A stretch of DNA of 48,677 nucleotides. Source: a virus. Positions 1-48,677 of this stretch are shown here, one piece after another (the stretch's first letter is position 1; the number at the start of each line of letters is the position of its first letter). A program made the translations under genes and the position numbers. The notes under the pieces were generated by a model. It was not told where the DNA came from, did no database searches, and saw only the letters and a list, made by a program, of their open reading frames with translations. The stretch is taken from positions 1-48,677 of the IMG/VR virus record IMGVR_UViG_3300009506_000054; one strand, written 5' to 3'.

Positions 1-159
1 GAAGACATCCCGCACTCCCAGCCTATGACGGTGAACAGCTTCTTCATCGATCGTAACGGGATCCACTACCGCTGCGAGTGGTGGTCTATGCTGGGTACCT
101 TCAACATTGGTATCTTTATCGAGGATGGTCTCGTCCTCATCAAGAAGGCGATGCTGTGA
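1..159 (+). CDS. C-terminal part of an unknown protein (5' end off window)
   Basis: An open frame enters at base 1 and ends at TGA 157-159, giving 52 residues ending in LIKKAML. The stop overlaps the GTG start of the next gene (TGA at 157, GTG at 156), the 4-base coupling seen throughout this phage, which is the main reason to accept it as real. The fragment is mixed polar/aromatic with no recognisable domain. The true start lies outside the window; function is unknown. Confidence 0.6.
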   Translation, partial: EDIPHSQPMTVNSFFIDRNGIHYRCEWWSMLGTFNIGIFIEDGLVLIKKAML

Positions 160-371
160 CCAAGTGGAGAAGCTGTACAAAGCTCGCCAGAGAGGGATGG
201 GTCCCTGTGGAGTTCGAAGACATCAAGGCCGGAGACCAAGTTCGCATCTTCGAAGCAGATGGTACTTTAGTCATCGAAGTTATCGCCTCGACAGACGCTG
301 TGTCATGCAACCCTCTCGGTAACTACTACATCGGAGCCATGACCTTCATATATAGGAAGGACAAAGACTGA
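156..371 (+). CDS. Small unknown protein, GTG start
   Basis: 71 residues beginning V/M-TKWRSCTKLAREGW. GTG 156 is chosen because it overlaps the upstream stop and an AAGAAGG ribosome binding site lies 7 bases before it; the frame also stays open further upstream with an ATG at 78, but that would overlap the preceding gene deeply. The middle (FEDIKAGDQVRIFEADG) looks like a small beta-barrel or SH3-like fold of the kind seen in many phage hypotheticals. Its stop overlaps the ATG of the next gene by one base. Function unknown. Confidence 0.6.
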   Translation: MTKWRSCTKLAREGWVPVEFEDIKAGDQVRIFEADGTLVIEVIASTDAVSCNPLGNYYIGAMTFIYRKDKD

Positions 372-553
372 TGCCTAAGATGAAGTTCGACACCATTACA
401 GTTACAGCGTGCAGCTTTGGTATAGTCATCGACTGTAACCAGCCTCACACTCCGCCGGACTTCATCGACTTTCGGTTCATCTGGCGTGGGAAGGCCGCCT
501 CGCTTCAGCTGATCGACTTTCTTAACTCCAACAAAGGATTGTTTACCAAATGA
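371..553 (+). CDS. Small unknown protein
   Basis: 60 residues, ATG overlapping the preceding TGA by one base, and its own TGA overlapping the next ATG (ATGA at 550). The product is hydrophobic-aromatic in the middle (DFIDFRFIWRGKAASLQLIDF) without a clear membrane segment. Operon position and stop/start coupling on both sides support translation. No family recognised. Confidence 0.55.
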   Translation: MPKMKFDTITVTACSFGIVIDCNQPHTPPDFIDFRFIWRGKAASLQLIDFLNSNKGLFTK

Positions 554-924
554 GCCCTTCAGTAGATGAGTGCCGGGCGTTGCTCGAGGTGTTGATCGCT
601 TATTGTGACCTGTCAGAAGTCCCTGAGGAGACCCTAGTTGAACTGAGAGACATGGGGATGATCAAGTACGACGAGTCACACATGACACATATCTCATCGC
701 TTATGGTGATTGCTGAGGACCTCAGGCAGCCTACCCATCCTCAGCGGTTCTTCGACCGTTATTCCTCTGTCATGCCAAATATTGTGGCTCATAGCCTGCT
801 TACCACTGAGCTGGCCGCCAAAGCTGTTATGTGGCGGAATGGTGTGAGTGATACCAATGCTATGAAAGATGCTGTAGATGAGTACCAGAGGAAGTTCCGG
901 GAACTGACCGACACGCACAGTTGA
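550..924 (+). CDS. Unknown helical protein
   Basis: 124 residues, rich in Leu, Glu, Ala and Met and predicted from composition to be mostly helical; no catalytic motif seen. Start is the ATGA overlap with the previous gene. The stop codon (TGA 922-924) sits inside the -35 box of the next promoter (921-926), so this gene closes the small-gene operon that enters from the left edge. Function unknown. Confidence 0.65.
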   Translation: MSPSVDECRALLEVLIAYCDLSEVPEETLVELRDMGMIKYDESHMTHISSLMVIAEDLRQPTHPQRFFDRYSSVMPNIVAHSLLTTELAAKAVMWRNGVSDTNAMKDAVDEYQRKFRELTDTHS

Positions 925-950
925 CAAGAGATTAAACCGTGTCGTATAAT
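921..950 (+). promoter_or_regulatory. Sigma70-type promoter upstream of the Fn3-like gene
   Basis: TTGACA at 921-926 and TATAAT at 945-950, spacing 18, both perfect consensus hexamers. Predicted start of transcription near 957. It shares TTGACAAG and CGTATAATTG with the promoter at 1492-1520, so the two are related copies. Confidence 0.85.
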
Positions 951-956
951 TGACGC

Positions 957-1088
957 TCGAACTTGCGTGTTGATCGCTTGATCGAACCGGGCCTGTCGGA
1001 GGCTCTCTCCCATGTCGCGGGAAGGGACGGACTGACACTTTCCCGCGTGCCTGCTGCCTTCGGCAGGCCCACAATCGAGGAAGAGGTT
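957..1088 (+). ncRNA. Structured 5' leader of the Fn3-like gene
   Basis: About 130 untranslated bases separate the promoter from ATG 1089. An outer stem GGGCCTG 989-995 / CAGGCCC 1064-1070 encloses an 8-bp perfect stem CGCGGGAA 1016-1023 / TTCCCGCG 1040-1047. A competing hairpin CTGCC-TTC-GGCAG (1054-1066) shares bases 1064-1066 with the outer stem, so two mutually exclusive folds are possible just ahead of the ribosome binding site GAGGAAGAGG (1077-1086). A cis-regulatory element is inferred; no known RNA family is recognised. Confidence 0.45.
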
Positions 1089-1490
1089 ATGACCATCAAG
1101 AAATTCGCCAAGCCTGCTATCCCACTTCTGACGCTCGTAGCTATGCTCGCAGGTTACGGGATCAAGTCGTGGGGACAGAATCCTGGGATCGAGTATCGCT
1201 GGACACCTCCTACGTCTGGCTCTACAGTAGTCGAGTACCGTGGGTATTTGACTATGTGGAATGCCGACGGAGATACTGTCCGTACTACCATCGAGCACAT
1301 TCCTGCTACTGCCACTGACGGCTATGTCTATCATCGGCTGTCTTATCAGTACGGGTGGACCGTCACCTTTGCTGTGGCAGGGATCGACGCGAATACTCGA
1401 GAAGGTCCGAGATCTGTTGCCTCTACTCCGTGGCGTGATGACGGGCCTCCTGGACAGCCTGGTCCTGTGGAGCAGACGCTCGTTTTCTAA
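1089..1490 (+). CDS. Membrane-anchored or secreted protein with Fn3-like domain
   Basis: 133 residues. The start at ATG 1089 is chosen for the GAGGAAGAGG site directly before it; the frame is open upstream but that part is leader. Residues about 9-25 (AIPLLTLVAMLAG) form a hydrophobic signal or signal-anchor. The rest looks like one fibronectin-III-like beta sandwich (IEYRWTPPTSGSTVVEYRGY ... VAGIDANTREGPRS) followed by a Pro/Gly-rich tail. It has its own strong promoter and structured leader and sits just before the fibre genes, so a moron-like cell-surface protein, for example for superinfection exclusion or adhesion, is possible but unproven. Confidence 0.65.
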   Translation: MTIKKFAKPAIPLLTLVAMLAGYGIKSWGQNPGIEYRWTPPTSGSTVVEYRGYLTMWNADGDTVRTTIEHIPATATDGYVYHRLSYQYGWTVTFAVAGIDANTREGPRSVASTPWRDDGPPGQPGPVEQTLVF

Positions 1491-1491
1491 G

Positions 1492-1520
1492 TTGACAAGG
1501 ACCAATCGCTCACGTATAAT
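1492..1520 (+). promoter_or_regulatory. Sigma70-type promoter of the tail-fibre operon
   Basis: TTGACA 1492-1497 and TATAAT 1515-1520, spacing 17: a perfect consensus promoter. Predicted transcription start about 1527, a short leader, then GAGGATAAG before ATG 1566. Confidence 0.88.
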
Positions 1521-1548
1521 TGGGTCGTGTGCTATGCGCGGCCCAATT
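1518..1548. repeat. Inverted repeat overlapping the -10 box (possible operator)
   Basis: AATTGGGTCG (1518-1527) and CGGCCCAATT (1539-1548) are inverted copies with one mismatch, separated by 11 bases. The left arm overlaps the end of the -10 hexamer and the transcription start, so the repeat would lie mostly in DNA rather than in the transcript; an operator is the simplest reading. Confidence 0.4.
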
Positions 1549-1565
1549 CTTTGTGAGGATAAGTC

Positions 1566-1988
1566 ATGTCAGACGCCAGGTTTCAATTTGACCAAGTCGC
1601 TGTCGTTGGCAATGACCACCCGATAATCCTTTCCTTCTACGATCGAGATTCTGACACTGGTGTGGAGACTCCCGAGGATCTCAGTGACAGGCTATGGACT
1701 TATATGGCCAAGGCCACAGCCTCCGATGCTGATGGTGATGCCATCATTACGTTGACTTCTGCTGGTGGTACTATTACTATTGAGTCTGATGGTAATGCTA
1801 CGAAGAATCCTACCAATGTTACTAATCAGCTGAGCATGATTCTTCCGAAGGCTACTACGGCTACTATGTCTGTCAGAAGGTATACCGAGATTCTCAACTC
1901 CGTGACCGATGATGCCAATGCCTACCTATTCACGAAGGGTCTTGGCGAACTTGCCATGATCATCGAGGACACTGACGGAGGCTACTAA
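1566..1988 (+). CDS. Small beta-rich structural protein, probable fibre/baseplate partner
   Basis: 140 residues, ATG preceded by GAGGATAAG. The N-terminus (VAVVGNDHPIILSFYDRDS) resembles small Ig-like proteins found before fibre genes in other phages; the rest is Thr/Asp-rich beta structure. The stop overlaps the fibre start by one base, indicating coordinated translation. A virion adaptor or baseplate-fibre linker role is inferred from position; no enzymatic motif is present. Confidence 0.55.
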   Translation: MSDARFQFDQVAVVGNDHPIILSFYDRDSDTGVETPEDLSDRLWTYMAKATASDADGDAIITLTSAGGTITIESDGNATKNPTNVTNQLSMILPKATTATMSVRRYTEILNSVTDDANAYLFTKGLGELAMIIEDTDGGY

Positions 1989-4498
1989 TGGGTAGTTACG
2001 TTGACTATGGTCCGAAGATTACCAATGTCATAACGTGGGGATCTAGAACTGTCGTCACGAATAGTCCCAGAATCCATCGCGTCTATGTCACTGGAGGAAT
2101 CGGCGGGACTACGACAGGCGGAGCAGTAGATAGTGTCTTCGGTCGGACTGGTGTCGTTGTTGCTGTGGCAGGTGATTACACGACGGATCTTGTCACTGAG
2201 GGAACTAATCTCTACTACACTGATGGTCGTGTATCTGCCAACACCGATGTTGCGGCGAACACTGCTGCCAGACATACTCACTCTAATATCGCTGTTCTTG
2301 ATGCTCTGACCGATGCAGGATCTGGTAGTGTTATCACTTCTACTGAGCGAACTAATCTGACCAACCACTTGGCACTTGTCAACGAGCATATTGATTGGAC
2401 TAATGCTCCTACTCAAACTGCTAGTTTAGACAAAATCCTCGTCGGCAATGATGTAGATGAAGATGTTGGTTCAGGGACCGACTACATCTACTTCTCAGCT
2501 GGTGGTGTGTCAGACGTTCCTTATATCGGCTTCGACCATTCCAATACTGTGGATGTAGAGGGCTCGTTCTCGATCAATCGGCCAGTAGTGATTAGTGCTA
2601 AACTGACTCTGTCTGGTTCGTCTGCTCAGCTAGCGACTGACAAGGGAATCCATGTCAACACGCTTCAGAACGAGGACCACACTGGAGGGTCTACGACATT
2701 CGATGAGATCAAGTTCACGTTGGGTCGTCTATCAACTGTGCCTGCCATTCAGTTCCACCATGGGGATACTGGTAACTATGGGTATTTCCACTTCAACCGT
2801 GATGTTAGTCTTTCCGTTCTGACTTCTAGTACTGGTGGCATTGCGATCAATAAGCCAGTGACAATTGAGGCTGGTCAGTCGCTGACTGTGAATACTGGTG
2901 CTTCGCTTGTAGTAGAAGATGATGCCGAACTCCAGAAAGATGTCTACGTCAACTCGGCAGGAACAGCTTCTCAGGGATATGTCTATTTCGGTTCTATCTC
3001 TGATCCTCAGGCGGCTTATATTCTTTACGATATGGATAATGACTGGATGACAACCAATGTAGGGATTGAAGCTTCGTGGTTTGATGCTAGATGGGAACTT
3101 GCTACGCTTGGAACTGTCGGCGATCCTATGGTAAGGTTCGGCGATTCTCGCGGATATGTATATCCCGGCGAAACGATCCGTAATCTTACCTGGTCTCGTG
3201 CTAATACTCGGTTCGAGTTTGACTATGATCTTTATGTGGATGGTGATTTCACCGTTACAGGATCTATGTCTACTCACGACCACTCTACAACTGCTCAGGG
3301 CGGGACTATTGATCACACTGATCTGACTACTATTGGGACAAATACTCACGCACAGATTGACTCGCACCTAGCTCTAACCAATGAACATATTGACTGGACT
3401 GCTGCATCTTCCGATTTTTCTACTTCTGGTAAAGTAGCTTCTACATGGACTGGAACTGCGACGGGAAGTTCATTCTTCGCTGATGTAAACCATAGTGTAT
3501 CTGGAACTGCAACTAACACTATTAATGGATTCGACATTGACTATGATGTAGCTCTTGCTGCGAGTTCGATTTATGCTGAGACTATTCGTGGTATTCGGTT
3601 CAGGTATGATATTACCGATAGTGGAGCTTCATTTAATACCTCCACAGTTCAGATCATTGATGGTCGTATCAATGCCAACAGTATCAAGATCAGCTCTACT
3701 AACGGTATGCAGCCGATGTACTATGAGTTTACTAATCCCGCATCTGATCAGCAGTTTGAGAATGGTTTCATGCGGGTCAGGGTTAATGGTGGTACTTCGT
3801 CTGGCCAGTGTATTGCGTTCTACTCTGATGCTACTATTGGCGGATCAATGGATGGTATTGGGTATCGTGGGTATGTTGTTGGGATGGCGTCATCCTCTGG
3901 TTCCACGATTATTGGTGTTCAGGGATATGCCGTCAAAGCTGCTAGCGCTTCTCATGCGGCAATTGTGTCACTAGACGGTGTTGTCACAGGAACTGGTACT
4001 GGGACAGCTAAAGATAAACAGATGGGACTTCGAATTCAGACTCATGCACTTATCCGTGATGGGTCTGTGGTTATTATCTCCGGATCATCTAGTACTCCCA
4101 ATGCTGTGACTACGACTCACATGGACTTCGTCAACAATGGTGGCGAACTCTATGCTGAGGGAAACACTGAGATAGATGGTGAGTTGTTCTGTGATGGGAA
4201 CGAATCCCACTCTGTGTCTGATGAGACTAGTACTTCTGTCAATGCTGGATCTAATACTTATATCATGTGTGATGCTACTTCTGGCAATGTCACTGTTAAC
4301 CTTCCTGCGATCTCCGCTCTAAGTGGAAATAGAGAGTACTTCATCAAGAAGGTAGACTCAGGAAGTAACACTGTGACCGTGACTGCTAACGGTAGTGATA
4401 CTGTCGAGGGCTCTGCATCTGCTCCTGCTCTGACTAGTCAGTATGACTATATCCGCGTCATTGCGGGTAACGGAACTATGTGGTTCATTACTACATGA
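1988..4498 (+). CDS. Tail fibre / receptor-binding protein
   Basis: 836 residues, Gly/Ser/Thr/Asn-rich. Near residue 47 it carries VDSVFGRTGVVVAVAGDYTT followed by a VTEGTNLYYTDGRV segment, a signature common in tail fibres of many siphophages. A HLALVNEHIDWT element occurs near residues 127-138 and again (HLALTNEHIDWT) near 460, suggesting internal duplication. The last about 75 residues (NVTVNLPAISALSGNREYFI, later TMWFITT) match the beta-rich C-terminal module of receptor-binding fibres. Start follows GGAGG and overlaps the upstream stop. It ends the left + strand operon; it likely attaches at the tail tip encoded at 25.8-31.3 kb. Confidence 0.85.
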   Translation: MGSYVDYGPKITNVITWGSRTVVTNSPRIHRVYVTGGIGGTTTGGAVDSVFGRTGVVVAVAGDYTTDLVTEGTNLYYTDGRVSANTDVAANTAARHTHSNIAVLDALTDAGSGSVITSTERTNLTNHLALVNEHIDWTNAPTQTASLDKILVGNDVDEDVGSGTDYIYFSAGGVSDVPYIGFDHSNTVDVEGSFSINRPVVISAKLTLSGSSAQLATDKGIHVNTLQNEDHTGGSTTFDEIKFTLGRLSTVPAIQFHHGDTGNYGYFHFNRDVSLSVLTSSTGGIAINKPVTIEAGQSLTVNTGASLVVEDDAELQKDVYVNSAGTASQGYVYFGSISDPQAAYILYDMDNDWMTTNVGIEASWFDARWELATLGTVGDPMVRFGDSRGYVYPGETIRNLTWSRANTRFEFDYDLYVDGDFTVTGSMSTHDHSTTAQGGTIDHTDLTTIGTNTHAQIDSHLALTNEHIDWTAASSDFSTSGKVASTWTGTATGSSFFADVNHSVSGTATNTINGFDIDYDVALAASSIYAETIRGIRFRYDITDSGASFNTSTVQIIDGRINANSIKISSTNGMQPMYYEFTNPASDQQFENGFMRVRVNGGTSSGQCIAFYSDATIGGSMDGIGYRGYVVGMASSSGSTIIGVQGYAVKAASASHAAIVSLDGVVTGTGTGTAKDKQMGLRIQTHALIRDGSVVIISGSSSTPNAVTTTHMDFVNNGGELYAEGNTEIDGELFCDGNESHSVSDETSTSVNAGSNTYIMCDATSGNVTVNLPAISALSGNREYFIKKVDSGSNTVTVTANGSDTVEGSASAPALTSQYDYIRVIAGNGTMWFITT

Positions 4499-4540
4499 CA
4501 GATTGACGATTCAACACGATATTATTGGATCTTTAGACAC

Positions 4541-4671
4541 GTCCATGGTCAATTCTCAGAATCGCTCAGGAAAAGCGCGACACATGACACGCATTGCATT
4601 TCTCTCATCCACAGAATGACCATGGACACGTTAGAAATGACGGTCTTTCAGAGCGCGCCAGGGTCAATTCT
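4541..4671. repeat. Inverted repeat GTCCATGGTCA plus direct repeat GGTCAATTCT
   Basis: GTCCATGGTCA at 4541-4551 is the exact reverse complement of TGACCATGGAC at 4617-4627; the match continues through a bulge into ATTCT/AGAAT. GGTCAATTCT (4547-4556) recurs as a direct copy at 4662-4671. If transcribed the arms would make a hairpin with a 65-base loop. Candidate for a small RNA, a protein-binding site or a replication-associated site. Confidence 0.5.
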
Positions 4672-4759
4672 TGGCAACGAGAAATTAAGACGTGTCGTGA
4701 TACGTGCGACATGAGAGGCAACGCTGAGAAACGCCGTTGGCGTCCTCTACGGATCTACT

Positions 4760-4792
4760 AAAATGCGTCCTACGATGCACGCGCAGGACGCA
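4760..4792 (-). terminator. Rho-independent terminator of the ligase operon
   Basis: On the - strand an 8-bp stem (TGCGTCCT 4764-4771 paired with AGGACGCA 4785-4792) is followed by TTTT (4763-4760), just past the ligase stop at 4799. Confidence 0.7.
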
Positions 4793-4798
4793 GATTAG

Positions 4799-5689
4799 TT
4801 AGACGCCGACAGTTCTGATGAAGACAGGTTCGCGGATCGCTCCGGACTCGAGTTTCCTCATTCCCTTGACAAGGATGGTGAAGGGCTTGTCGAGTACGAA
4901 GACTCCGGGACTTTTCATCTTCGGTCCTCGGGACTGGAGGAAGGTCATCATGGATTGGAGTTGTGCGTCTGTGAATCCTGTTCCCACGTTCCCGAGAGGG
5001 ACTCCCTTGTCGTCGCAGAACATGAGCGCACCGAAGAATCCTTCACGTTTCCCGAGTCCAGCAGTGTAGCCGTAGACGCAGACTATCTCCTCGTACATGA
5101 TCTTAACCTTGAGCCAATCTTGAGTACGACTGCCAGGACGGTAGATGCTTCCGACACGCTTGGCAATGATGCCTTCCGCGTTCCGCTCCTTCTCGCGATC
5201 GTAGAGCTTCTGACCAAATCGATGGACCTTGGTAATGGTGTAAACTTCATCGGTGAGAAGAACACCATTCATAAGTTCCTTACGATTAAGAAGACCTTCG
5301 TGCATGATAGGACTATCACCTATCCTAAGAGCATCGAAGAGACAGGCAGTCACGGGATTCTCCTGAACTCCTCGGTAAATCTTGTCCGTGTCCTTGCTGT
5401 GGAATCTGCTGATGATCGACGGGAAGTGAGGAATCCCGTCTTTGAAACAGACCAGTTCCGCGTCGAATACTCCAGAGGTAGAAAGGAAGACTGAGTTCAG
5501 TCGCTTGGGATCGGTAAGTTCGGGGAACTTGTACGTGATATCTCTTCCACTCTTAGAGAAGATAGTGATGGTAGGACTGTTCCACACCATGATAACACGG
5601 ATCCCGTCGTACTTTATCTCAAAGAGATAGTCGATGCCAGGAAGTTCTTCATGATTGTCCTTCTTGGCTTTCATGGGTGTTATGAACAT
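4799..5689 (-). CDS. ATP-dependent DNA ligase
   Basis: 296 residues. Ligase motif I, with the lysine that becomes adenylylated, is EIKYDGIR at about residues 24-31; later motifs include FDAELVCF (motif III), EGIIAKR (motif IV) and WLKVK (motif V), followed by an OB-fold-like C-terminus. This is the compact nucleotidyltransferase-plus-OB architecture of LigD-type and phage ligases, which seal nicks using ATP. Start is ATG 5689 behind GGGAG; two bases separate it from the DUF932 gene. It would serve lagging-strand maturation and repair with the pol I-type polymerase at 37.5-40 kb. Confidence 0.92.
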   Translation of the reverse strand: MFITPMKAKKDNHEELPGIDYLFEIKYDGIRVIMVWNSPTITIFSKSGRDITYKFPELTDPKRLNSVFLSTSGVFDAELVCFKDGIPHFPSIISRFHSKDTDKIYRGVQENPVTACLFDALRIGDSPIMHEGLLNRKELMNGVLLTDEVYTITKVHRFGQKLYDREKERNAEGIIAKRVGSIYRPGSRTQDWLKVKIMYEEIVCVYGYTAGLGKREGFFGALMFCDDKGVPLGNVGTGFTDAQLQSMMTFLQSRGPKMKSPGVFVLDKPFTILVKGMRKLESGAIREPVFIRTVGV

Positions 5690-5691
5690 GG

Positions 5692-6639
5692 TTACGCTCC
5701 CACGGTGACGAGCAGCTTGTCAAGAACAGCTTGCTTCTGACGAGCAGTCTTTCCGAACCACGCGTTCGACAGGCGCTGATCCTGTGTACGCGAGGCCATG
5801 TGATCGGTGTAGAAGGTCACGGCGTTCAGGACGCCCCAGGCGTTCCCGGGAGTAGCACCAGGAGCCTGAGTATAGGCCTGGTACAGATCCTTCATTCGAG
5901 GCGTGAACTTCTTCGGGTCCTTGACCATGTCCATGATCCTGTCGGGAGTTGCCTTGGGGAGCATGATGGGAGCGACGATGGAGACGAACTGAGAGAGCTT
6001 GATCTCATGTTCCACCATCAGCTTCGCCTGTCGCTCGAACTCGCGCATGTCTTCGCGGGCGAGTCCGAGAACCATCTTCGCCTTCTTGATCGCCGCTTTC
6101 CCGAACTTCGATCTGTGGACGAAGCGGAAAGTTCCGGTCTTGTCTCGCAGTGCGGCTGTCAGCGTGTTGTGACAGACCACCCGAATCGAGGTTCGCTTGA
6201 TGAGAAGGGACTTACCCTGTTCGTGAGGACATCCGACGAGAACGTATCCGTCGACTTGGTCCTTGCCGGGAAGGGTGAAGGAAGTGTCGAGGTTCGCGAG
6301 GCCCCAGACATATTTGCCTCCCTTGAGAGAACCAGCAGTCTCGAGGATCGCTTCGCCTGCGTCGAGGAATTCGCGGAAGAACTCGAACGCCTCGGCATTC
6401 TGACTTGGCTTGTAGCGATTCCCACACGCGTCGAGAACTTTGTTGTCGGAGGATCGAACGAGCCAGTAATGTCCTGGGACGACAACGCCATCTCGTTCTG
6501 CAGGTTCACGGATGACGCGCCAGTCGAGGCCTGCTTGGACAAGCATTTCCTCGATGCTCAGGTTGGATTCGACATGAGTTCCTAACCCATGCCATGGCAC
6601 TTCTCCTGTGAAGGCCATTGTTTCTACTTCGTGTGACAT
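5692..6639 (-). CDS. DUF932 / phage-plasmid-like protein
   Basis: 315 residues. The opening (TMAFTGEVPWHGLGTHVE) and the core (IRVVCHNTLTAAL ... FRFVHRSKFGKAAIKKA) are hallmarks of the DUF932 / TIGR03299 family, found widely in phages and plasmids and of unknown biochemical role. The C-terminal TPGNAWGVLNAVTFYTDH segment is also typical. Start ATG 6639 has a strong AAGGAG site 8 bases upstream. It lies between ligase and small early genes; it is relatively GC-rich, like the capsid genes, which suggests high expression. Confidence 0.85.
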   Translation of the reverse strand: MSHEVETMAFTGEVPWHGLGTHVESNLSIEEMLVQAGLDWRVIREPAERDGVVVPGHYWLVRSSDNKVLDACGNRYKPSQNAEAFEFFREFLDAGEAILETAGSLKGGKYVWGLANLDTSFTLPGKDQVDGYVLVGCPHEQGKSLLIKRTSIRVVCHNTLTAALRDKTGTFRFVHRSKFGKAAIKKAKMVLGLAREDMREFERQAKLMVEHEIKLSQFVSIVAPIMLPKATPDRIMDMVKDPKKFTPRMKDLYQAYTQAPGATPGNAWGVLNAVTFYTDHMASRTQDQRLSNAWFGKTARQKQAVLDKLLVTVGA

Positions 6640-6661
6640 GATGAGGTCTCCTTGATTACGG

Positions 6662-6883
6662 TTAGTCGCCTGTGATGAGGATGCATGGGGTGTTGGTGTT
6701 CATGTGCTTGCGTTTGTAGGACCCATTGAACTCTAGCTTGCAAGAGACGGTCATAGGATTGACCATCCGACGGTACTCCTGAAGACGGTGGAGGTCACTG
6801 AACTCATCGATCTGAACCAGTACGATTCCACCTTCATCGTGGAACAGAAGTGCGTCACCGAGCTTGATTTGGCGAGTTCTCAT
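6662..6883 (-). CDS. Small unknown protein
   Basis: 73 residues, ATG 6883 preceded by AAAGGA. The N-terminal part (MRTRQIKLGDALLFHDEGG) suggests a small beta-barrel. It is the first gene behind the promoter at 6911-6940, which would also drive DUF932 and ligase. No family recognised. Confidence 0.6.
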   Translation of the reverse strand: MRTRQIKLGDALLFHDEGGIVLVQIDEFSDLHRLQEYRRMVNPMTVSCKLEFNGSYKRKHMNTNTPCILITGD

Positions 6884-6910
6884 CGGTCGTGTCCTTTCGT
6901 TGACAATATA

Positions 6911-6940
6911 ATCTTATCATTAGAGACAAGACCGTGTCAA
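6911..6940 (-). promoter_or_regulatory. Promoter for the 6662-4799 genes
   Basis: On the - strand TTGACA (6940-6935), spacing 18, TAAGAT (6916-6911). An inverted TTGACA also sits at 6900-6905, so the promoter is flanked by TTGAC/GTCAA arms, as at the other early promoters. Confidence 0.65.
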
Positions 6941-6953
6941 CCGTAAAAATCTG

Positions 6954-7238
6954 CTAAGTAGAGGTGGGATAAAAGTGTTCGATACAATACTTACAATGAA
7001 GAACCAACGAAACATCAGGGTTATCTAACTTGCCCCAAGTCTCATATCCCATTCGATAGTGGAATACGTCGCCGACAACTTGTAGATCCACGATGTTAAC
7101 TAGGAAGTTAACTCGGATTTCTCGGCCATCACCATCCGTAACTTTACCATTTTCCTTGAGAACATAGATATAACCAGGACCTTCATCGTCCTTGCCGTAC
7201 ATAGCCCAGCAGTAAACCTTAGTAGGAAGTCTTTTCAT
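6954..7238 (-). CDS. Small unknown protein
   Basis: 94 residues starting MKRLPTKVYCWAMYGKDDEG. ATG 7238 is chosen for the AGGAGGACAACA site before it; the longer open frame upstream crosses a GC-rich hairpin and is not credible. The protein is aromatic- and Asp/Gly-rich with three Cys (one pair as CKYC near the C-terminus) and looks beta-rich. Function unknown. Confidence 0.65.
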   Translation of the reverse strand: MKRLPTKVYCWAMYGKDDEGPGYIYVLKENGKVTDGDGREIRVNFLVNIVDLQVVGDVFHYRMGYETWGKLDNPDVSLVLHCKYCIEHFYPTST

Positions 7239-7261
7239 TGTTGTCCTCCTGGTAAAGGTGA

Positions 7262-7309
7262 CGCCCCCGCCCGGGCCGACGACAGAACCCGTTTGGAATA
7301 GCGGGGGCG
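7262..7309 (-). terminator. Strong GC hairpin between small genes
   Basis: CGCCCCCGC (7262-7270) and GCGGGGGCG (7301-7309) form a perfect 9-bp GC stem with a 30-base loop, just downstream of the stop of the 7318-7563 gene on the - strand. There is no long T run, so it may be a partial terminator or an mRNA-stabilising end. Confidence 0.5.
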
Positions 7310-7317
7310 CGCGCAAT

Positions 7318-7563
7318 TCATCGTAGCAGTTGCTTGAGACGATTCACGAGTCGGCCAGGACGATAATTGGTTCGATCGATGGTTATCTTGTTCCCTTCGA
7401 CATGAACCACGTGAAGATAATCTTCGCCGACTTGAACTCTCAGGATCTTAGTGATCTGAATCTCACCATCTTCAACATCGTTCCACTCGCTTGCAGCCAT
7501 CACGGGTATTCCGTGAATCTCAAGTAGTCGAGCGACTCGGTGGACATCATATGGAGTAATCAT
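7318..7563 (-). CDS. Small unknown protein
   Basis: 81 residues. ATG 7563 overlaps the stop of the upstream gene (ATGA), which fixes the start. Sequence is mixed alpha/beta (MITPYDVHRVARLLEIHGIP; QITKILRVQVGEDYLHVVHV) ending in a basic RLVNRLKQLLR tail. No recognised family; operon position suggests an early accessory role. Confidence 0.6.
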   Translation of the reverse strand: MITPYDVHRVARLLEIHGIPVMAASEWNDVEDGEIQITKILRVQVGEDYLHVVHVEGNKITIDRTNYRPGRLVNRLKQLLR

Positions 7564-7853
7564 GTGAAGTACCTCTTACCCGTGATAACATCCACGATTT
7601 CTTCTCCAGGACCGAAGGCAGCACGAAGTTCGGAGAGGTACTCAGCTTCTTGTTCCGGGGTCATCTTTGCTTGGGCCTCGGCATATACACGAGTAGTCTC
7701 TTCAAGGTAGTCCTCGTAAGCTTTCCGATGCGCGTCGGTTATCTCGAATCCAGCCTTCTCTACATCGGAGGGAATGGCAGGACGACCGAGATCGTTTCTC
7801 CACACACCGTCAGGGTGCAAAGAATAGTAGGTAGTGAAGATGTTCTGAGCCAT
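7560..7853 (-). CDS. Small unknown protein
   Basis: 97 residues, ATG 7853 behind GAGGAGACGAC. The middle is an acidic helical stretch (EDYLEETTRVYAEAQAKM, then EQEAEYLSELRAAFG) that may form a helical hairpin or coiled coil. The stop overlaps the next start by four bases. No family recognised. Confidence 0.6.
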   Translation of the reverse strand: MAQNIFTTYYSLHPDGVWRNDLGRPAIPSDVEKAGFEITDAHRKAYEDYLEETTRVYAEAQAKMTPEQEAEYLSELRAAFGPGEEIVDVITGKRYFT

Positions 7854-7862
7854 GTCGTCTCC

Positions 7863-8078
7863 TCAGAAGCCTGAGCGGCTCATCATGATATTCAGTTCAC
7901 GCTTCGCCTCCAGCTTGGCAGAACTGAGGTTTAGCTCCTTGCCATGAGATTTACCGTCGATGTAAATCTCCCATGCAGGAGTTGTGGAATTCCCCCATCG
8001 GCTTCGCTGAAGACGAACCCTGTGACCTTCATGCTCAGCATGCCAATGACGAGTTTGAGAGTCTTGCTTCCAATTCAT
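7863..8078 (-). CDS. Small His/Arg-rich unknown protein
   Basis: 71 residues starting MNWKQDSQTRHWHAEHEGHR, with alternating basic and aromatic residues consistent with a beta-sheet nucleic-acid-binding surface, and a helical C-terminus (LSSAKLEAKRELNIMM). ATG 8078 follows GGAGACGAC and overlaps the stop of the upstream gene by four bases. A nucleic-acid-binding role is only a guess from composition. Confidence 0.6.
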   Translation of the reverse strand: MNWKQDSQTRHWHAEHEGHRVRLQRSRWGNSTTPAWEIYIDGKSHGKELNLSSAKLEAKRELNIMMSRSGF

Positions 8079-8731
8079 GTCGTCTCCGAGAAGTCTACCT
8101 TGACCGTGCGAACACTGCTTAAGATCAGGTTCTTAATCTTGATGACTTCCTCTGTGGTTCGCCACGCCCAACCTTGTTCAGGTTTTCTCATCTTCCCTCT
8201 CAGGATCCCACGAGCCTCCCGGGGTGTCATTCCTAACTCTTCAGCAATGGTTCGGATAAGGACCATTCCCTTTCTCGACCGACGCTTCCGAGTAGTGATA
8301 GATGAGCCTTCTACAAATGGTTTGGCATGATCGTTGCTTTTGATTATGGCTGCGCGCTTTTCGTGGTCTTCATTAAGAGTGTGGTATCGGTTTTCGTTGT
8401 ATGTTAGTTTATGATCAAAGATCGCTCGAAGCGTATTTTTCTTCTTAGTAGAATTGGCATAGATACGAACATCGGATTCAGTTCTCAGTGTGTCGTCGTC
8501 GATCCACTCAACCTCGTCTTCTCCGATCATAAGATCGAGAAACTTCTTTGCGGCAAATCTCGCGTAAAACACACATGCGTCAAGTTTGCCGTTCTTAGTG
8601 GAAGTGAATCCCCAACGAGGAGCATTTAATGGCCCACAACTTGCTTTGGCCATATACTTCATTCTGTTGAGTTCCTCAGTTCCAATCTTCCGAGGTTTTC
8701 TCATACCGATCTTGCTACGTCGTCTTGCCAA
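8075..8731 (-). CDS. Basic protein with C-terminal HTH-like domain, TTG start
   Basis: 218 residues. The TTG at 8731 is chosen because AAGGAGG lies 6 bases before it and the promoter 8762-8790 lies just upstream. The N-terminus is strongly basic (MARRRSKIGMRKPRKIG). The C-terminus (about 165-205: TIAEELGMTPREARGILRGK then a GWAWRTTEEV segment) looks like a helix-turn-helix and matches the layout of the nested 93-aa protein at 33099-33380 (DLADKLGISPASARAKLRN then YGWDTLAEMDEVI). A DNA-binding, possibly regulatory or nucleoid-associated role is likely. First gene of the left - strand operon. Confidence 0.65.
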   Translation of the reverse strand: MARRRSKIGMRKPRKIGTEELNRMKYMAKASCGPLNAPRWGFTSTKNGKLDACVFYARFAAKKFLDLMIGEDEVEWIDDDTLRTESDVRIYANSTKKKNTLRAIFDHKLTYNENRYHTLNEDHEKRAAIIKSNDHAKPFVEGSSITTRKRRSRKGMVLIRTIAEELGMTPREARGILRGKMRKPEQGWAWRTTEEVIKIKNLILSSVRTVKVDFSETT

Positions 8732-8761
8732 GTCAAACCTCCTTCAGTTGTTTACATCTTA

Positions 8762-8790
8762 ATATTATCAAATTCTCATCTAGTTGTCAA
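8762..8790 (-). promoter_or_regulatory. Promoter of the left - strand operon
   Basis: On the - strand TTGACA (8790-8785), spacing 17, TAATAT (8767-8762). It stands back-to-back with the terminase promoter; the two -35 boxes are only 12 bases apart and are inverted copies (TGTCAA...TTGACA). Confidence 0.8.
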
Positions 8791-8802
8791 GAAAAAATAA
8801 TG

Positions 8803-8831
8803 TTGACATCCCAACGCCATTGGTGTATTTT
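8803..8831 (+). promoter_or_regulatory. Promoter of the terminase/head operon
   Basis: TTGACA 8803-8808, spacing 17, TATTTT 8826-8831. Transcription would begin near 8838, only about three bases before ATG 8841, implying a leaderless or nearly leaderless message. Confidence 0.6.
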
Positions 8832-8840
8832 GTCGTTGCT

Positions 8841-9242
8841 ATGCCTACTATCCAAGTAAAAGCCAGAGATATCGAGAAGATGGGGAGGCTTCAGTGTACT
8901 TACCGTGAGGCTGCAGCATTTCTCGGTATCAGACTTCATCAATTCAGGAGTTTGCTCGCTTCGGACGAGACCGCTGCAAAGGCCTGGGAAAAAGGGTTGA
9001 TGATGGGTCGCATCTCGCTTCGTAGGAAGCAGTTCCGACTCGCGTCAGCCAATTCTTCCATGGCTATCCATCTCGGGAAGCAATATCTTGGTCAGCGAGA
9101 AGTTGTGGCCAATGAGCACTCGGGTCCTGGGGGTGGTCCTATCGAGTTTGATGCAAGCGATCTGAGTCAGGATGAGCGTAATGAACTCCGGGAACTTCTC
9201 ACTCGGTCAACTCAATCCAGCTCAGGCGCTGAAGGCCCTTGA
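8841..9242 (+). CDS. terS: Terminase small subunit
   Basis: 133 residues from ATG 8841. Residues about 20-33 (TYREAAAFLGIRLHQF) form a helix-turn-helix expected to bind the packaging site, and the segment AWEKGLMMGRISLRRKQF ... MAIHLGKQYLGQREV is typical of small terminase proteins, followed by an acidic tail. The frame is open upstream to TTG 8784 but that part overlaps both promoters. No ribosome binding site precedes 8841 or the GTG at 8823, in keeping with leaderless translation. The 3' end overlaps terL. It would recognise viral DNA and stimulate the large subunit. Confidence 0.8.
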   Translation: MPTIQVKARDIEKMGRLQCTYREAAAFLGIRLHQFRSLLASDETAAKAWEKGLMMGRISLRRKQFRLASANSSMAIHLGKQYLGQREVVANEHSGPGGGPIEFDASDLSQDERNELRELLTRSTQSSSGAEGP

Positions 9243-10662
9243 CCGAGCTGACTCTGAGGCTAGTCTTAGGGAGTTTATAAAACTCGCTTGGCCAGTTTTG
9301 GAACCAGGTAGAGAGTTCGTTATGGGTTGGCACATCGATGCTGTCTGTGAGCATCTTGAAGCTGTAACACGAGACGAAATAACTCGACTGCTAATCAACG
9401 TCCCTCCCGGTTGTATGAAATCCCTGACTACTGAAGTTTTCTGGCCTGCATGGGAATGGGGTCCTAAAGGGATGCCTGGGAAGAGATACGTCTCAGCTTC
9501 ATACTCTAACGATCTTACTGTTCGTGATAATCGACGATGCCGTAATCTTATTAAATCGGAATGGTACCAGGGGCTTTGGGGAAAACGATTTAAGCTTGTT
9601 GGGGATCAGAATGCTAAGATGCGGTTTGACACGGACTTTGCCGGATTCAAGATCGCTACCTCCGTTGGTGGTCTTGGTACTGGTGAACGAGGAGATCGGT
9701 TCATCATCGATGATCCTCACAATATCAAGGACGGAGAATCTGACGCCAAACGATTCGCAGCTCTTCTGTGGTTCACGGAAACTGTTCCTACTCGTATGAG
9801 CGATCCCGAAAAATCGGCTATCGTGATTATTATGCAGCGAGTTCATGACCAAGACATCTCTGGCTATATTCTCGAGAAGGAATTGGGATACGAACATCTT
9901 ATGCTTCCGATGGAGTTTGAACCAGAACGTAAGTGTACTACTTGCATCGGGTTTGAAGATCCTCGAATCAAAGACGGGGAGTTGATGTGGCCAGAGCGAA
10001 TGACTGAAGCAGTTGTAGAGCGAGACAAAAATGTGTTAGGAGCTTATGCTGTTGCTTCTCAGTTTCAGCAACGACCGGCTCCTCGCGGTGGTGGGATGTT
10101 CAAACGTGAGTGGTTTGAGATTGTTGACGCTCCTCCTGCCCAAAGGGAGACAATTCGTGCATGGGATTTAGCTGCCACTGATTCTCATACTGCTGCGTAT
10201 ACTGCTGGTGTTAAGATGAGTCGGTGTAAGGATGGTTTCTTCTATATTGAAGATGTGGTCAGAATTCAAGCATCCGAGCACAAGGTTGAAAGGCTTATTC
10301 TTAATACAGCAGCTAATGACGGATATAGCACGCGTATAAGTGGTCCACAAGATCCGGGACAGGCTGGTAAAGCTCAAGCCAAATACTATATTCGACAGCT
10401 TGCTGGTTACGACGTTCGGTTTACTCCCGAGACTGGTGACAAGATTACGAGAGCTAAACCGATGGCTGCTCAGGCTGAAGCTGGTAATATCAAGATGATT
10501 CGTGGTCTGTGGAATGAGGAATACCTAGATGAGCTTTGTAATTTTCCATTTAGTAAGTTCCAAGACCAGATGGACGCATCGAGTAGAGCCTTTAATGGTT
10601 TAATTCCTCCTCGTAATTTACTAGTCGCTGTTGGACCACGGGAGTTGCAGATCAATGGGTAA
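9172..10662 (+). CDS. terL: Terminase large subunit (packaging ATPase-nuclease)
   Basis: 496 residues. The ATPase domain shows a deviant Walker A at about 78-84 (PPGCMKS), the ASYSNDL segment, and Walker B IIDDPH at 178-183. The C-terminal RNase H-like nuclease begins with RAWDLAAT near 325 and includes YIEDVVRI and the DKITRAKPMAAQAEAGNI stretch. It pumps DNA into proheads and cuts the concatemer. ATG 9172 is used, with ATG 9181 an alternative; both overlap terS by about 60-70 bases, and the family needs about 30 residues before SLREFIKLAW. The stop overlaps the portal start by 8 bases. Confidence 0.96.
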   Translation: MSVMNSGNFSLGQLNPAQALKALDRADSEASLREFIKLAWPVLEPGREFVMGWHIDAVCEHLEAVTRDEITRLLINVPPGCMKSLTTEVFWPAWEWGPKGMPGKRYVSASYSNDLTVRDNRRCRNLIKSEWYQGLWGKRFKLVGDQNAKMRFDTDFAGFKIATSVGGLGTGERGDRFIIDDPHNIKDGESDAKRFAALLWFTETVPTRMSDPEKSAIVIIMQRVHDQDISGYILEKELGYEHLMLPMEFEPERKCTTCIGFEDPRIKDGELMWPERMTEAVVERDKNVLGAYAVASQFQQRPAPRGGGMFKREWFEIVDAPPAQRETIRAWDLAATDSHTAAYTAGVKMSRCKDGFFYIEDVVRIQASEHKVERLILNTAANDGYSTRISGPQDPGQAGKAQAKYYIRQLAGYDVRFTPETGDKITRAKPMAAQAEAGNIKMIRGLWNEEYLDELCNFPFSKFQDQMDASSRAFNGLIPPRNLLVAVGPRELQING

Positions 10663-12094
10663 AAGTCTTAGCCCAGAAATCAGGCAGAATGCTTCAGTAA
10701 ATCGATCTAACCCATTTGGTACTACTGGTGTACCTGGGACTCCTATATATGGTGGTTATATTCTCGAGAACGAACAAAATGCCGTACTAACCGGTAAACA
10801 GAAATACACCAAGTTCTCCGAGACTTTAGTGAATGTAGCAATCGTTGGTGCTGGAGTCAGGTATTATTTGAATCTGGTATCTAAGGCAACTTGGGCAGTA
10901 ACTCCAGCCAATGATTCTGATGAGGCCAAGGAACTAGCCGACTTCGTTAAAGACGTAATGGACAGTACAGAAACTCCCTGGCGTCGTATCGTTCGACGTG
11001 CGTCCATGTATCGGTTCTATGGTTTTAGTATTCAGGAGTGGACTGCGATTCGAAGGAAAGACGGGAAAATTGGATTCAAGGATTTTGCTCCTCGTCCTCA
11101 GTCTACTATTGAAAAGTGGGATACTGATAGAATTGGAACTATCAAGGGAGTGATTCAACGATCTCCACAGGATCATTCTGAGATATATTTGCCACGAGCT
11201 AAAATGATGTATCTCGTAGATGATAGTCTTAGTGATAGCCCTGAGGGTCTTGGGCTTGTTAGGCATATTTATCCGTATGCCGAGCGACTTAAGATTTACG
11301 AGAAATTAGAGCAGGATGGATTCGAGACTGATCTTCGTGGTATTCCTATTGGTCGTGCTCCTTTAGCTCAACTTGCTTCATTAGTGGAGTCTGGAGATAT
11401 TACACCAGCAGACCAGACTAAATGGATTAATAATCTCACTGATTTCATTCAAAACCATATTCGTAAACCAGACACTGGACTATTGCTCGACTCTCTGACT
11501 TATCAGACGATCGATGAGCGGGGAGCTCCTAGTGCTGTGAAACAATGGGATCTAGAATTGCTTCAGAGCAAAACGTCGGGACTTCCTGAGATCGCGAGCG
11601 CTATTCGACGTGTCACACGTAATATCGCAACGCTCCTTGGAGTTGAACAACTGTTGTTAGGAGAGACCACAGGAGGATCATATGCGCTCGCGCGTGATAA
11701 GACCAATGTCTTCTTCCTGATAGTTGATTCAACTTTATCCGAACTTAGTGAAGCTCTCAAGCGTGACTTCATCTTCACTTTGTGGAGACTCAATGGATTC
11801 AATGAAGATCTGATGCCTAAACTTACTCCTGAGTCTATCAAGTTCCGTGATGTTGAACAAGTGACCAAAGCACTCAAGGATCTGGCTCTTTCAGGTGCAA
11901 GAGTTACCATTGCCGATCCTGCTGTTAATGAGATTCGTAATCTTCTCGGACTTTCTAATGTCCCGGATGAAGCAATAGAACAGGCCTTAGAGATGGCTGA
12001 CATTCAGAGAGAACAGGCTAAGGCCAAGTTAAATCAGACTAATAATCCTCCGAACGAGGGGAATCCAAATGCCGTTGACAGTGGGACAAAATAG
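10655..12094 (+). CDS. Portal protein (DUF935 / Mu gp29-like)
   Basis: 479 residues from ATG 10655, which overlaps the terL stop; the frame is open a little upstream but inside terL. The stretch LLLGETTGGSYALARDKTNV followed by an acidic-helical segment resembles the conserved part of Mu gp29/DUF935 portals. The protein forms the dodecameric ring at the capsid vertex through which DNA enters and leaves and on which the neck is built. Position directly after terL is classical. The last about 60 residues are Gln/Asn/Pro-rich and probably disordered. Confidence 0.9.
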   Translation: MGKSLSPEIRQNASVNRSNPFGTTGVPGTPIYGGYILENEQNAVLTGKQKYTKFSETLVNVAIVGAGVRYYLNLVSKATWAVTPANDSDEAKELADFVKDVMDSTETPWRRIVRRASMYRFYGFSIQEWTAIRRKDGKIGFKDFAPRPQSTIEKWDTDRIGTIKGVIQRSPQDHSEIYLPRAKMMYLVDDSLSDSPEGLGLVRHIYPYAERLKIYEKLEQDGFETDLRGIPIGRAPLAQLASLVESGDITPADQTKWINNLTDFIQNHIRKPDTGLLLDSLTYQTIDERGAPSAVKQWDLELLQSKTSGLPEIASAIRRVTRNIATLLGVEQLLLGETTGGSYALARDKTNVFFLIVDSTLSELSEALKRDFIFTLWRLNGFNEDLMPKLTPESIKFRDVEQVTKALKDLALSGARVTIADPAVNEIRNLLGLSNVPDEAIEQALEMADIQREQAKAKLNQTNNPPNEGNPNAVDSGTK

Positions 12095-12629
12095 CTACGT
12101 AGATGTAGCCACTGCTGACACCTACTTTACTTACATGATCCATGCTACAGTATGGCGTGAGTCAGCAGATACAACTACTAAAGAGCAGGCACTCATTACT
12201 GCCACTGCTTTTCTCGATCGTCAGGATTGGGAAGGAACAAGGTATCAACCTGTAGCCACTCAACCTCTCGAATGGCCTCGTAGTGGTCTTCAGGATAAAG
12301 ACGGTAATGATCTTGATGAAACCGCTGTTCCTCAACAGATCTTAGATGCTACTTGTGAACTTGGGCTAGCTCTTATCAATGATCCCTCTCTCTTAGATTC
12401 AACTGGGACTGGGAGTGGGAACATCAAACGTCTTAAGGCAGGTAGTGCTGAGATTGAATATATCAGGTCGGAGAAGGGAACACGATTCCCAACTATCGTA
12501 CAAGAACTCATCGGTCTCTGGCTTACGGCGGGATCTGGCGGTGCACTTGCACTTGCTGGTCCGTTTGTAAGCGGTGCGGACAATGAGTCCTCGGCAAGTG
12601 ATACCTTCGATCTAACAAGGGGTTATTAA
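12069..12629 (+). CDS. Head-tail connector / adaptor (DnaT-like fold family)
   Basis: 186 residues. The beginning (VGQNSYVDVATADTYFTYMI) and the pattern ALITATAFLDR ... YQPVATQPLEWPRSG match the phage family often annotated DnaT-like ssDNA-binding, which in phages occupies the neck-adaptor position after portal. The start overlaps the portal gene by 26 bases and the stop touches the next ATG. Role inferred from position and family: first adaptor ring under the portal. Confidence 0.75.
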   Translation: MPLTVGQNSYVDVATADTYFTYMIHATVWRESADTTTKEQALITATAFLDRQDWEGTRYQPVATQPLEWPRSGLQDKDGNDLDETAVPQQILDATCELGLALINDPSLLDSTGTGSGNIKRLKAGSAEIEYIRSEKGTRFPTIVQELIGLWLTAGSGGALALAGPFVSGADNESSASDTFDLTRGY

Positions 12630-12982
12630 TGCCCGATATCTTTAAAGCAGGAATCGCTGGCAAGATTGGGAAAGCTCTTGGTCCTTTAACTTTTCCACTT
12701 ACATTGGTTCGATCTCGTCCTAGTACTCGTGGAGACATAACTGGTGGTAGAGATCAGATTGAGACCAAGTATGTTGGTAGGGGTTTCATCGATGATTACC
12801 GAGATTCGAGAATTGATGGTACAGTAGTTAAGGTAGGAGATAGGCTACTTACTATTCTTGGAGCTACGATTAATGTAGTTCCAGAGATAGGAGATAGAGT
12901 GACAATTGAGGGTAGGGAGTGGAAAGTCATTCGTGTGGCTCGTGATCCAGCAGGAGCGGGGTACGAATGTCAAGTCAGGTAA
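12629..12982 (+). CDS. Head closure / stopper protein
   Basis: 117 residues, one-base overlap with the preceding gene. Core segments YVGRGFIDDYRDSRIDGTVV, KVGDRLLTILGA and PEIGDRVTIEGREWKVIRV form a beta-barrel typical of proteins encoded between adaptor and capsid genes in siphophages and probably close the head after packaging. It is the last gene before the promoter at 12986. Confidence 0.7.
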   Translation: MPDIFKAGIAGKIGKALGPLTFPLTLVRSRPSTRGDITGGRDQIETKYVGRGFIDDYRDSRIDGTVVKVGDRLLTILGATINVVPEIGDRVTIEGREWKVIRVARDPAGAGYECQVR

Positions 12983-12985
12983 CAG

Positions 12986-13014
12986 TTGACATCGGCCAGT
13001 CTACGCTGTAATAT
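12986..13014 (+). promoter_or_regulatory. Promoter ahead of the capsid genes
   Basis: TTGACA 12986-12991, spacing 17, TAATAT 13009-13014. It lies in the only gap of the head module and would boost capsid, decoration and scaffold synthesis relative to terminase and portal. Confidence 0.78.
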
Positions 13015-13037
13015 AGGCGTGAACTAGGAGGAGACTA

Positions 13038-13616
13038 ATGTCTGGATCAACGAGAAACACTCATCATTTCAAGAACCTTGTGATTGATGGTTCTAAGCTC
13101 AATACGGGTATGAACAGTTCCAATCGCAATAGTATCTTGAAGGTGAAGTCCGAGGCTCAGGTTCCCCAACTCGAAGACGTCCGTTTTGAGGATGTAGACC
13201 TCACAGTTGTGGACACTGGGGGAGCTAGTGGTGGTTATTCTGCCAACCTTTTGTTCAGACTTCCGTCTACTAGAGTTCAGATTTTAACTACATTTTTAGA
13301 TATAACTGTCAACAGTCTTGGAACAGGAATATCAGATGGTGTTTTCTTTGCGTCGATGGGTGTTGGTGCTGCTACTGGTAGTCCTCCTACTGGAACAGCA
13401 ATCAATATTATCACAGCCAGCGCTATCACGGTTTCTTCTGGAACTGGTCACGTAGAAAACATTCAATCAACGACTCCTATTTCTAATGACGCAACTGTTG
13501 GTACTGATGTCTACTTGAATATTACAGTTCCTGATGCCAGCATTTCTGCGACTGGGACTATCAATGTGACTGGTATTGTTCGTCTGATCTACTTAGACGT
13601 CAGCGACGGAGAGTAG
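13038..13616 (+). CDS. Beta-rich virion structural protein, function unassigned
   Basis: 192 residues, ATG after AGGAGGAGACTA. Sequence is Ser/Thr/Gly/Val-rich with alternating beta pattern (LLFRLPSTRVQILTTFLDI; TINVTGIVRLIYLDV) and no enzymatic motif. First gene behind a dedicated promoter and directly before the protease, so probably an abundant virion component such as a head fibre or decoration protein. No family firmly recognised. Confidence 0.6.
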   Translation: MSGSTRNTHHFKNLVIDGSKLNTGMNSSNRNSILKVKSEAQVPQLEDVRFEDVDLTVVDTGGASGGYSANLLFRLPSTRVQILTTFLDITVNSLGTGISDGVFFASMGVGAATGSPPTGTAINIITASAITVSSGTGHVENIQSTTPISNDATVGTDVYLNITVPDASISATGTINVTGIVRLIYLDVSDGE

Positions 13617-13617
13617 G

Positions 13618-14655
13618 ATGAAGAGAGAACGATCATTTCGTCCGCCACAGACTGTTCTTGAAACGGTTGCTAAGCACGATGTGGAACCAGAAGTTTGTAA
13701 ACTTACTGGTGGAGCTGTACCACTGAGCAATCTGAAGAAGATACACTCTTATCTTCGTAGAGCAGACATGATCGAGAAGCATGATCTCTGGGAAGCTCAG
13801 GGAGGAAACGATGCCCTTATGTGGGCTCGTCGTGTTTTGAAGCAAGAAGGAATGATTGACTCCTCCCCGATTGGCGATGTGTTTATCCCCGAGGCCATCG
13901 ACATTCAACTTGGTCCTACCATTCTCGCCGGATTTACCAAAGAAGATGTTGACTCACTGACTCAGAAGTTCTCCGATGCCAGCATTTCTGCTTCCTTCAT
14001 TCCTGTGGATGATGGTACCTTTGCTTTCTATGCCGGAGATGCATCCACGAATTACATGATTAGTAAGGGGTTAATTGAGTTACCCGACGTAAGTTTAGGT
14101 GATCTAGTTATGGTAGACGAGTCTAGGAATAAAGTCAGTTCAATTTGCAAAGTAGCAAAAGACAATGTTACAGGTGTCCGATGCAATTCCCTCGGTGTCT
14201 ATGTAGACCCGGTAGGAACCAAGTGGGAGGGTATGTTTCTACTCAAGTCTATCGATCACGAGGAAAGACAGGCAAAAATCCTCAAGGTAGACGACGAGTT
14301 AGGACTAGTAATTGGGTGGGCTATCATCTGTAATATAGATAATGAGCCCTATTTTGATAAGCAGGGAGACTACATTCCTGAGACTTCTATGTTAGAAGCT
14401 GCTACTGAATTTATGCAAGAAGCTCGTGTTGCCAAGGAAATGCATACCGGAGATGAGAAGGGAAGTGTAGTATTTGCCTGGCCAATGACTCAAGAAATTG
14501 CTAAGGCCTTTGGTATAGAGATTCATCAGACAGGACTCATGATTGCCATGAAGCCTGATAATGAAGAGATGCTCGAGAAGTTCCGAGATGGTACTTACCG
14601 CGGGTTTTCCATCGGTGGACATCGGATGGCTGATTTCACCGAGGAGGTTGAATGA
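13618..14655 (+). CDS. XkdF-like serine prohead protease with long N-terminal region
   Basis: 345 residues. The C-terminal about 120 residues (LGLVIGWAIICNIDNEPYFD, then ARVAKEMHTGDEKGSVVFAWPM and FRDGTYRGFSIGG) match the XkdF / Peptidase_S78_2 family; His in KEMH (about 279) and Ser in GFSIGG (about 333) are the likely catalytic pair. The N-terminal part contains GGNDALMWARRVLK, common in the family, plus an extra beta region at about 125-220. It would cut scaffold and capsid precursors during maturation. Stop overlaps the next ATG. Confidence 0.85.
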   Translation: MKRERSFRPPQTVLETVAKHDVEPEVCKLTGGAVPLSNLKKIHSYLRRADMIEKHDLWEAQGGNDALMWARRVLKQEGMIDSSPIGDVFIPEAIDIQLGPTILAGFTKEDVDSLTQKFSDASISASFIPVDDGTFAFYAGDASTNYMISKGLIELPDVSLGDLVMVDESRNKVSSICKVAKDNVTGVRCNSLGVYVDPVGTKWEGMFLLKSIDHEERQAKILKVDDELGLVIGWAIICNIDNEPYFDKQGDYIPETSMLEAATEFMQEARVAKEMHTGDEKGSVVFAWPMTQEIAKAFGIEIHQTGLMIAMKPDNEEMLEKFRDGTYRGFSIGGHRMADFTEEVE

Positions 14656-15770
14656 TGGGAAAACGGATTCTTCACAAATTTCGCTTGAATGAGATTAGTG
14701 CCGTTGATCGTATGGCTCAGGAGGGAGCCAAGATGGTACTCATGAAGCGAGATGACTCTGAGGACATAGCTAAGGGTGCTTTCATAGATGCAGTTGCTGC
14801 CATGGAAGCCCGAGAAGTAGTCCGTGAGTTGTGGCATGATTTGTGGGAATCCGAGGATGCCATGTACGATGCCATCCAAATGATCGTGAATAATCCGGAA
14901 AGATACCCGGACGTTCAGAGTTCCATTATAGAAGCTCTGGACGAATACAGTGCAAAGGTGCAGGAGCAGGCCGCCGAAGCCGCCGCTGCTGTCCCCAGCG
15001 AGGGAGACGGCGTTTCGTCCGATCCCAATGATCCCACTATGAAGTCGGATCATCCTGAAGGTGACAACGACAACCCGCTCAATCCTAAGGAGGATCCAAT
15101 GAGCAAGACCACCGAACCCACGGTCGAGAGTTTGACTGTGGAACTGACGGCGGCGCAAGGCAAGCTGGCGAAGTCCGAGGCTTACGGCAAGCTGAACGAC
15201 GCTGAGAAGTCCTACTACGACAACCTGCCTGACAGTGAGCGTGACGAGTTCCTGAAGTTCGATGGAGACCATCGTGCTCAAGTGCTCAAGAAGGCTGCTG
15301 CCGAGGATCCCGTCATCTACACCAGCGAAGATGGCGAGGAGTTCCACAAGTCGGATGATCCTCGTTTGGTCAAGATGGCCAAGCGTGCCGACGCCGATCG
15401 CAAGCAGGCCCGTGAGGATCGCGAGCGTGCTGAGAACATGGAATTCGCCAAGCGTGCGGAGGATGAGCTCGGTCATCTGACGGGTGGCGAAGATGCGAAG
15501 GTTTCTCTCCTGAAGGCCATCAACGGTATCAAGGACGAGGACGTTCGCAAGGAGATCAGTCAGATGCTGAAGGCTGCTGACGATGCGGCTTCTCCGGCGT
15601 TCGACACTAGGGGGACCACTGATGTGGCCAAGGGTGATGCCGAGGAACAGCTCAACGATCTCGCCAAGGCCTATTCGGAGAAGCATGACATGCCCTTCGC
15701 CAAGGCCTACAACGAAGTACTGAAGACCGACGAGGGTTCGCGCCTCTACACCGAGACGCAGAAGTCCTGA
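14652..15770 (+). CDS. Scaffold-containing head assembly protein (long form)
   Basis: 372 residues. The N-terminus (FRLNEISAVDRMAQEGAKMV) is a motif usually attached to phage head proteases of this type. Residues about 20-100 are helical, then an Ala/Pro/Asp/Asn linker (105-148), then the scaffold-like part (150-372): highly charged, Ala/Glu/Lys-rich, coiled-coil prone, ending YTETQKS. GAGGAGG precedes ATG 14652. The gene sits between protease and decoration/capsid genes, the usual scaffold position. An internal start at 15099 makes the scaffold alone. Base composition rises sharply in GC inside this gene from about 14950. Confidence 0.75.
   Translation: MMGKRILHKFRLNEISAVDRMAQEGAKMVLMKRDDSEDIAKGAFIDAVAAMEAREVVRELWHDLWESEDAMYDAIQMIVNNPERYPDVQSSIIEALDEYSAKVQEQAAEAAAAVPSEGDGVSSDPNDPTMKSDHPEGDNDNPLNPKEDPMSKTTEPTVESLTVELTAAQGKLAKSEAYGKLNDAEKSYYDNLPDSERDEFLKFDGDHRAQVLKKAAAEDPVIYTSEDGEEFHKSDDPRLVKMAKRADADRKQAREDRERAENMEFAKRAEDELGHLTGGEDAKVSLLKAINGIKDEDVRKEISQMLKAADDAASPAFDTRGTTDVAKGDAEEQLNDLAKAYSEKHDMPFAKAYNEVLKTDEGSRLYTETQKS
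15099..15770 (+). CDS. Nested scaffold protein from an internal in-frame start
   Basis: ATG 15099 (MSKTTEPTVESL...) lies in frame within the longer gene and is preceded by a perfect AAGGAGG (15087-15093) at 5-base spacing, stronger than the site of the long form. The 223-residue product is the complete charged coiled-coil scaffold without the N-terminal part. This arrangement parallels lambda C/Nu3, where a scaffold is made from an internal start in the protease gene. Independent translation is inferred from the ribosome binding site and domain boundary. Confidence 0.7.
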   Translation: MSKTTEPTVESLTVELTAAQGKLAKSEAYGKLNDAEKSYYDNLPDSERDEFLKFDGDHRAQVLKKAAAEDPVIYTSEDGEEFHKSDDPRLVKMAKRADADRKQAREDRERAENMEFAKRAEDELGHLTGGEDAKVSLLKAINGIKDEDVRKEISQMLKAADDAASPAFDTRGTTDVAKGDAEEQLNDLAKAYSEKHDMPFAKAYNEVLKTDEGSRLYTETQKS

Positions 15771-15784
15771 GTTCGTCATGATCC

Positions 15785-15799
15785 GAGTCCATAGGACTC
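15785..15799 (+). other. Short perfect hairpin between scaffold and decoration genes
   Basis: GAGTCC-ATA-GGACTC, a 6-bp stem with a 3-base loop in the 57-base gap. No T run follows, so it may be an RNA processing or stability element before the highly expressed capsid genes. Confidence 0.35.
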
Positions 15800-15827
15800 A
15801 CAACCGCCATTCCTAAAGGAGGAGATC

Positions 15828-16202
15828 ATGGCGACCGAAAATTCTGTCCTCTCGGTTTCGTTGCCTGTGGCCGCTGACTACTCCACGACGGGACAGTACC
15901 TGTTCGTGGATGTGAATTCCAGCGGGCAGGCTGTCAAGGTGTCTGCTCAGGGAGCTACCGCTATCGGTGTGCTTCAGGATAACCCGGCAGCTGCTGGCCG
16001 TGTAGGCCGTGTGGCTATCGGAGGATTCGTCAAGGTCATGGCTGGTGCCACGATCACAGCTGGTGCCAAGCTGACTACCGGTGCAGATGCCCGTGCTGAG
16101 GTCGCTGCTACTGGCGACTGGATCCACGGACGAGCGATCACTGGTGGGGCTGATGGTGAGATTATCACCATGCTCTGGGAGCCCCGGGACATCTCGGCTT
16201 AG
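15828..16202 (+). CDS. Capsid decoration / cement protein
   Basis: 124 residues after AAAGGAGGAGATC. Ala/Gly/Val-rich all-beta sequence with VKVSAQGATAIGVLQDNPAA and VAIGGFVKVMAGATITAGAK, the pattern of DUF2190-like or lambda gpD-like decoration proteins encoded immediately before the major capsid gene. It would bind the expanded capsid surface and stabilise it. Strong G/C third-position bias fits very high expression. Confidence 0.8.
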   Translation: MATENSVLSVSLPVAADYSTTGQYLFVDVNSSGQAVKVSAQGATAIGVLQDNPAAAGRVGRVAIGGFVKVMAGATITAGAKLTTGADARAEVAATGDWIHGRAITGGADGEIITMLWEPRDISA

Positions 16203-16238
16203 TAGCCACAACCCGCCTAAGGCAGAAGGAGATGAGAA

Positions 16239-17225
16239 ATGGCCGGACCTACACAGCATGACGTTCATGTTAATAGGCCGCTGACCAATATCAGCATCGC
16301 CTATATGCAAGACGCGGCTGGCTTCGTAGCCGATCGTGTCTTCCCGAACATTCCTGTCGGAAAGCAGTCCGATCTGTACTGGGAGTACGATCGTGGCTAC
16401 TTCAACCGCGACGAGATGGAGAAGCGTGCAGACGGGACTGAGTCCGCTGGTGGCCACTACAAGATGGACCAGGGGAACTACTACGCCGATGTCTGGGCCT
16501 TCCATCACGACGTGGGAGACCAGCGTCGCGCGAACTCCGACGAACCCCTCCAACCCGACCGTGAAGCGACTGAGCTCGTTTCTCAGAAGGCTCTTCTGAA
16601 GCGGGAGATCCTCTGGGCGACCAACTACTTTGGTGCTTCGATCTGGACAACTGATCTGACTGGCGTCGCTGCTGCCCCTGGTGCGAGTCAGTTCCTTCAG
16701 TGGAACGATGCTTCTTCGACTCCGATCGAAGACATCCGAGCTGAGCGCCGTGCTCAGCAGCTGCTGACCGGCTTCAAGCCGAACACCCTCGTTCTGGGTC
16801 CCGAGGTCGCGGACGCACTGTACGACCACCCGGATATCATCGACCGTGTCAAGTACGGTCAGACTCCGGGCCGTCCTGCGGACATCGACACTTCGGACCT
16901 GGCTATGCTGTTCAAGATTCCTCGCGTCTTCGTGATGGAGGGAATCAAGAACACGGCGGCCGAGGGTGCTACTGAGAGCAACGCGTTCATCGGGAGTAAG
17001 GGTGCGCTTCTGTGCTATGCTGCTCCCTCTCCCGGTCTGATGACTCCGTCTGCTGGCTACACGTTCAGCTGGACGGGGCTGCTCGGTGCTGGTGCCATGG
17101 GTGGCCGGATCGCCAAGTTCCGGATTACCAAGATCAAGGCCGACCGGATCGAGATCGAGATGGCAATGGTCCAAAAGAAGATCTCCGCCGACATGGGGAC
17201 CTTCTTCGCTACGGCCGTCGCGTAG
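16239..17225 (+). CDS. Major capsid protein
   Basis: 328 residues, ATG 16239 after AGAAGGAGATGAGAA. The start (NRPLTNISIAYMQDAAGFVA), DRVFPNIPVGKQSDLYWEYD and the C-terminal TFSWTGLLGAGAMGGRIAKF, KIKADRIEIEM pattern match HK97-fold major capsid proteins of the type found next to XkdF-like proteases. Codon use is the most G/C-ending in the window. No obvious delta domain, in keeping with a separate scaffold gene. Confidence 0.92.
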   Translation: MAGPTQHDVHVNRPLTNISIAYMQDAAGFVADRVFPNIPVGKQSDLYWEYDRGYFNRDEMEKRADGTESAGGHYKMDQGNYYADVWAFHHDVGDQRRANSDEPLQPDREATELVSQKALLKREILWATNYFGASIWTTDLTGVAAAPGASQFLQWNDASSTPIEDIRAERRAQQLLTGFKPNTLVLGPEVADALYDHPDIIDRVKYGQTPGRPADIDTSDLAMLFKIPRVFVMEGIKNTAAEGATESNAFIGSKGALLCYAAPSPGLMTPSAGYTFSWTGLLGAGAMGGRIAKFRITKIKADRIEIEMAMVQKKISADMGTFFATAVA

Positions 17226-17247
17226 ACGACCACGAAGGCTGTTCGAC

Positions 17248-17682
17248 ATGAGTTCCAAGGTGCGGCAGCCTTTCACGCCCGGCGGGAAATTCGTCGTCTC
17301 CAAGGCGTTTCGCTTTGCAGGCAGACCGTACAAGGAAGGCGACGAATTCCCCTGGCGGCAGTTGTCCTGTTCCGTTCGGAAACTTCGACAGCTGTATGAA
17401 GGGCGTTTCCTGAACAACACGTACACCAAGCTCGAAGATCTCGTAGAACCCGAGGTTGCTCCGACTCTGGAAGAACCCACGGTCAATGAGCCGAAGAAAT
17501 TCGATGAGTTTCTTTACGACCCAGACGTCCACGAGATCATCAACCCCAACCGTGGTGAATGGTACATTGCTGATGCTGAGGGGGATCGCCTGTTGAGGAT
17601 TCAAGCGAATGAAGCTAAGCGACTTCGTAAGAGTCTGGAACCGGCGATTGTCAACATGGAAAAGGTGGTCGAAGAGGAGTAA
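17248..17682 (+). CDS. Head-associated protein of unknown function
   Basis: 144 residues from ATG 17248, which has GAAGG upstream and directly follows the capsid stop; the frame is open further up but inside the capsid gene. The N-terminal 60 residues (GKFVVSKAFRFAGRPYKEGD ... VRKLRQLYEGRFLNNTY) look like a small beta-helix fold; the C-terminus is acidic and helical. Genes in this place are common in siphophages and usually belong to the head or neck. Confidence 0.6.
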   Translation: MSSKVRQPFTPGGKFVVSKAFRFAGRPYKEGDEFPWRQLSCSVRKLRQLYEGRFLNNTYTKLEDLVEPEVAPTLEEPTVNEPKKFDEFLYDPDVHEIINPNRGEWYIADAEGDRLLRIQANEAKRLRKSLEPAIVNMEKVVEEE

Positions 17683-17686
17683 CCTG

Positions 17687-18061
17687 ATGGCCAACGCCAG
17701 ACAGGTCAAGAAGAAGATGCGAGAGACTGCTGCTCAACGTCAGCGGAAACTCGCCGGACTTCTTCAAGAATACCTTTTCCAGGACACTCCGAAGGATACG
17801 CATTGGGCGGCTAGTAATTGGATCTTCAATAAAGACCGCCCCCATACCCATGTTTCGGGTAGTAAATTGAACGTCTCATATGCTGAGGCAAAGACCAGTG
17901 CTGGGATTTTAAAGCGATGGAATCCCTACAGAGGCCCTGTCGTTTTATCTAACAATGTCCCTTACATTGGTTTGCTAAATGCAGGTCATTCTCCTCAGGC
18001 CCCTCCTGGCTTTGTTCAGGATGCTATAAGGCGATCAACCCAGGATGCAAGACGTAGATGA
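17687..18061 (+). CDS. Neck / tail completion protein (HK97 gp10-like)
   Basis: 124 residues from ATG 17687, with GAAGAGGAG upstream. A basic N-terminal helix leads to the typical block VVLSNNVPYIGLLNAGHSPQ followed by APPGFVQDAI, matching the HK97 gp10-like family that joins head and tail. The stop overlaps the next start by four bases. Confidence 0.78.
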   Translation: MANARQVKKKMRETAAQRQRKLAGLLQEYLFQDTPKDTHWAASNWIFNKDRPHTHVSGSKLNVSYAEAKTSAGILKRWNPYRGPVVLSNNVPYIGLLNAGHSPQAPPGFVQDAIRRSTQDARRR

Positions 18062-18468
18062 CAACTGATCAGGCACGTACAATCATCTACCAGGAGTTTG
18101 AGGACAAGTGGAATCCTTCAGCCCCAACGGTTCCATTCTGTTTCCCGAACGAAGAGTTCGACGCATCGGACTTAAAGGAATGGGTACGTGTTTCGGTTCG
18201 TCATGCACTAGGAGGACAATGGACCCTAGGTCAATCAGGAGGCAGGGTCTTCAGGCGTCGCGGTGCGGTCTACATCGAGGTGTATTCACCTGTGGACCGA
18301 GGTCTCCTGCGGTTGGATGAACTCATGTCGGCCGCCCGCGACATCTACGAAGGAAAGAACATTAGCCAAGTCTGTTTTAATGACGGGCAGTGTTTTGAAC
18401 TACCCGCTGAAGAGCAATGGGCACGGGGCGACGTCTCCGTAGCTTTCTGGTACGATGAGACGAAGTAG
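18058..18468 (+). CDS. Tail terminator protein
   Basis: 136 residues. PTVPFCFPNEEFD, WVRVSVRHALGGQWTLGQSG and GAVYIEVYSPVDRGLLRLDE match tail terminator proteins of the lambda gpU type, which cap the growing tube and set the tail-head joint. Position between neck and tube genes agrees. The 4-base overlap with the upstream gene fixes the start. Confidence 0.78.
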   Translation: MTTDQARTIIYQEFEDKWNPSAPTVPFCFPNEEFDASDLKEWVRVSVRHALGGQWTLGQSGGRVFRRRGAVYIEVYSPVDRGLLRLDELMSAARDIYEGKNISQVCFNDGQCFELPAEEQWARGDVSVAFWYDETK

Positions 18469-18480
18469 GAGGAATAATCA

Positions 18481-19980
18481 ATGAGTCGCGTGTTGACCAA
18501 TAACGTGTCCCTTGCCTACGCCATTGAGACAGCGCTTGGTACGGCAGGGACGACGTGGAAATTGGTTGAGCCCAACACCATCAACAGTTTTGGGCCCGAA
18601 CTAAGTACCACGGAACGAAATCCGATCTCCAAAGATCGACAGCGAAAGAAAGGTACGATCACTGACCTTGACAGCGCTGCCGAGTTCGATGCCGATTTGA
18701 CAATGGAGCACATTCTAGACTTCTCGGAGGGATTCCTTTTCGCTAACTTCACGGGAGCAGCGAAATGGGGTCCACAGGAGACTAACGATGTCACTGCTGT
18801 GACTGCGAGTGACTCCTTTACCGTAGGTGCTGCTGGTACAACTGCTGTTCAGTACAACCTGCTCTACGCGAGAGGTTTCTCAACTGCTGCTAACAACGGG
18901 CTTCATGTCGTAGATACGGGAGCTGCTGCAACTGACATCCCGGTTACCTCGACACTCACGGCTGAAGCCAGTCCTCCCGATGAAGCCACTATCGAGATCG
19001 TCGGGTATCGTACCACTGCTGGTGATCTTGACGTTTCCGGTGTTTCCGGGGCTCAGGTCACTCTGGTTACGACTACCCTCGATCTTACAACTCTTCCAAT
19101 TTCCGTTGGTCAAGTACTTTGGTTTGGTGGAGATGCAGCTATCAACCAATTCAGTACTACCGGCAATTCTGGGTTTGGTCGAGTTGTCTCAGTTTCTGCT
19201 AATCAGTTGGTCATCGACAAGACCTCTGGTAGCTGGGCCACTGAGGCGAATACTACCCAACTCGTAGACATCTACTTCGGCAGATTCCTTCGGAATGTCC
19301 CTGTGGATGACACTGACTATCTCGAGCGTAGTTTTACCTTCGAAGGAGCTTACCCCGACCTCGAGGCCGTGGGTACTGATGCTTACGAATATTCGAAGGG
19401 GAACTACTGCAATCAGATGACTGTCGATCTTCCTCTTGCTGACAAGGCAGGAATGACGTTCGGCTTCGTCGGTACAGACACAGACCCCGCTACTACCACG
19501 AGGAAGACTGGAGCTGACACTCCGTTGGAACCTATACAGGTAGTGGCATTCAATACTACATCGGACATCGCTCGTCTGAGGATTACCCAGACGGATGAAA
19601 CTGGCCTTTCTACATACTTCAAGAATGTCACTCTTACCGTCAACAACAATGTGACTCCCGAGAAGGTGCTCGGGAATCTCGGCGCTGCCTTTATGAACAC
19701 AGGGAATCTCGAGATCGACTTCGAGTCTACTCTGTTGTTTACTGACAAGGCGATCACGTCTGCTATCAGGAACAACACCACTGTTACGCTGGACTTTTCT
19801 CTGAACAATGATGATGGTGGTATGTTCTTCGACATTCCCTCCTGTACTATCGGTGGAGGAGACAAGGAATATCCAGAGAATGAGTCCGTCACGGTCAACA
19901 CTCCGATCATGGCTTTTAAGGACACGACTCTCGGATATTCCATGAGCATCTCGCTGTTCGGTTACCTGCCGAGTGCTTAA
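18481..19980 (+). CDS. Major tail tube protein with inserted beta domain
   Basis: 499 residues, ATG 18481 after AGGAGGAATAATCA. The N-terminus (NNVSLAYAIETALGTAGTTW; LVEPNTINSFGPEL) and C-terminus (VTVNTPIMAFKDTTLGYSMS) fit the Phage_tube_2 type tail tube family. It is longer than usual because of beta-rich, Thr/Ala-rich segments at about 105-260 that may decorate the tube surface. A hairpin terminator follows directly, so tube protein can be made in excess over the tape measure. Confidence 0.85.
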   Translation: MSRVLTNNVSLAYAIETALGTAGTTWKLVEPNTINSFGPELSTTERNPISKDRQRKKGTITDLDSAAEFDADLTMEHILDFSEGFLFANFTGAAKWGPQETNDVTAVTASDSFTVGAAGTTAVQYNLLYARGFSTAANNGLHVVDTGAAATDIPVTSTLTAEASPPDEATIEIVGYRTTAGDLDVSGVSGAQVTLVTTTLDLTTLPISVGQVLWFGGDAAINQFSTTGNSGFGRVVSVSANQLVIDKTSGSWATEANTTQLVDIYFGRFLRNVPVDDTDYLERSFTFEGAYPDLEAVGTDAYEYSKGNYCNQMTVDLPLADKAGMTFGFVGTDTDPATTTRKTGADTPLEPIQVVAFNTTSDIARLRITQTDETGLSTYFKNVTLTVNNNVTPEKVLGNLGAAFMNTGNLEIDFESTLLFTDKAITSAIRNNTTVTLDFSLNNDDGGMFFDIPSCTIGGGDKEYPENESVTVNTPIMAFKDTTLGYSMSISLFGYLPSA

Positions 19981-19991
19981 GCGAGAACAAC

Positions 19992-20020
19992 GGGGCTCGT
20001 GATAGTCGGGCCCCTTCCTT
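19992..20020 (+). terminator. Attenuating terminator after the tail tube gene
   Basis: GGGGCTCG (19992-19999) pairs with CGGGCCCC (20007-20014) including one G-T pair, loop 7, followed by TTCCTT. It likely reduces read-through into the chaperone and tape-measure genes. Confidence 0.6.
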
Positions 20021-20035
20021 AAAAGGAGACCTAAA

Positions 20036-20476
20036 ATGGATTTCAATCACTTGAAAGCGCTGGAAGTTCAGTCCGAAAGAACTGCTGAGTACACCTTCTA
20101 TCAAATCGTAGGAGAACCTGTGTTGATCGTATCCCCTGCTACTGAGGCAAACAAGCCTTACTTCAACGCTTTGTTGAAGCGGAGCAGGAAGAACTCTCGG
20201 AGAATTACTGCTGGTAGCTTCACAGCAGCTGTGATCGAAGAGAACCGAGACGATGACCGAGTTCTCTATCCCAAACTCATTGTCAAAGGCTGGAGAAAAG
20301 TTTCGGATTCCCAGGGGGTTTCTCAGGACTTTTCTCTTGAGAAATGTACGGCATTTCTCGCTGCTCTTCCTGATTGGCTCTTTGATGAACTTCGTCAGTT
20401 CTGTATCGATCCTCAGAACTTCATCGATGATCTGGTGGATGTGGATGAACTGGCGGGAAACTCGCCGCAAGGCTGA
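20036..20476 (+). CDS. Tail assembly chaperone, short form (gpG-like)
   Basis: 146 residues, start behind AAAAGGAGACCTAAA. Lies between tail tube and tape measure, the invariable place of tail chaperones, and ends in an acidic segment (FIDDLVDVDELAGNSPQG). The slippery sequence lies 13 bases before its stop. The short form is expected to bind the tape measure during tail assembly and is absent from virions. Confidence 0.85.
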   Translation: MDFNHLKALEVQSERTAEYTFYQIVGEPVLIVSPATEANKPYFNALLKRSRKNSRRITAGSFTAAVIEENRDDDRVLYPKLIVKGWRKVSDSQGVSQDFSLEKCTAFLAALPDWLFDELRQFCIDPQNFIDDLVDVDELAGNSPQG

Positions 20477-20790
20477 GGTGGGAACTTGAGTACTCGGAGA
20501 AATCCTTTGTTGTTGAAGCTGCGATCGAACGTGGTCAACCTATACCAGCGTTTGCGCGGGATGAGCCAGAGATATATCCGAGGGATCATTTCTTCCTCTC
20601 AGCCTTCAATGAACTTAGTACTTGTCGAGAAATCGGCATGTCAGCTGGACCAATCCCGTGGAGAGACATCATCAACTTTGCTCATTACATGGAATTGGAT
20701 GAGGACTTCATTGACCCATTTCTTCGCATCATTAGGGCAATGGACGATGCCTACCTTGAGTGGGTAAAGAAGAAAGCGGACAATGGCTGA
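20036..20790 (+). CDS. Tail assembly chaperone, frameshifted long form (gpGT-like)
   Basis: A -1 shift at GGGAAAC (20455-20461) joins the first 142 codons to an overlapping frame running to TGA 20788-20790, giving about 251 residues. The downstream frame has no start codon of its own near its beginning (it opens at 20449 after a stop) and encodes a plausible T domain: REIGMSAGPIPWRDIINFAH, then EDFIDPFLRIIRAMDDAYLE and a WVKKKADNG end. A gene starting at 20486 in a third frame is rejected. The long form should recruit tube protein to the tape measure, as in lambda. Confidence 0.88.
20455..20461 (+). other. -1 ribosomal frameshift slippery site G GGA AAC
   Basis: In the zero frame the codons are GCG GGA AAC; preceded by G the heptamer is G GGA AAC, fitting the X XXY YYZ rule, and close to lambda G GGA AAG. 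The -1 frame is open from 20449 to 20790, as required. Confidence 0.88.
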
Positions 20791-23587
20791 CACTACTTTT
20801 ACAATCCAAGTAAAGGTTGACTCTAGAGGGGCCATTACTGGACTTAACGCTGTCGAAGGAAAACTTGATAAGGTTCAGCGTAAAGCTTCTGGTACTGGTA
20901 ATCTTCTCAAGAAGGCCTTTGCTGGTGTAGCCGTTGGCCAAGCCGCTGTTCAGTCTGTGAGATTTTTGGCTAACTTCTCACAGGAAATGTCAACCGTTAA
21001 GGCCATCTCCAAGGCAACAGGTACTGAGTTCGATGCACTCCGTTCTAAAGCGATCGATCTTGGTACTACTACAAGGTACACTGCTACTCAAGCTGCAAGT
21101 GGTATGTTGTTCCTTGCGAGATCTGGTTACAATGCTAACCAAATCCTCGAGGCGATTCCCGGCACGCTCAACCTCGCTCAGTCTGGTGCACTCAGTCTGG
21201 GGCGTGCCGCGGATATCGCTACCAATATTCTTAAGGGCTTTGGGCTTTCTACTTCTGAGACTGCTCGAGTAGTTGATGTTCTTGCTCTATCTGCTAACTC
21301 GGCGAATACTACAGTGGAACAAATGGGACAAGCGATGAAGTTTGTTGCCCCTATTGCTTCTGGTGTTCGTATGTCTCTTGAAGAAACAGCGGCGGCAGTT
21401 CAAGTTCTATCCAACGCTGGTATTCAGGCATCCATGGCTGGTACTGGTCTTCGTCGTGTGCTTGGTGCTCTGGAGGGACCAACTACTGCTCAGCGAAAGG
21501 TCCTCGCTCAGCTTGGTCTCACTGTGGACGATGTGAAGGTTTCTGAGGTTGGGCTTGTTGGAGCTCTTAAAGCCATCCGTGAAAAAACCAATGATGTTGG
21601 TATTGCCCTCAAACTGTTTGGACAACGTGGTGGTCCTGCAGCTGAGGTTATGGCTAAGATGCTCACTGACATGGAAAAATTTGCCGCTGCTAACGAACTA
21701 GCCGCTGGTGAGGCCACACGAGTTGCTGCGATCATGGACGACAATTTGAATGGTGCAATTCTTCGCGTTAAGAGCGCCTTCCAGGGATTTCTCATTCTCT
21801 TGGGGGATGTGCAGGGAGTCAGCGTATTACGTTCATTCCTCGAGGGCCTAGCAACAACCTTCAGATTCCTCGCTAAGAATGCCGAAGGCTTTAATAATGC
21901 TATGAAGGTAGTTACAGTCTCGTTGATTATTTTTACTCTTTCTACTAAAAAGGCTGCATTAGCTTTTGCTAGGTTCCGGGTTATTATGGCAGCTAATCCA
22001 TTCGCTGTACTTCTTACTATTTTAACTGTGTTAGTTGCAAGTATAACCTTTATGAAAGACGAGATAACACTAGCAGGAGCTGGATTTGTAACTCTCGGCG
22101 ACATTATGGCAGTAACTGCCGACTTTATTCGTGATGCTTGGAATTCTCTAGCTAATAGTATAGGACTGAGTTTCTTAGATCTAAAACACGGCTGGAAAGG
22201 GCTAATGGAGAATATGGTTACATTCTTCTTAGCTACTGCCATGGGTCTTGCTAAAGGATTTGATTTCATCATTGGAGTCTTCAAGGGTGGATGGGCTGCT
22301 CTTAAATTGATTGGGATAGCTATTAAGCAGCACTTCGATAATGTCTGGAAATCCATAGGTAATGGCGCCATCGATATAGTTGGTGGAGCCATTAACTTCA
22401 TGATAGACCTTCTGAATGATCTCCGTTCTGTTATTGGGATGGAGATGATACCAAAGATTGATCTGGAATATCTCAAGTCTCCGACACTGAAAAAGGAGGC
22501 TATGGTCTCAGGTGAACAAATTGGTGCTGCCTTTGTGGCAGGACTTGGAGAGACAGCTAACCAGGACGTACTCACTGGAATCATGGATGAGGCTGAGCGT
22601 CGCAGATTAGAAAGAATGAGAAGGCTTGGTCAAAAGGAACCCGTACCTACACCTCCGACTCCACCTCAGCCAGACATTTATAGTCCAGACATAACCGAGG
22701 GACGAGGTAAGCTTCCACCGACCTTTGGTGAACTTGCCGCTGCTATTAGCCAGGAGACTGAGCTACTTAAATTAAACTCTCGTGAGATGGAAATTCAAGA
22801 GGGTCTAATTAAACTTGAAGAAAAACTTAAGAGAAGTCTCAATGGTGTTGAGGAGCATATTGCTACTGGTATGTTAAGAGAACTTCAAGTTAGGAGGGAA
22901 ATGGCTCAACTTTATGACCAAATCCGTGGTCCTAGAGAGGATCTCATTGCACAAGAAAATGCTCTCAACAGACTCTTTACTGAGGGCCGGATCAATATCG
23001 AGGAATATACCCTAGCTTTAGATCAAATGAGGATTGCTACGCTTGACCTAAATCGGGATATAAACTCTGGACTTCAGCGTGGACTTCTAAGAATCAAACT
23101 CAACATTCAGGATCTGGCATCTGTTGCTGAGCAAACTCTAACTAATGCCTTTAGTGGAGCAGAGAATGCCATCACGGAATTTGTCACTACTGGTGAATTA
23201 AAGATCTCTGAACTCGTGGACAGTATTCTTCAGGATCTTACAAGACTCCTTGTTCGTAAAGCTTTATTGTCTCTGATTCCTGGCTTAGGCCCTGCGGCTG
23301 CAATAACTGCTCAACATGGAACTCAGTTCACTGTAGGCGGGTCAGGTGGAACTGATAGTCAGATGATCCCGCTCCGGGCAACACCAGGAGAACGAGTTAC
23401 CGTCGAAACTCCAGCTCAGCAAGCGAAGAGTGAATCGACTAAGCAGGGAGAAGCTCCCAATATAACCATCATTAACGTCTCCGATCCAAACGAGATTGCT
23501 GAGGCTATGGCAGCAGGTAATGGCGAGAAGGCCATTCTCAATGTCATCTCCCGCAATCGCAGCACAGTAAGGAATGCTCTAGCATGA
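20783..23587 (+). CDS. Tape measure protein
   Basis: 934 residues, start overlapping the stop of the chaperone long form. Residues about 85-330 match the TP901/PhageMin tape-measure core (ATGTEFDALRSKAIDLGTTT; FLARSGYNANQILEAIPGTL). Several hydrophobic segments follow between 385 and 560 (KVVTVSLIIFTLST, AVLLTILTVLVASITF), then a Pro-rich hinge (PTPPTPPQPD), a long coiled coil (about 650-760) and a lambda gpH-like C-terminus (LVRKALLSLIPGLGPAAAIT). It fixes tail length; at the usual about 0.15 nm per residue the tail would be near 140 nm. Confidence 0.95.
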   Translation: MADTTFTIQVKVDSRGAITGLNAVEGKLDKVQRKASGTGNLLKKAFAGVAVGQAAVQSVRFLANFSQEMSTVKAISKATGTEFDALRSKAIDLGTTTRYTATQAASGMLFLARSGYNANQILEAIPGTLNLAQSGALSLGRAADIATNILKGFGLSTSETARVVDVLALSANSANTTVEQMGQAMKFVAPIASGVRMSLEETAAAVQVLSNAGIQASMAGTGLRRVLGALEGPTTAQRKVLAQLGLTVDDVKVSEVGLVGALKAIREKTNDVGIALKLFGQRGGPAAEVMAKMLTDMEKFAAANELAAGEATRVAAIMDDNLNGAILRVKSAFQGFLILLGDVQGVSVLRSFLEGLATTFRFLAKNAEGFNNAMKVVTVSLIIFTLSTKKAALAFARFRVIMAANPFAVLLTILTVLVASITFMKDEITLAGAGFVTLGDIMAVTADFIRDAWNSLANSIGLSFLDLKHGWKGLMENMVTFFLATAMGLAKGFDFIIGVFKGGWAALKLIGIAIKQHFDNVWKSIGNGAIDIVGGAINFMIDLLNDLRSVIGMEMIPKIDLEYLKSPTLKKEAMVSGEQIGAAFVAGLGETANQDVLTGIMDEAERRRLERMRRLGQKEPVPTPPTPPQPDIYSPDITEGRGKLPPTFGELAAAISQETELLKLNSREMEIQEGLIKLEEKLKRSLNGVEEHIATGMLRELQVRREMAQLYDQIRGPREDLIAQENALNRLFTEGRINIEEYTLALDQMRIATLDLNRDINSGLQRGLLRIKLNIQDLASVAEQTLTNAFSGAENAITEFVTTGELKISELVDSILQDLTRLLVRKALLSLIPGLGPAAAITAQHGTQFTVGGSGGTDSQMIPLRATPGERVTVETPAQQAKSESTKQGEAPNITIINVSDPNEIAEAMAAGNGEKAILNVISRNRSTVRNALA

Positions 23588-24867
23588 GTTGGATTCGTGG
23601 CACAGTTACAAGCTACCTTGATCTTTCCGATAAGATCGTAGCTGCAGCTACAGGAAACAGTATCTCTACTGTGGATAGTATTTCGGCTGGGGGTAGTGGT
23701 TATGCCGTTGGTGAGATAATCACCTTTACTGGTGGTACTTTTACCGTAGCAACCCAGCTCGAAGTTACATCGGTAAGTGGTGGTTCTGTTACTGGAGTTC
23801 GTATCTACAATGCTGGTGCATACACCGTAAACCCGAGTGACTCTAATGCAACTACTTCGTCTGGATCTGGAACAGGGGCCACCTTCACTCATACATATGC
23901 GTCTACAGGATGGACAGCTGATCGGAATACTACCTGGTCTGGCAGTGAAAAGGAAGTCATCATGCACGGAAGTGGAGGTGGCTCCGACGTTATCTATGTC
24001 GGGTGGCGTACCTTCAGTGGATCTGGGTATTACAACTTTGAACTTCATGGGATGACGGGTTATGATAGTGCATTATCCCACAGTGAACAACCCGGAATCT
24101 CACCAGGATTCCACGACGCAGCCTCAGCTCAGCAACCAGGATGCTACCTCCTGTCCTCTAATGGGAGTATGTCTTACTGGTTTAACATCAATGCTTACCG
24201 AATCATCGGGGTGGTTAAAACTGGAACGGCTTACTTCAATTTCTATCTCGGATTCGGAAATAGATTCGGTACCACTACTGAGTATCCCTACCCCATGTGC
24301 GTCTCAGGCCACACCTCTGACCCGTTTGCGCTCTATAATCAAACTCAGTTATCTTCTGGATTGAGTGATCCATGGCATGATGATTCCTATACTTCAGCTG
24401 GGGCCATGATGATCTTAGACCTAAACAATGCCTGGGTTCAGGTGACAAATGGTCAATCTTCTGCTACTGGAAGACTTCAACAACGAGACGTAGTCGTAGT
24501 TCCTGCCCAAAATCCGAATGGCAATGCTAGTGGTGGTGCTCCCCAGGAAGATCGATTTGCAGATGCTACTACTTTAAGTATTGTGTTCGGCGATTTCATC
24601 ACTCAGTCGGGAATTGGGACTCCAACCTATAACTTTGTTCCCACTGATGGTACTAATGATGGTTGGGTTATATTCCCATGTATCATTGTTATGTCCAGTC
24701 CTTCTTATCAGATTTTTATGGAACTTGATGAAGTATATTGGGTAGGAGCTTATGGTCCTACTTCGTTGAATAACGAAGATCGGATTATTGGTAGTGATGT
24801 TTTTAGGGTGTTTCAAAACTGTAATAGAACCGACTCTCACTCATTCTTGGCCATTAAGGAGGCCTAG
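23584..24867 (+). CDS. Minor tail protein with inserted beta module
   Basis: 427 residues, ATGA overlap with the tape measure. Residues about 28-105 form a module of a type frequent in phage fibres (ISAGGSGYAVGEIITFTGG, later IYNAGAYTVNPSDS and a GSGTGATF motif). The remainder is related to the next gene: both have a YxxGFGN segment (NFYLGFGN here), an aromatic/Gly-rich middle and a GSDVF/W-x-x-F ending. Likely tail shaft-tip or distal decoration protein; no enzyme motif. Confidence 0.75.
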   Translation: MSWIRGTVTSYLDLSDKIVAAATGNSISTVDSISAGGSGYAVGEIITFTGGTFTVATQLEVTSVSGGSVTGVRIYNAGAYTVNPSDSNATTSSGSGTGATFTHTYASTGWTADRNTTWSGSEKEVIMHGSGGGSDVIYVGWRTFSGSGYYNFELHGMTGYDSALSHSEQPGISPGFHDAASAQQPGCYLLSSNGSMSYWFNINAYRIIGVVKTGTAYFNFYLGFGNRFGTTTEYPYPMCVSGHTSDPFALYNQTQLSSGLSDPWHDDSYTSAGAMMILDLNNAWVQVTNGQSSATGRLQQRDVVVVPAQNPNGNASGGAPQEDRFADATTLSIVFGDFITQSGIGTPTYNFVPTDGTNDGWVIFPCIIVMSSPSYQIFMELDEVYWVGAYGPTSLNNEDRIIGSDVFRVFQNCNRTDSHSFLAIKEA

Positions 24868-24870
24868 GAG

Positions 24871-25866
24871 ATGGCGTATCAGACTGGCTCAATTTCTGCT
24901 GCTAATAATGCACAGCAGTTGCTTAGTACACTATTCACTTTTTTGACTGGACTTAGTACAACGCCATGGACTCAGGACGAGTTTGATACTACCAACTACA
25001 CAGCCTCAATCCATCGTGGTAGTGTCTATGTTCATTTTAGGTGGGATAATACCACAAAAGAACAGATCGGTATGTATCAATCACTGGGATTTGTGAGTAC
25101 TAGCACAGACCCCCATAATCATACCGATGATAGCGGGAATGGGCAAACGTCTGCTCCTGTTACTACACAACGCCGAATCGACCTGACAACTTCTGGGGCA
25201 CTCACCACTTACCACTTTTTTGCTGGTGAAGGATCAACCCCCTATTGTCATGTGGTTGTTGAGTACAGTTCCGGGTTATTTGTTCACTTCGGTTTTGGCA
25301 ATCTTGTCAAGACCAATGATTGGACAGGAGGAGAATACTGTTACGGAAACTTCTGGAATGAGGGATCTACTCCAATCGATCGTCCTTATGAAGCTGATCA
25401 CGCAGTTGGTCTTTGTCACTCTGATCAAGCTTTTTGCCAGGCTACTGTCCACTGTGAAAGTCTTACTGATCAGGATGGTACTTCTAAGTGGGGTGTATGT
25501 ACCAATCTTTCTTCTGTTGGTAATGATCGAGCTGGTAATCCACGAGTCCGTCTTTATGGTGGAGCAAGAGGCGGATTATGGGCTTATGCTTTGTCCTGGA
25601 TGCCTACAAGTCAGACTAATGCCTTCAAGCCCTTATTTCCCATCGAAGTTGCGTATGTGAACGCTGTTCCAACCGTGGATGAAGTTAGTATTCTTGGTCG
25701 TCAACCTGACATAGCTGTAGTTAATATGAAGAATCTTTCAGTTGGTCAGGAGTTGACCATAGGATCTGATGTTTGGAAGTGTTTCCCGTGGGCTCGTAAG
25801 CAATACACATTAGGTGGAACTAAGGAAAGCTGGAATGCCGGCTGGGCCTATAAGAAGATCACGTAA
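24871..25866 (+). CDS. Minor tail protein, paralogue of the preceding gene
   Basis: 331 residues, ATG three bases after the preceding stop and preceded by AAGGAGGCCTAGGAG. Shares with its neighbour the order TPWTQDEF..., GSVYVHFRWD, VHFGFGNLVKT and GSDVWKCFPW, but lacks the inserted N-terminal beta module. The tandem pair probably arose by duplication and may form a hetero-oligomer at the tail tip. The stop overlaps the next start by one base. Confidence 0.72.
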   Translation: MAYQTGSISAANNAQQLLSTLFTFLTGLSTTPWTQDEFDTTNYTASIHRGSVYVHFRWDNTTKEQIGMYQSLGFVSTSTDPHNHTDDSGNGQTSAPVTTQRRIDLTTSGALTTYHFFAGEGSTPYCHVVVEYSSGLFVHFGFGNLVKTNDWTGGEYCYGNFWNEGSTPIDRPYEADHAVGLCHSDQAFCQATVHCESLTDQDGTSKWGVCTNLSSVGNDRAGNPRVRLYGGARGGLWAYALSWMPTSQTNAFKPLFPIEVAYVNAVPTVDEVSILGRQPDIAVVNMKNLSVGQELTIGSDVWKCFPWARKQYTLGGTKESWNAGWAYKKIT

Positions 25867-27590
25867 TGGCTGATTATCTTGGCATTCCAGATCCTGGTAT
25901 CACAGACCAGAATATTAATGGTAATCGGTATACTCTATCTAGTGTTGGAGCTACTGCTAAGACTGCTCGTGGAGTACCAGCTTCCTCAATAACTGGAGTA
26001 GAATTTATTCAGCCAGACATATCAGGATCTGGAGACTTTACTCTGGACTATATGACGAAGTACACCCCAGTTTTAGATTCTGATGGCGTTATTGTGGAAG
26101 GAGGAGGATACTTCTGGTTTGAGAGACTTCACAGTTATCCATCTATTCTAGAGTTAGGAAATATTCTATCCACAGTTGAACGAGACATAGAGATTTATAA
26201 CTCTTACCGAACTACAGTTCAAACTTTAAATACTGCTACTAATAATGTGGGAACTGGTGTTTCTTTCCAGAATCTGCCATCTCTTCCTGCGAATATTTCT
26301 CCCAATGATGGTTTAGTATTCCAGGTTAGAGTAACTACTCAGGGGCAACCATCACTAGATGGAACACTGGACTTTACTACAAGCGTGTATCCACTTTCAA
26401 TAGATCTCACTGCTGTGAGAATTGTGATGATGGCATATGAACCTCACGGTGAAATCCAGGAATCTCTCGAATTTCTTACTAACATTATTCGGTCTGCTAA
26501 TGGTAAGGAGCAACGGATAAGAGTTAGAAACTATCCAAGACAAACTTTTGACTATTTCTACATGATTCCAGATGGGGATGAACGTAGAAGACTAGAAGCC
26601 TTTCTATATAAATGGCATCCTCAGACTTTCGGTGTTCCCATATGGTTTGAAGCCCAAAGTCTAACAGCAGCTGTAACTTCTGGAAGTTATACCTTTAATG
26701 TACCAACTGATTATTCAGACTTCCGAGTTGGTGGATTGATGATCGTTTGGCAAGACTACCAAACCTTCGATGCTCTTGAGATTCAATCCATGACCTCTAG
26801 TCAGATTACCACTACTTCTCCCGCTACTATGAACCACGCAATTGGAACAAAGGTAATGCCATTAAGAACTGGAGTTACCAAGCAGGAGATTAGTGGCGAC
26901 AAATTCCCAGTAAATCTTCATACTGTAGCTATTAAGTTTTACATTACTGATAATGAGGTAGATATTGGTAGTACAACGGCATTTGGTACTCATAATAGCA
27001 AGGTTATGTTTGAAGATGCCAACTGGATTCCTCGGAATACTAACACTGACACACTGAAGAATCTTATCCATATCATTGATAATGAGATTGGTGCTCGTAG
27101 TCAATTCAGTGATTGGACTAATTCTCACCCTATTACTTCTAAGGGATTCTTCTGTAAGAATATTCAGGCTACTTGGCAAATGAGGCAGGTTCTTCACGCA
27201 TTGGCCGGACGTCAGAAATCCTTCTATCTTCCGACTTTCTATAATGATGTAGTAGTTAATGATACCTTGGCTAGTGGTACTAGTCTCATGGACATTGATC
27301 ATATTGGTTATACGGATTATATAGGAGCTAATGAACCCAATAAGTCTTTGTATATTGTACTAAATGATGGGACAGTATACACAAGAGAAGTCCAGTCTGC
27401 CTCTGAGATAGATTCTACTACCGAACGATTAGTTCTTGATACAACATGGCCAACTAATATTCTTCCATCTGAGATCTATAGAATTAGTTTTCTAAGGCTG
27501 TGTAGGTTTGCAGTTGATAGGTTTGAGATAAACCACACAGTTTCTGGTAAGTCTCATCTTAAGACACCAGTACAGGGAGTACTACAGTGA
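25866..27590 (+). CDS. Tail tip protein, distal-tail-like
   Basis: 574 residues, one-base overlap with the preceding stop. The middle shows RIRVRNYPRQTFDYFYMIPD and VPIWFEAQSLTAAV followed by a beta domain, a layout seen in phages that also carry BR0599-type tip proteins. Its place between minor tail and hub genes suggests the distal tail protein or inner tip ring. Specific family not certain. Confidence 0.65.
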   Translation: MADYLGIPDPGITDQNINGNRYTLSSVGATAKTARGVPASSITGVEFIQPDISGSGDFTLDYMTKYTPVLDSDGVIVEGGGYFWFERLHSYPSILELGNILSTVERDIEIYNSYRTTVQTLNTATNNVGTGVSFQNLPSLPANISPNDGLVFQVRVTTQGQPSLDGTLDFTTSVYPLSIDLTAVRIVMMAYEPHGEIQESLEFLTNIIRSANGKEQRIRVRNYPRQTFDYFYMIPDGDERRRLEAFLYKWHPQTFGVPIWFEAQSLTAAVTSGSYTFNVPTDYSDFRVGGLMIVWQDYQTFDALEIQSMTSSQITTTSPATMNHAIGTKVMPLRTGVTKQEISGDKFPVNLHTVAIKFYITDNEVDIGSTTAFGTHNSKVMFEDANWIPRNTNTDTLKNLIHIIDNEIGARSQFSDWTNSHPITSKGFFCKNIQATWQMRQVLHALAGRQKSFYLPTFYNDVVVNDTLASGTSLMDIDHIGYTDYIGANEPNKSLYIVLNDGTVYTREVQSASEIDSTTERLVLDTTWPTNILPSEIYRISFLRLCRFAVDRFEINHTVSGKSHLKTPVQGVLQ

Positions 27591-28390
27591 CCTTCGACGC
27601 CTATGAAACCTCAGTTGAATCTGCGCGTCCAGTAGAACTCTACCACTTTACAATTGGGACTACTAGCTATTACTATACATCTGCCCCGGATCAATTTCTA
27701 TTTGGCGGGAACACTTATCTTCCAAGACAGATATCAAGAACCAATCCTGTCCAGTCTACTGAGGAACGACGGCAACAAATCGAAGTAACTCTTCCAACTG
27801 AGGATGATGTCTGTTCACGGTTTGTAGGAGTTGTTCCTGGACTACCTATGTATCTGGAGATTTCCAAATACCACCGTGGGGATACTGGAGTCTTTGTTAT
27901 TTGGTCAGGAACTATTGTCGGAGCCTCATACCAAAAACAGGGAGCTTCTTGTGTTCTTCGTGGAGTAACTACCGAGGCTGCTTTTAGTAGACCAATACCC
28001 AAATTTAAATATCAGGGGCTTTGTAATTATGTGCTCTTTGATAGTAACTGTCAAGTATCCTCTGCTTCGTTCAAGCACGAAGATACTTGCTCTGCAGCTA
28101 GCGGTAATACTATCACAGTAAACAATCTCTCAAGTAAAGGAACTGATTGGGCAAAGTCCGGCTATGTGAATTTAAATGACTCAGATTACCGATTAGTGTT
28201 GTCACAAAGTGGTAACACGCTTACATTATATTTGCCGTTTGAAAACGATCCAGTCGGCGAAACAGTTAAGGTCTTTGCTGGATGCGATCATAGTCTTACC
28301 GACTGTGGAACAAAGTTCAGTAACACTCTTAACTACGGAGGATTTCCGTTCGTGCCTGAACTTAATCCATTCATCGTAGGGATGGACTAA
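27587..28390 (+). CDS. Tail tip protein, BR0599 family with predicted Fe-S site
   Basis: 267 residues, start overlapping the preceding stop. The N-terminal half (PVELYHFTIGTTSYYYTSAP, LPRQISR) and the end (CGTKFSNTLNYGGFPFVPEL, NPF) match the BR0599 / TIGR02218 family. Four cysteines, C146-x8-C155 and C233-x6-C240, have the spacing of the [4Fe-4S] ligands of lambda gpL, so a cluster-bound tip protein connecting the distal ring to the hub is predicted. Confidence 0.85.
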   Translation: MTFDAYETSVESARPVELYHFTIGTTSYYYTSAPDQFLFGGNTYLPRQISRTNPVQSTEERRQQIEVTLPTEDDVCSRFVGVVPGLPMYLEISKYHRGDTGVFVIWSGTIVGASYQKQGASCVLRGVTTEAAFSRPIPKFKYQGLCNYVLFDSNCQVSSASFKHEDTCSAASGNTITVNNLSSKGTDWAKSGYVNLNDSDYRLVLSQSGNTLTLYLPFENDPVGETVKVFAGCDHSLTDCGTKFSNTLNYGGFPFVPELNPFIVGMD

Positions 28391-31299
28391 TGGCTGCTGG
28401 ATTCTTTTTACTATTCTTTATATGGGCAGCCTTCTTTGTCCTGGGAGAATTAATTCGTCCTCGACCAGACATTGAGGATGCAAAGCCTTATGGTCTTGGG
28501 GACTTTAACTTTCCTACTGCTACTGAAGGAAGAACAGTACCTATTATCTGGGGAAGAGTTAAGATCAAGGGTCCTAATTGTGTTTGGTATGGTAATCTTC
28601 GAACTCAAGCCATAAAAAAGAAATATAAGACTGGCATATTTAGTTCAGACGAGGTTATTACAGGCTTCCGATACTTTATCGGACTCCAGCTTGCCATTTG
28701 TCGTGGAGTAGTAGATCAAATCCATCATATTTGGATCAATGAGAAAGAGGTATCTACGGGCACTTCCACAGACGGATATCGTGAATGGGTATCTATCGCA
28801 AGTCTGTTTGGTGGTGATGAGCATGGTCAGGGAGGAATGTCTGGGCATATAGCCTACTACCTAGGAACTAATAGTGCTACAGCTAATTCTTACATGACGA
28901 CTCAGACTGGAACTGCAATCGCTTATCGTGGAACTTGTTATGTAGTTTTTGAGGGTGGATATATGGGAACTTCCCCAACTGTTCATCCTTGGCATTTTGA
29001 GGTTAGTAGAATTCCCGACGGACTTGGGTTGGCTTCATACGATCCAGGATCCGAGAAACCTAATACTTGGGATGCTAACCCAATGAATGTTATCTACGAA
29101 ATTATGACTGACACTGATTGGGGTCTTGCCATTCCCGTAAGTCAGATTGATCTAGCTAATTTCCGATCTGTAGGATCTGTGCTTGCCAGTGAGGGAAATG
29201 GTTTTAGCATGGTACTCGATAATGAACGAGAAGCTTCTGATGTATTAAACCTCGTAGTAAGTCAGATAGACGGTTCATTGTACTTCGATCGTGAAGCTGG
29301 TCTGTGGCGTTGTATTCTTGCCCGAGACGATTACAGTCCTACTGGTCTAGACATTTACGATGAGGATCTTATTGCTGAACTAACAAGTTTTTCTAGAACC
29401 ACTTGGCAAGAAACAACCAATCAGGTACGAATTCTCTTTGTTGACCGAGATGATGGTTATAAGGATACCTTTGCCTTTGCTCAGGATATGGCTAATAACA
29501 TTCTTCAAAACGGGACTGTCTCAGTCGATGTTACATTCCCCGGAGTTATGAACCGAACTCTTGCAAATAAGCTTGCTTGGCGAGAACTTGGTACTCTCTC
29601 ATTTCCTCTGGCAAAGATAGACTTCACAGTAAATCGAGCAGCTTTTGATCTAGTTCCGGGATCTGTCTTCAAATTTTCCTGGGCTAGGCTTGGCATAACG
29701 GAGGTGGTATTTCGTGTTGCCCGAATCGACTACGGGAATATCACCGAGGGACTTATCACAGTTTCAGCAGTTCAGGACATCTTTGCTGCCGGGACTGGAG
29801 TCTTTGCAGACCCCCCTGGTAGTGGATGGTTGGACCCAAGCGATGCTGCTGCAGCTCCTACATCGGCAAATAGTCTCGTCTTCGAAGCACCAGGTCAAAT
29901 GGTCGCAAATGCCCCAATCAATTCTACCCTAAACCCACGAATGTGGATGGGAGCTAGAGACCCTGGTGGAGGGACAATTAGTCTAGGTGCCTATCTAAAG
30001 TGGGGTACTGCTCGACCTATTGGCGGATCTTATCCTACTGAGCAAGATGCTATCATCTACAATTTCTTACTTGCTGGATCACTAGAAACTGCATTGTCTG
30101 CCTATGGTGGAACAGCTGCCAGACCAGCTATTGACTACTATATTAGGATCAACGACAATGATCCTGACGATCTTTCTGAGTTAGTTACTACTGGGAATGA
30201 GACGGCTGTAATATCCTTTATTAACCTTATCTATATTGAGGGAGAATTTATTGGGTTTGAGAATATGACGGATATTGGTGGTGGAGTCTATCGTCTCGAA
30301 GGAATCTACCGGGGGCTTTTCAACTCAGCTCCGATGGATCATGCAGTCGATACTAGAATATGGTTCATTGGTCAAACAGGTGGAGGCCTTAGTCAAACTA
30401 TCCCCGGTGCTAGCTATGATGAGGTTGATATCCAACTTCGTGGTCGTGATAAGTTCTCTGAGACTACCGAGGCATCTACTCCCACCCTGTCTCCACCTAC
30501 TATTACGAACACTTGGCAAGAGCCATTACCTCCAAGAGACCCAGTGCTCTTTGGTTCTTATGCTCCTACTTCTGCTATTACGTTGGACACTCAGTATACA
30601 ACTGAGACAGGACTCTCCGGTGATGATGCTCGGGCATTAAAGACCCAATTCACTCCAAGGAATTGGCGGGAGATCAACATCATCATGGATGCTATCTTTG
30701 ATGCTACTGACTATCTTGCTGACAATCCTGAGTTTGATGTTAAACTAACTCTCGACCCAGACGGATCACCCGTAGATACTGAGACGTTTAATATTAGCGG
30801 AACTGGAACAGATACTCCAGTAACTTATATTCTTAGAAACTCGGTCATTATCGCTGTAGGAGCTAATGCATCTATTCCCACAACTGGAAGACTCGTAGTT
30901 ACGGCGAAGCATCAACCCACTGGATTCTCTTCTGTGGTATCGGCTGTCAACGACATGGAGTTTGACTTTACTGTATCCTCTGCGTTGCAAAGCGCTGATG
31001 ATTTGGTGTTTGGAGGGCTAGTTAAAGACACTGCAAGCGCTGCTGTTGTCTTTGGGGAAACCGGTACGTATACTTTTGATATACACTTTGCTCTACCTTC
31101 CTCCGGGATTTTAGAGATCAACGTCAATAGCACTGGATGGAATACGGTTGTTACTGCTGGTAACAGTTCCGGTACTTACTCAATCACCGCAACGGATAGT
31201 GTCCAACTAAGGTTCGATCAATACCCTGCCAACGACCAATTCTTTGACATTACCGGACCTACGGCTGAGCTTGGGTATGGTGTGTTGAAGGCTTTGTAA
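28390..31299 (+). CDS. Tail hub / tip protein (gpJ-like position)
   Basis: 969 residues with an N-terminal hydrophobic helix (GFFLLFFIWAAFFVLGELI, residues 3-21). The following block (GDFNFPTATEGRTVPIIWGR; TGFRYFIGLQLAICRG) is typical of large tip proteins encoded after BR0599 proteins. Residues about 330-470 resemble the hub domain family of putative phage tail proteins; beyond about 650 there are Fn3-like beta domains. It would form the central tail tip penetrating the outer membrane or wall. RBS coupling by one-base overlap. Confidence 0.85.
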   Translation: MAAGFFLLFFIWAAFFVLGELIRPRPDIEDAKPYGLGDFNFPTATEGRTVPIIWGRVKIKGPNCVWYGNLRTQAIKKKYKTGIFSSDEVITGFRYFIGLQLAICRGVVDQIHHIWINEKEVSTGTSTDGYREWVSIASLFGGDEHGQGGMSGHIAYYLGTNSATANSYMTTQTGTAIAYRGTCYVVFEGGYMGTSPTVHPWHFEVSRIPDGLGLASYDPGSEKPNTWDANPMNVIYEIMTDTDWGLAIPVSQIDLANFRSVGSVLASEGNGFSMVLDNEREASDVLNLVVSQIDGSLYFDREAGLWRCILARDDYSPTGLDIYDEDLIAELTSFSRTTWQETTNQVRILFVDRDDGYKDTFAFAQDMANNILQNGTVSVDVTFPGVMNRTLANKLAWRELGTLSFPLAKIDFTVNRAAFDLVPGSVFKFSWARLGITEVVFRVARIDYGNITEGLITVSAVQDIFAAGTGVFADPPGSGWLDPSDAAAAPTSANSLVFEAPGQMVANAPINSTLNPRMWMGARDPGGGTISLGAYLKWGTARPIGGSYPTEQDAIIYNFLLAGSLETALSAYGGTAARPAIDYYIRINDNDPDDLSELVTTGNETAVISFINLIYIEGEFIGFENMTDIGGGVYRLEGIYRGLFNSAPMDHAVDTRIWFIGQTGGGLSQTIPGASYDEVDIQLRGRDKFSETTEASTPTLSPPTITNTWQEPLPPRDPVLFGSYAPTSAITLDTQYTTETGLSGDDARALKTQFTPRNWREINIIMDAIFDATDYLADNPEFDVKLTLDPDGSPVDTETFNISGTGTDTPVTYILRNSVIIAVGANASIPTTGRLVVTAKHQPTGFSSVVSAVNDMEFDFTVSSALQSADDLVFGGLVKDTASAAVVFGETGTYTFDIHFALPSSGILEINVNSTGWNTVVTAGNSSGTYSITATDSVQLRFDQYPANDQFFDITGPTAELGYGVLKAL

Positions 31300-31309
31300 G
31301 GAGGATAAG

Positions 31310-31666
31310 ATGAGTTTCTGGAAGTCTCTTGGCAAAGTTGCTCAAGCTGCTGTCCCTGTGGTTATCGGTGCTGCCATGCCTGATAGTATCGTAAACACAG
31401 CTATTGCAGGTGTCGTCAAACATGGAACTCCAATCAATAACCAGGCTATTCCTGTTCTCAATCTCGCTGCGAGTACGCTGCTGAGCTACGTACCAAAGGT
31501 GATCGAGACTGGAGATTGGGTAGCACCAATCATGCCTGCGCTTCATGAGGGTGGTCTATTGACTGCTGCAAGTACGGCACTTCACCAGTCCATCAAGATT
31601 CCTCTCGCCTCAAGTGTCAAGAAGACCGACGGTGTGTTTACGTCCAACGGTAAGTTCAGTATTTAG
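31310..31666 (+). CDS. Small hydrophobic protein, unknown (tail tip or lysis)
   Basis: 118 residues after AAGGAGGATAAG. The sequence is amphipathic and moderately hydrophobic (AQAAVPVVIGAAMPDSIVNT; LNLAASTLLSYVPKVIETG) but lacks a clear uninterrupted transmembrane span. It sits between the hub and the lysis genes; either a virion-associated peptide or a lysis accessory. No family recognised. Confidence 0.55.
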   Translation: MSFWKSLGKVAQAAVPVVIGAAMPDSIVNTAIAGVVKHGTPINNQAIPVLNLAASTLLSYVPKVIETGDWVAPIMPALHEGGLLTAASTALHQSIKIPLASSVKKTDGVFTSNGKFSI

Positions 31667-31675
31667 GAGGTGATA

Positions 31676-32083
31676 ATGCCTACCCCACTGAATGATACGC
31701 TCAAGGAGGTTAATGCTGCCGGCAGTCTAATCCGGCAAGTAGGACCAATCGTTGTACTATCCATAGCAGTTGTCGTATTAGGCGTTGCATTGACTTTCTC
31801 GATAGTAACCTCGAAGGTGGGGGCTGATCGATGGACTAGAACAGACCACATGAAATATGTCCAACAACATGATAAGGAGGTAAACTTGCTTGTCGATCAA
31901 CTTCTTAGAGAACACAACGCTGTTCATGAGAAGGAGAACGACAAGCAGGAAAAGATGGCTACTGATGTAACCACCATTCATGAGGATGTGGCTGTCTTAA
32001 AATCCACAGTGAAGAGGATGGAAGGTGACGTTCAAATTATCAAAGCTGCCGTCATGAAGATGGAGAAGGATGGTAGTAAGTGA
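31676..32083 (+). CDS. Single-span membrane protein with coiled coil (holin or i-spanin candidate)
   Basis: 135 residues from ATG 31676, 5 bases after a perfect AGGAGG; the GTG at 31670 overlaps that site and is rejected. One transmembrane helix (PIVVLSIAVVVLGVALTFSI, about 24-43) is followed by about 90 residues of charged, heptad-like helix (HDKEVNLLVDQLLREHNAVH; TVKRMEGDVQIIKAAVMKM). N-terminal anchor plus coiled coil resembles inner-membrane spanins of the Rz type or XhlA-like holin helpers. It overlaps the endolysin gene, supporting a lysis role. Confidence 0.6.
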   Translation: MPTPLNDTLKEVNAAGSLIRQVGPIVVLSIAVVVLGVALTFSIVTSKVGADRWTRTDHMKYVQQHDKEVNLLVDQLLREHNAVHEKENDKQEKMATDVTTIHEDVAVLKSTVKRMEGDVQIIKAAVMKMEKDGSK

Positions 32084-32487
32084 TGCCTCAGTTCAGTAGA
32101 ACAAGCAAGGCCAGGCTAGCTACCTGTCACCCCGACATTCAACAGGTCTTCAACGAAGTTATAAAGCACTTCGATTGCAAGATTCTCGAGGGTCATCGGA
32201 CAAAGGAAACGCAGGATAAGCTGTTCTATGCGAAGCCTCCGAGGACTCAAGTCAAGTATCCCAACAGCAAGCACAACTCCTCGCCGTCTCGTGCTGTAGA
32301 TGTAATGCCTTATCCACTTGATTGGGGGGACCGGGAGCGATGCAGTCTATTTGCTGGGTTTGTCCTAGGAACAGCTACTGCCATGGGTATTACTCTTCGT
32401 TGGGGAGGCGATTGGGACATGGACACTGAGGTAGACGACAACCGATTCGACGATCTACCTCACTTCGAGTTGAAAGGAGACCACTAA
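32083..32487 (+). CDS. Endolysin, M15-type L-alanyl-D-glutamate / VanY-like peptidase
   Basis: 134 residues from ATG 32083 (GTG 32080 is an alternative in the same frame). Zinc ligands are predicted as His64 (SKHNSSPSRAVDV), Asp73 and His127 (DLPHFEL), with Asp124 the probable catalytic residue; the T5 endolysin has the same order. There is a two-residue insertion between the first His and the Asp compared with the usual SxHxxGxAxD. It would cut peptide cross-bridges in peptidoglycan; no wall-binding domain is present. Confidence 0.85.
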   Translation: MPQFSRTSKARLATCHPDIQQVFNEVIKHFDCKILEGHRTKETQDKLFYAKPPRTQVKYPNSKHNSSPSRAVDVMPYPLDWGDRERCSLFAGFVLGTATAMGITLRWGGDWDMDTEVDDNRFDDLPHFELKGDH

Positions 32488-32837
32488 TGAGTCCTCTCGA
32501 CAATCCTGAGTACAAGGACGAGGCAACTGCCATCGTCAACGCGGTCAACAACATCCGCGATGCCATCATGACGAATGGTATGGGTACTCAGACTGTCATG
32601 CTCATCCTGGGTGAGCTGATGGGTCTGGCTACCGTCGTCAACTCGTTCAACACTCTGCCGAAGGACCAGCGTGATGAGTTCTTCGCTGAGGTGTGGGATG
32701 CTGCCATCGGGAACGAACCAGCTGCTTTGGTCAACCAGGTTGGCTTCATCAGTGGCGATGCTCTCGAGGCAGTAAGCGACGGTCTGAAGGGCGCTGTGCT
32801 GGCGTACTTCAACAAGACCATCCCGCTGCCGGCCTAG
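32487..32837 (+). CDS. Unknown protein at the end of the lysis cluster
   Basis: 116 residues, one-base overlap with the endolysin stop, AAAGGAG upstream. Mostly helical, acidic and moderately hydrophobic (TVMLILGELMGLATVVNSF), with G/C-rich third positions like the capsid genes, pointing to high expression. A membrane or virion role is possible; no family recognised. A hairpin at 32863-32899 follows. Confidence 0.6.
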   Translation: MSPLDNPEYKDEATAIVNAVNNIRDAIMTNGMGTQTVMLILGELMGLATVVNSFNTLPKDQRDEFFAEVWDAAIGNEPAALVNQVGFISGDALEAVSDGLKGAVLAYFNKTIPLPA

Positions 32838-32862
32838 TCCTCGCCCCCCCGTAGGTCGGCGC

Positions 32863-32899
32863 CTGTCGGACGGCTCAATTAGTTTGGGTCGTCCGGCAG
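32863..32899. terminator. Hairpin at the convergent junction
   Basis: CTGTCGGACG (32863-32872) and CGTCCGGCAG (32890-32899) pair over 10 positions with one G-T pair and a 17-base loop. There is no T run on either side; a factor-assisted or bidirectional stop for the structural operon is inferred. Confidence 0.45.
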
Positions 32900-33037
32900 C
32901 ATCGATACCACTAGAACTATTGGCCAGAGAAAGACACAGACTAGGATTGCCCACTTATCGTGGCCTTCATAACTCTTGAGTACACCCCAAAGAGCAAGTA
33001 TAGTTCCAATCAGAAAGTACATATACACAAACTTCAT
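32879..33037 (-). CDS. Small two-span membrane protein (possible holin)
   Basis: 52 residues from ATG 33037, beginning MKFVYMYFLIGTILALWGVL, then a short charged loop (KSYEGHDK) and a second hydrophobic span (WAILVCVFLWPIVLVVSML). The two-helix hairpin with a charged turn is typical of small holins, and it lies beside the lysis genes, though on the other strand. No strong ribosome binding site is seen and it follows the - strand terminator hairpin, so expression is uncertain. Confidence 0.45.
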   Translation of the reverse strand: MKFVYMYFLIGTILALWGVLKSYEGHDKWAILVCVFLWPIVLVVSMLPDDPN

Positions 33038-33045
33038 GATACAAA

Positions 33046-33104
33046 GGGAGCCGTCCCCTCACGTAAGAACGGCTCCCCCGGACTAGGATGGGAATATCCT
33101 AGTC
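33046..33104 (-). terminator. Tandem hairpins ending the replication operon
   Basis: On the - strand GACTAGGA/TCCTAGTC (33104-33097 with 33088-33081) overlaps the stop codon of the helicase/HTH gene, then GGGAGCCGT/ACGGCTCCC (33077-33069 with 33054-33046) is followed by TTTGT. The second stem is 9 perfect pairs. Confidence 0.6.
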
Positions 33105-33380
33105 GTCGTCACCTTCCTTCTTGCTGGAGATGATGTCGATGACCTCGTCCATCTCCGCGAGCGTGTCCCAGCCGTAGCGCCCCCCGGCCTTCTCGATGTC
33201 GTGGTTGCGCAGCTTGGCCCGAGCCGAGGCCGGGGAGATCCCGAGCTTGTCGGCCAGGTCCGTGATGGTGTACTTCTTCGGCGGGTTCTTCGGCGTCTTC
33301 TCTTCCTTCTCGGAATCCTTGGCCTTGGCCTTGGTCTTCGAGTTGGCAGCGGTCTTGGTGGAGGTCTTCTTCTTAGCCAT
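33099..33380 (-). CDS. Nested basic HTH-like DNA-binding protein
   Basis: 93 residues from ATG 33380, in frame with the helicase gene. AAGGAG lies 8 bases upstream and matches the site used by the DUF932 gene almost base for base, and a promoter lies at 33449-33478. The protein has a histone-H1-like Lys/Ala/Thr N-terminus (MAKKKTSTKTAANSKTKA) and a C-terminal helix-turn-helix-like part (ITDLADKLGISPASARAKL then GGRYGWDTLAEMDEVIDI). It probably binds DNA. Separate expression is inferred from signals in the DNA. Confidence 0.7.
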   Translation of the reverse strand: MAKKKTSTKTAANSKTKAKAKDSEKEEKTPKNPPKKYTITDLADKLGISPASARAKLRNHDIEKAGGRYGWDTLAEMDEVIDIISSKKEGDDD

Positions 33381-34748
33381 GACGAGGTCTCCTTGTTGAT
33401 GGTGTTTCCTGAATTGTCTCAGAACCTTTTCTGAAACATTACGCTTTGATAATATAGTCTCGTAGATTACCTTGTCAACCGTATTCTTTGCATAAAGCAA
33501 ATAAATCCGGACCGCCTTCTCCTGACCAGGTCGGTGTACCCGTTTAAGAGCTTGCTCATAGTCTATATAGCTATGAGTACAGGAGTAGAATATTGCCACA
33601 GAGGAGCGGAATAAATCGATTCCAACTCCTCCAGCTTTCATGTTAGCTACTAAAATATCTATCTTACCTGCTTGGAAGTCGCGTATAGTTTGCGTCCTTG
33701 TTTTTCGGGTTTTGCCTTCGATCGTTGATATACGATAATTTCCTCCGGACAACGACGCGACGATCTGAGCGATCTCAAACCTGTATTTAGTGAATATTAC
33801 GATCGGAAAATCTAGTTTATCAACTAAACGGAGTAGTCTTCTAATCTTGGCGGAGCCAACTTTATGTATCTCTTCCTCATCGTCTTTGACGAAACCACCG
33901 CATATCTGTTGGAGACGGACAAGTTGTGTGATGGCAAGATCAGCGGTAACGTCTCTACCTTTGATCGAAGTAACCATGGTCTGGTCCATCTCCTGGTACA
34001 TCCTTTTCTGTTTCCCACGAAGAATGACCGGGACGTAATGATAACTAATGGGTGGAAGATCAGTGACATCGGTAGCATCGAGGTAGTAGCAGTAGGGCGC
34101 CACCTTTGCCAACACCTCGGCAAGTTTTCCGTATCTAAACACTCTCTTATATCCCATATACCCTGATGGTCTAAGATACCTTGACTCATAGTCAAACCAT
34201 CTGGTCCCAAGTACATCAGGATTGAGAAACCGCATCTGAGCCCATATTTCTTGAGGATCATCTGTAAGATCATCAAACGGAGTCCCACTGAGTATAATCC
34301 TTCTACCGTTTGTTTTAAACCTTCCAGCTGCTCTGGACTGAGATGACCCTCTTGCTTTGATTCTTTGAGATTCATCATACACCACCATGGACCAAGGATG
34401 ATCGATCATTTTCTTTAGTCTTCTGTGGCCTGGCCTATCTCCGCGTCTTGGAGTAATAGCTTCATAATGAACAAGTAAAACCTTAGGTTTGGGAGCTTTC
34501 TTATATTCCTCCCAAGTTCTGTAGTATTCAATATCTACTCGGTCTAAATTGTCTTCCCAAGTTGTAGAAATATTTGCAAGTGGAACTACAAGGAGAGCTT
34601 CGAACTCGTCGTCTATGAGTTGTTCAAGAACTGCTAATGTGATCCATGTCTTACCTGCTCCCTGTTTAGCGAATAGTGCAGCTGTGTGAGTATTCATAAC
34701 CCAGTCAGCTGCTGGTTTTTGTCTTGGCCATAGCTGATCGTACAGCAT
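33099..34748 (-). CDS. SNF2-type DNA helicase fused in frame to an HTH-like domain
   Basis: 549 residues. The SF2 core has Walker A KQGAGKTW (about 28-35), Walker B DESQ (125-128), SGTP motif III (154-157), and in the second RecA domain QALKRVHRPGQEKAV. The helicase proper ends near residue 455 (QFRKHHQQGDLV) and the frame continues without a stop into a Lys-rich linker and HTH-like domain that also has its own promoter, ribosome binding site and ATG (33380). ATG 34748 lies inside the 3' end of the VRR-NUC gene (44-base overlap). Helicase plus VRR-NUC is a common phage replication/recombination pair. Confidence 0.88.
   Translation of the reverse strand: MLYDQLWPRQKPAADWVMNTHTAALFAKQGAGKTWITLAVLEQLIDDEFEALLVVPLANISTTWEDNLDRVDIEYYRTWEEYKKAPKPKVLLVHYEAITPRRGDRPGHRRLKKMIDHPWSMVVYDESQRIKARGSSQSRAAGRFKTNGRRIILSGTPFDDLTDDPQEIWAQMRFLNPDVLGTRWFDYESRYLRPSGYMGYKRVFRYGKLAEVLAKVAPYCYYLDATDVTDLPPISYHYVPVILRGKQKRMYQEMDQTMVTSIKGRDVTADLAITQLVRLQQICGGFVKDDEEEIHKVGSAKIRRLLRLVDKLDFPIVIFTKYRFEIAQIVASLSGGNYRISTIEGKTRKTRTQTIRDFQAGKIDILVANMKAGGVGIDLFRSSVAIFYSCTHSYIDYEQALKRVHRPGQEKAVRIYLLYAKNTVDKVIYETILSKRNVSEKVLRQFRKHHQQGDLVMAKKKTSTKTAANSKTKAKAKDSEKEEKTPKNPPKKYTITDLADKLGISPASARAKLRNHDIEKAGGRYGWDTLAEMDEVIDIISSKKEGDDD
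33449..33478 (-). promoter_or_regulatory. Promoter inside the helicase gene for the nested HTH gene
   Basis: On the - strand TTGACA (33478-33473) is followed after 16 bases by TATATT (33456-33451) or after 18 by TATTAT (33454-33449). Transcription would start about 60-70 bases before ATG 33380. Confidence 0.6.
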
Positions 34749-35016
34749 TTACGGCTTCCTTGGGAGAGGTCACTACCATTGCTACACCCTTACCATCACG
34801 ATTAATCTTTCTAATAGTAGCTTCTTGTATCTCGCTTATCTTTCCTCCATGTGGTCGTTTTACTTCGAAAGCAAAGAACAGCCCTTCGACGCAACCGATT
34901 AAATCCGGAATACCGGCAGCCTGGAAGGGACCTCCATGGATCTTTGTCCACCATCCACCAACTTCTCTTTTTAAGGCAGTTTGTATACGACGCTGAAGTC
35001 TTGATTCTGGTTTCAT
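34705..35016 (-). CDS. VRR-NUC family nuclease
   Basis: 103 residues from ATG 35016 (ATG 35022 also possible); the longer open frame starts inside a terminator stem and is rejected. The VRR-NUC signature is clear: GGPFQAAGIPDLIGCVEG, then FFAFEVKRPHGGKISEIQEA, with Asp of GIPD and Glu-x-Lys of FEVKR as metal-binding residues. Stand-alone VRR-NUC proteins in phages occur next to SNF2 helicases and are thought to act as Holliday-junction resolvases or structure-specific nucleases. Its 3' end overlaps the helicase start. Confidence 0.88.
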   Translation of the reverse strand: MKPESRLQRRIQTALKREVGGWWTKIHGGPFQAAGIPDLIGCVEGLFFAFEVKRPHGGKISEIQEATIRKINRDGKGVAMVVTSPKEAVNAVRSAMAKTKTSS

Positions 35017-35030
35017 TACCATAACAAAGT

Positions 35031-35064
35031 GGGGCGGTACCCATGGCTCCCCGAGCACCGCCCC
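35031..35064 (-). terminator. Terminator after the SSB-like gene
   Basis: On the - strand GGGGCGGT ... ACCGCCCC (35064-35057 with 35038-35031), extended by GCTC/GAGC inside, is followed by ACTTTGTT. It lies between the SSB-like and VRR-NUC genes and probably only attenuates, because the operon continues. Confidence 0.6.
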
Positions 35065-35081
35065 GTTCACCTCCGTGTGAA

Positions 35082-35744
35082 TTACTCTTCGAGATACCCG
35101 GCAGTCTCGAGAGCGTCCTGAACTGCGCCGATCTTCTTCCGAGCCGAACGGAACTTCTTCAGGTTGACATCGAGTTCGTACTTCTCGACAACGGCCTGAA
35201 GCTCCTTCACACTCATTTCAGAAAGTTCGTCTTCGGTAATGAGTGGAAGGTCGTCCCCGACGACTTTTACTTCCTCTTCGTCCTCATCTTCGTCCTCTTC
35301 CTCATCTTCGTCTTCGTCCTCATCTTCGTCCTCTTCCTCGGTTTCAGCGGGAGTGTAGTCCTCAGCAGAGAGGTAGGCATCGACCTTGTTCCTCAACTTG
35401 CCTTCCCGCTTCTCAGTGCTGACTACTGCAACGAATTCACAGTCGATCAGCTCATCGAGGTCAAGTTCCATCTCAGAGTCAGGAACTTCGATCTCACAGG
35501 CTTCGAGCAGGCTTCGGAGATTGAAGAGAGCCTGAGGCTGAAGTGAGCAGTTCCAGAACACCTTGCCCTTTTCGGTCTGACCAGTGAAGGCAAGGTATTT
35601 CTTCCCAGAGTCCTCACCAGTCTTGACCTCGACTTCGACAATGGTACACATCCACTCACCCTCAGGGACGACTCCGCCAGACTCAACTCCAGTCATGTCA
35701 ACTGTGACTACCCGACCACTCTTTTTCTTCCTACGCTTCGCCAT
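35082..35744 (-). CDS. Single-stranded DNA-binding-like protein (DUF669 type) with acidic linker
   Basis: 220 residues. N-terminal part (VVPEGEWMCTIVEVEVKTGE; KKYLAFTGQTEKGKVFWNC) is an OB-like domain of the DUF669 family, usually found beside Sak-type annealing proteins. Residues about 132-160 are almost entirely Asp/Glu, encoded by GAC/GAA repeats. The C-terminus (LSEMSVKELQAVVEKYELDV ... KKIGAVQDAL) resembles a SAP/HeH DNA-binding motif. It likely coats ssDNA and recruits partners through the acidic stretch. Start overlaps the Sak4 gene end by 14 bases. Confidence 0.75.
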   Translation of the reverse strand: MAKRRKKKSGRVVTVDMTGVESGGVVPEGEWMCTIVEVEVKTGEDSGKKYLAFTGQTEKGKVFWNCSLQPQALFNLRSLLEACEIEVPDSEMELDLDELIDCEFVAVVSTEKREGKLRNKVDAYLSAEDYTPAETEEEDEDEDEDEDEEEDEDEDEEEVKVVGDDLPLITEDELSEMSVKELQAVVEKYELDVNLKKFRSARKKIGAVQDALETAGYLEE

Positions 35745-36597
35745 TGGTCTTAGCCTTTCCTTGTAGTGTGTCCATGATCCGATCGTAAGTCGGGTCTACC
35801 AATACTCCTGGGAGTTTGATATTCTTCGGCTTACGAGCCTTAGTGGTGTAGATTGGATTAGGTCCCAATCTGAGACAATACTGAGTCCGAGCAACCTCCT
35901 TCTTCTTCCCCTTCACACGTTTGATAGTTACCTTCCGTCTAATGAACGTGCAGCCAACCACCGCAACCTCAGCTCCGAGATGTCCTGCGATACTTGGCGA
36001 CAGACGCGGACCGACTTCTGGATCAAGCTGAACCTCCGGATCGTCCACCTCAGTTTCGCTTATTCGGTCCTGCGCCAAAAAGACCACCTCGATACTGGGA
36101 AGATCCCTTACGTTGGTGATCCACATCTTCATGAGTGAAGCAAGTTGTCCCCACTCACGCTTAGTTACTACACCCCACTCACCCGCTCGAGCTGTGTCCT
36201 TTTCATTATCGATTAGGATTTTCTCAAGTCCAACCTGTTGAAGCTGAGTGATAGTATCTATCACGAGAGTCTTGTATTTTCCGGGATTCTTAACTAACCA
36301 CCAATAAGCAGTTTCGAAGTCATCCCAAGTTTCTACTTCAAGAACGTCGATTCCATCCACATCGCAGATACTATCTGTACCTTGGTCCTTGACATCAAAG
36401 AAAAGCATTGGCTTAGGGAATGTCCCAGACAAGGTCGTCTTTCCTGTCCCCGCCCTACCGTAAAACACAAAGCTACGATCTCGATGGATCATACTAACGG
36501 GCTTTACGTTTAGTTCGAGGTTTGCTTTTTCCGCTGGTTTTCTTTTTGCCTTTGTCTTGGTAACTTTCTTTTTCGTCTTTTTTCGGACGGGTGACAT
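35731..36597 (-). CDS. Sak4-like RecA-fold ATPase (single-strand annealing recombinase)
   Basis: 288 residues. Walker A GRAGTGKT at 47-54 and Walker B LVIDT at 111-115 of an AAA_24 / Sak4 domain, with QDRISETE downstream. Sak4 proteins promote strand annealing with a cognate SSB, here the next gene. ATG 36597 is supported by a strong GAAGGAGAAGGGG site; this gives a Lys-rich N-terminus (KKTKKKVTKTKAKRK) and a 104-base overlap with the nuclease gene. ATG 36492 right after the nuclease stop is an alternative without a good site. Confidence 0.85.
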   Translation of the reverse strand: MSPVRKKTKKKVTKTKAKRKPAEKANLELNVKPVSMIHRDRSFVFYGRAGTGKTTLSGTFPKPMLFFDVKDQGTDSICDVDGIDVLEVETWDDFETAYWWLVKNPGKYKTLVIDTITQLQQVGLEKILIDNEKDTARAGEWGVVTKREWGQLASLMKMWITNVRDLPSIEVVFLAQDRISETEVDDPEVQLDPEVGPRLSPSIAGHLGAEVAVVGCTFIRRKVTIKRVKGKKKEVARTQYCLRLGPNPIYTTKARKPKNIKLPGVLVDPTYDRIMDTLQGKAKTNGEA

Positions 36598-37537
36598 ACC
36601 CCTTCTCCTTCACGAAGTCGGCATCGCCGCCGGTGAGTGTTGCTCTACAGATTGGCTCGAAGTCACACCAGCCACAATGCATTCCAATGTTTCGATCTTT
36701 CTTCTTTCCATGACCTTCCATCATCTCAATAGCTGTATTGATGAAGTCTCCATAAACTTCAGCAACCACAGTAGATTTGACGGGAGTGTAAACTCGGAAG
36801 AACCAGTTACCAAGATTTCTCTCGGCTTTAGCTATTAGGTCAGCAGCATTCCCGTCTGTGGGAAGTCTGTAATGATCTCTTGTTCTAGCAACAACTGATG
36901 GTAGAGTGTCGATTGATCTTGTACTAAGATCCCCGCTTTTAAGACGTTGAGGAATAGTGGGAGATTTGGACCTAATGTAGTTCCACATAATACCGTCAAA
37001 GTCTTCAATGCCAAGTTCATGACAGGCTTGGAGATAAACACATGACTGCAAATTCCTCCATCTATCATCGTCGTTTGGAGCACGACCGAAGGTTTTATGT
37101 TCACCTAGCCAGCGGAGTCCATTAGACGTTCGGAGAAATGCATCGATCTTCATAACGAATAGCAATTCCTCGCCTATAGGAAGTTCAATCCAATGCTCAG
37201 CATATCTCCTATTATACTTAATTGGCTCAGTCTCATCTTCTTTGTAGTAGCTAAAATAGGCTCTCATAATATCACCGACATCTTGGATAATATCCCCGTA
37301 TTCTTCAATCTCTGCTTTAAACAACTTTCCTTGCTCTTTAGCATATCTTGCCAGAACGCGGAAAGGGTCACGGCCTTTTAAGTCAGCTTCTAACATATCG
37401 TGAACCATTGTACCAAACTGAAGAGGACGAGCCTTTCGTTTCTTTTCAAGTCTTTGAACGTACCGACAGTCATACATGAACCGACACTGTCTCCATTTCT
37501 TTACCTTAGACTGAGAGAACTCAAATCTATCACTCAT
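36494..37537 (-). CDS. PD-(D/E)XK exonuclease of the RecB/Cas4-like group with predicted Fe-S cluster
   Basis: 347 residues from ATG 37537, which overlaps the polymerase stop (ATGA). Catalytic residues are seen as His46 (GTMVHDML), Asp132 (MKIDAF) and Glu146-x-Lys148 (LGEHKTF), followed by Gln/Tyr of QSCVYLQA. Cysteines C18 or C24 near the N-terminus and C288-x2-C291-x5-C297 near the C-terminus match the iron-sulfur staple of AddB/Cas4 nucleases. A Lys/Arg-rich tail ends the protein. With Sak4 and SSB it forms a lambda-Red-like exonuclease/annealase set for recombination-dependent replication. Confidence 0.88.
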   Translation of the reverse strand: MSDRFEFSQSKVKKWRQCRFMYDCRYVQRLEKKRKARPLQFGTMVHDMLEADLKGRDPFRVLARYAKEQGKLFKAEIEEYGDIIQDVGDIMRAYFSYYKEDETEPIKYNRRYAEHWIELPIGEELLFVMKIDAFLRTSNGLRWLGEHKTFGRAPNDDDRWRNLQSCVYLQACHELGIEDFDGIMWNYIRSKSPTIPQRLKSGDLSTRSIDTLPSVVARTRDHYRLPTDGNAADLIAKAERNLGNWFFRVYTPVKSTVVAEVYGDFINTAIEMMEGHGKKKDRNIGMHCGWCDFEPICRATLTGGDADFVKEKGYVTRPKKDEKESYQDKGKKKTSGKSKPRTKRKAR

Positions 37538-40041
37538 GCTGAAAGATACTCCTCTAGTGACACACCCAAACTCCAAGGCCCTATCGCTGCTTCACCCTCG
37601 ATTGGAACTCTTAGAGTAATTTCCAGTCTGTCTAGAATCTCCGGCCACTTCATAATCTCCAAATATCTAGAGACTACTTCCTCGACATGTTCTTCCTTGC
37701 ACTCAAAGATTACGGCATCATGAACTGTTCCACAAGGTCTGACTTTATCGAGACCAAATTCCCGTCTTAGTTGTAGAGCGCACATCAAGTTCCAGTCACT
37801 AGCAAAGCCCTGAACTGGAGAATTGATTGCTTGACGTAAAGCTTCCTTATATTCATAGGTTTCACTGCCATGAGTAAATACCGCTGGAAGTCTACGTTTA
37901 CGCCCACTAAGTGTGGTAACATATCCATGCATCTTAGCAAACTTCTGTTGACGTTCATGCCAAGGCTTAAGCCCCGGATAAAGTTCGAAGAAGGCAATAC
38001 GACTTGCCTGAGCTTCTGCATCGGTAACTTTTACTCCGTAATTATCCCTAGCATATTGGATAAACTTTCTCCACCACATTCCGTATAGATAGCCAAAGTT
38101 AATAGCCTTAGCCTTCTTACGATATTCTTTCCACTTAGGATTAATCTCAATGCAGACCCTGTGACCAGCTTTGGTTATGATGTCAATAGCATCACCGTAG
38201 GGAATTCGATTCTTAGTTTTCTTTAATTTCTGTGCTGTCTTGATCACTAAGTCAGGAACTGCCCCTGATCTACCAATCTCCCTTGTGGCAGTTTTCCAGT
38301 GTACGTCTTCTCCAGTTTCAAAAGTGTGAAGTAAGACTTCATCACCACTATACTCTGCTGCTAACCTCATTTCAACTTGAGATAAGTCAGCTTCAACAAG
38401 TACCCATCCAGGAGGAGCAGTTATCAACGATCTAATTCGTGGATCCCTAGGCACCTGTTGGAAGTTTGGGTGTTCACAGCTAGGTCTGCCAGTAACTGCG
38501 CCGTGAAGTTTAAAACTAGGATGAAGTCTTCCATCAACTAGGAATGGTTTCCAGCCTTCGATGAAGAAGGAATGTTGCTGAGCTGCTCCTCTGAAGCGAA
38601 GCAGTGCTTCCGTTACTGGATGATCTAATTGCTTTAAGACTGACTCAGCTGTGGAAGCAGCCCCACCCTTGGTCTTGGCGATTATTGGTAGTTCAAGTTT
38701 ATCGAAGAGAAGATCCGCAATTTGTTTAGGAGATCTCCAGTTAATTCCTTTACCCCACTTATCTAGTTCTTCCTTTGCCTTAGCAAGTTCTTCTAATAGA
38801 TAAGCTTCGGCATCATCCATCTTAGCTTGGTCAATGAAGACTCCGTGATACTCTGCCTCTGTAAACCAGTGTGAGCATGGCATGAGGATTTCTTCGAAGA
38901 CGGCTTTGACGTTTCCTTCCTTACCAAGCATCTTTCCAAAAACAAATCTTAGCTTTCTAGTGTAGAGCAGATCTTTACAATGGTAGATATAAGTAGTATC
39001 CCAGTCTGCTCTAGTGGGATCTACGTCATAATCAATTGCACCGAAGTAGACCTGTGATAGTTCCTTAAGACCATGCCTTGAATTTTCGTCTAATAGATAA
39101 TGAGCAAGCATAGTATCAAAGTCAATTCTCCAATCTACACCATAATGAACTTTCATCCACAAAGCATCATAAATGCCATTGTGGGCTACGACGAAACAGT
39201 CCTGAAGATGGTGACTGATCTGATCTATCATACTTTTAATTCTGTTATTAGAGAAAGGCTTACAATCATAATGATGGATTGGAATTGACCATTGAGCTTT
39301 TCTAGTTCCAAACCCTATTGCTGTTACTACGGGTTTATCGTAAAGGTGAGAAGGTTTCTTCTTTGAACCTACCCCATATCGCCAAGGATAGAGGCAAGAA
39401 GTTTCGAGATCAAAAGAAACAGTTCCCTTGAGAGCGCGAAGCATCTTACGAAAAGTTTTTCTGTCCCTAACCTCAATAGGATTAAATCCGTCTGTTTCCG
39501 GCATTCCACCACCATTGACAATCTCTCTTAATAGAGCAATGTCCGATCGGAGTGGAGCTTCGTTTCGTGGATCTCTTAAGGCAAAGGCAGGATGAAAGGT
39601 TGGAAGATATACGACACCATCTTTTTCAATTGGCTTTCCTCGTAATTTCTTAATTCCCTTTTCTCCTAAGAGTGACTGGCAAGGAGTGTTTCCTAAAAGC
39701 AGGATGAATTTAGGTTTGATTCGTTCTATCTGATAGTCAAGCCAATCACGACAGGCTATTATCTCAGTCTTTCTTGGGGTTCGATTATCAGGAGGACGAC
39801 ATGAAACCGCATTACAGATGAAGACATTTTCGTCGTCGAAGCCATTCTCCTCCAGTATCTCTCTAAGCAATTGGCCAGCCTTACCCATAAAAGGCTTACC
39901 AGTTTTTTCTTCCATCGCACCGGGAGCTTCGCCAACGATCATTACGTCAGCTTTAAGATAGCCGTGTCCTAAGACACAAACTCTGTCAGTTGTCTGGTGC
40001 AACCTACAGTTAGTGCACTCAGGATCTCTGATTAGCTTCAA
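37534..40041 (-). CDS. Fusion of family-4 uracil-DNA glycosylase and DNA polymerase I
   Basis: 835 residues from TTG 40041, placed by the GGAG site 7 bases upstream. Residues 1-178 are a type-4 UDG: IVGEAPGAMEEKTGKPFMGK at 35-54, NAVSCRPPDN at 78-87, HPA at 150-152, and C9, C12, C81, C97 in the spacing of the [4Fe-4S] ligands. Residues about 195-400 are a 3'-5' exonuclease with FDLET (D211, E213), AHNGIYD and YHCKD. The family A polymerase follows with EADLSQVEMRL (motif A), KAINFGYLYG (motif B) and TVHDAVIFE (motif C, HDA instead of HDE). No 5' nuclease domain. It is the replicative polymerase; the UDG domain could sense or remove uracil. Confidence 0.93.
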   Translation of the reverse strand: MKLIRDPECTNCRLHQTTDRVCVLGHGYLKADVMIVGEAPGAMEEKTGKPFMGKAGQLLREILEENGFDDENVFICNAVSCRPPDNRTPRKTEIIACRDWLDYQIERIKPKFILLLGNTPCQSLLGEKGIKKLRGKPIEKDGVVYLPTFHPAFALRDPRNEAPLRSDIALLREIVNGGGMPETDGFNPIEVRDRKTFRKMLRALKGTVSFDLETSCLYPWRYGVGSKKKPSHLYDKPVVTAIGFGTRKAQWSIPIHHYDCKPFSNNRIKSMIDQISHHLQDCFVVAHNGIYDALWMKVHYGVDWRIDFDTMLAHYLLDENSRHGLKELSQVYFGAIDYDVDPTRADWDTTYIYHCKDLLYTRKLRFVFGKMLGKEGNVKAVFEEILMPCSHWFTEAEYHGVFIDQAKMDDAEAYLLEELAKAKEELDKWGKGINWRSPKQIADLLFDKLELPIIAKTKGGAASTAESVLKQLDHPVTEALLRFRGAAQQHSFFIEGWKPFLVDGRLHPSFKLHGAVTGRPSCEHPNFQQVPRDPRIRSLITAPPGWVLVEADLSQVEMRLAAEYSGDEVLLHTFETGEDVHWKTATREIGRSGAVPDLVIKTAQKLKKTKNRIPYGDAIDIITKAGHRVCIEINPKWKEYRKKAKAINFGYLYGMWWRKFIQYARDNYGVKVTDAEAQASRIAFFELYPGLKPWHERQQKFAKMHGYVTTLSGRKRRLPAVFTHGSETYEYKEALRQAINSPVQGFASDWNLMCALQLRREFGLDKVRPCGTVHDAVIFECKEEHVEEVVSRYLEIMKWPEILDRLEITLRVPIEGEAAIGPWSLGVSLEEYLSA

Positions 40042-40504
40042 CGAGGTCTCCGTTATTTCCTTCGACTATATAGCCATTAGCCATTAGTCGGTACACTCGA
40101 ATGTCATGGTCTAACAGGTAGATGATTGGGGCTGTATCCCTATACGTAGACTCAAAGTAGACCGCGTCTACCCCAGCGTCAACAATCGCCAAAGCACAGT
40201 TCATGCATGGAGAGTGAGTGACATAAAGTATCAACTCTCCGCCATCGGTATCCGAAGATGGTGCAGGAAGATGAGCAAGGGCATTTGCTTCGGCGTGGAG
40301 GGCTCGTAGACAGGCCTGAGTCTCCGGATGAAGGATACAGCCCACATCGACACAATGAGGAGTATGTGAGGGGGCGCCGTTATATCCGACAGAAAACTGA
40401 CGTCCGCGAACAGCAACAGCTCCGACACACAAGCGGGGGCAAGTACCGCGTCGTGCAACGACTTTAGCCATTTCCATCCACATATTATGTCGGGTTATCC
40501 TCAC
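40019..40504 (-). CDS. dCMP deaminase
   Basis: 161 residues from GTG 40504 with AAGGACGGAG upstream (ATG 40483 is an internal alternative). Zinc site HAE at 70-72 and PCMNC with C100 and C103; VGYNGAPSHTPHC is characteristic of deoxycytidylate deaminases. It converts dCMP to dUMP, feeding thymidylate or modified-pyrimidine synthesis. Extra Cys/His residues (C22, C26, H50, C51, C56) recall the second zinc site of the T4 enzyme. Its 3' end overlaps the polymerase start by 23 bases. Confidence 0.92.
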   Translation of the reverse strand: MRITRHNMWMEMAKVVARRGTCPRLCVGAVAVRGRQFSVGYNGAPSHTPHCVDVGCILHPETQACLRALHAEANALAHLPAPSSDTDGGELILYVTHSPCMNCALAIVDAGVDAVYFESTYRDTAPIIYLLDHDIRVYRLMANGYIVEGNNGDLVEANQRS

Positions 40505-40535
40505 GTAACTCCGTCCTTAAGTTCGAGTTAAGTAC

Positions 40536-40564
40536 ATTATACACTATGAAAAACTATTGATCAA
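40536..40564 (-). promoter_or_regulatory. Promoter ahead of dCMP deaminase and DNA polymerase
   Basis: On the - strand TTGATC (40564-40559), spacing 17, TATAAT (40541-40536). It sits in the only gap inside the long - strand operon, between the hydroxymethylase-like and deaminase genes. Confidence 0.75.
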
Positions 40565-40571
40565 CCGCCGA

Positions 40572-41333
40572 TTAGAATACATCGGCCACGTCTTTCTCAT
40601 AGACATGGAAGGAAAAGATGACCTGGGAGAATCTTCCTGGAGTACTTTGAGTCTTCCCACAAATGAACTCCAGAAGTTTGACAGCCAGCCAGACATCATT
40701 CTGCCAGTGAGTCACAAAGTCACAGGACCTCATTACATAAGTCATGTGAAGCTCACCATTTCGGTTGATAAGATGCCATCCAATCGAACAGGGAACTCTA
40801 CGCTTGCCAAGTCGCTCGCTATCCTGTTGTGGATCCCACATAGCGATATAGAGCTGACGTGAGTTGGAGTTTCTTCGAAGTTCTCTGATAACTCGAAGGA
40901 CTTGATCATTACAGGCGAATCGCTCTCCGTAGGAATAAGCGAGTCGGATAGGATCTGACTTAACCATTTCATTAGCAGTCTCCATTGCTTCGGAAAGGGA
41001 GACCCCGGAAGGAAGTGGCCGACCGTCAAACTCGATGAAGTTGCTCCAGTCCATCTTGTCATCGGATCTTGTACGCCAGGCCGTCCCAAGGGGGGAAGGA
41101 TGACCCATGATAGCCTTCACGCGGTCTCCCCATTCCGTTTCTGCCCAAGGCTGAGTAGGCTTCAACTGACCAAGTCTTGGATTAATCACTGTATAACCAT
41201 AATTGAGAAGCTCCAATGTCGGGAAAGAACCTTCCTTGTCCTGCATCATGGTGTTGTCGACTCTGATACCCATTTCCTTAAGGTCTCTTGAGATCTCACC
41301 ATGGGCTTCGTGGAAATCCTTGAAGATTCTCAT
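40572..41333 (-). CDS. Thymidylate synthase family protein with dCMP-hydroxymethylase signature
   Basis: 253 residues. Catalytic Cys182 lies in RRVPCSIGWHL, followed by YVMRSCDFVTHWQNDVWLAV (200-219) and FSFHVYEKD (240-248). Aligned to thymidylate synthases (RSxDxxxGxPFN), the Asn that reads dUMP is Asp213; T4 dCMP hydroxymethylase has the same ND (RSNDVVFGFRNDYAW). The enzyme would add a one-carbon group from methylene-tetrahydrofolate to C5 of dCMP or dUMP; the Asp favours cytosine. Start ATG 41333 overlaps the stop of the upstream paralogue (ATGA). Substrate is inferred. Confidence 0.85.
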   Translation of the reverse strand: MRIFKDFHEAHGEISRDLKEMGIRVDNTMMQDKEGSFPTLELLNYGYTVINPRLGQLKPTQPWAETEWGDRVKAIMGHPSPLGTAWRTRSDDKMDWSNFIEFDGRPLPSGVSLSEAMETANEMVKSDPIRLAYSYGERFACNDQVLRVIRELRRNSNSRQLYIAMWDPQQDSERLGKRRVPCSIGWHLINRNGELHMTYVMRSCDFVTHWQNDVWLAVKLLEFICGKTQSTPGRFSQVIFSFHVYEKDVADVF

Positions 41334-42145
41334 CGCTTGGCTCCTCTGAATCCTGAGTGGTGCTTACGAACATACTTCTGCAATCTGGTAAGTGTCTTCT
41401 CGTCAATCCTTCTGTGGGCATCTAGTCCCACTCGCTTTGCTTGCTCGAACTTTTGAATCCCGTGCTCGAATTCTGGACAAACATATCTACTTGTCCATTT
41501 TACAATCCAATCCCAGAAATGGGGATCTTCCTCCCTGAGTTGGTTCAACATCTTGATTGGCTTATGAATATGCGGGATAATGGTTACGAAGTACATGGGG
41601 TGGATAGTGATATTAGCAAATGAAAAATAGATGTTTCTTATGGGAACGTCAGTGAAGTCGAAGTTCGGAAGCAAGATATCTCGAAGGAGGATGAGGTCGG
41701 CCGGAAACTTTTTGAAAAACTCAGTCGTACGGTAGAAGACAGTGACATCTGTCCAACCGTCACACTGGCGCTTACGACCAGGAATCCACGATAAAACCAC
41801 TGCTTGGATACATGGCCCCATAGTACTACCGCGTTTAGATGTTTTATTTGGATCATTTTTGAGGAGGTGGTTATAGCAATGGAAGGCAACACTTCCATAT
41901 TTAGCCTTCTTTTTTCGAAGTTCCCACAGCATCGCTGCTGCATCGATGGAGTCCTGTACGACATAGCCCTTCTTAAGCATAGTCATCTTAGACTTCGTAA
42001 ATCCACAGTCTTCGATCTCGAAGTCATTGAGGAGTGGGCCTTTAAAAAGAACGGTGTGATTGTTGATGATCTTCCTATTGCCACTGAAGAAGTCGGCTGG
42101 ATAAAACGACAATTCAATGGCTGCCTTGACAAATTGCTCCTTCAA
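41330..42145 (-). CDS. Divergent thymidylate-synthase-fold protein (candidate)
   Basis: 271 residues from TTG 42145, with GAGGAG upstream and overlap with the preceding stop. No simple family match, but the order of elements follows thymidylate synthase: MGPCIQAVVLSWIPG with C112 at the catalytic position, VTVFYRTTEFFKKFPADLIL with R139-T-T-E142 for RSxD and Asp150 for the base-reading residue, and SFANITIHPMYF with H182 near the HxY motif. The flanking gene is a clear member of the same family, so duplication is plausible. The extra about 70 residues at the C-terminus are basic and helical. Function unknown; a role in pyrimidine modification is inferred. Confidence 0.6.
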   Translation of the reverse strand: MKEQFVKAAIELSFYPADFFSGNRKIINNHTVLFKGPLLNDFEIEDCGFTKSKMTMLKKGYVVQDSIDAAAMLWELRKKKAKYGSVAFHCYNHLLKNDPNKTSKRGSTMGPCIQAVVLSWIPGRKRQCDGWTDVTVFYRTTEFFKKFPADLILLRDILLPNFDFTDVPIRNIYFSFANITIHPMYFVTIIPHIHKPIKMLNQLREEDPHFWDWIVKWTSRYVCPEFEHGIQKFEQAKRVGLDAHRRIDEKTLTRLQKYVRKHHSGFRGAKR

Positions 42146-42798
42146 TAGTTACTCCTCTGGCGGAATTTGTTGACCTCGCTCTTCTTCCAGTACATACGAA
42201 AGATCTGGTCTGCGTCAAGTCCCATATGAACGAAGACTGAGATGAGCGCGGGAATAGTTCCCTTCATATGGCTAAAAAACCTCGGTACATCGACGAGCTG
42301 ATGCGTTTGTTTCCAAGGCCGTTGCTTAAGACAGTTCGATGCACACCCAATCAGATAAATAACCTCGAAGCAACCTGGCTCAAGATCATCTCCTTCAGCC
42401 CAATTACATAAGACTACGAGCTTGTCCTCCTCATCAGGGTCTACGTCAATAATTTGGTCCGAGGTGATGCCAGCGAGCAAGTGTGCCTCCACAATGAAGT
42501 GGAGAGCGTCGGCGAGTTCCTCGAGCACGTGGTTCTTTAACTCGGGATGGATGCGATAGGCTTCACACGCCTCAGTCAGTTCCTCGGTCGCACGCCAGAA
42601 GAAGTCCTTCAGCCGAGCCTGCCCGTGTCTGTCGTGGATGTCGACCGGGCAGTCCTGCGTGTGGCAGAGACCGTTCTTGACCTCGATGGGAATGTACTTC
42701 TCCATTAGCGAGTGCTGTCTGGCAAAGATGAGATCAAGCCGATCCTGCTCGGAGAAGTTAGTGGGAATCACGTCCCCGCTAATATCATCTACGTTCAT
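42142..42798 (-). CDS. All-alpha NTP pyrophosphatase, dimeric dUTPase/dCTPase-like
   Basis: 218 residues, ATG 42798 with AAAGGAG upstream. Metal-binding motifs E73-x2-E76 (TEELTEACEAY) and E94-x2-D97 (LEELADALHFIVE), plus a C-terminal YWKKSEVNKFRQRSNY, match the dUTPase_2 / MazG-like superfamily. It would hydrolyse dUTP or dCTP (or both) to the monophosphate. In phages with modified cytosine such an enzyme removes normal dCTP; with the deaminase and UDG it would keep dUTP low. Overlaps the kinase stop by 14 bases. Confidence 0.8.
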   Translation of the reverse strand: MNVDDISGDVIPTNFSEQDRLDLIFARQHSLMEKYIPIEVKNGLCHTQDCPVDIHDRHGQARLKDFFWRATEELTEACEAYRIHPELKNHVLEELADALHFIVEAHLLAGITSDQIIDVDPDEEDKLVVLCNWAEGDDLEPGCFEVIYLIGCASNCLKQRPWKQTHQLVDVPRFFSHMKGTIPALISVFVHMGLDADQIFRMYWKKSEVNKFRQRSNY

Positions 42799-43273
42799 GA
42801 GTCAATGCTCCTTTCACCATTGCTACGACTAAGTCCGTTTGTTCGTACATGGTATAAACGATATTGGCAAAATTGATACCGACATTATCATAGATAGCAA
42901 GAATCTTATCATGGTGACGTTCTATCATTTGAAGATGGAATTGATTATCCGTTGGGGAAGGTTTATGATCCTCAAGGGACCTTAACGCGCGACAATATAT
43001 TATAAGGTCATTGCGAGCTATAAAACGGTCCATAAACTCGTCGGGAATATCAGGGTCACTACGAAGGATACCATAGACCGATTGGGTAAGAATGGGATGA
43101 CGGTCAATGATCATTCCGTCTATCCTCTCATAAATTCGAAGTTTGGCTAATAGCCCTTCCCAATCAGCTGGTCGTCCTTCCTTTTCCTTGATAGGCCATC
43201 CTGTGGCATTGTGAATTGCGAGGGCGAGAGTTGACTTACCACAGTTGTCGGGTCCTTCCAAGATTATGTTCAT
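42785..43273 (-). CDS. P-loop nucleotide kinase (dNMP/thymidylate kinase-like)
   Basis: 162 residues from ATG 43273 with AAAGGA upstream; the longer frame starts inside the promoter and is rejected. Walker A GPDNCGKS at 7-14 in the MNIILEGPDNCGKSTLALAI start, a DRH at about 56-58 (GMIIDRHPILTQSVYG) like thymidylate-kinase DR(Y/H) motifs, and a RALRSLEDHKPSP lid-like segment. It would phosphorylate a deoxynucleoside monophosphate, perhaps the product of the two synthase-like enzymes. First gene of the - strand operon. Confidence 0.82.
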   Translation of the reverse strand: MNIILEGPDNCGKSTLALAIHNATGWPIKEKEGRPADWEGLLAKLRIYERIDGMIIDRHPILTQSVYGILRSDPDIPDEFMDRFIARNDLIIYCRALRSLEDHKPSPTDNQFHLQMIERHHDKILAIYDNVGINFANIVYTMYEQTDLVVAMVKGALTHERR

Positions 43274-43289
43274 TTCCCAGAATCCTTTC

Positions 43290-43337
43290 GGTTGACGTTG
43301 ATGACTACAATATATAATATTGAGTGCGTCGTCAACC
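43290..43337. promoter_or_regulatory. Dyad-symmetric overlapping divergent promoters
   Basis: GGTTGACG (43290-43297) and CGTCAACC (43330-43337) are perfect inverted copies 32 bases apart and serve as -35 boxes for both strands. On the + strand TTGACG, spacing 17, TAATAT (43315-43320). On the - strand TTGACG (43335-43330), spacing 17, TATTGT (43312-43307). The two promoters occupy the same DNA, so polymerase can bind only one way at a time. Confidence 0.75.
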
Positions 43338-43361
43338 AATGAATTTCATGGAGGATACCGA

Positions 43362-43568
43362 ATGTCCGATAACCCCTTCGAGGACTACATTCCAGCTAAG
43401 GAAGCCGCGGTAATTATCGGCATTTCCTATGAGCTTCTCATGTCAAGATACTACAAAGAGAAGATCAAAGGTGTGAAACAGGGCTACGCTGTCTTCTTCC
43501 ACAAGGATGAGGTCGAACGCGAGCGGCAGGAACAAGAGGAACGCGATAACGCTAAGACGGAAGATTAA
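43362..43568 (+). CDS. Small HTH (excisionase/MerR-like) protein
   Basis: 68 residues from ATG 43362 after GGAGGATACCGA; the frame is open upstream into the promoter. IPAKEAAVIIGISYELLMSR is a helix-turn-helix of the excisionase/MerR-like DNA-binding type, followed by KGVKQGYAVFFHKDEVERER, the usual wing. Immediately next to the dyad promoter, it may regulate that switch or act as an accessory replication protein for the next gene, 6 bases downstream. Confidence 0.75.
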   Translation: MSDNPFEDYIPAKEAAVIIGISYELLMSRYYKEKIKGVKQGYAVFFHKDEVERERQEQEERDNAKTED

Positions 43569-43574
43569 CCGCCA

Positions 43575-45446
43575 ATGCTTATCCGAACCTTGTGGAAAAG
43601 CCAGCCTGGCGATTACTTCTGCATCTCGTCTAAAAGTAAGGCTGGAAAATGGAAAGACAAATTCTTCCCTAAGTCAGGGTTGAATAAGATCAGAGCTTAT
43701 ATTAATGAAAATCTCGATAAGGATATTTACTTCTGCCCTCATGGATTTAAGAAACCCCGACGACTTAAAGAATATGCTGTCATGCCCAGAGTACTTTGGG
43801 CTGATCTTGATGAAGCAGATCCTCGAACAATGACTCCAATGCCGACAATAGCAATTCAATCTTCGCCAGGAAGATACGTCGGTCTATGGCTTGTTGATAA
43901 GATAGTTTCCGAAAGCATCAATCGCCGTCTGACTTATCAGGTTGGTGGAGATCCTGGTGGCTGGGACGTTACTCAAGTTCTTCGTGTACCGTTCACTTCT
44001 AATTATAAATATGAATCTACACCAAGAGTTAAAATACTCTGGCAGGATGGTCCAGAATACCAACTCGAAGAGATCGAAAGAATTCTACCTCCAGAGGATG
44101 ATGAAGAACCCAATATGGGTCGAGCGATAGCTATTTACAAGAGATATGAAAAACACCTGTCACCTTTCGTCCGTCGTGAGATTCTGAAAGGAAAACCAAA
44201 GAAAGGCAAACGCAGTGAGGTTCTGTGGCGTCTCAATAAGGAGATGCTTGAAGCAGGAATGACCACTGACGAGATTTTTGAGATACTCGTTGTCTCTCCT
44301 TGGAATAAATTCCGCAATCGACGCAACGGTAATAAACAACTCAGAAAAGAATTAGAGAAGTCAGTTCAAGAAAAGTTCGACGCTGCCCCTATTGAAGCTC
44401 ATGAGGAATATGAGGACAAATTTCTTGTCACTAGTTTAGCTGATGTAGAGGAAGAAGTTCTTGATTGGATTTGGTATCCTTACCTAGCTCGTCGGGAACT
44501 TACTATCCTTGAAGGAGATCCAGGATTAGGTAAGTCCTATGTTGCTCAAATGATAGGACTTCACTTAGTCGACGGTAAACGACTTCCAACTGTAAAAGCT
44601 CATAAAGCAGTCCAAGGGAAGGTAGTTTATTTCGATCTTGAGAACAGCGCAGGAACAGTTACTAAAGCTCGATTGATAGATAACGGTTGCCAAAACATGC
44701 AAGATTATTACCAGGAAGAACAAGTCTTTATGATAGATGACGAAGATGCTATGGATATGGTATATGAAGCTCTTGAACGTGTTAGACCCGTGCTTGTGGT
44801 CTTTGATACACTTAACACTTATATAGGTAAAGCTGATGTCCACAAGGCTAGTGAAACTCAACAGGCGATGAAACACTTTGTAGAAATTGCTCGCCGATTC
44901 AATTGTGCTACAATGGTTCTACGTCATCTCACCAAATCTACTAAGGAGAAAGCACTGTACCGTGGGCAAGGATCAATTGCCTTCACTGGTATGGCTCGAG
45001 TTGTTGTTACAGTCGGACAACATCCAGATGAAGAAGATACTAGAGTTATGGCTGTAACTAAGCTTAACGTAACTAAACGACCTGATGCTCTCACCTTTGA
45101 GATTCGATCTCTCCCAGACAACCTTAAACGACAAGACAGATCCAAACTAGAATTCGGTGAGTTCGTCGATCTTACATCTGATGAGATCACTGTGGTAGCA
45201 CCAGCAAAGAAGAAACGTGGGACTGAAGTGGAGGATTTCCTACGTGACTTGCTAAGTAGTGGATCAAAGACAGTAGGAGCAGTCGAACGAGCATCCAGTG
45301 CTAGAGGAATTTCCATGAAGATTGTTCGTCGAGTAGCTGCAAATATTGGTATCGCCAAGAACTATAAGGGTCATGGCGTTAATCGCGTAGTCGAATGGGC
45401 TCTTCCTACTACCGCCTCCGCCGAGCATCCATCAAAGGAACAATAA
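43575..45446 (+). CDS. Primase-helicase (PrimPol/RepB-like primase plus RecA-fold helicase)
   Basis: 623 residues. The N-terminal about 180 residues carry LWADLDEADP with D77 and D79 and the GGWDVTQVLRVPFTSNYK segment (129-146) typical of RepB/PrimPol-type primases. A helical PriCT-like linker follows. The helicase has Walker A GDPGLGKS (314-321), Walker B LVVFDT (D411) and LRHLTKSTKEKA, as in AAA_25/RepA-like replicative helicases. The C-terminus ends with a winged-helix-like domain. It would prime and unwind at forks for the pol I-type polymerase. Start is after the small HTH gene with weak spacing. Confidence 0.88.
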   Translation: MLIRTLWKSQPGDYFCISSKSKAGKWKDKFFPKSGLNKIRAYINENLDKDIYFCPHGFKKPRRLKEYAVMPRVLWADLDEADPRTMTPMPTIAIQSSPGRYVGLWLVDKIVSESINRRLTYQVGGDPGGWDVTQVLRVPFTSNYKYESTPRVKILWQDGPEYQLEEIERILPPEDDEEPNMGRAIAIYKRYEKHLSPFVRREILKGKPKKGKRSEVLWRLNKEMLEAGMTTDEIFEILVVSPWNKFRNRRNGNKQLRKELEKSVQEKFDAAPIEAHEEYEDKFLVTSLADVEEEVLDWIWYPYLARRELTILEGDPGLGKSYVAQMIGLHLVDGKRLPTVKAHKAVQGKVVYFDLENSAGTVTKARLIDNGCQNMQDYYQEEQVFMIDDEDAMDMVYEALERVRPVLVVFDTLNTYIGKADVHKASETQQAMKHFVEIARRFNCATMVLRHLTKSTKEKALYRGQGSIAFTGMARVVVTVGQHPDEEDTRVMAVTKLNVTKRPDALTFEIRSLPDNLKRQDRSKLEFGEFVDLTSDEITVVAPAKKKRGTEVEDFLRDLLSSGSKTVGAVERASSARGISMKIVRRVAANIGIAKNYKGHGVNRVVEWALPTTASAEHPSKEQ

Positions 45447-45582
45447 TAAACTTGACCACTATTGCAATGAGGATAATTACCCAAACTACAGTAGGCCAAG
45501 GAACCATTCCCAAGAATCGGGCGAGAGCATCTAAGAGCTTATTCGGATCAGCCGAAACATGAGGAAGCTCGCAAAGAAACAT
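45409..45582 (-). CDS. Small single-span membrane protein
   Basis: 57 residues from ATG 45582: a short polar N-terminus, then WPTVVWVIILIAIVVKFIIV (30-49) as a clear transmembrane span and a basic MDARRRR end (positive-inside). It overlaps the 3' end of the primase-helicase on the opposite strand by 38 bases. Ribosome binding site is weak, so it is a candidate only. Confidence 0.42.
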   Translation of the reverse strand: MFLCELPHVSADPNKLLDALARFLGMVPWPTVVWVIILIAIVVKFIIVPLMDARRRR

Positions 45583-45607
45583 ATATCTACCGATCTTTCG
45601 AGGTCCT

Positions 45608-45634
45608 GCGTGTGTATATGATACACGAACACGC
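45608..45634. other. Imperfect hairpin near the convergent junction
   Basis: GCGTGT (45608-45613) pairs with ACACGC (45629-45634) or GTGTAT with ATACAC (45612-45617, 45621-45626). It lies between the primase-helicase and the - strand genes; a transcription end is possible but no T run follows. Confidence 0.3.
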
Positions 45635-45711
45635 TTCGGATGGCAAATTCTGATGCGCTATCGGGTTATGTCGTGAACCGGAGGAAATTGTTTGATGTCA
45701 TACATATATGA

Positions 45712-46233
45712 TTATATCTCGTGATATACCGCATCCAAGAAATATCTGATCATAATATGCCGAGCTCTATGCCAGTTCTGAAGTAATGGTTCCTTCAGTT
45801 GTATCTTTCTTAGCGTACTATAGGCTGTCTTGACTAACGGGATTAAATCTCTCCCGGGATTATCAAGATGGTCTACACTTATATTACAAAGAACCGACAA
45901 CTCTGTGTCGCTAAACAGTAGAACATGAGAGGCTAGCCAATAGGATAAATCTCCCTCAGGAGTTGATGCTATAGCAATAGCTCGTTCATCTTCATCCACA
46001 GGTTTAACCAATGAAACGATTAGATCGGCACGAGCTGCGTTGTACTTAGTTACATAGCTATTCTCAGATGGTCCAAGGGTATAGTAAATACGGTAGATTA
46101 GAGAAGCAAGATTTGATCTATGAACTTTGATTAGTTCGTCTGGGATAGAGAGGACGTTTCGTGCTACCCATAGTACCATGGGCTTTGTAGGCTCTAAGTC
46201 AACCCAAACCTTGTTTGGAATATAGCCTCTCAC
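45712..46233 (-). CDS. Unknown protein, GTG start
   Basis: 173 residues, helical, with no recognised motif. It contains LASLIYRIYYTLGPSENSYV and a Leu-rich middle (YWLASHVLLFSDTELSVL). GTG 46233 overlaps the upstream stop (GTGA), which fixes the start. Last gene of the right - strand operon; function unknown. Confidence 0.6.
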   Translation of the reverse strand: MRGYIPNKVWVDLEPTKPMVLWVARNVLSIPDELIKVHRSNLASLIYRIYYTLGPSENSYVTKYNAARADLIVSLVKPVDEDERAIAIASTPEGDLSYWLASHVLLFSDTELSVLCNISVDHLDNPGRDLIPLVKTAYSTLRKIQLKEPLLQNWHRARHIMIRYFLDAVYHEI

Positions 46234-46421
46234 TCCGGCACTACTATGATCTTCATACCAGGAAGGAGTACAGCTGGTTCATTCAATTCTATTAAAAGAG
46301 CCATTGTTAGTTTCCCGGTGACAGGATCCTTGTTAAAAGAGGAAGCTTGAACTACCAATGTAGGCTGAGTTACCCATTTGTTCAATTCAAAACGGAGATC
46401 ATCTATCTGCTTATCTCTCAT
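46230..46421 (-). CDS. Small unknown protein
   Basis: 63 residues, ATG 46421 overlapping the upstream stop and its own stop overlapping the next start. Beta pattern in the second half (KLTMALLIELNEPAVLLPGM then KIIVVPE) suggests a small barrel. No family recognised. Confidence 0.58.
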   Translation of the reverse strand: MRDKQIDDLRFELNKWVTQPTLVVQASSFNKDPVTGKLTMALLIELNEPAVLLPGMKIIVVPE

Positions 46422-46696
46422 GCCTTTAACCTCAGGATTGGGACATAGTCTTCAGTGAGCAGATAAGGAGCTGTGTTGTTGAAAACTGAGTAACAACAGT
46501 CTTGGATAAAGATTTTGACCTCTGGAGACATATCAGCAAAATGGACACAGTGCAGAGCTTCAAGCCTCTCTATATCTCTTGATGGTAAATGTACCCTCAG
46601 AATCCTGCACCACGTCCGGAAACTGCAAATGTCGAAATAGCCCTTTTTGGCCATCTTTTCCATTGACATTTTTACTACTTGGTGATCGAGGTCCAT
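46418..46696 (-). CDS. Small unknown protein
   Basis: 92 residues from ATG 46696, which has TTAGGAGAGACG before it. Several Cys and His (FDICSFRTWC, LHCVHFADM, FIQDCCYSVF) but no classic zinc pattern. It overlaps the zinc-knuckle gene over 137 bases in another frame; its strong ribosome binding site and the coupling with the next gene favour this frame as real. Confidence 0.6.
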   Translation of the reverse strand: MDLDHQVVKMSMEKMAKKGYFDICSFRTWCRILRVHLPSRDIERLEALHCVHFADMSPEVKIFIQDCCYSVFNNTAPYLLTEDYVPILRLKA

Positions 46697-46913
46697 CGTC
46701 TCTCCTAAGGTAGGGAGCGACTATTCTCCTTAGATCGTCGCCGCACTGACGGATTGCTGACTGTCGCTGATTCAACCCTTCTCCGTGGAGTGTGAAAGTT
46801 TGCCACTGAATACCAAGCTTATCAAGAAGATGAGCAAGTTGTTGTACTTCTGTGGCAGGACAGTCCTTCTTTGAATGGTACATGCTGTTACAGGTAGGAC
46901 AGAATCTAGGCAC
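46560..46913 (-). CDS. Zinc-knuckle protein, possibly with a disturbed 3' end
   Basis: 117 residues from GTG 46913 behind AGGAG (8-base spacing). The N-terminus VPRFCPTCNSMYHSKKDCPA has C-x2-C-x4-H-x4-C, a CCHC zinc knuckle. After APYLRR (about residue 68) the sequence becomes Ser/Gly/Lys-rich and low in structure, exactly where it overlaps the next gene and its ribosome binding site. A one-base change would end the protein at a TAG near 46710, so a frameshift or true long overlap must be considered. Function unknown. Confidence 0.5.
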   Translation of the reverse strand: MPRFCPTCNSMYHSKKDCPATEVQQLAHLLDKLGIQWQTFTLHGEGLNQRQSAIRQCGDDLRRIVAPYLRRDDGPRSPSSKNVNGKDGQKGLFRHLQFPDVVQDSEGTFTIKRYREA

Positions 46914-46929
46914 CGGACCGACTCCTGCA

Positions 46930-47110
46930 GTTGGCGTCAAAAGCCGGCCCGGCGTATCCGCTGCGGTATCGAACAAAATAGGCTACCGCGAACCTAAAAC
47001 ATCTGAGTACGAGCTTACATGGCCCCAGACCATGCGCCCCTCGCCCGGTCACACCGAGCCATGTGCGTAGAGGTGGGCCCTGAAGTGGATAAGGCTTCAG
47101 GGTAGGCAAC
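46930..47110. ncRNA. Non-coding stretch with three stable hairpins
   Basis: Between the zinc-knuckle gene and the 54-aa gene lie about 200 GC-rich bases with no good frame but three stems: GCGGTA/TACCGC (46963-46968, 46984-46989), ACATGGC/GCCATGT (47017-47023, 47058-47064) and CCCTGAAG/CTTCAGGG (47078-47085, 47095-47102). It lacks a tRNA cloverleaf. A structured RNA or a long regulatory leader on the - strand is possible. Confidence 0.4.
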
Positions 47111-47120
47111 AGGAAGAACA

Positions 47121-47285
47121 CTAGGCGCCCCTCCTTTTAATCATGGCCCGTCCGCCTTTCAAAATCTTGGTGACGATGTACAGCTGATCCTTCATTCTCA
47201 GTTCGTCGCCAACCTTGAGTCGGAAGACAGGAGCATGATCGATTTCAGGCGGTTCAATGATGGGTTTAGGAGTCTCGGGTTGCAT
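47121..47285 (-). CDS. Small basic beta-barrel-like protein
   Basis: 54 residues from ATG 47285, which overlaps the stop of the upstream gene (ATGA). After a Pro-rich N-terminus (QPETPKPIIEPPEI) comes FRLKVGDELRMKDQLYIVTK and a basic KGGRAMIKRRGA end, the pattern of small KOW/SH3-like phage proteins. Coupled overlap and compositional sense support translation. Function unknown, nucleic-acid binding possible. Confidence 0.6.
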   Translation of the reverse strand: MQPETPKPIIEPPEIDHAPVFRLKVGDELRMKDQLYIVTKILKGGRAMIKRRGA

Positions 47286-47482
47286 CAGTACCCCACGAGG
47301 TTGGAAACAGTGATGAAGAGGATTATCAAACAGACGAAGATGCCGACAAGAGCGAACTCACCCCATTGTCGTTGATAATGGTTGGTGAGCACGTCGTTTA
47401 TAAAAACGACTACCATTGAAAATGACAGAGCTGCTCCACAGAACATGAAGAAGTGAACGGCATACTTCTCGAAGTGGGTCAA
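47285..47482 (-). CDS. Two-span small membrane protein
   Basis: 65 residues, ATG 47482 overlapping the upstream stop by four bases. Two hydrophobic spans (FFMFCGAALSFSMVVVFI, about 11-28, and FALVGIFVCLIILFITV, about 43-59) joined by a polar loop (NDVLTNHYQRQWGE). Could be a second holin-like or a superinfection/immunity membrane protein; lies in the right-hand operon, far from the endolysin. Confidence 0.62.
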   Translation of the reverse strand: MTHFEKYAVHFFMFCGAALSFSMVVVFINDVLTNHYQRQWGEFALVGIFVCLIILFITVSNLVGY

Positions 47483-47811
47483 GATGCCCTCCTCAGAATT
47501 TGTGCGGTGATCTTTTTCATGGCTTCAAGTTCGTTGAGAGTGCGGTCAAGTTCCTTCTTTCCATTGGGTGTCACTGAGTAGAATGGACGACCTTCAATCA
47601 GTTTCTTACCGTGGGGATTCCGCTCGACGTTGATCCATCGCTGAAGATAACCCATCTCGCACAGACGATTCAGCATTGAGTAGATACCTGTTTTAAGCGA
47701 GTCGTGTCGTCGCGTTGTGGTCATGATAAGACCAGCGACATTGTTCCCGTAGGAACTATCCTTCAAGATCCCAACTGCTAACAGGATCAGGATTCTCTTG
47801 TAGGTTAGCAC
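47479..47811 (-). CDS. PadR-like winged-helix transcription regulator
   Basis: 110 residues from GTG 47811, overlapping the upstream stop. ILLAVGILKDSSYGNNVAGL, LKTGIYSMLNRLCEMGYLQR and GRPFYSVTPNGKKELDRTLN match the PadR family: N-terminal wHTH and a C-terminal dimer helix. It is the only clear transcription regulator in the right operon and may time its expression. Confidence 0.8.
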   Translation of the reverse strand: MLTYKRILILLAVGILKDSSYGNNVAGLIMTTTRRHDSLKTGIYSMLNRLCEMGYLQRWINVERNPHGKKLIEGRPFYSVTPNGKKELDRTLNELEAMKKITAQILRRAS

Positions 47812-48677
47812 AGCTTCTTGAACTCCTTGTCTAGTAGCATCAGCTTGTCGCCTTCCTTGCGAACACGAAGTTCCTTATCACCAAGCATGATGGTACAGTT
47901 GTCGGTGATCGTGATGGTGTCTCCCTTCATATTAGGAGAGGCTGTGAGATTTAACACGAGTTTAGGTTCTTTGATCCCAAGTGATTTAGGTATTCGTTTC
48001 TCCACCGATGAGTAGTCCATGTTCACGATTGGAGCTTGCTGTCTTAGCCAAATATAGAAATCACGTTCGGTAGTATACTTCATTCCTCTCTTAGTCGGAA
48101 ATGCGAGTTGGTCATGAATCCCGGTTCTTCTAGGAGGACCCTCGAGCTCGGTAAAAATTCCATATTTTTGCTTCAACCACCGATTGATAAGTGATGTCCC
48201 CTCGTGAAGACTTACCTCTCGATGGAAAGCATCTTTCATCAGGTTTAGAATTAATTCACTGTCATATGGAGAAGCATACGGATCTCCCGTGAAGTGTTCT
48301 ACTACCCTGTCGCCGATGACCTGCTGATACCTCTCATAGTGCAAACCTACCTTCCGTTCGAAGACGAGAGTAAAATGACGGAAGGCAGTACTGTGGTTCC
48401 AATGGATCAACTTCCATTCATCGGGATCTGCTACTTTAGAGTCGTACAGAGCTCGAGGAACAGGACATTCGTGGATATTGCTCTTACCCTTCCCAGGGCG
48501 TCCAAGTGCATCTGTCTTCCTGAGAAATCTTACTGTCTGAATTCCCTTGTCGTCTTCAAACGTAAGCCTGTATCCAACACCAGGATGATACTCCCAATTC
48601 ACCAATAACTGATCTCTGTACTTCTCAGTGACGGCGTACCTGGGAATTGGGCAGGGAGCGATTCTGGGAGCATGACG
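47805..48677 (-). CDS. Unknown protein, 5' end beyond the window
   Basis: At least 290 residues; the frame stays open to the last base, and the residues before the first in-window start candidate (APCPIPRYAVTEKYRDQLLV) read as normal protein, so the gene is truncated by the window edge. TTG 48605 is therefore not taken as the start. Contains VNWEYHPGVGYRLTFEDD and a conserved-looking KYTTERDFYIWLRQQAPIVN region; the C-terminus is beta-rich (TITDNCTIMLGDKELRVRKE). No family recognised. Confidence 0.65.
   Translation of the reverse strand, partial: RHAPRIAPCPIPRYAVTEKYRDQLLVNWEYHPGVGYRLTFEDDKGIQTVRFLRKTDALGRPGKGKSNIHECPVPRALYDSKVADPDEWKLIHWNHSTAFRHFTLVFERKVGLHYERYQQVIGDRVVEHFTGDPYASPYDSELILNLMKDAFHREVSLHEGTSLINRWLKQKYGIFTELEGPPRRTGIHDQLAFPTKRGMKYTTERDFYIWLRQQAPIVNMDYSSVEKRIPKSLGIKEPKLVLNLTASPNMKGDTITITDNCTIMLGDKELRVRKEGDKLMLLDKEFKKLC

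Follow-up and report, generated by a model that had tools for sequence, protein, structure and literature searches.

A predicted winged helix-turn-helix protein nested in frame at the end of an SNF2-type phage helicase gene

In-frame internal starts are already known from M13 gene I/XI, mcrB, cas8b and pIGRK repR, as far as the accounts cited here describe them. In filamentous phages, the gene of a phage ATPase carries an internal in-frame start (gene I/gene XI; PMC5408679). In-frame internal initiation also yields the small subunit in the McrB-L/McrB-S pair (PMC3874153) and in the Cas8b/Cas11b pair (PMC11899642), and RepR and RepR' of pIGRK are two in-frame DNA-binding replication proteins, the shorter of which comes from an internal start (PMC6854812). 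In the literature that we searched by title and abstract start, none was found describing such nesting for phage SNF2 helicases. In the present study, we analysed one locus in a stretch of viral DNA of 48,677 nucleotides (IMG/VR record IMGVR_UViG_3300009506_000054), called the window hereafter. Its likely explanation, judged from sequence comparison and structure prediction, is an in-frame nested gene pair, with a helicase-HTH (helix-turn-helix) fusion and an abundant free HTH protein as the two predicted products. The locus is composed as follows.

33099..34748, minus strand: whole ORF of 549 aa, a helicase-linker-winged HTH fusion (phrog_62 match, AlphaFold2)
33381..34748, minus strand: SNF2-type helicase part, codons 1-456 (Pfam, codon adaptation)
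33099..33380, minus strand: nested gene for a predicted free 93-aa Lys-rich winged-HTH protein (internal ATG, codon adaptation index, separate homologues in relatives)
33285..33395, minus strand: linker of the fusion, modelled as disordered over residues 452-488 with pLDDT below 50 (AlphaFold2)
33117..33272, minus strand: predicted winged-HTH domain, residues 37-88 in free-protein numbering (predicted fold, structural comparison)
33044..33079, minus strand: GC-rich hairpin of 15 bp, fold -26.9 kcal/mol, a candidate terminator directly 3' of the shared stop codon

An earlier reading made from the sequence alone had claimed that the helicase frame runs without a stop into a 93-aa Lys-rich, HTH-like tail, and this was confirmed on the ORF 34748..33099 (minus strand). 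The ATG at 33380 lies inside the helicase ORF in the same frame, with the stop codon common to both, and the nested HTH gene makes up the last sixth of the helicase gene. The ORF follows genes on the minus strand for a family-A-like DNA polymerase, an exonuclease, a Sak4-like protein and a VRR-NUC-like endonuclease. A similar GC-rich hairpin is found just 3' of the stop of the fused gene in L067, the closest relative, at about 4631-4663, and the hairpin after the shared stop is probably a conserved terminator in both. Another terminator-like hairpin of 13 pairs was seen at 35031-35064 (minus strand), where it separates the VRR-NUC-like gene from the acidic 35082-35744 gene. The virus of the window infects bacteria; its terminase large subunit (9172-10662, plus strand) is closest to those of Rhizobium (50% identity) and Shewanella (46% identity) phages, which hints at a proteobacterial host.

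The identity of the long product was examined by profile and structure searches. The ORF matched the phrog_62 DNA helicase with E 4e-98 over residues 5-476, and the helicase part contains Pfam SNF2-rel_dom (E 3.7e-19, 69.4 bits, cut-off 24.9) and Helicase_C (E 8.8e-14, 52.1 bits, cut-off 23.5). Residues G32 K33 T34, D125 E126 and R403, which we take to be ATPase motif residues of the helicase, are unchanged across 20 aligned sequences. Foldseek matched the helicase to SNF2-family ATPases (CSB, ISW1, Rad54) with E down to 3e-23. By sequence and predicted fold, residues 1-451 are an SNF2-type phage DNA helicase. The full-length AlphaFold2 model, built with 20 relatives as input (mean pLDDT 83.2), folds into two parts, one covering residues 1-451 and the other about 489-543, with a disordered stretch (452-488) between them; the internal Met (residue 457) lies at the edge of this linker. 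When the tail was modelled alone, block pLDDT was about 71-88 over residues 31-90. The claim of an HTH-like tail was thus upheld, since the modelled end of the tail is a winged HTH that forms a separate C-terminal domain in the predicted fusion. The tail missed the Pfam gathering cut-offs of HTH_17 (18.3 bits, cut-off 27) and HTH_10 (20.9 bits, cut-off 23.1), and the HTH profile against sequences of solved structures gave a best E of only 0.17. In structural comparison it came closest to RacA, IF2-N, Par and MerR proteins, with Z of 6.1 and lower, the best being RacA 5i44_A (VIA Z 6.1, 58 aligned, rmsd 2.5, where the stated guide is Z 8). These Z values are too low, and therefore no family is claimed for the HTH.

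Relatives were gathered by family-specific searches and 117 loci, window included, were analysed; single-protein scans of viral contigs yielded no close relatives and the genome collection only two distant helicases. A helicase core with a nearby HTH of at least 38 bits was present in 56 of the 117 loci, and these became 47 distinct loci on removal of seven near-duplicates and two fragments (L062-L065 had been removed beforehand as duplicates). L010, L039 and L040, with weak HTH matches of 31-36 bits, were left uncounted; 42 loci have a helicase core and no HTH of at least 30 bits, most of these helicases being distant and some truncated at a contig end, and a further 14 are without a helicase core match. 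The HTH start was taken as the last ATG or GTG with A, G, P, V or R as the next residue, at most 140 nt before the domain, and was placed by hand in L067 and L078. When the 47 loci were compared for a stop at the boundary, the two genes were separate in 22, with the HTH start 1-28 nt past the helicase stop, overlapped out of frame in 12, and were fused in frame in 13, window included. A boundary stop is thus not common to all relatives, as 13 of the 47 run on in frame. The out-of-frame overlaps measure 41-229 nt (76-229 nt in 11 of the 12, 41 nt in L068). A fusion made by frameshifting was considered for the overlap clade, in which a slippery-looking A run is visible in L023 alone. In L006 (3934-4162), the helicase frame overrunning the HTH gene gives a Pro/Arg/Ser-rich tail.

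The closest relative found, L067, is 51-52% identical to the window over the aligned length and is also fused, as are the eight distinct phages of clade B, which are phages of Pseudomonas, Serratia and Yersinia. An error of sequencing or assembly, or else a stop lost very recently, is a most improbable explanation of the locus; it could draw on the separate genes with a stop in 22 of the 47 loci, but independent records are fused, including the named isolates Lebethron, Almagne, PMBT14, Serbin and P744 as well as L067. The sequence-only reading had offered recent stop loss as its alternative, and this was not supported: the in-frame fusion shared by L067 and clade B rules out error or recent loss as a general explanation.

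The second question is whether the fusion matters at all. It is possible, if rather doubtful, that the free HTH protein alone matters and that the fusion is a tolerated by-product of a lost helicase stop. The stop does appear freely placed, as in 11 of the 12 overlap loci the helicase frame extends 76-229 nt into the HTH gene out of frame, their odd tails imply that the helicase tolerates them, and L016 is fused within the separate-gene clade. Against this, the in-frame fusion has lasted in both the window and L067 despite their divergence, it is kept in all eight distinct clade B phages although their linkers change in length (always in frame), and the HTH of the modelled fusion is a domain of its own at the end of a linker. 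A quick maximum-likelihood search gave an unrooted tree, in which the window groups with L067 (SH-aLRT 94), clade B and L078 are placed on one side, and L016 is nested among the separate genes. On this tree the fused state needs at least three changes, two of them forced by strong branches; the tree being unrooted, the ancestor may also have been fused and have split later. Put most simply, these comparisons would mean that the HTH start cassette is constant and the helicase stop moves.

The signals around the internal start in the window are the following.

33378..33380, minus strand: ATG start of the nested gene, at codon 457 of the whole ORF (L067 has GTG here)
33389..33394, minus strand: Shine-Dalgarno (SD) AAGGAG, anti-SD duplex energy -8.5 kcal/mol
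33473..33478, minus strand: -35-like TTGACA at conserved NT[IV]D codons
33456-33451 or 33454-33449, minus strand: -10-like TATATT (16-nt spacer) or TATTAT (18-nt spacer), respectively

The AAGGAG and the ATG at 33380 are both present before the tail as the sequence-only reading had it, and where it placed a consensus promoter (33449-33478) we found a promoter-like element, TTGACA/TATATT at 33478, with 11 of 12 consensus letters and its homologous position kept in relatives. In 30 Markov-resampled copies of the whole 48.7-kb window, sites of at least 11/12 are expected 0.83 times per copy; the window itself has perfect sites at 921 and 1492 (plus strand) and further ones at 33478 and 28054 (minus strand). 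The matches at 921 and 1492, both 12/12 and sigma-70-type, begin TTGACAAG like the element at 33478. Given these other matches and the null value, the element at 33478 alone is therefore only modestly surprising, and it is the homologous position in relatives, not the element itself, that makes the match convincing. A promoter-like match of at least 9/12 lies within 15-140 nt upstream of the HTH in 45 of the 47 loci, compared with a rate of 5.7% in 1051 control stretches, and the window element occupies codons homologous to the elements of its relatives. Every one of the 18 sequences in alignment A10, which joins L016 with 17 of the 22 separate loci, contains CTATTGACA; most members of the overlap clade have TTGAC[AG]-16-TGTAAT upstream of the HTH, and clade B has TAGAAT with TGGAC or TTGAC before it. 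As a caveat on the promoter reading, conserved I/V-D residues account for part of the TTGAC core. Furthermore, the -10-like TGTAAT of many relatives is without the A of TATAAT and does not rank as a strong -10 of the sigma-70 type.

The ribosome-binding signal was followed through the same loci. With two starts set by hand, an SD match of -5.0 kcal/mol or better stands at the HTH start in 47 of 47 loci, so that all 13 fused loci keep both the internal start codon and an SD of this strength. In comparison, about 17% of 442 other in-frame ATGs of the same genes reach this SD energy, and 79 of 6482 other in-frame codons of the fused helicases are an ATG or GTG with such an SD. Synonymous-codon shuffling of 10 fused loci found the SD not exceptional given the peptide (p 0.04-0.53), only L005 being significant (0.04). 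The ten letters AAGGAGACCT stand upstream of the start in both the window and L067 in differing codon phase and are read as QGDL in the window and as RRRP in L067; the same letters in another phase were therefore kept as nucleic acid and not as peptide. Between these two sequences, the comparison indicates that start function and SD are kept and the peptide is not.

Constraint at the DNA level was scanned in 12-codon windows from Walker A on, with the expectation taken from each helicase's own codon usage. In the overlap clade and in clade B, synonymous identity peaks in the last 32 helicase codons before the HTH start, ranking first of 455 windows in the former (11 sequences, z 3.47) and first of 407 in the latter (8 sequences, z 3.86). 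In the separate clade (19 sequences, L016 included), z before the HTH is 2.3-2.4, at a rank of about 20-23 of 435-449. Top synonymous conservation in the separate clade is near Walker A (z about 3.5) and may be another embedded signal. RNA structure was rejected as the cause of the clade B constraint: RNAalifold on the eight sequences gave -0.6 kcal/mol and zero compensatory pairs. The conserved promoter-like DNA and the synonymous constraint mark a candidate promoter of the nested gene, from which transcription might start inside the helicase gene. An inverted repeat, TCGATCA-N14..15-TGATCGA, was also seen in the helicase end of the separate clade (e.g. L013, L029), between promoter-like element and SD and overlying the conserved residues KSITE..FYDRL; it is a possible operator for self-control by the HTH protein.

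Codon usage was measured against the major head protein gene (16239-17225, phrog_1005) and its neighbour (15828-16202, phrog_673, head scaffolding) as reference for the codon adaptation index (CAI). We found that the tail, with a CAI of 0.815, ranks first of the 39 window genes, that is, it has capsid-like codon usage, and that the helicase part, with 0.327, ranks last. The codon adaptation of the tail was equalled by none of 3080 equal-length windows in 36 other genes. The best unsupervised GC3 breakpoint fell at codon 454, three codons from the internal ATG, and the Lys codons AAG/AAA number 18/0 in the tail and 13/20 in the helicase (Fisher p 1e-5). Ranked second by CAI among the 39 genes is 32487-32837 (plus strand), which encodes a 116-aa protein without PHROG match at E 0.001. 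Across the 47 loci, GC3 is higher in the HTH than in the helicase in all 22 separate and all 12 overlapping loci but in only 6 of the 13 fused ones, the codon shift being absent from most clade B tails. The break fits high expression of the free HTH protein in the lineage of the window, with weak or no excess in clade B; the high GC3 of the tail could also be inherited composition instead of expression.

That clade B tails share the codon usage of their helicases is a point for a further explanation, namely that the fusion is the sole product and that its inner signals (start codon, SD and promoter-like DNA) were left over from a gene that was once separate. Helicases often bear accessory DNA-binding domains, which also speaks for it. 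We consider it improbable, as start codon and SD are intact in every fused locus and synonymous conservation at the HTH start of clade B is the highest of the whole helicase.

Overall, the proposal of one locus with two products, a fusion and a free HTH protein, gains support from the conserved start, SD and promoter-like DNA and from the codon break of the window, and from these observations we infer that both proteins are made. Ribosomes starting at 34748 would produce the 549-aa SNF2-family helicase with a winged HTH attached through a flexible, Lys-rich linker. Within the last 35 helicase codons, another group of signals (TTGACA/TATATT, AAGGAG, ATG 33380) would give the free 93-aa winged-HTH protein, probably in large excess over the fusion. 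In relatives, the helicase stop would have shifted freely, lying before the HTH, out of frame inside it, or being lost in frame. The free protein may coat or mark phage DNA in replication or recombination, and the fusion, carrying one covalent HTH copy, may hold the motor, as by a tether, on the same DNA or in the same protein assembly, presumably in the recombination-replication module beside the polymerase. More speculatively, a motor and its abundant DNA-coating partner might share a frame so that a minority of partners is born tethered, with free and tethered copies co-assembling on DNA; the overlap would evolve by the helicase stop sliding past a fixed promoter-SD-start cassette, which the partner possibly controls.

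If true, this would be a widespread gene with two products from one frame in phage replication modules. In the examined fused named phages the annotation holds the helicase only, and the free HTH protein is therefore unseen there. The separate, overlapping and nested relatives form a natural series for the origin of a nested gene, which the cultured members make testable. In addition, SNF2 helicases often accompany phage family-A polymerases, according to the account in PMC6302109, and the HTH protein is a possible partner for such helicases.

Compared with the described systems, the locus resembles gp1/gp11 in that the free C-terminal product there acts in the same complex as the long one; unlike the window, with its SNF2 helicase and winged HTH, that pair is a membrane assembly ATPase with a transmembrane C-terminal product, as PMC5408679 presents it. 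RepR/RepR' of pIGRK are alike in having one locus, an internal start and DNA-binding products, and unlike in that RepR' is described as an initiator shortened at its N-terminus (PMC6854812) and is no separable domain of which a stand-alone homologue exists. In the Brevundimonas phages Polewnik and Strzyga, the homologous helicase and HTH adjoin with the same SD-start design, but TGA ends the helicase and the HTH begins 2 nt later in another frame. McrB and Cas8b likewise give a small product from the gene of a large nucleic-acid machine (PMC3874153, PMC11899642). Unlike the small products in those accounts, that of the helicase locus has a stand-alone homologue in relatives and promoter-like DNA that is conserved; in the window, it also has a codon usage of its own.

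Follow-up and report, generated by a model that had tools for sequence, protein, structure and literature searches.

How does a DNA polymerase that carries its own uracil-DNA glycosylase (UDG) escape being stranded on the abasic sites that this glycosylase creates? The question is raised by one gene in the stretch of viral DNA analysed here (IMG/VR record IMGVR_UViG_3300009506_000054, positions 1 to 48,677; the whole 48,677 nucleotides are called the window below), whose family-A DNA polymerase (PolA) was described in an initial annotation as bearing an intact-looking Fe-S UDG at its N-terminus. The question can be tested by comparison, since related polymerases carry live, cluster-only or dead UDGs in the same gene order.

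The gene and its product

The UDG-exonuclease-PolA fusion is encoded by an 835 amino acid open reading frame at positions 37534–40041; the plus-strand reading of this interval contains stops throughout, which places the gene on the minus strand. It starts with a TTG codon that has a GGAGA motif 5 bases upstream and is the sole possible start that puts the CxxC pair discussed below inside the protein. No start codon lies among the 8 preceding in-frame codons, and the nearest relative, the polymerase of contig L088, has the same kind of start (MSLKLKRDPEC).

Pfam finds a UDG domain (E = 8e-35), then a 3′–5′ exonuclease domain (DNA_pol_A_exo1, 1e-10), then DNA_pol_A (1e-72). The exonuclease domain (38917–39483, minus strand; PF01612) retains D211, E213, D292 and D357 in invariant alignment columns, and the polymerase domain (37573–38916, minus strand; PF00476) retains D552, R641, K645 and H774-D775, so the protein has the catalytic acids of a proofreading family-A polymerase in both parts. 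It is assigned to phrog_17, a broad phage polymerase family. The AF2 model is confident in all three domains (pLDDT 93.9, pTM 0.90), and a fold search of the PDB with the whole protein returned polymerase matches only among the best 50 listed.

Family-4 identity and completeness of the UDG domain

The match of residues 9–162 (39556–40017, minus strand) to family-4 UDGs is far beyond chance. The domain scores 156.9 bits on the NCBIfam UDG_fam4 model TIGR00758, above its curated cut-off of 125.3 (it falls below the Arch_udg equivalog cut-off, 162 versus 250); Thermus thermophilus UDG (1ui0) aligns with it over 153 residues at 50% identity and E = 8e-40, and the T. thermophilus and T. maritima family-4 structures match it with E about 1e-39. 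This is the single UDG match in the window record; none of the records tested has a second, and the match falls in a polymerase-length frame.

The initial annotation had picked out four cysteines spaced like cluster ligands and had proposed aligning the active site with the T. thermophilus enzyme; that alignment shows no residue loss. Cys9 and Cys12 (the CxxC pair, 40006–40017, also kept in contigs L088, L050 and L014), Cys81 (in NAVSC, 39799–39813, with the uracil-recognition residue Asn77) and Cys97 (39751–39753) lie opposite the four cysteines of 1ui0 and 1vk2, all on the minus strand, and thus occupy the [4Fe-4S] ligand sites. Family-4 enzymes are defined by a motif A of the form GE(A/G)PG and a motif B that starts with HP and ends in Arg (PMC10359453), and the window UDG has GEAPG at residues 37–41 (39919–39933, minus strand), which includes the catalytic Glu38, and HPAFALR at residues 150–156 (39574–39594, minus strand). 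PF, CNAVSCRPP and NRTP are found as well, so the GEAPG, NAVSCRPP and HP motifs first read from the sequence are confirmed in alignment with family-4 enzymes. Glu38, Asn77, His150 and Arg156 are the counterparts of E52, N91, H178 and R184, the key residues named in the family-4 relative UdgX (PMC10359453). Membership of UdgX itself was rejected: the score is 120.4 against a cut-off of 189.95, motif A has Ala where UdgX has Gln (GEAPG, not GEQPG), and the KRRIH loop is absent.

TIGR00758 scores fall below the cut-off for the polymerases of Pseudomonas phage Almagne (120.5), SPO1 (105.1) and contig L028 (42.4). Almagne, like Serratia phage Serbin, is a cultivated relative, and polymerases of the L003 and L028 types carry dead UDGs. 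The phiLo polymerase has all key residues yet reaches only 74.8 bits, so the family-4 score alone is no clean test. With its ligands and active site complete, the window UDG is unlikely to be a relic, as had been argued, unlike the corresponding domain of SPO1, which has no cluster cysteines and reads QENPF at motif A.

Distribution of the fusion

Viral contigs were searched by polymerase-region motifs, with UDG motifs not required and hits ranked by full-length score. This gave 68 distinct polymerases whose N-terminus is not cut short; the UDG is complete in 33, retains its cysteines beside a damaged active site in 11, and shows neither in 24. A second search by UDG motifs, which is biased toward complete domains, added further complete fusions. 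The UDG-PolA fusion is thus neither new nor rare in phages, and the window polymerase belongs, with its complete UDG, to an already known family of fusions. The impression that a complete domain is something unusual does not survive, since many viral PolAs carry one. Relatives in bacterial genomes were set aside, as the best 80 listed match mainly outside the UDG and resemble ordinary host PolA. Subscription journals aside, we found no paper devoted to a phage PolA with an intact UDG beyond that on PaBG (below). Inteins (Pfam Intein_splicing above cut-off), most of which carry HNH or LAGLIDADG endonuclease-like domains, split four of the fusions (L058, L121, L163 and L164) within their polymerase part.

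Live, cluster-only and dead domains on related polymerases

The polymerase tree was built on the exonuclease-polymerase part alone, with the UDG columns excluded; this tree and that of the UDG domains are quick trees with many long branches, in which the deeper placements are unsure. The window PolA groups with those of L088 and L050, whose UDGs are complete, and L058, which keeps the cysteines and has lost one catalytic residue. They belong to a supported clade of 42 rows, 36 of them classified: 5 are complete, 5 are cysteine-only and 26 have neither, so 31 of the 36 have lost catalysis and kept the domain. Excision is thus dispensable to the fusion architecture. The three UDG states require 17 changes on the whole polymerase tree, a count that cannot by itself separate gain from loss; because rows outside the window clade are mostly complete, repeated loss of the catalytic residues within it is the simplest reading.

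On the UDG tree, the domains of the window clade cluster together with support 89 and separately from the stand-alone viral UDGs. Since the window UDG groups with the polymerase-borne UDGs of its clade, it was by this tree inherited with its polymerase, and a recent swap-in of a stand-alone UDG is rejected.

Rates were compared in pairs whose polymerases share at least 72% identity; because these pairs are non-independent and dS often reaches saturation, it is the contrast between classes alone that is usable. The median UDG/polymerase dN ratio is 0.82 for complete members (62 pairs) versus 1.65 for degenerate ones (91 pairs), and UDG dN/dS is about 0.10 versus 0.16; in complete members dN/dS is 0.10 for the UDG and 0.12 for the polymerase. 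Judged by these ratios, complete UDGs keep roughly to the slow pace of their polymerases, and degenerate ones evolve faster with purifying selection still acting. The degenerate UDG of the L028 group, modelled separately, gives a pLDDT of 83, and its top PDB match is the family-4 structure 1ui1 (E = 7e-11). Given this fold match and the dN/dS of about 0.16, the domain outlasts its catalytic activity as a folded unit, and a surviving non-catalytic role is indicated.

Gene neighbourhood and base modification

The polymerase gene is preceded by a dCMP deaminase gene whose 3′ end overlaps its start (40019–40504; PF00383 4e-18, phrog_174), a thymidylate-synthase (TS)-family gene (40572–41333; PF00303 4e-13), a gene for a conserved protein, P6, that accompanies the TS-like gene when records are compared (41330–42145), a dUTPase_2/MazG-like pyrophosphohydrolase gene (42142–42798; PF08761 2.5e-9, phrog_12184 3e-26) and a nucleotide (thymidylate-type) kinase gene (42785–43339; phrog_761 9e-10). 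It is followed by genes for a Cas4-like PD-(D/E)XK exonuclease (36494–37576; PF12705, phrog_1218) and a Sak4-like single-strand annealing ATPase (35731–36597; phrog_124), all on the minus strand. Elsewhere, a DUF932/phrog_1221 protein gene (5692–6639, minus strand) adjoins the gene for an ATP-dependent DNA ligase (4799–5689, minus strand; PF01068 2e-26), and an 836 amino acid open reading frame at 1988–4498 on the plus strand matches neither Pfam nor PHROG.

The dUTPase-like and dCMP deaminase neighbours had been taken as a hint of active uracil control. The genes are real, but the hint fails: the order kinase, (dUTPase), P6, TS-like, dCMP deaminase, polymerase, Cas4-like exonuclease, Sak4 is common to complete and degenerate members, and because dead and live domains have the same set of nucleotide-metabolism genes beside them, these genes are no evidence of UDG activity. 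Raw counts suggested a link between dUTPase and a complete UDG that is absent from independent pairs; where paired relatives differ in UDG state, with few of the pairs informative, that state showed no association with the presence of either dUTPase or the TS-like gene.

The TS-like protein has Cys182, and Ser183 and Asp213 at its base-selecting positions, where uracil-type enzymes have His and Asn, respectively. Asp at the site of Asp213 is a mark of cytosine substrates (PMC8670742, PMC5175136); it is found in 56 of 61 aligned TS-like members and in the CMP hydroxymethylase MilA and the thymidylate synthase entry 1njc, while SPO1, LysYB1 and M6 have Asn. These residues point to dCMP as the substrate, and because of them the phage more likely makes modified dCMP than hydroxymethyl-dUMP. 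The SPO1-type hydroxymethyluracil module, with Asn at the base-selecting site of the hydroxymethylase, does not fit Asp213, and the analogy to hydroxymethyluracil phages drawn in the initial annotation is therefore unlikely. Several relatives also encode ThyX, which together with the Asp213/Ser183 signature makes cytosine modification plausible. M6-type thymidine hypermodification was rejected, the M6 polymerase having no UDG.

P6 occurs in 50 of the 60 records with a TS-like gene and in none without one, and conserves Cys112, Tyr138-Arg139, Glu142 and Asp150. The gene at its position in MW202455 is annotated 'pyrimidine hmase', which profile comparison did not confirm; a second thymidylate-synthase fold was rejected for P6, as profile comparison was non-significant (0.8% probability) and there was no PDB match.

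Proposed function of the UDG domain

We favor, at a probability of roughly 0.6, the reading that the window UDG would be a working family-4 [4Fe-4S] glycosylase tethered to replication, over an older non-catalytic role. Held at the replisome at the N-terminus of the phage replicative polymerase, the UDG would flip uracil, whether it came from dUMP misincorporation or from cytosine deamination, out of the DNA of the phage and cleave off the base; the abasic site would be handed to a host AP endonuclease, after which the polymerase would refill and the phage ligase would seal. Host enzymes would have to cut the abasic sites because the window record has a ligase and, for the two AP endonuclease families tested across it, no AP endonuclease. 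The underlying older role, either to hold DNA or to help the polymerase fold, would explain why the domain is retained when catalysis is lost. The sequence itself establishes what the domain is, that its ligands and active site are complete, that it was inherited vertically and that it is constrained; cluster binding, excision, tethering, transfer of the abasic site to repair and the second role are inferred. In favor of this reading are the ligand and active-site residues, the TIGR00758 score, the AF2 model, the inheritance of the UDG with its polymerase, its evolution at 0.82 of the polymerase dN and its being the single UDG match in the record; the second role draws on the fold and dN/dS of the degenerate domains. 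Weighing against an active UDG are the 31 of 36 losses in the clade, the AP endonuclease result and neighbours that do not track UDG state. It also counts against excision that template uracil removed ahead of the fork leaves an abasic block.

A first alternative is that the UDG is mainly structural, holding DNA or boosting processivity, with catalysis a by-product or inactive in the window PolA too; vaccinia UDG D4 has such a DNA-holding/processivity role. The persistence of the UDG fold under purifying selection in polymerases that have neither catalysis nor cluster speaks for this explanation, as does the place of the domain in the broad family phrog_17, but it leaves unexplained the full ligands and active sites of the window, L088, L050, L014 and many sister polymerases, as well as the slower evolution of complete domains, and we consider it unlikely. 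An even less probable alternative is a uracil sensor, in which the UDG would bind template uracil and stall the polymerase, excision not being the point; archaeal family-B polymerases stall on template uracil in this way. A sensor would spare the fork from abasic blocks, and the recognition residues are complete, but motif A is the family-4 GEAPG rather than the UdgX GEQPG, the KRRIH covalent-trapping loop is absent, and no sequence feature prefers binding to catalysis. That the substrate is a modified base, such as 5-hydroxymethyluracil arising by hydroxymethylcytosine deamination in a cytosine-modified genome, would suit the dCMP-type Asp of the TS-like neighbour and its want of the uracil-type His, a pattern tied to cytosine-modified phages, but is very improbable, as complete UDGs are also seen with no TS-like gene in the flanks searched, UDG state does not track that gene, and the motif residues match ordinary family-4 enzymes.

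Because close relatives have repeatedly given up the catalytic residues and retained the domain, the fusion probably does more than uracil excision. The fuller picture, in which one polypeptide would both remove uracil and resynthesise DNA at the fork of a modified-cytosine phage, within a lineage that repeatedly and independently converted the repair enzyme to a non-catalytic domain, is tentative and on balance doubtful. The chief value of the locus is that live and dead UDGs occur side by side in one family, on polymerases that are otherwise similar, which lets a non-catalytic role be told apart from excision.

Comparison with known systems

Stand-alone family-4 UDGs (1ui0, 1vk2) share the motifs and ligands of the window UDG at 47–50% identity and differ in having no polymerase fusion. 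A published counterpart is DNA polymerase I gp205 of Pseudomonas phage PaBG, of a jumbo phage group, which has the same UDG-exonuclease-polymerase order; its UDG was modelled on 1ui0, and uracil removal was predicted by its authors (PMC7412058). Complete UDGs on PolA with similar neighbours are also found in Caudoviricetes ctfzr933 (MW202455), which differs from the window phage in also encoding ThyX, and in IMG/VR contigs such as L088, whose polymerase is 56% identical to the window PolA. The polymerase of Thermus phage phiLo (L008 4959–8483) carries at its N-terminus a UDG in which every key residue aligns, has a solved structure (PDB 9qhs), and differs in its length of 1175 amino acids and its 34% UDG identity to the window. 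By the numbering of the annotated protein, the deposited 9qhs chain starts at residue 34, beyond the first two cluster cysteines (Cys23 and Cys26), and the cluster may therefore not be visible in it. Where templates contain uracil, thermostable polymerases of this family, phiLo's among them, may be of use for copying. As the initial annotation noted, Bacillus phage SPO1 and its relatives also have a UDG-derived N-terminal domain on PolA; the SPO1 polymerase (gene 31) differs from that of the window in the residues given above and in adjoining a dUMP hydroxymethylase with Asn at its base-selecting position.
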